A stretch of DNA of 5,924 nucleotides from Planctomycetota bacterium (lineage in GTDB: Bacteria; Planctomycetota; Phycisphaerae; UBA1845; CAIVHJ01), in the NCBI GenBank assembly GCA_022565195.1, contig JADFJZ010000119.1, forward strand, positions 1 through 5,924, read 5' to 3'. Both the position numbers and the translations under genes were made by a program. The notes below the pieces were generated by a model that had not been told where the DNA came from, did no database searches, and saw only the letters and a program-made list of their open reading frames with translations. The first letter of the stretch is position 1, and each line of letters opens with the position of its first letter. Shown in pieces: positions 1 through 5,924 of this stretch.

Positions 1-1553
1 AAGCTGTCCTGCTCGAGTTTGCGGTAGGAATCAAAGTCGGCGTCGTCCGCAGTCTGCATGTCGATCCAATAGTCCGCCGAGTCGTATACGATTTGACCGG
101 TTGTTTGCTTATCGCGGTTGTTGTTTCCGATCCGGTTAATAAGCATCGGAACATTTCCAGGGTAATTGTCGCGAACATACTGCACCGGCACCCGACCGTA
201 CCACGCTTGCCCCGGCTCGTTGGAGATCTTCATTACAAGAAAGTCCTCCAGTGGCTCGGGGAAGTCACGGTTACCATCGCCGTTGGTATCGTTGAAATCG
301 TCCACGTCGCCCAGAGTGATCACAGTGGCGTTCGTGTACGAGTAGCAGTTTATTAGGTCAATGTCGTTAGCGTTCAGTATCACGGCCGGCTCAAAAATTG
401 CGTCATAATACAAGTCATTATCCAAATCGCGGAATCGCTCTCCCGGCGTAAATACGGGGAAGTAGAATGGTGGATTGAAGCCCGGAATCACATCGGGATC
501 ACAAGCCGGCATGCCGTACTGCCCGCAGGTACAGTTCCCGTTGGTGTCTTCATTAACGATGTCGAAATTGCCGTCCCCGTCCAAGTCCTCGTTATCACTT
601 AAATCGCCATCGCAGTTGACGTCCGCGTGCATGAATCCGTCGGCACCTACCAGGCAGCTGTCGCCAGGTAGACAAGGCAGACATGTTTCACCCGCATCCA
701 AATAGCCGTCCGCGTCAACATCTTCAGAAAGCACATCCTCCTGGCCGTTGCCGTTGCAATCCTCCGAATCCGGATCCCAAATCCCATCGCCGTTGCCACA
801 GATCTCGTCCTCCGGGAGGAAGTCGATCGCACAGTTGCCGTTCACATCCTCATTAGTGAGGTCCGCCAGGCCATCGAGGTCCAGATCTTCCACGCCGAGA
901 TCGATCCGGCCATCCCCGTCCAGATCTTCCGTGCCGGCTCCGCTGACACTGGGGTGGTTGTCCGGAATAGCCGGCTGGGGATTCAGTTCGTCGGCCATTG
1001 CCGTGTTGGTAAAATCGGTCTCATAATAGACGAGGAATTCGCGCAGCTCTTCGCCCTCACCGAACTGGAAATCGGGAGCATTGTTCAAGTCAAAATAGCC
1101 GATGCCGTTCGAATCAGTCGACGGGCTGAAAGCCGCTTCGATCGTGTCGACATCGGCCCGTGTCGTTTGAACGTCGCCGATGACAGGATACTGCGGCCAG
1201 GGCAATTCCGGAGTCGCCATCACCTTACCGACCACGTGGACGATCCCGCAGGAGATTTCTTCCCAATACTCCGCGAACGATCCGAATTCGTCGCTGTCCT
1301 CGTTGCCCGTAAAGAAGCCGGTTGGATTGCTGTCCGAGAAATAGAAATGTTCGACGTCGGCAGCACCGGGGAGAGACGTGGGCGGCGTACCCCCGGTCTC
1401 CACGAACGAGCGCGGCATGTTGGCCAGGAAGATGATGAACTTGCGCTCTTCCGCGAAGCCGGCCACGGCGGTGAACAGCGGCCAACTCAACAGGGCCACC
1501 GCGGCGACGTGCCGGGCTAACCGTTTGCTTGTGATGTATGAACGGAGTTTCAT
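1..1553 (-). CDS. Secreted M6-metalloprotease-like protein with calcium-binding Asp/Asn/Gly repeats (3' end beyond the window)
   Basis: The frame is open without a stop from the ATG at 1553 to the left edge: 517 codons, C-terminus missing. Residues 1-34 form a signal peptide: basic start (MKLRSYITSKRLARH), hydrophobic core and a likely signal-peptidase site after AGFA, before EERK. Residues 37-47 (RKFIIFLANMP) and 91-111 (G-S-F-A-E-Y-W...G-I-V-H-V-V-G-K-V) resemble the start of M6 proteases such as immune inhibitor A, where a beta strand 'vlvilvdFpD' is followed by 'S.rdyY.e.SyGk....G.v'. Residues about 209-331 carry repeated acidic motifs such as DLDGDGRID, DVNGNC, DCNGNGQED, DVDADGYLD and DLDGDGNFD, typical of EF-hand-like or thrombospondin-3-like calcium loops; another, DTNGDGNRD, is at 422-430. 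No HExxH zinc motif appears in the visible part, so peptidase activity is unproven. A strong Shine-Dalgarno sequence sets the start. Family assignment is from remembered patterns. It could instead be a non-catalytic surface protein. Confidence 0.8.
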   Translation of the reverse strand, partial: MKLRSYITSKRLARHVAAVALLSWPLFTAVAGFAEERKFIIFLANMPRSFVETGGTPPTSLPGAADVEHFYFSDSNPTGFFTGNEDSDEFGSFAEYWEEISCGIVHVVGKVMATPELPWPQYPVIGDVQTTRADVDTIEAAFSPSTDSNGIGYFDLNNAPDFQFGEGEELREFLVYYETDFTNTAMADELNPQPAIPDNHPSVSGAGTEDLDGDGRIDLGVEDLDLDGLADLTNEDVNGNCAIDFLPEDEICGNGDGIWDPDSEDCNGNGQEDVLSEDVDADGYLDAGETCLPCLPGDSCLVGADGFMHADVNCDGDLSDNEDLDGDGNFDIVNEDTNGNCTCGQYGMPACDPDVIPGFNPPFYFPVFTPGERFRDLDNDLYYDAIFEPAVILNANDIDLINCYSYTNATVITLGDVDDFNDTNGDGNRDFPEPLEDFLVMKISNEPGQAWYGRVPVQYVRDNYPGNVPMLINRIGNNNRDKQTTGQIVYDSADYWIDMQTADDADFDSYRKLEQDS

Positions 1554-2151
1554 GGACGAGCTCCTCCTGTGGAGTTTTGGTCCTGATTACGGCTTCTATA
1601 CTGATTCCATACAGTAGCAGTTTCTAATGCGAGGTGCGCCGGGCCGGCCGCGCGAACGACAACCGTCGCCCCTGACGTGGCCGAAGTAAGAAATCCGGGC
1701 AGTTTGTCTGCGGCTTCCACGATAATGCAGTACTCCCGGGCGACACAGCCAATGGTTCAAACCATCGGTATGTCGCCATCAGAATTGTGGGCGCGTGCAA
1801 GTGACCATCAAGGCCTGCAAGCGACAATTGTGCATCCCTACGCTTCTAATGATATTCGCCCTGTGAACAAAAGCCAATGCGCCGTAAGCATTTATGTGCG
1901 TCCTGAAAGCCGATAACTCGCTGGATTGATGCCCCACGGGGCCTGCGGGCCACTCCGGGGCCGTTCTCCCCGCCAAGGACTGTCGCCGGCCCTCCATCAA
2001 CGTGGGGCTGGGGACACCCGCCGCGGTCGCTTTTTGCGAGCCAACCGCCCGTAGCGAATGGCCGATTCAAGCTCGGGCCAGTTTGGAATGGCGACTTCCT
2101 CCCGACCATTAACGATGGGAAGCCCTCTCCGGCCTGTTAAGATGTACGCCA
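1554..2151. other. Intergenic spacer of about 600 bases, no convincing gene
   Basis: This stretch separates the divergently oriented secreted-protein gene (minus) and tRNA-Leu (plus), so it should hold promoters for both. Short open frames occur on both strands (for example 1677-1916 plus and 1846-2109 minus), but their translations show no recognisable family, are low in complexity and overlap one another. Small symmetric elements are visible: ATGGTT-CA-AACCAT at 1752-1765 and GCCCC-AC-GGGGC at 1931-1942. Neither is followed by a T run, so neither is a classic terminator. A weak -10-like TATAGA lies on the minus strand at 1595-1600, upstream of the secreted-protein gene. A TAAGAT lies at 2138-2143, just before tRNA-Leu. 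No clear -35 partner is seen for either, so no promoter is called. Confidence 0.6.
1563..1568 (-). promoter_or_regulatory. Strong ribosome binding site for the secreted repeat protein
   Basis: The minus strand reads AGGAGG here, a perfect Shine-Dalgarno core, 9 bases before the ATG at 1553. It fixes the start of the secreted protein. It also confirms that the minus strand, not the overlapping plus-strand frames, is the coding one. Confidence 0.85.
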
Positions 2152-2233
2152 GCGCGAGTGGCGGAATTGGCAGACGCGCAGGACTTAGGATCCTGTGGGG
2201 CAACCCGTGGGAGTTCGAATCTCTCCTCGCGCA
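2152..2233 (+). tRNA. tRNA-Leu, anticodon UAG
   Basis: An 82-base class II tRNA that folds fully by eye. The acceptor stem is GCGCGAG (2152-2158) with CTCGCGC (2226-2232), and the discriminator is A at 2233, as usual for Leu. The anticodon stem is CAGGA/TCCTG around the loop CTTAGGA, giving anticodon TAG (2186-2188), which reads CUA and related Leu codons. A long variable arm (GGG-CAA-CCC core, 2196-2208) confirms the Leu/Ser/Tyr class. The T arm is GGGAG-TTCGAAT-CTCTC with one G-U pair. CCA is not encoded: GTG follows the discriminator, so CCA must be added enzymatically. It lies 86 bases before the likely methyltransferase start on the same strand with no obvious terminator between. Confidence 0.97.
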
Positions 2234-2319
2234 GTGGCGTGAACCGTTGTTCGGGAAGTGTGAAGCTCAGAAACGAAGAGCTGTTGGCAACGACCGATGA
2301 GGACGGGGCGCCCCAGAGT

Positions 2320-3135
2320 ATGCCTGTGCATTCGATCTTCTGTTGTGACAATCTCAAGTTGCTGCAGCAGCAGCCGGATGACTCGATCGACTTGATCTAC
2401 ATCGACCCCCCTTTCTGCACCGGTCGAGAGCGCTCACACCGCCGCACTGCCAACCTCTTTGAAGACCGTTGGTCCGGCGGACTGGATGAGTTTTTGGAGT
2501 TCCTCGGTTTGCGCCTAAGACAGATGCGTCGCGTGCTCCGGCCGAGCGGCACCATCTATGTTCATCTCGACTGGCATGCCTCCCATTACGTCAAGATCCT
2601 CATGGACAAAATCTTTGGATATGACAACTTCCTTAACGAAGTGATCTGGCACTACCGGACAGGCGGAGTTTCAAAGCGGTGGTTCGGCCGCAAGCACGAT
2701 ACAATACTTGTCTACGCGAAGGATCGCGGGCAGCACACTTTCAATGTCCAGCGTGACGGATCATTTCGCACGAAGGGTCTGATGACCGATGCGGACGGCC
2801 TACCATACAAGACCACACGGAACGGCCGGCTGTACTTCGACAAAGACGGTCCAGCGGTTACAGACGTGTGGGACATTCCCTTTCTGAGCACGGTCGCACT
2901 GGAACGCACGGGTTATCCCTCCCAGAAACCCAAGGCCTTGCTCAGGAGGATCATCGCGGCGAGTTCTGACGAAGGGCAACTCGTGGCGGATTTCTTCTGT
3001 GGCTCCGGGACCACGCTGGTTGTGGCCGCCGAAATGAACCGGGCCGTTCTCGGTTGCGACATCAACCCCGAGGCCGTCCGTATCGCAAACAGCCGCTTGA
3101 AAGACACATTCGCTAAGCCCGTTTCGACAGCATGA
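2320..3135 (+). CDS. Orphan beta-class DNA methyltransferase (N6_N4_Mtase family), probably adenine-N6
   Basis: With the ATG at 2320 the product is 271 residues. It transfers a methyl group from S-adenosylmethionine to a base in a specific DNA site. Catalytic motif IV, DPPF, is at residues 29-32 (context IDLIYIDPPF); DPP-type motifs are typical of adenine-N6 enzymes. The variable stretch at about 136-191 would be the target-recognition region. The SAM-binding half follows: YPSQKP near 199-204, motif I DFFCGSGTT at 224-232, and GCDIN near 245-249 (motif II acidic residue). The order IV, recognition region, X, I defines the beta class. Start choice: the frame stays open back into tRNA-Leu (GTG at 2158), but that part only translates the tRNA. 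ATG 2320 places the usual short N-terminus before motif IV, though its ribosome site is poor; TTG at 2284 is possible. No restriction enzyme or specificity subunit is nearby, so it is probably a solitary methylase. Confidence 0.88.
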   Translation: MPVHSIFCCDNLKLLQQQPDDSIDLIYIDPPFCTGRERSHRRTANLFEDRWSGGLDEFLEFLGLRLRQMRRVLRPSGTIYVHLDWHASHYVKILMDKIFGYDNFLNEVIWHYRTGGVSKRWFGRKHDTILVYAKDRGQHTFNVQRDGSFRTKGLMTDADGLPYKTTRNGRLYFDKDGPAVTDVWDIPFLSTVALERTGYPSQKPKALLRRIIAASSDEGQLVADFFCGSGTTLVVAAEMNRAVLGCDINPEAVRIANSRLKDTFAKPVSTA

Positions 3136-3228
3136 TTTATGAAGAGCGAACTTGACGAAGAGCCGTCGCCGGTGCGTCGTTCAAGGCCGAGGATTGTTTG
3201 CCGTTCCCCGCGGTAGGCCTGCCATGAG

Positions 3229-3254
3229 CGAGTCCGCCGCAGGCGGGCGACTCG
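3229..3254. repeat. Strong imperfect inverted repeat (hairpin) just past the tRNA-Ala 3' end
   Basis: CGAGT (3229-3233) pairs with ACTCG (3250-3254), and CCGCC (3234-3238) pairs with GGCGG (3242-3246) over a GCA loop. This gives ten G+C-rich base pairs with a three-base bulge (3247-3249). It lies two bases beyond the tRNA-Ala discriminator on the minus strand and about 90 bases after the methyltransferase stop on the plus strand. It may act as a processing signal or weak terminator for either, but neither side has a T run. It could also be one copy of a dispersed palindromic repeat. Confidence 0.5.
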
Positions 3255-3256
3255 AA

Positions 3257-3329
<73 letters not shown>

Positions 3330-3373
3330 ATTGAATGATCAGCAGCCAATCGAGGCCGCCAAAGGAGCGCAAG

Positions 3374-4585
3374 TTATCCTGTTATCGCGGGTTTTTCAAC
3401 CTTGATTTGTCTGAGTCGCGGCCAGGAGCGCGTCGCCCTCATGTACAAGGGGCGGACCAGCAACCGGGCCAATCGCCACAGGTGGGCGCAGGCCGGCCAG
3501 CCGGGATGCCGCCAGGGATACACGCCGCCCATGTGGTCGCGATCCGGAAACATCATGGCCCACAGGTAGCCCAGCCGAAATCGCACGCCCGGCGCCGTCA
3601 GCATGTTCACGGCAACGTGCGCCAGCGGGTGGGCGCTGTCACGCGGCGCCTGGGCCAGCACCAGACGATCTCGCCATGCGGCATGACAAGAGAACTCGGC
3701 AACTCGATCCCGCAACTTGACGTCGTCGAACAAATCAGCAGTTTGGCTCAGTGCCCTCTGCACCGCCAGCGACAAACTCCACGCTGTCGCTTTCTCTTGA
3801 ACCTTTCTCCAGTCGATGCGGTCGGCGTGAGCCTGGACAAAACGGAATATGTCGTAAAGCCAAAGCAATCGAACATTGCCGTGGATGGTCGAGTGAGCCG
3901 CAAGGTGAATGACCATGTTCTCGTTGGATGGATGAAGCACGTCAACACCGTCCATTTTCGCTCGGATTGGATCGTCCCACATTCCATCCACTGGCACTGT
4001 CTGCATGTATCGCAGTGGGCGAAACAAGTGTGCGTGTACTTCGAGCCGGCATCGCGGTGGGCCGGGAATCTCATATTCTCGTTCGTAGTAATATCGCGGG
4101 AAGAAATCGCGCCGGACAAGTGGCCGACCGGCGCGGCACCCGGCACTCATGAGCAGTTGATCGGCTGCGGAAACATCCGCCGGGCGGACAAGGATATCGA
4201 TGTCCGTCATGGGCCTGAGTTCGGGGCGGTCGTACGTTGAGAGATTCAAGGCAGCGCCCTTGAGCACCAAGAAGGGTAGATGTGCCTCATTGAGCCTTGA
4301 GGCCAGAGTTGCAAACGTCCGAACCGCGCCAAGATTCTCGCCTGCGGCATGCGTGGCTTGGAGCTGCAACATCCGCTCATGGTCTGCATCAATGTTCAGC
4401 GACAGCTCTTGGATTGCTTGTAAGAACAACCCCGCCGTGCGGGACTTTAGCGCTGCCTTGACTTGATTGGCGGAGCAAGGTCCGTCCTTGGCTTCTCTGA
4501 GGCTCATGAGTGACGGGTCAACTGCGAGTACCGCTGCGAGGAGGCGGATCGGATCAGTTCGGTGATGGTCAGCGCTGCCGTGCAT
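3374..4585 (-). CDS. Nucleotidyltransferase family protein (NTP_transf_5 / PF14907-like), last gene of the PqqD-kinase operon
   Basis: With the ATG at 4585 the product is 403 residues; a GTG directly before it (4588) would add one. Numbered from that GTG, the catalytic core shows FLVLKGAAL (106-114), then the double-aspartate motif TDIDILV (128-134, D129 and D131, expected metal ligands of the polymerase-beta-like fold). A possible third carboxylate is in LEVHAHL (E183). The helical motif HLAAHSTIHG...LLWLYDI (228-247) is typical of this family. Such enzymes transfer a nucleotide from an NTP to an unknown acceptor. There are no membrane segments, so it is probably cytoplasmic. AAAGGA at 4596-4591 overlaps the stop of the kinase gene and sits 5 bases before the ATG, favouring that start and indicating translational coupling. 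The substrate is unknown; its neighbours suggest a peptide- or protein-modification role. Family assignment is from recognised motifs, not a search. Confidence 0.88.
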   Translation of the reverse strand: MHGSADHHRTDPIRLLAAVLAVDPSLMSLREAKDGPCSANQVKAALKSRTAGLFLQAIQELSLNIDADHERMLQLQATHAAGENLGAVRTFATLASRLNEAHLPFLVLKGAALNLSTYDRPELRPMTDIDILVRPADVSAADQLLMSAGCRAGRPLVRRDFFPRYYYEREYEIPGPPRCRLEVHAHLFRPLRYMQTVPVDGMWDDPIRAKMDGVDVLHPSNENMVIHLAAHSTIHGNVRLLWLYDIFRFVQAHADRIDWRKVQEKATAWSLSLAVQRALSQTADLFDDVKLRDRVAEFSCHAAWRDRLVLAQAPRDSAHPLAHVAVNMLTAPGVRFRLGYLWAMMFPDRDHMGGVYPWRHPGWPACAHLWRLARLLVRPLYMRATRSWPRLRQIKVEKPAITG

Positions 4586-4590
4586 CACAG

Positions 4591-4596
4591 TCCTTT
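4591..4596 (-). promoter_or_regulatory. Ribosome binding site of the nucleotidyltransferase, overlapping the kinase stop codon
   Basis: The minus strand reads AAAGGA, 5 bases before the ATG at 4585 and only 2 bases before the GTG at 4588. This supports the ATG as the start. Its first two bases lie inside the kinase stop codon TAA (4597-4595), so ribosomes finishing the kinase could re-initiate here. Confidence 0.65.
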
Positions 4597-5491
4597 AGGC
4601 GACGTGCTGCCGCGCCTTGTCGATTTCACATTGCCCGGACACAAGCGATTCAAGGGCGTCGCAGGATTCCTCGACCGAGCCGAGATTGAACTCGAAACAC
4701 TGCGCTTGGCGAGCAAGGGCCACGGCGGTATCAAACGCTTGTCGGCCAAGGTTCTCAGTGTTCAGGCCGCAACGATAGAGGGTCATCGCCGCCTCAGGTG
4801 CGGTGAGTCGACTCCATCGCAATGGCATGTTGGTACGCCGCGACAAAAAGAGCACCGACTTGACCGGGCAAGGCCCCCCTATTCCGCCGCTGCCGGCTTC
4901 CGTCGGCGTCACGTAAGCGAACTGTCGCATACGCTTGCCATCGGACCACTCGCCCGAAATCAGCGGTAGATTGAGTTCTTGGATATGGTCGCGGCCGGCG
5001 TTCTTGATGCTCAGTGCCTTAGGGAACGGGTAGACAAGCAGTGATTGGGGCTCGATCAGCGCGAATTCGTCACAGAGATAGCTCCAGCCGCGGGCCATCA
5101 ACGCCGCCGCCAACGTCGACTTGCCGGTGCCCGATTTTCCTGTGAAAACCACGGCGCGGTTTTGGTACGACATCACTCCGGCGTGCAGTTGAAAGAACGT
5201 GTTTTGCGTCAGCATTGTTTGATGATTGAGGGCGGCTTCAAGCTGGGGCATCACGCCCCGTTCATCGCGGCCGGCGACATAAGCCTCTCCGTTACACTGC
5301 ACGACGTACTCCGCAGCAGCCCATGGCTTGGCCTTTCGCCGCACGATCTTCATGTGCAGCGCCGTGTCGCAGGGATCCTCTGTTCGATAGCAACCATAGA
5401 TGCGATCGAACACGCGCACGCATTCCTCCGAGCACGATTGGAGACTGACTGCGACGACTCCGATGCGATAATGGCGGGTTTCAGTGGTCAT
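4595..5491 (-). CDS. HPr-kinase-like P-loop kinase (HprK-related kinase A type)
   Basis: The product is 298 residues. The central nucleotide-binding core is clear: FFQLHAGVM (99-107), the Walker A loop GKSGTGKST (118-126), then ALMARGWSYLCDEFALIEP (130-148) with the acidic pair D141/E142, and YPFPKALSIK (154-163). This LHA...GKSGTGKSTLAAAL..RGW.YL.DE pattern belongs to proteins related to the C-terminal domain of HPr kinase. I do not see the arginine/glycine-rich signature loop of true HprK/phosphorylase, and no HPr or PTS gene is present, so the target is probably not HPr. Related kinases phosphorylate a serine of lasso-peptide precursors (paeninodin type), and others sit beside PqqD-like genes. 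The gene follows the PqqD-like gene by 30 bases and precedes the nucleotidyltransferase with only 6-9 bases between. The ATG at 5491 lacks a clear ribosome site; coupling from upstream may serve. The acceptor is unknown. Confidence 0.9.
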   Translation of the reverse strand: MTTETRHYRIGVVAVSLQSCSEECVRVFDRIYGCYRTEDPCDTALHMKIVRRKAKPWAAAEYVVQCNGEAYVAGRDERGVMPQLEAALNHQTMLTQNTFFQLHAGVMSYQNRAVVFTGKSGTGKSTLAAALMARGWSYLCDEFALIEPQSLLVYPFPKALSIKNAGRDHIQELNLPLISGEWSDGKRMRQFAYVTPTEAGSGGIGGPCPVKSVLFLSRRTNMPLRWSRLTAPEAAMTLYRCGLNTENLGRQAFDTAVALARQAQCFEFNLGSVEESCDALESLVSGQCEIDKARQHVA

Positions 5492-5521
5492 GGGGATTCG
5501 ACCGGCAAGCGGAGGCTGACG

Positions 5522-5794
5522 CTATGCGGCGGGTATGCCCGTGAGTAGTTGCTCCTCCTTTAACTGCTCCAGCACGGTCCGGGCGTCCTGCAGGGCGGTG
5601 TCGAACTCGACTTCGAATTGTTCCGTGAGCACCCGCGCTATGTCTTCAAGCGAGCGCGTGCCATCGCAAAGCTCCCAAATGAGGGTGGCGCTCACGTTTA
5701 GTCGGTGCGTGCGATCGACGACCGGATCATAAACGAGCACTTCATCGTCCATGCCGTGTTGAATCAAATGATCCATTTTTCTGGGTCTGGCCAT
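5522..5794 (-). CDS. PqqD family peptide-binding protein, first gene of the operon
   Basis: The product is 90 residues, the usual size for a stand-alone PqqD. Diagnostic positions are VLVYDPVVDRTHRLN (19-33), then SATLIWELCDGTRS (35-48), then a helical C-terminal half (DIARVLTEQF 51-60, DARTVLEQLKEEQLL 70-84). This is the winged-helix RiPP recognition element fold, which binds the leader of a ribosomally made peptide and presents it to a modifying enzyme. Here the probable partners are the kinase and nucleotidyltransferase directly downstream, but neither a radical SAM enzyme nor a lasso cyclase is visible. The start at 5794 is the longest ATG; a second ATG at codon 7 (5776) has no better ribosome site. 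The family call is strong; the identity of the client peptide is unknown. Confidence 0.9.
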   Translation of the reverse strand: MARPRKMDHLIQHGMDDEVLVYDPVVDRTHRLNVSATLIWELCDGTRSLEDIARVLTEQFEVEFDTALQDARTVLEQLKEEQLLTGIPAA

Positions 5795-5924
5795 GATCCG
5801 TCTCGGCGTAGTTAGGAATCAAAACCGGAACGCCCGTCGCGGACGCTTACTCAGGCGGGCTGGGGCCTGCCGTTAGCCCGGTTACCGCAAGTGCCGTTCG
5901 CGCCGAAACGCTCCACACGATCGG
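5795..5924 (-). other. Upstream region of the PqqD-kinase-nucleotidyltransferase operon, unassigned
   Basis: These 130 bases precede the PqqD-like gene on the minus strand. All three minus frames are open from the right edge for a short way, ending at stops at 5882-5884, 5851-5853 and 5847-5849. The C-terminus of an upstream gene could therefore end here, but the sequence does not say which frame, if any, is coding. No recognisable family, promoter or terminator was found. Confidence 0.35.

Follow-up and report, generated by a model that had tools for sequence, protein, structure and literature searches.

Gene trio and its setting

The window, as the whole 5,924-nt stretch of DNA under analysis is termed here, carries on its minus strand three co-oriented genes encoding a PqqD-family protein, an HprK-related kinase and an NTP_transf_5 nucleotidyltransferase, together with the 3' end of a fourth gene that runs past the window edge (Table 1). 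The first-pass annotation had described the trio as tightly packed at 3374..5794; these outer coordinates proved exact, with spacings of 30 nt between the PqqD and kinase genes and 6 nt between the kinase and nucleotidyltransferase genes. Its family calls (PqqD, HPr-kinase-like and DxD nucleotidyltransferase) agree with the profiles PF05402, TIGR04352 and PF14907, which place all three genes in named families. The listed start of the nucleotidyltransferase is GTG 4588, and the proteins P0104 and P0105 start one residue later, at ATG. Promoter and terminator counts in the window were close to their shuffled means (1 versus 1.1 and 3 versus 2.2, respectively). Downstream of the trio lie a tRNA-Ala gene on the minus strand and, on the plus strand, genes for a DNA N6/N4 methyltransferase and tRNA-Leu.

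Table 1. Features of the trio and the adjoining precursor gene in the window
Feature	Position	Strand	Profile match or remark
Precursor peptide gene, 3' end	complement(5847..>5924)	minus	5' part past window edge
PqqD-family protein	5522-5794	minus	PF05402, E 6.7e-16, 58.8 bits (cut-off 23.4)
HprK-related kinase	4595-5491	minus	TIGR04352 HprK_rel_A, E 8.9e-38, 130 bits (cut-off 200)
NTP_transf_5 nucleotidyltransferase	3374-4588	minus	PF14907, E 3.6e-43, 148.4 bits (cut-off 31.2)

Sixty-four related loci were collected by a genome-contig scan with 23 aligned kinases. The named relatives are mainly Planctomycetota, with others labelled Armatimonadota, Magnetococcales, Myxococcaceae and Alphaproteobacteria. 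The three genes are conserved together: across the 65 loci (64 relatives and the window), a PqqD match lies on the kinase strand and no more than 700 nt away in 60, and a nucleotidyltransferase is near the kinase in 54, either downstream (36 loci, within 700 nt) or upstream (18 loci, within 4.5 kb). Neither of the two outcomes named in the first-pass annotation as refuting it, unrelated families or a lack of joint conservation, was thus obtained. An earlier tally of 55 loci with all three genes may overstate PqqD, because the profile absorbed the precursor sequence of the L005 fusion; the PqqD-profile match at L011 is a precursor rather than a PqqD. No full-length kinase with more than 37% identity to that of the window was found in the genomes searched, namely 397 of the class, 392 of the phylum (at E 1e-50 only) and 114 of the order, nor was closer DNA to the window locus matched in viral contigs; protein clusters at 75-95% identity to the window kinase do exist (P0001-P0010).

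A precursor family at the related loci

A small protein recurs among the relatives, and in most of them its gene lies immediately before PqqD or precedes one for DsbA-VKOR. Its leader, Tat-like by motif, has RRxF followed by a hydrophobic stretch that contains [Y/F]xxPx[V/I], and ends in AxA; the tail after it is the core, which is either short and Ser-rich (5-14 residues; 25 in L100) or Cys-rich and knottin-like. A precursor was recovered by profile at 55 of the 64 relatives, 23 of them Cys-rich and 32 with short tails, in a tally that took in the window by name, while none was found at the other nine. Two of these nine were recognised by eye, namely a Cys-rich tail cut at the contig edge (L013) and a divergent precursor from Myxococcaceae (L064). 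Three more start at or near a contig edge (L015, L026 and L028) and one is partly masked (L031), and the remaining three (L009, L021 and L022) revealed no precursor by profile or by eye. A profile search of a set of 5.8 billion proteins, in which only the 7,990 candidates with most shared words were scored, returned 51 matches, every one of precursor form.

Of 58 precursors, that of the window among them, 47 have a proline at position -13 relative to the AxA end, as counted by a script that tried -13 first and with L043 left out. Among unique cores, all 28 of the short type and 18 of the 22 Cys-rich ones have a serine or threonine within residues 1-3, these counts being made without a null model. 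P0274 gave one weak match to PF10518 (E 0.033), under the cut-off. Further afield, the gene directly upstream in Sphingomonas (L108) has an RR...AxA stretch (SRR...PALA), Leisingera (L110) has RREILQKAGRFAAVTTPAV...AVAK upstream of its kinase and nucleotidyltransferase, and a Gemmatirosa plasmid (L111) has PqqD joined to a Cys-rich tail, with a MauE protein adjoining. Since [Y/F]xxP is without its aromatic residue in these three, they are regarded as precursor candidates only.

The precursor gene at the window edge

The first-pass annotation saw no visible client peptide in the window. This does not hold: directly upstream of PqqD, the window retains the final 25 codons of a client gene whose remainder falls past its edge. 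Read on the minus strand from the edge, the fragment is PIVWSVSARTALAVTGLTAGPSPPE, with its stop 52 nt ahead of the PqqD start. From the proline of the [Y/F]xxP motif onwards it consists of PIVWSVSARTALA followed by VTGLTAGPSPPE and the stop, and the junction between these two segments is the putative AxA cleavage point. The RR pair and the tyrosine are predicted to lie past the edge.

Support for this assignment comes from a profile built on the C-terminal halves of 56 precursors, the window excluded. Amongst 21,285 tails of 25 residues ending in a stop (143 of the window, plus 21,142 others after removal of known precursor tails) the window tail ranked first, with 16.5 bits (E 0.0095) against 13.6 bits for the next. 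In addition, it is identical to the L100 precursor at 9 of 13 ungapped positions, a result that none of 5000 shuffles equalled; L100 belongs to G037, which ranks second by kinase match among the class genomes. The distance from the end of the precursor frame to the kinase is 359 bp, compared with about 160-430 bp in relatives whose precursor adjoins PqqD. Against the full-leader profile the fragment scored only 8.7 bits (E 2.1 in 28,292 segments), a weak score because half of the model falls past the window edge, and one that the C-terminal half profile resolved. The best score against the 51 database precursors (45) was reached by 3 of 500 shuffles; the query alignment for that comparison contained the window fragment, and weight is therefore placed on the tail ranking and the L100 match.

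Co-occurrence, fusions and partner genes

The distribution of kinase and precursor was examined across 114 genomes of one order, using cut-offs of E 1e-10 for the kinase profile (65 genomes) and E 1e-3 for the precursor profile (63 genomes). Both were present in 61 genomes and neither in 47; the kinase occurred alone in four (G003, G095, G324 and G380, of which G095 is positive through a 64-position match only) and the precursor alone in two (G350 and G762), corresponding to a Fisher value of 1e-24 with kinship ignored. The precursor profile was made from kinase-adjacent precursors, so that unlike precursors would be missed. Of 75 precursor matches, 57 lie within 6 kb of the kinase, 56 of them on the same strand; 52 of the 57 are upstream and five downstream, the latter where kinase fusions carry the precursor. 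The remaining 18 are on other contigs (14) or distant on the same contig (4). The closest kinase relative with DNA (L099, genome G324) has kinase and nucleotidyltransferase genes with no PqqD or precursor in the 9 kb surveyed, and the G324 genome gave no match to the precursor profile.

Precursors are also found fused to PqqD (L005), to a nucleotidyltransferase-SET protein (L002) and to the kinase (L017, L032, L043 and L054); PqqD-kinase (P0102) and DsbA-VKOR-PqqD (L022) fusions occur as well. When the 60 codons before RR were inspected in the six precursor fusions, only L032 had an internal ATG with a weak GAGG, L017 and L043 having an ATG without a GAGG-type site, and most of the fusions thus look real.

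Partner genes track the type of core. A DsbA-VKOR gene accompanies 18 of the 23 Cys-rich loci and none of the 32 short-core relatives (the tally lists 33 short-core loci including the window, whose length is insufficient to inform). The Cys-rich loci without it are L037 and the four kinase fusions, L017, L032, L043 and L054. The gene is present too at L013, L021, L028 and L031, where no precursor was found by profile, and in the L022 fusion, which the tally missed. At L100, two B12-binding radical SAM genes are located between precursor and PqqD. The first-pass annotation had noted that the usual RiPP partners are absent, which is true of the 5.9-kb window but not of the relatives, given the radical SAM genes of L100 and DsbA-VKOR at most Cys-rich loci.

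Co-occurrence, the fusions, the partner genes that follow core type and the placement of the L100 radical SAM genes together make the peptide the likely substrate of the trio. The earlier proposal that the trio tags a peptide is thereby supported, with a dedicated ribosomal precursor as the probable client. The same observations bear on an alternative in which the peptides are ordinary Tat-exported products and the trio serves folding or quality control, with PqqD masking the RR signal and the kinase and nucleotidyltransferase regulating PqqD or export. The RR and AxA end of the leader do resemble a Tat signal, and DsbA-VKOR would suit exported Cys-rich proteins. However, the precursor is fused to the kinase and to nucleotidyltransferase-SET as well as to PqqD, the PqqD profile is nearest to lasso leader-binding RREs (below), and in the lasso and LPP pathways it is the peptide itself on which the homologous kinases act (PMC9266682, PMC13381572); the alternative is considered unlikely.

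PqqD as a predicted leader-binding domain

A profile of the window PqqD and 19 relatives was compared with the PDB and matched TfuB1 (4.1e-10), TbiB1 (8.1e-8), PqqD (6.4e-7) and LppB (9x8z, E 1.9e-6), the lasso leader-binding RREs TfuB1 and TbiB1 being nearest. Asn33 and Asp70 of the window PqqD align with N33 and D70 of LppB, as counted by hand through the PDB-match alignment. On these sequence grounds, the window PqqD is predicted to be a leader-binding RRE. Position 70 is Asp or Glu in 30 of 38 PqqDs with Tyr leaders and in none of 11 with Phe leaders (10 if L005, which is entered twice, is counted once); the count omits the second, gapped PqqD of L002 and seven loci with no Tyr or Phe assigned (L011, L043, L053, L055, L057, L058 and L063). 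The counts linking DsbA-VKOR with Cys-rich cores, and residue 70 with the leader aromatic, are uncorrected for kinship; a tree-based test of both associations found no contrary pair and was not significant, there being two pairs each on supported branches and 4 and 5, respectively, on all branches.

Kinase and nucleotidyltransferase

The kinase has the P-loop, His and acidic pair of HprK-like peptide kinases, its residues H103, K124, D141 and E142 being invariant in 51 sequences. The acidic pair is Asp-Glu, where a review gives Asp-Asp for lasso kinases. An AlphaFold model (pLDDT 92.1) matches PEPCK and HPr kinases. Homologous kinases phosphorylate serine in the paeninodin and LPP precursors (PMC9266682, PMC13381572), and the window kinase is predicted to phosphorylate Ser/Thr in the core.

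In the nucleotidyltransferase, D129 and D131 of the DxD motif are invariant in 42 sequences, and the best fold matches are MenT toxins. The latter could be taken to indicate a toxin-antitoxin or defence unit of a MenT-like nucleotidyltransferase and a kinase, to which the peptide is incidental. Such a unit is highly improbable, however, because the trio includes a PqqD of leader-binding type, fusions link the peptide to all three proteins, and peptide and kinase co-occur genome-wide. A role of the peptide in priming or anchoring a surface polysaccharide, in which it would receive sugar- or polyol-phosphate as in FKRP and then be extended by neighbouring glycosyltransferases, is also improbable: the window's five main ORFs include no glycosyltransferase, 51 of 65 loci lack the glycosyltransferase cluster, and the best matches of the enzyme are nucleotidyltransferases.

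Proposed pathway and relation to described systems

The locus is probably a planctomycete RiPP operon. The precursor would consist of a Tat-like leader (RRxF, a hydrophobic stretch with [Y/F]xxPx[V/I] and an AxA end) and the short core VTGLTAGPSPPE. Like the RREs of lasso and LPP systems, PqqD would bind the YxxP motif and hand the peptide to the kinase, which would phosphorylate a Ser/Thr close to the core start. The nucleotidyltransferase may then decorate the core phosphate with a nucleotidyl or sugar(-phosphate) group; phosphorylation and further transfer onto the phosphate are both suggested by analogy. Finally, the leader would be cut after AxA and the peptide exported. The kinase-precursor fusions, in which the RR leader sits inside a protein, fit poorly with its acting as an N-terminal Tat signal.

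The closest described system is LPP, from the lpp cluster of Paenibacillus alginolyticus (PMC13381572), and the best reading is that the trio would work in a similar manner, its chemistry being carried over by analogy with that system. Both combine a discrete RRE, an HprK-like kinase and an NTP transferase, without a macrolactam cyclase in the core. The LPP leader motif is YxxPxVLxHQxIxFETxxS, in which P-13 and V-11 are numbered from the cleavage site, and a signal-peptidase-like enzyme cuts at the leader end (PMC13381572); here the leader ends in AxA. The window tail keeps P-13 and V-11, whereas HQxIxFET is absent from it (P-13 onward). The same paper states that LPP is restricted to Bacillota; relative to that account, the present system differs in its planctomycete host, its Tat-like RR leader, its short (5-14 residues; 25 in L100) or knottin-like cores and its relatives with SET, DsbA-VKOR or radical SAM genes. 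No SpI peptidase or MsbA-like transporter is encoded by the five main ORFs of this stretch, which ends inside the precursor gene. With respect to the nucleotidyltransferase, PsmN is linked to hexose addition on phosphoserine (PMC9266682, PMC13381572), and in the LPP experiment no effect of LppN was detected (PMC13381572).

Phosphorylated lasso clusters (paeninodin and pseudomycoidin; PMC9266682) also pair an HprK-like kinase with a PqqD-type RRE, and that of pseudomycoidin has a nucleotidyltransferase too. A lasso peptide was set aside as an interpretation. Among the window's five main ORFs there is no macrolactam cyclase or B2 leader protease, and the leader appears to end in AxA rather than with the penultimate Thr of phosphorylated lasso leaders.

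A broader proposal, advanced tentatively and somewhat short of even likelihood, is that the relatives represent a planctomycete-wide, undescribed RiPP class, in which the RRE motif sits in a Tat-type signal, cores range from Ser-peptides of 5 residues to disulfide-rich knottins, and the kinase and nucleotidyltransferase together attach a nucleotide or sugar by a phosphodiester link to a Ser/Thr early in the core. Maturation would end with DsbA-VKOR oxidation, SET or radical SAM chemistry according to lineage, and candidate divergent members are found in Myxococcota, Gemmatimonadota and Alphaproteobacteria. On this arrangement, a signal of secretion type might also serve as a RiPP leader, and attention is drawn to knottin-like peptides of bacteria that come with an oxidase of their own.

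The three genes and their order match the HPr-rel-A system of NCBIfam (TIGR04352 HprK_rel_A and TIGR04353 PqqD_rel_X), whose models are named without a client gene. Both window proteins score under its cut-offs (kinase, Table 1; PqqD, 31.8 versus 35 bits for TIGR04353), and Sphingomonas L108, with a layout as in the window, exceeds them. A full-text search of the open-licence literature by system names returned no paper on HPr-rel-A, and a term search of the text of two RRE-mining papers matched neither 'HPr' nor 'kinase'. The precursor family thus provides a proposed substrate for a trio that is labelled in a public database and has no explaining paper in the literature searched, and ties NTP_transf_5 enzymes to concrete peptides.

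In borosin-type RiPPs, the substrate peptide forms the C-terminus of the modifying enzyme, an N-methyltransferase. Some relatives of the window locus resemble borosins in having the peptide fused to the C-terminus of a modifying enzyme, but here the fused enzymes are a kinase or a nucleotidyltransferase, and the window genes are unfused. Fused and free protein-precursor pairs are at hand as ready test pairs.

Enzyme additions, a possible disulfide partner and leader variants in related loci

Among the relatives of the window's system (loci designated L), a SET domain (PF00856) is found at the C-terminus of the nucleotidyltransferase in loci in which this gene comes first, including L002, L008 and L052, and is present at 10 of the 23 loci with Cys-rich cores as against 2 of the 33 with short cores, the window included. 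The Cys-rich cores themselves (protein P0245 and the C-terminus of the nucleotidyltransferase-SET-precursor protein of L002) gave weak, sub-threshold matches to the animal knottin families PF07740 and PF06357, which are consistent with a cystine-knot pattern. The MauE protein at L111 is perhaps an independent disulfide partner.

Features of the window and of related loci
Feature	Location	Strand	Remarks
Asp-rich protein	window 3-1553	-	secreted-looking; repeated DxDxDG-like stretches; ORF open at window edge
tRNA-Leu	window 2152-2233	+	anticodon TAG
DNA N6/N4 methyltransferase	window 2158-3135	+	PF01555, E 3.5e-48
tRNA-Ala	window 3256-3330	-	anticodon CGC
Two B12-binding radical SAM genes	L100 7029-10277	-	between precursor and PqqD
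DsbA-VKOR-PqqD fusion	L022 8042-9964
PqqD joined to Cys-rich tail	L111 5630-7112		Gemmatirosa plasmid; beside MauE protein

At L055, L057, L058 and L063 the Tyr or Phe three residues before the leader Pro is replaced by Lys, and residue 70 of the accompanying PqqD is Arg, Arg, Cys and Asp, respectively; a different mode of recognition perhaps operates at these loci.

Distant precursor-like genes and the assignment of L048

Precursor-like genes were located far from any kinase locus, on the same contig, in three genomes (G006, G333 and G397), and a further 14 matches lie on contigs other than that of the kinase. Such genes could possibly be clients in trans, or the result of broken contigs. The system of L048, from a MAG labelled Alphaproteobacteria, closely resembles that of planctomycetal L040, and its genome (G028) belongs to the order searched around G037, the genome of L100; the L048 record is therefore probably mislabelled.

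Other genes of the window

No Pfam family matches the Asp-rich protein, in which an M6-protease domain is barely discernible (E 0.37). No restriction gene was detected beside the methyltransferase among the five ORFs scanned in the window. The true start of the methyltransferase is probably further in than listed, because the listed start overlaps tRNA-Leu. The methyltransferase is flanked by the two tRNA genes, and tRNA-Ala is located shortly beyond the end of the operon.
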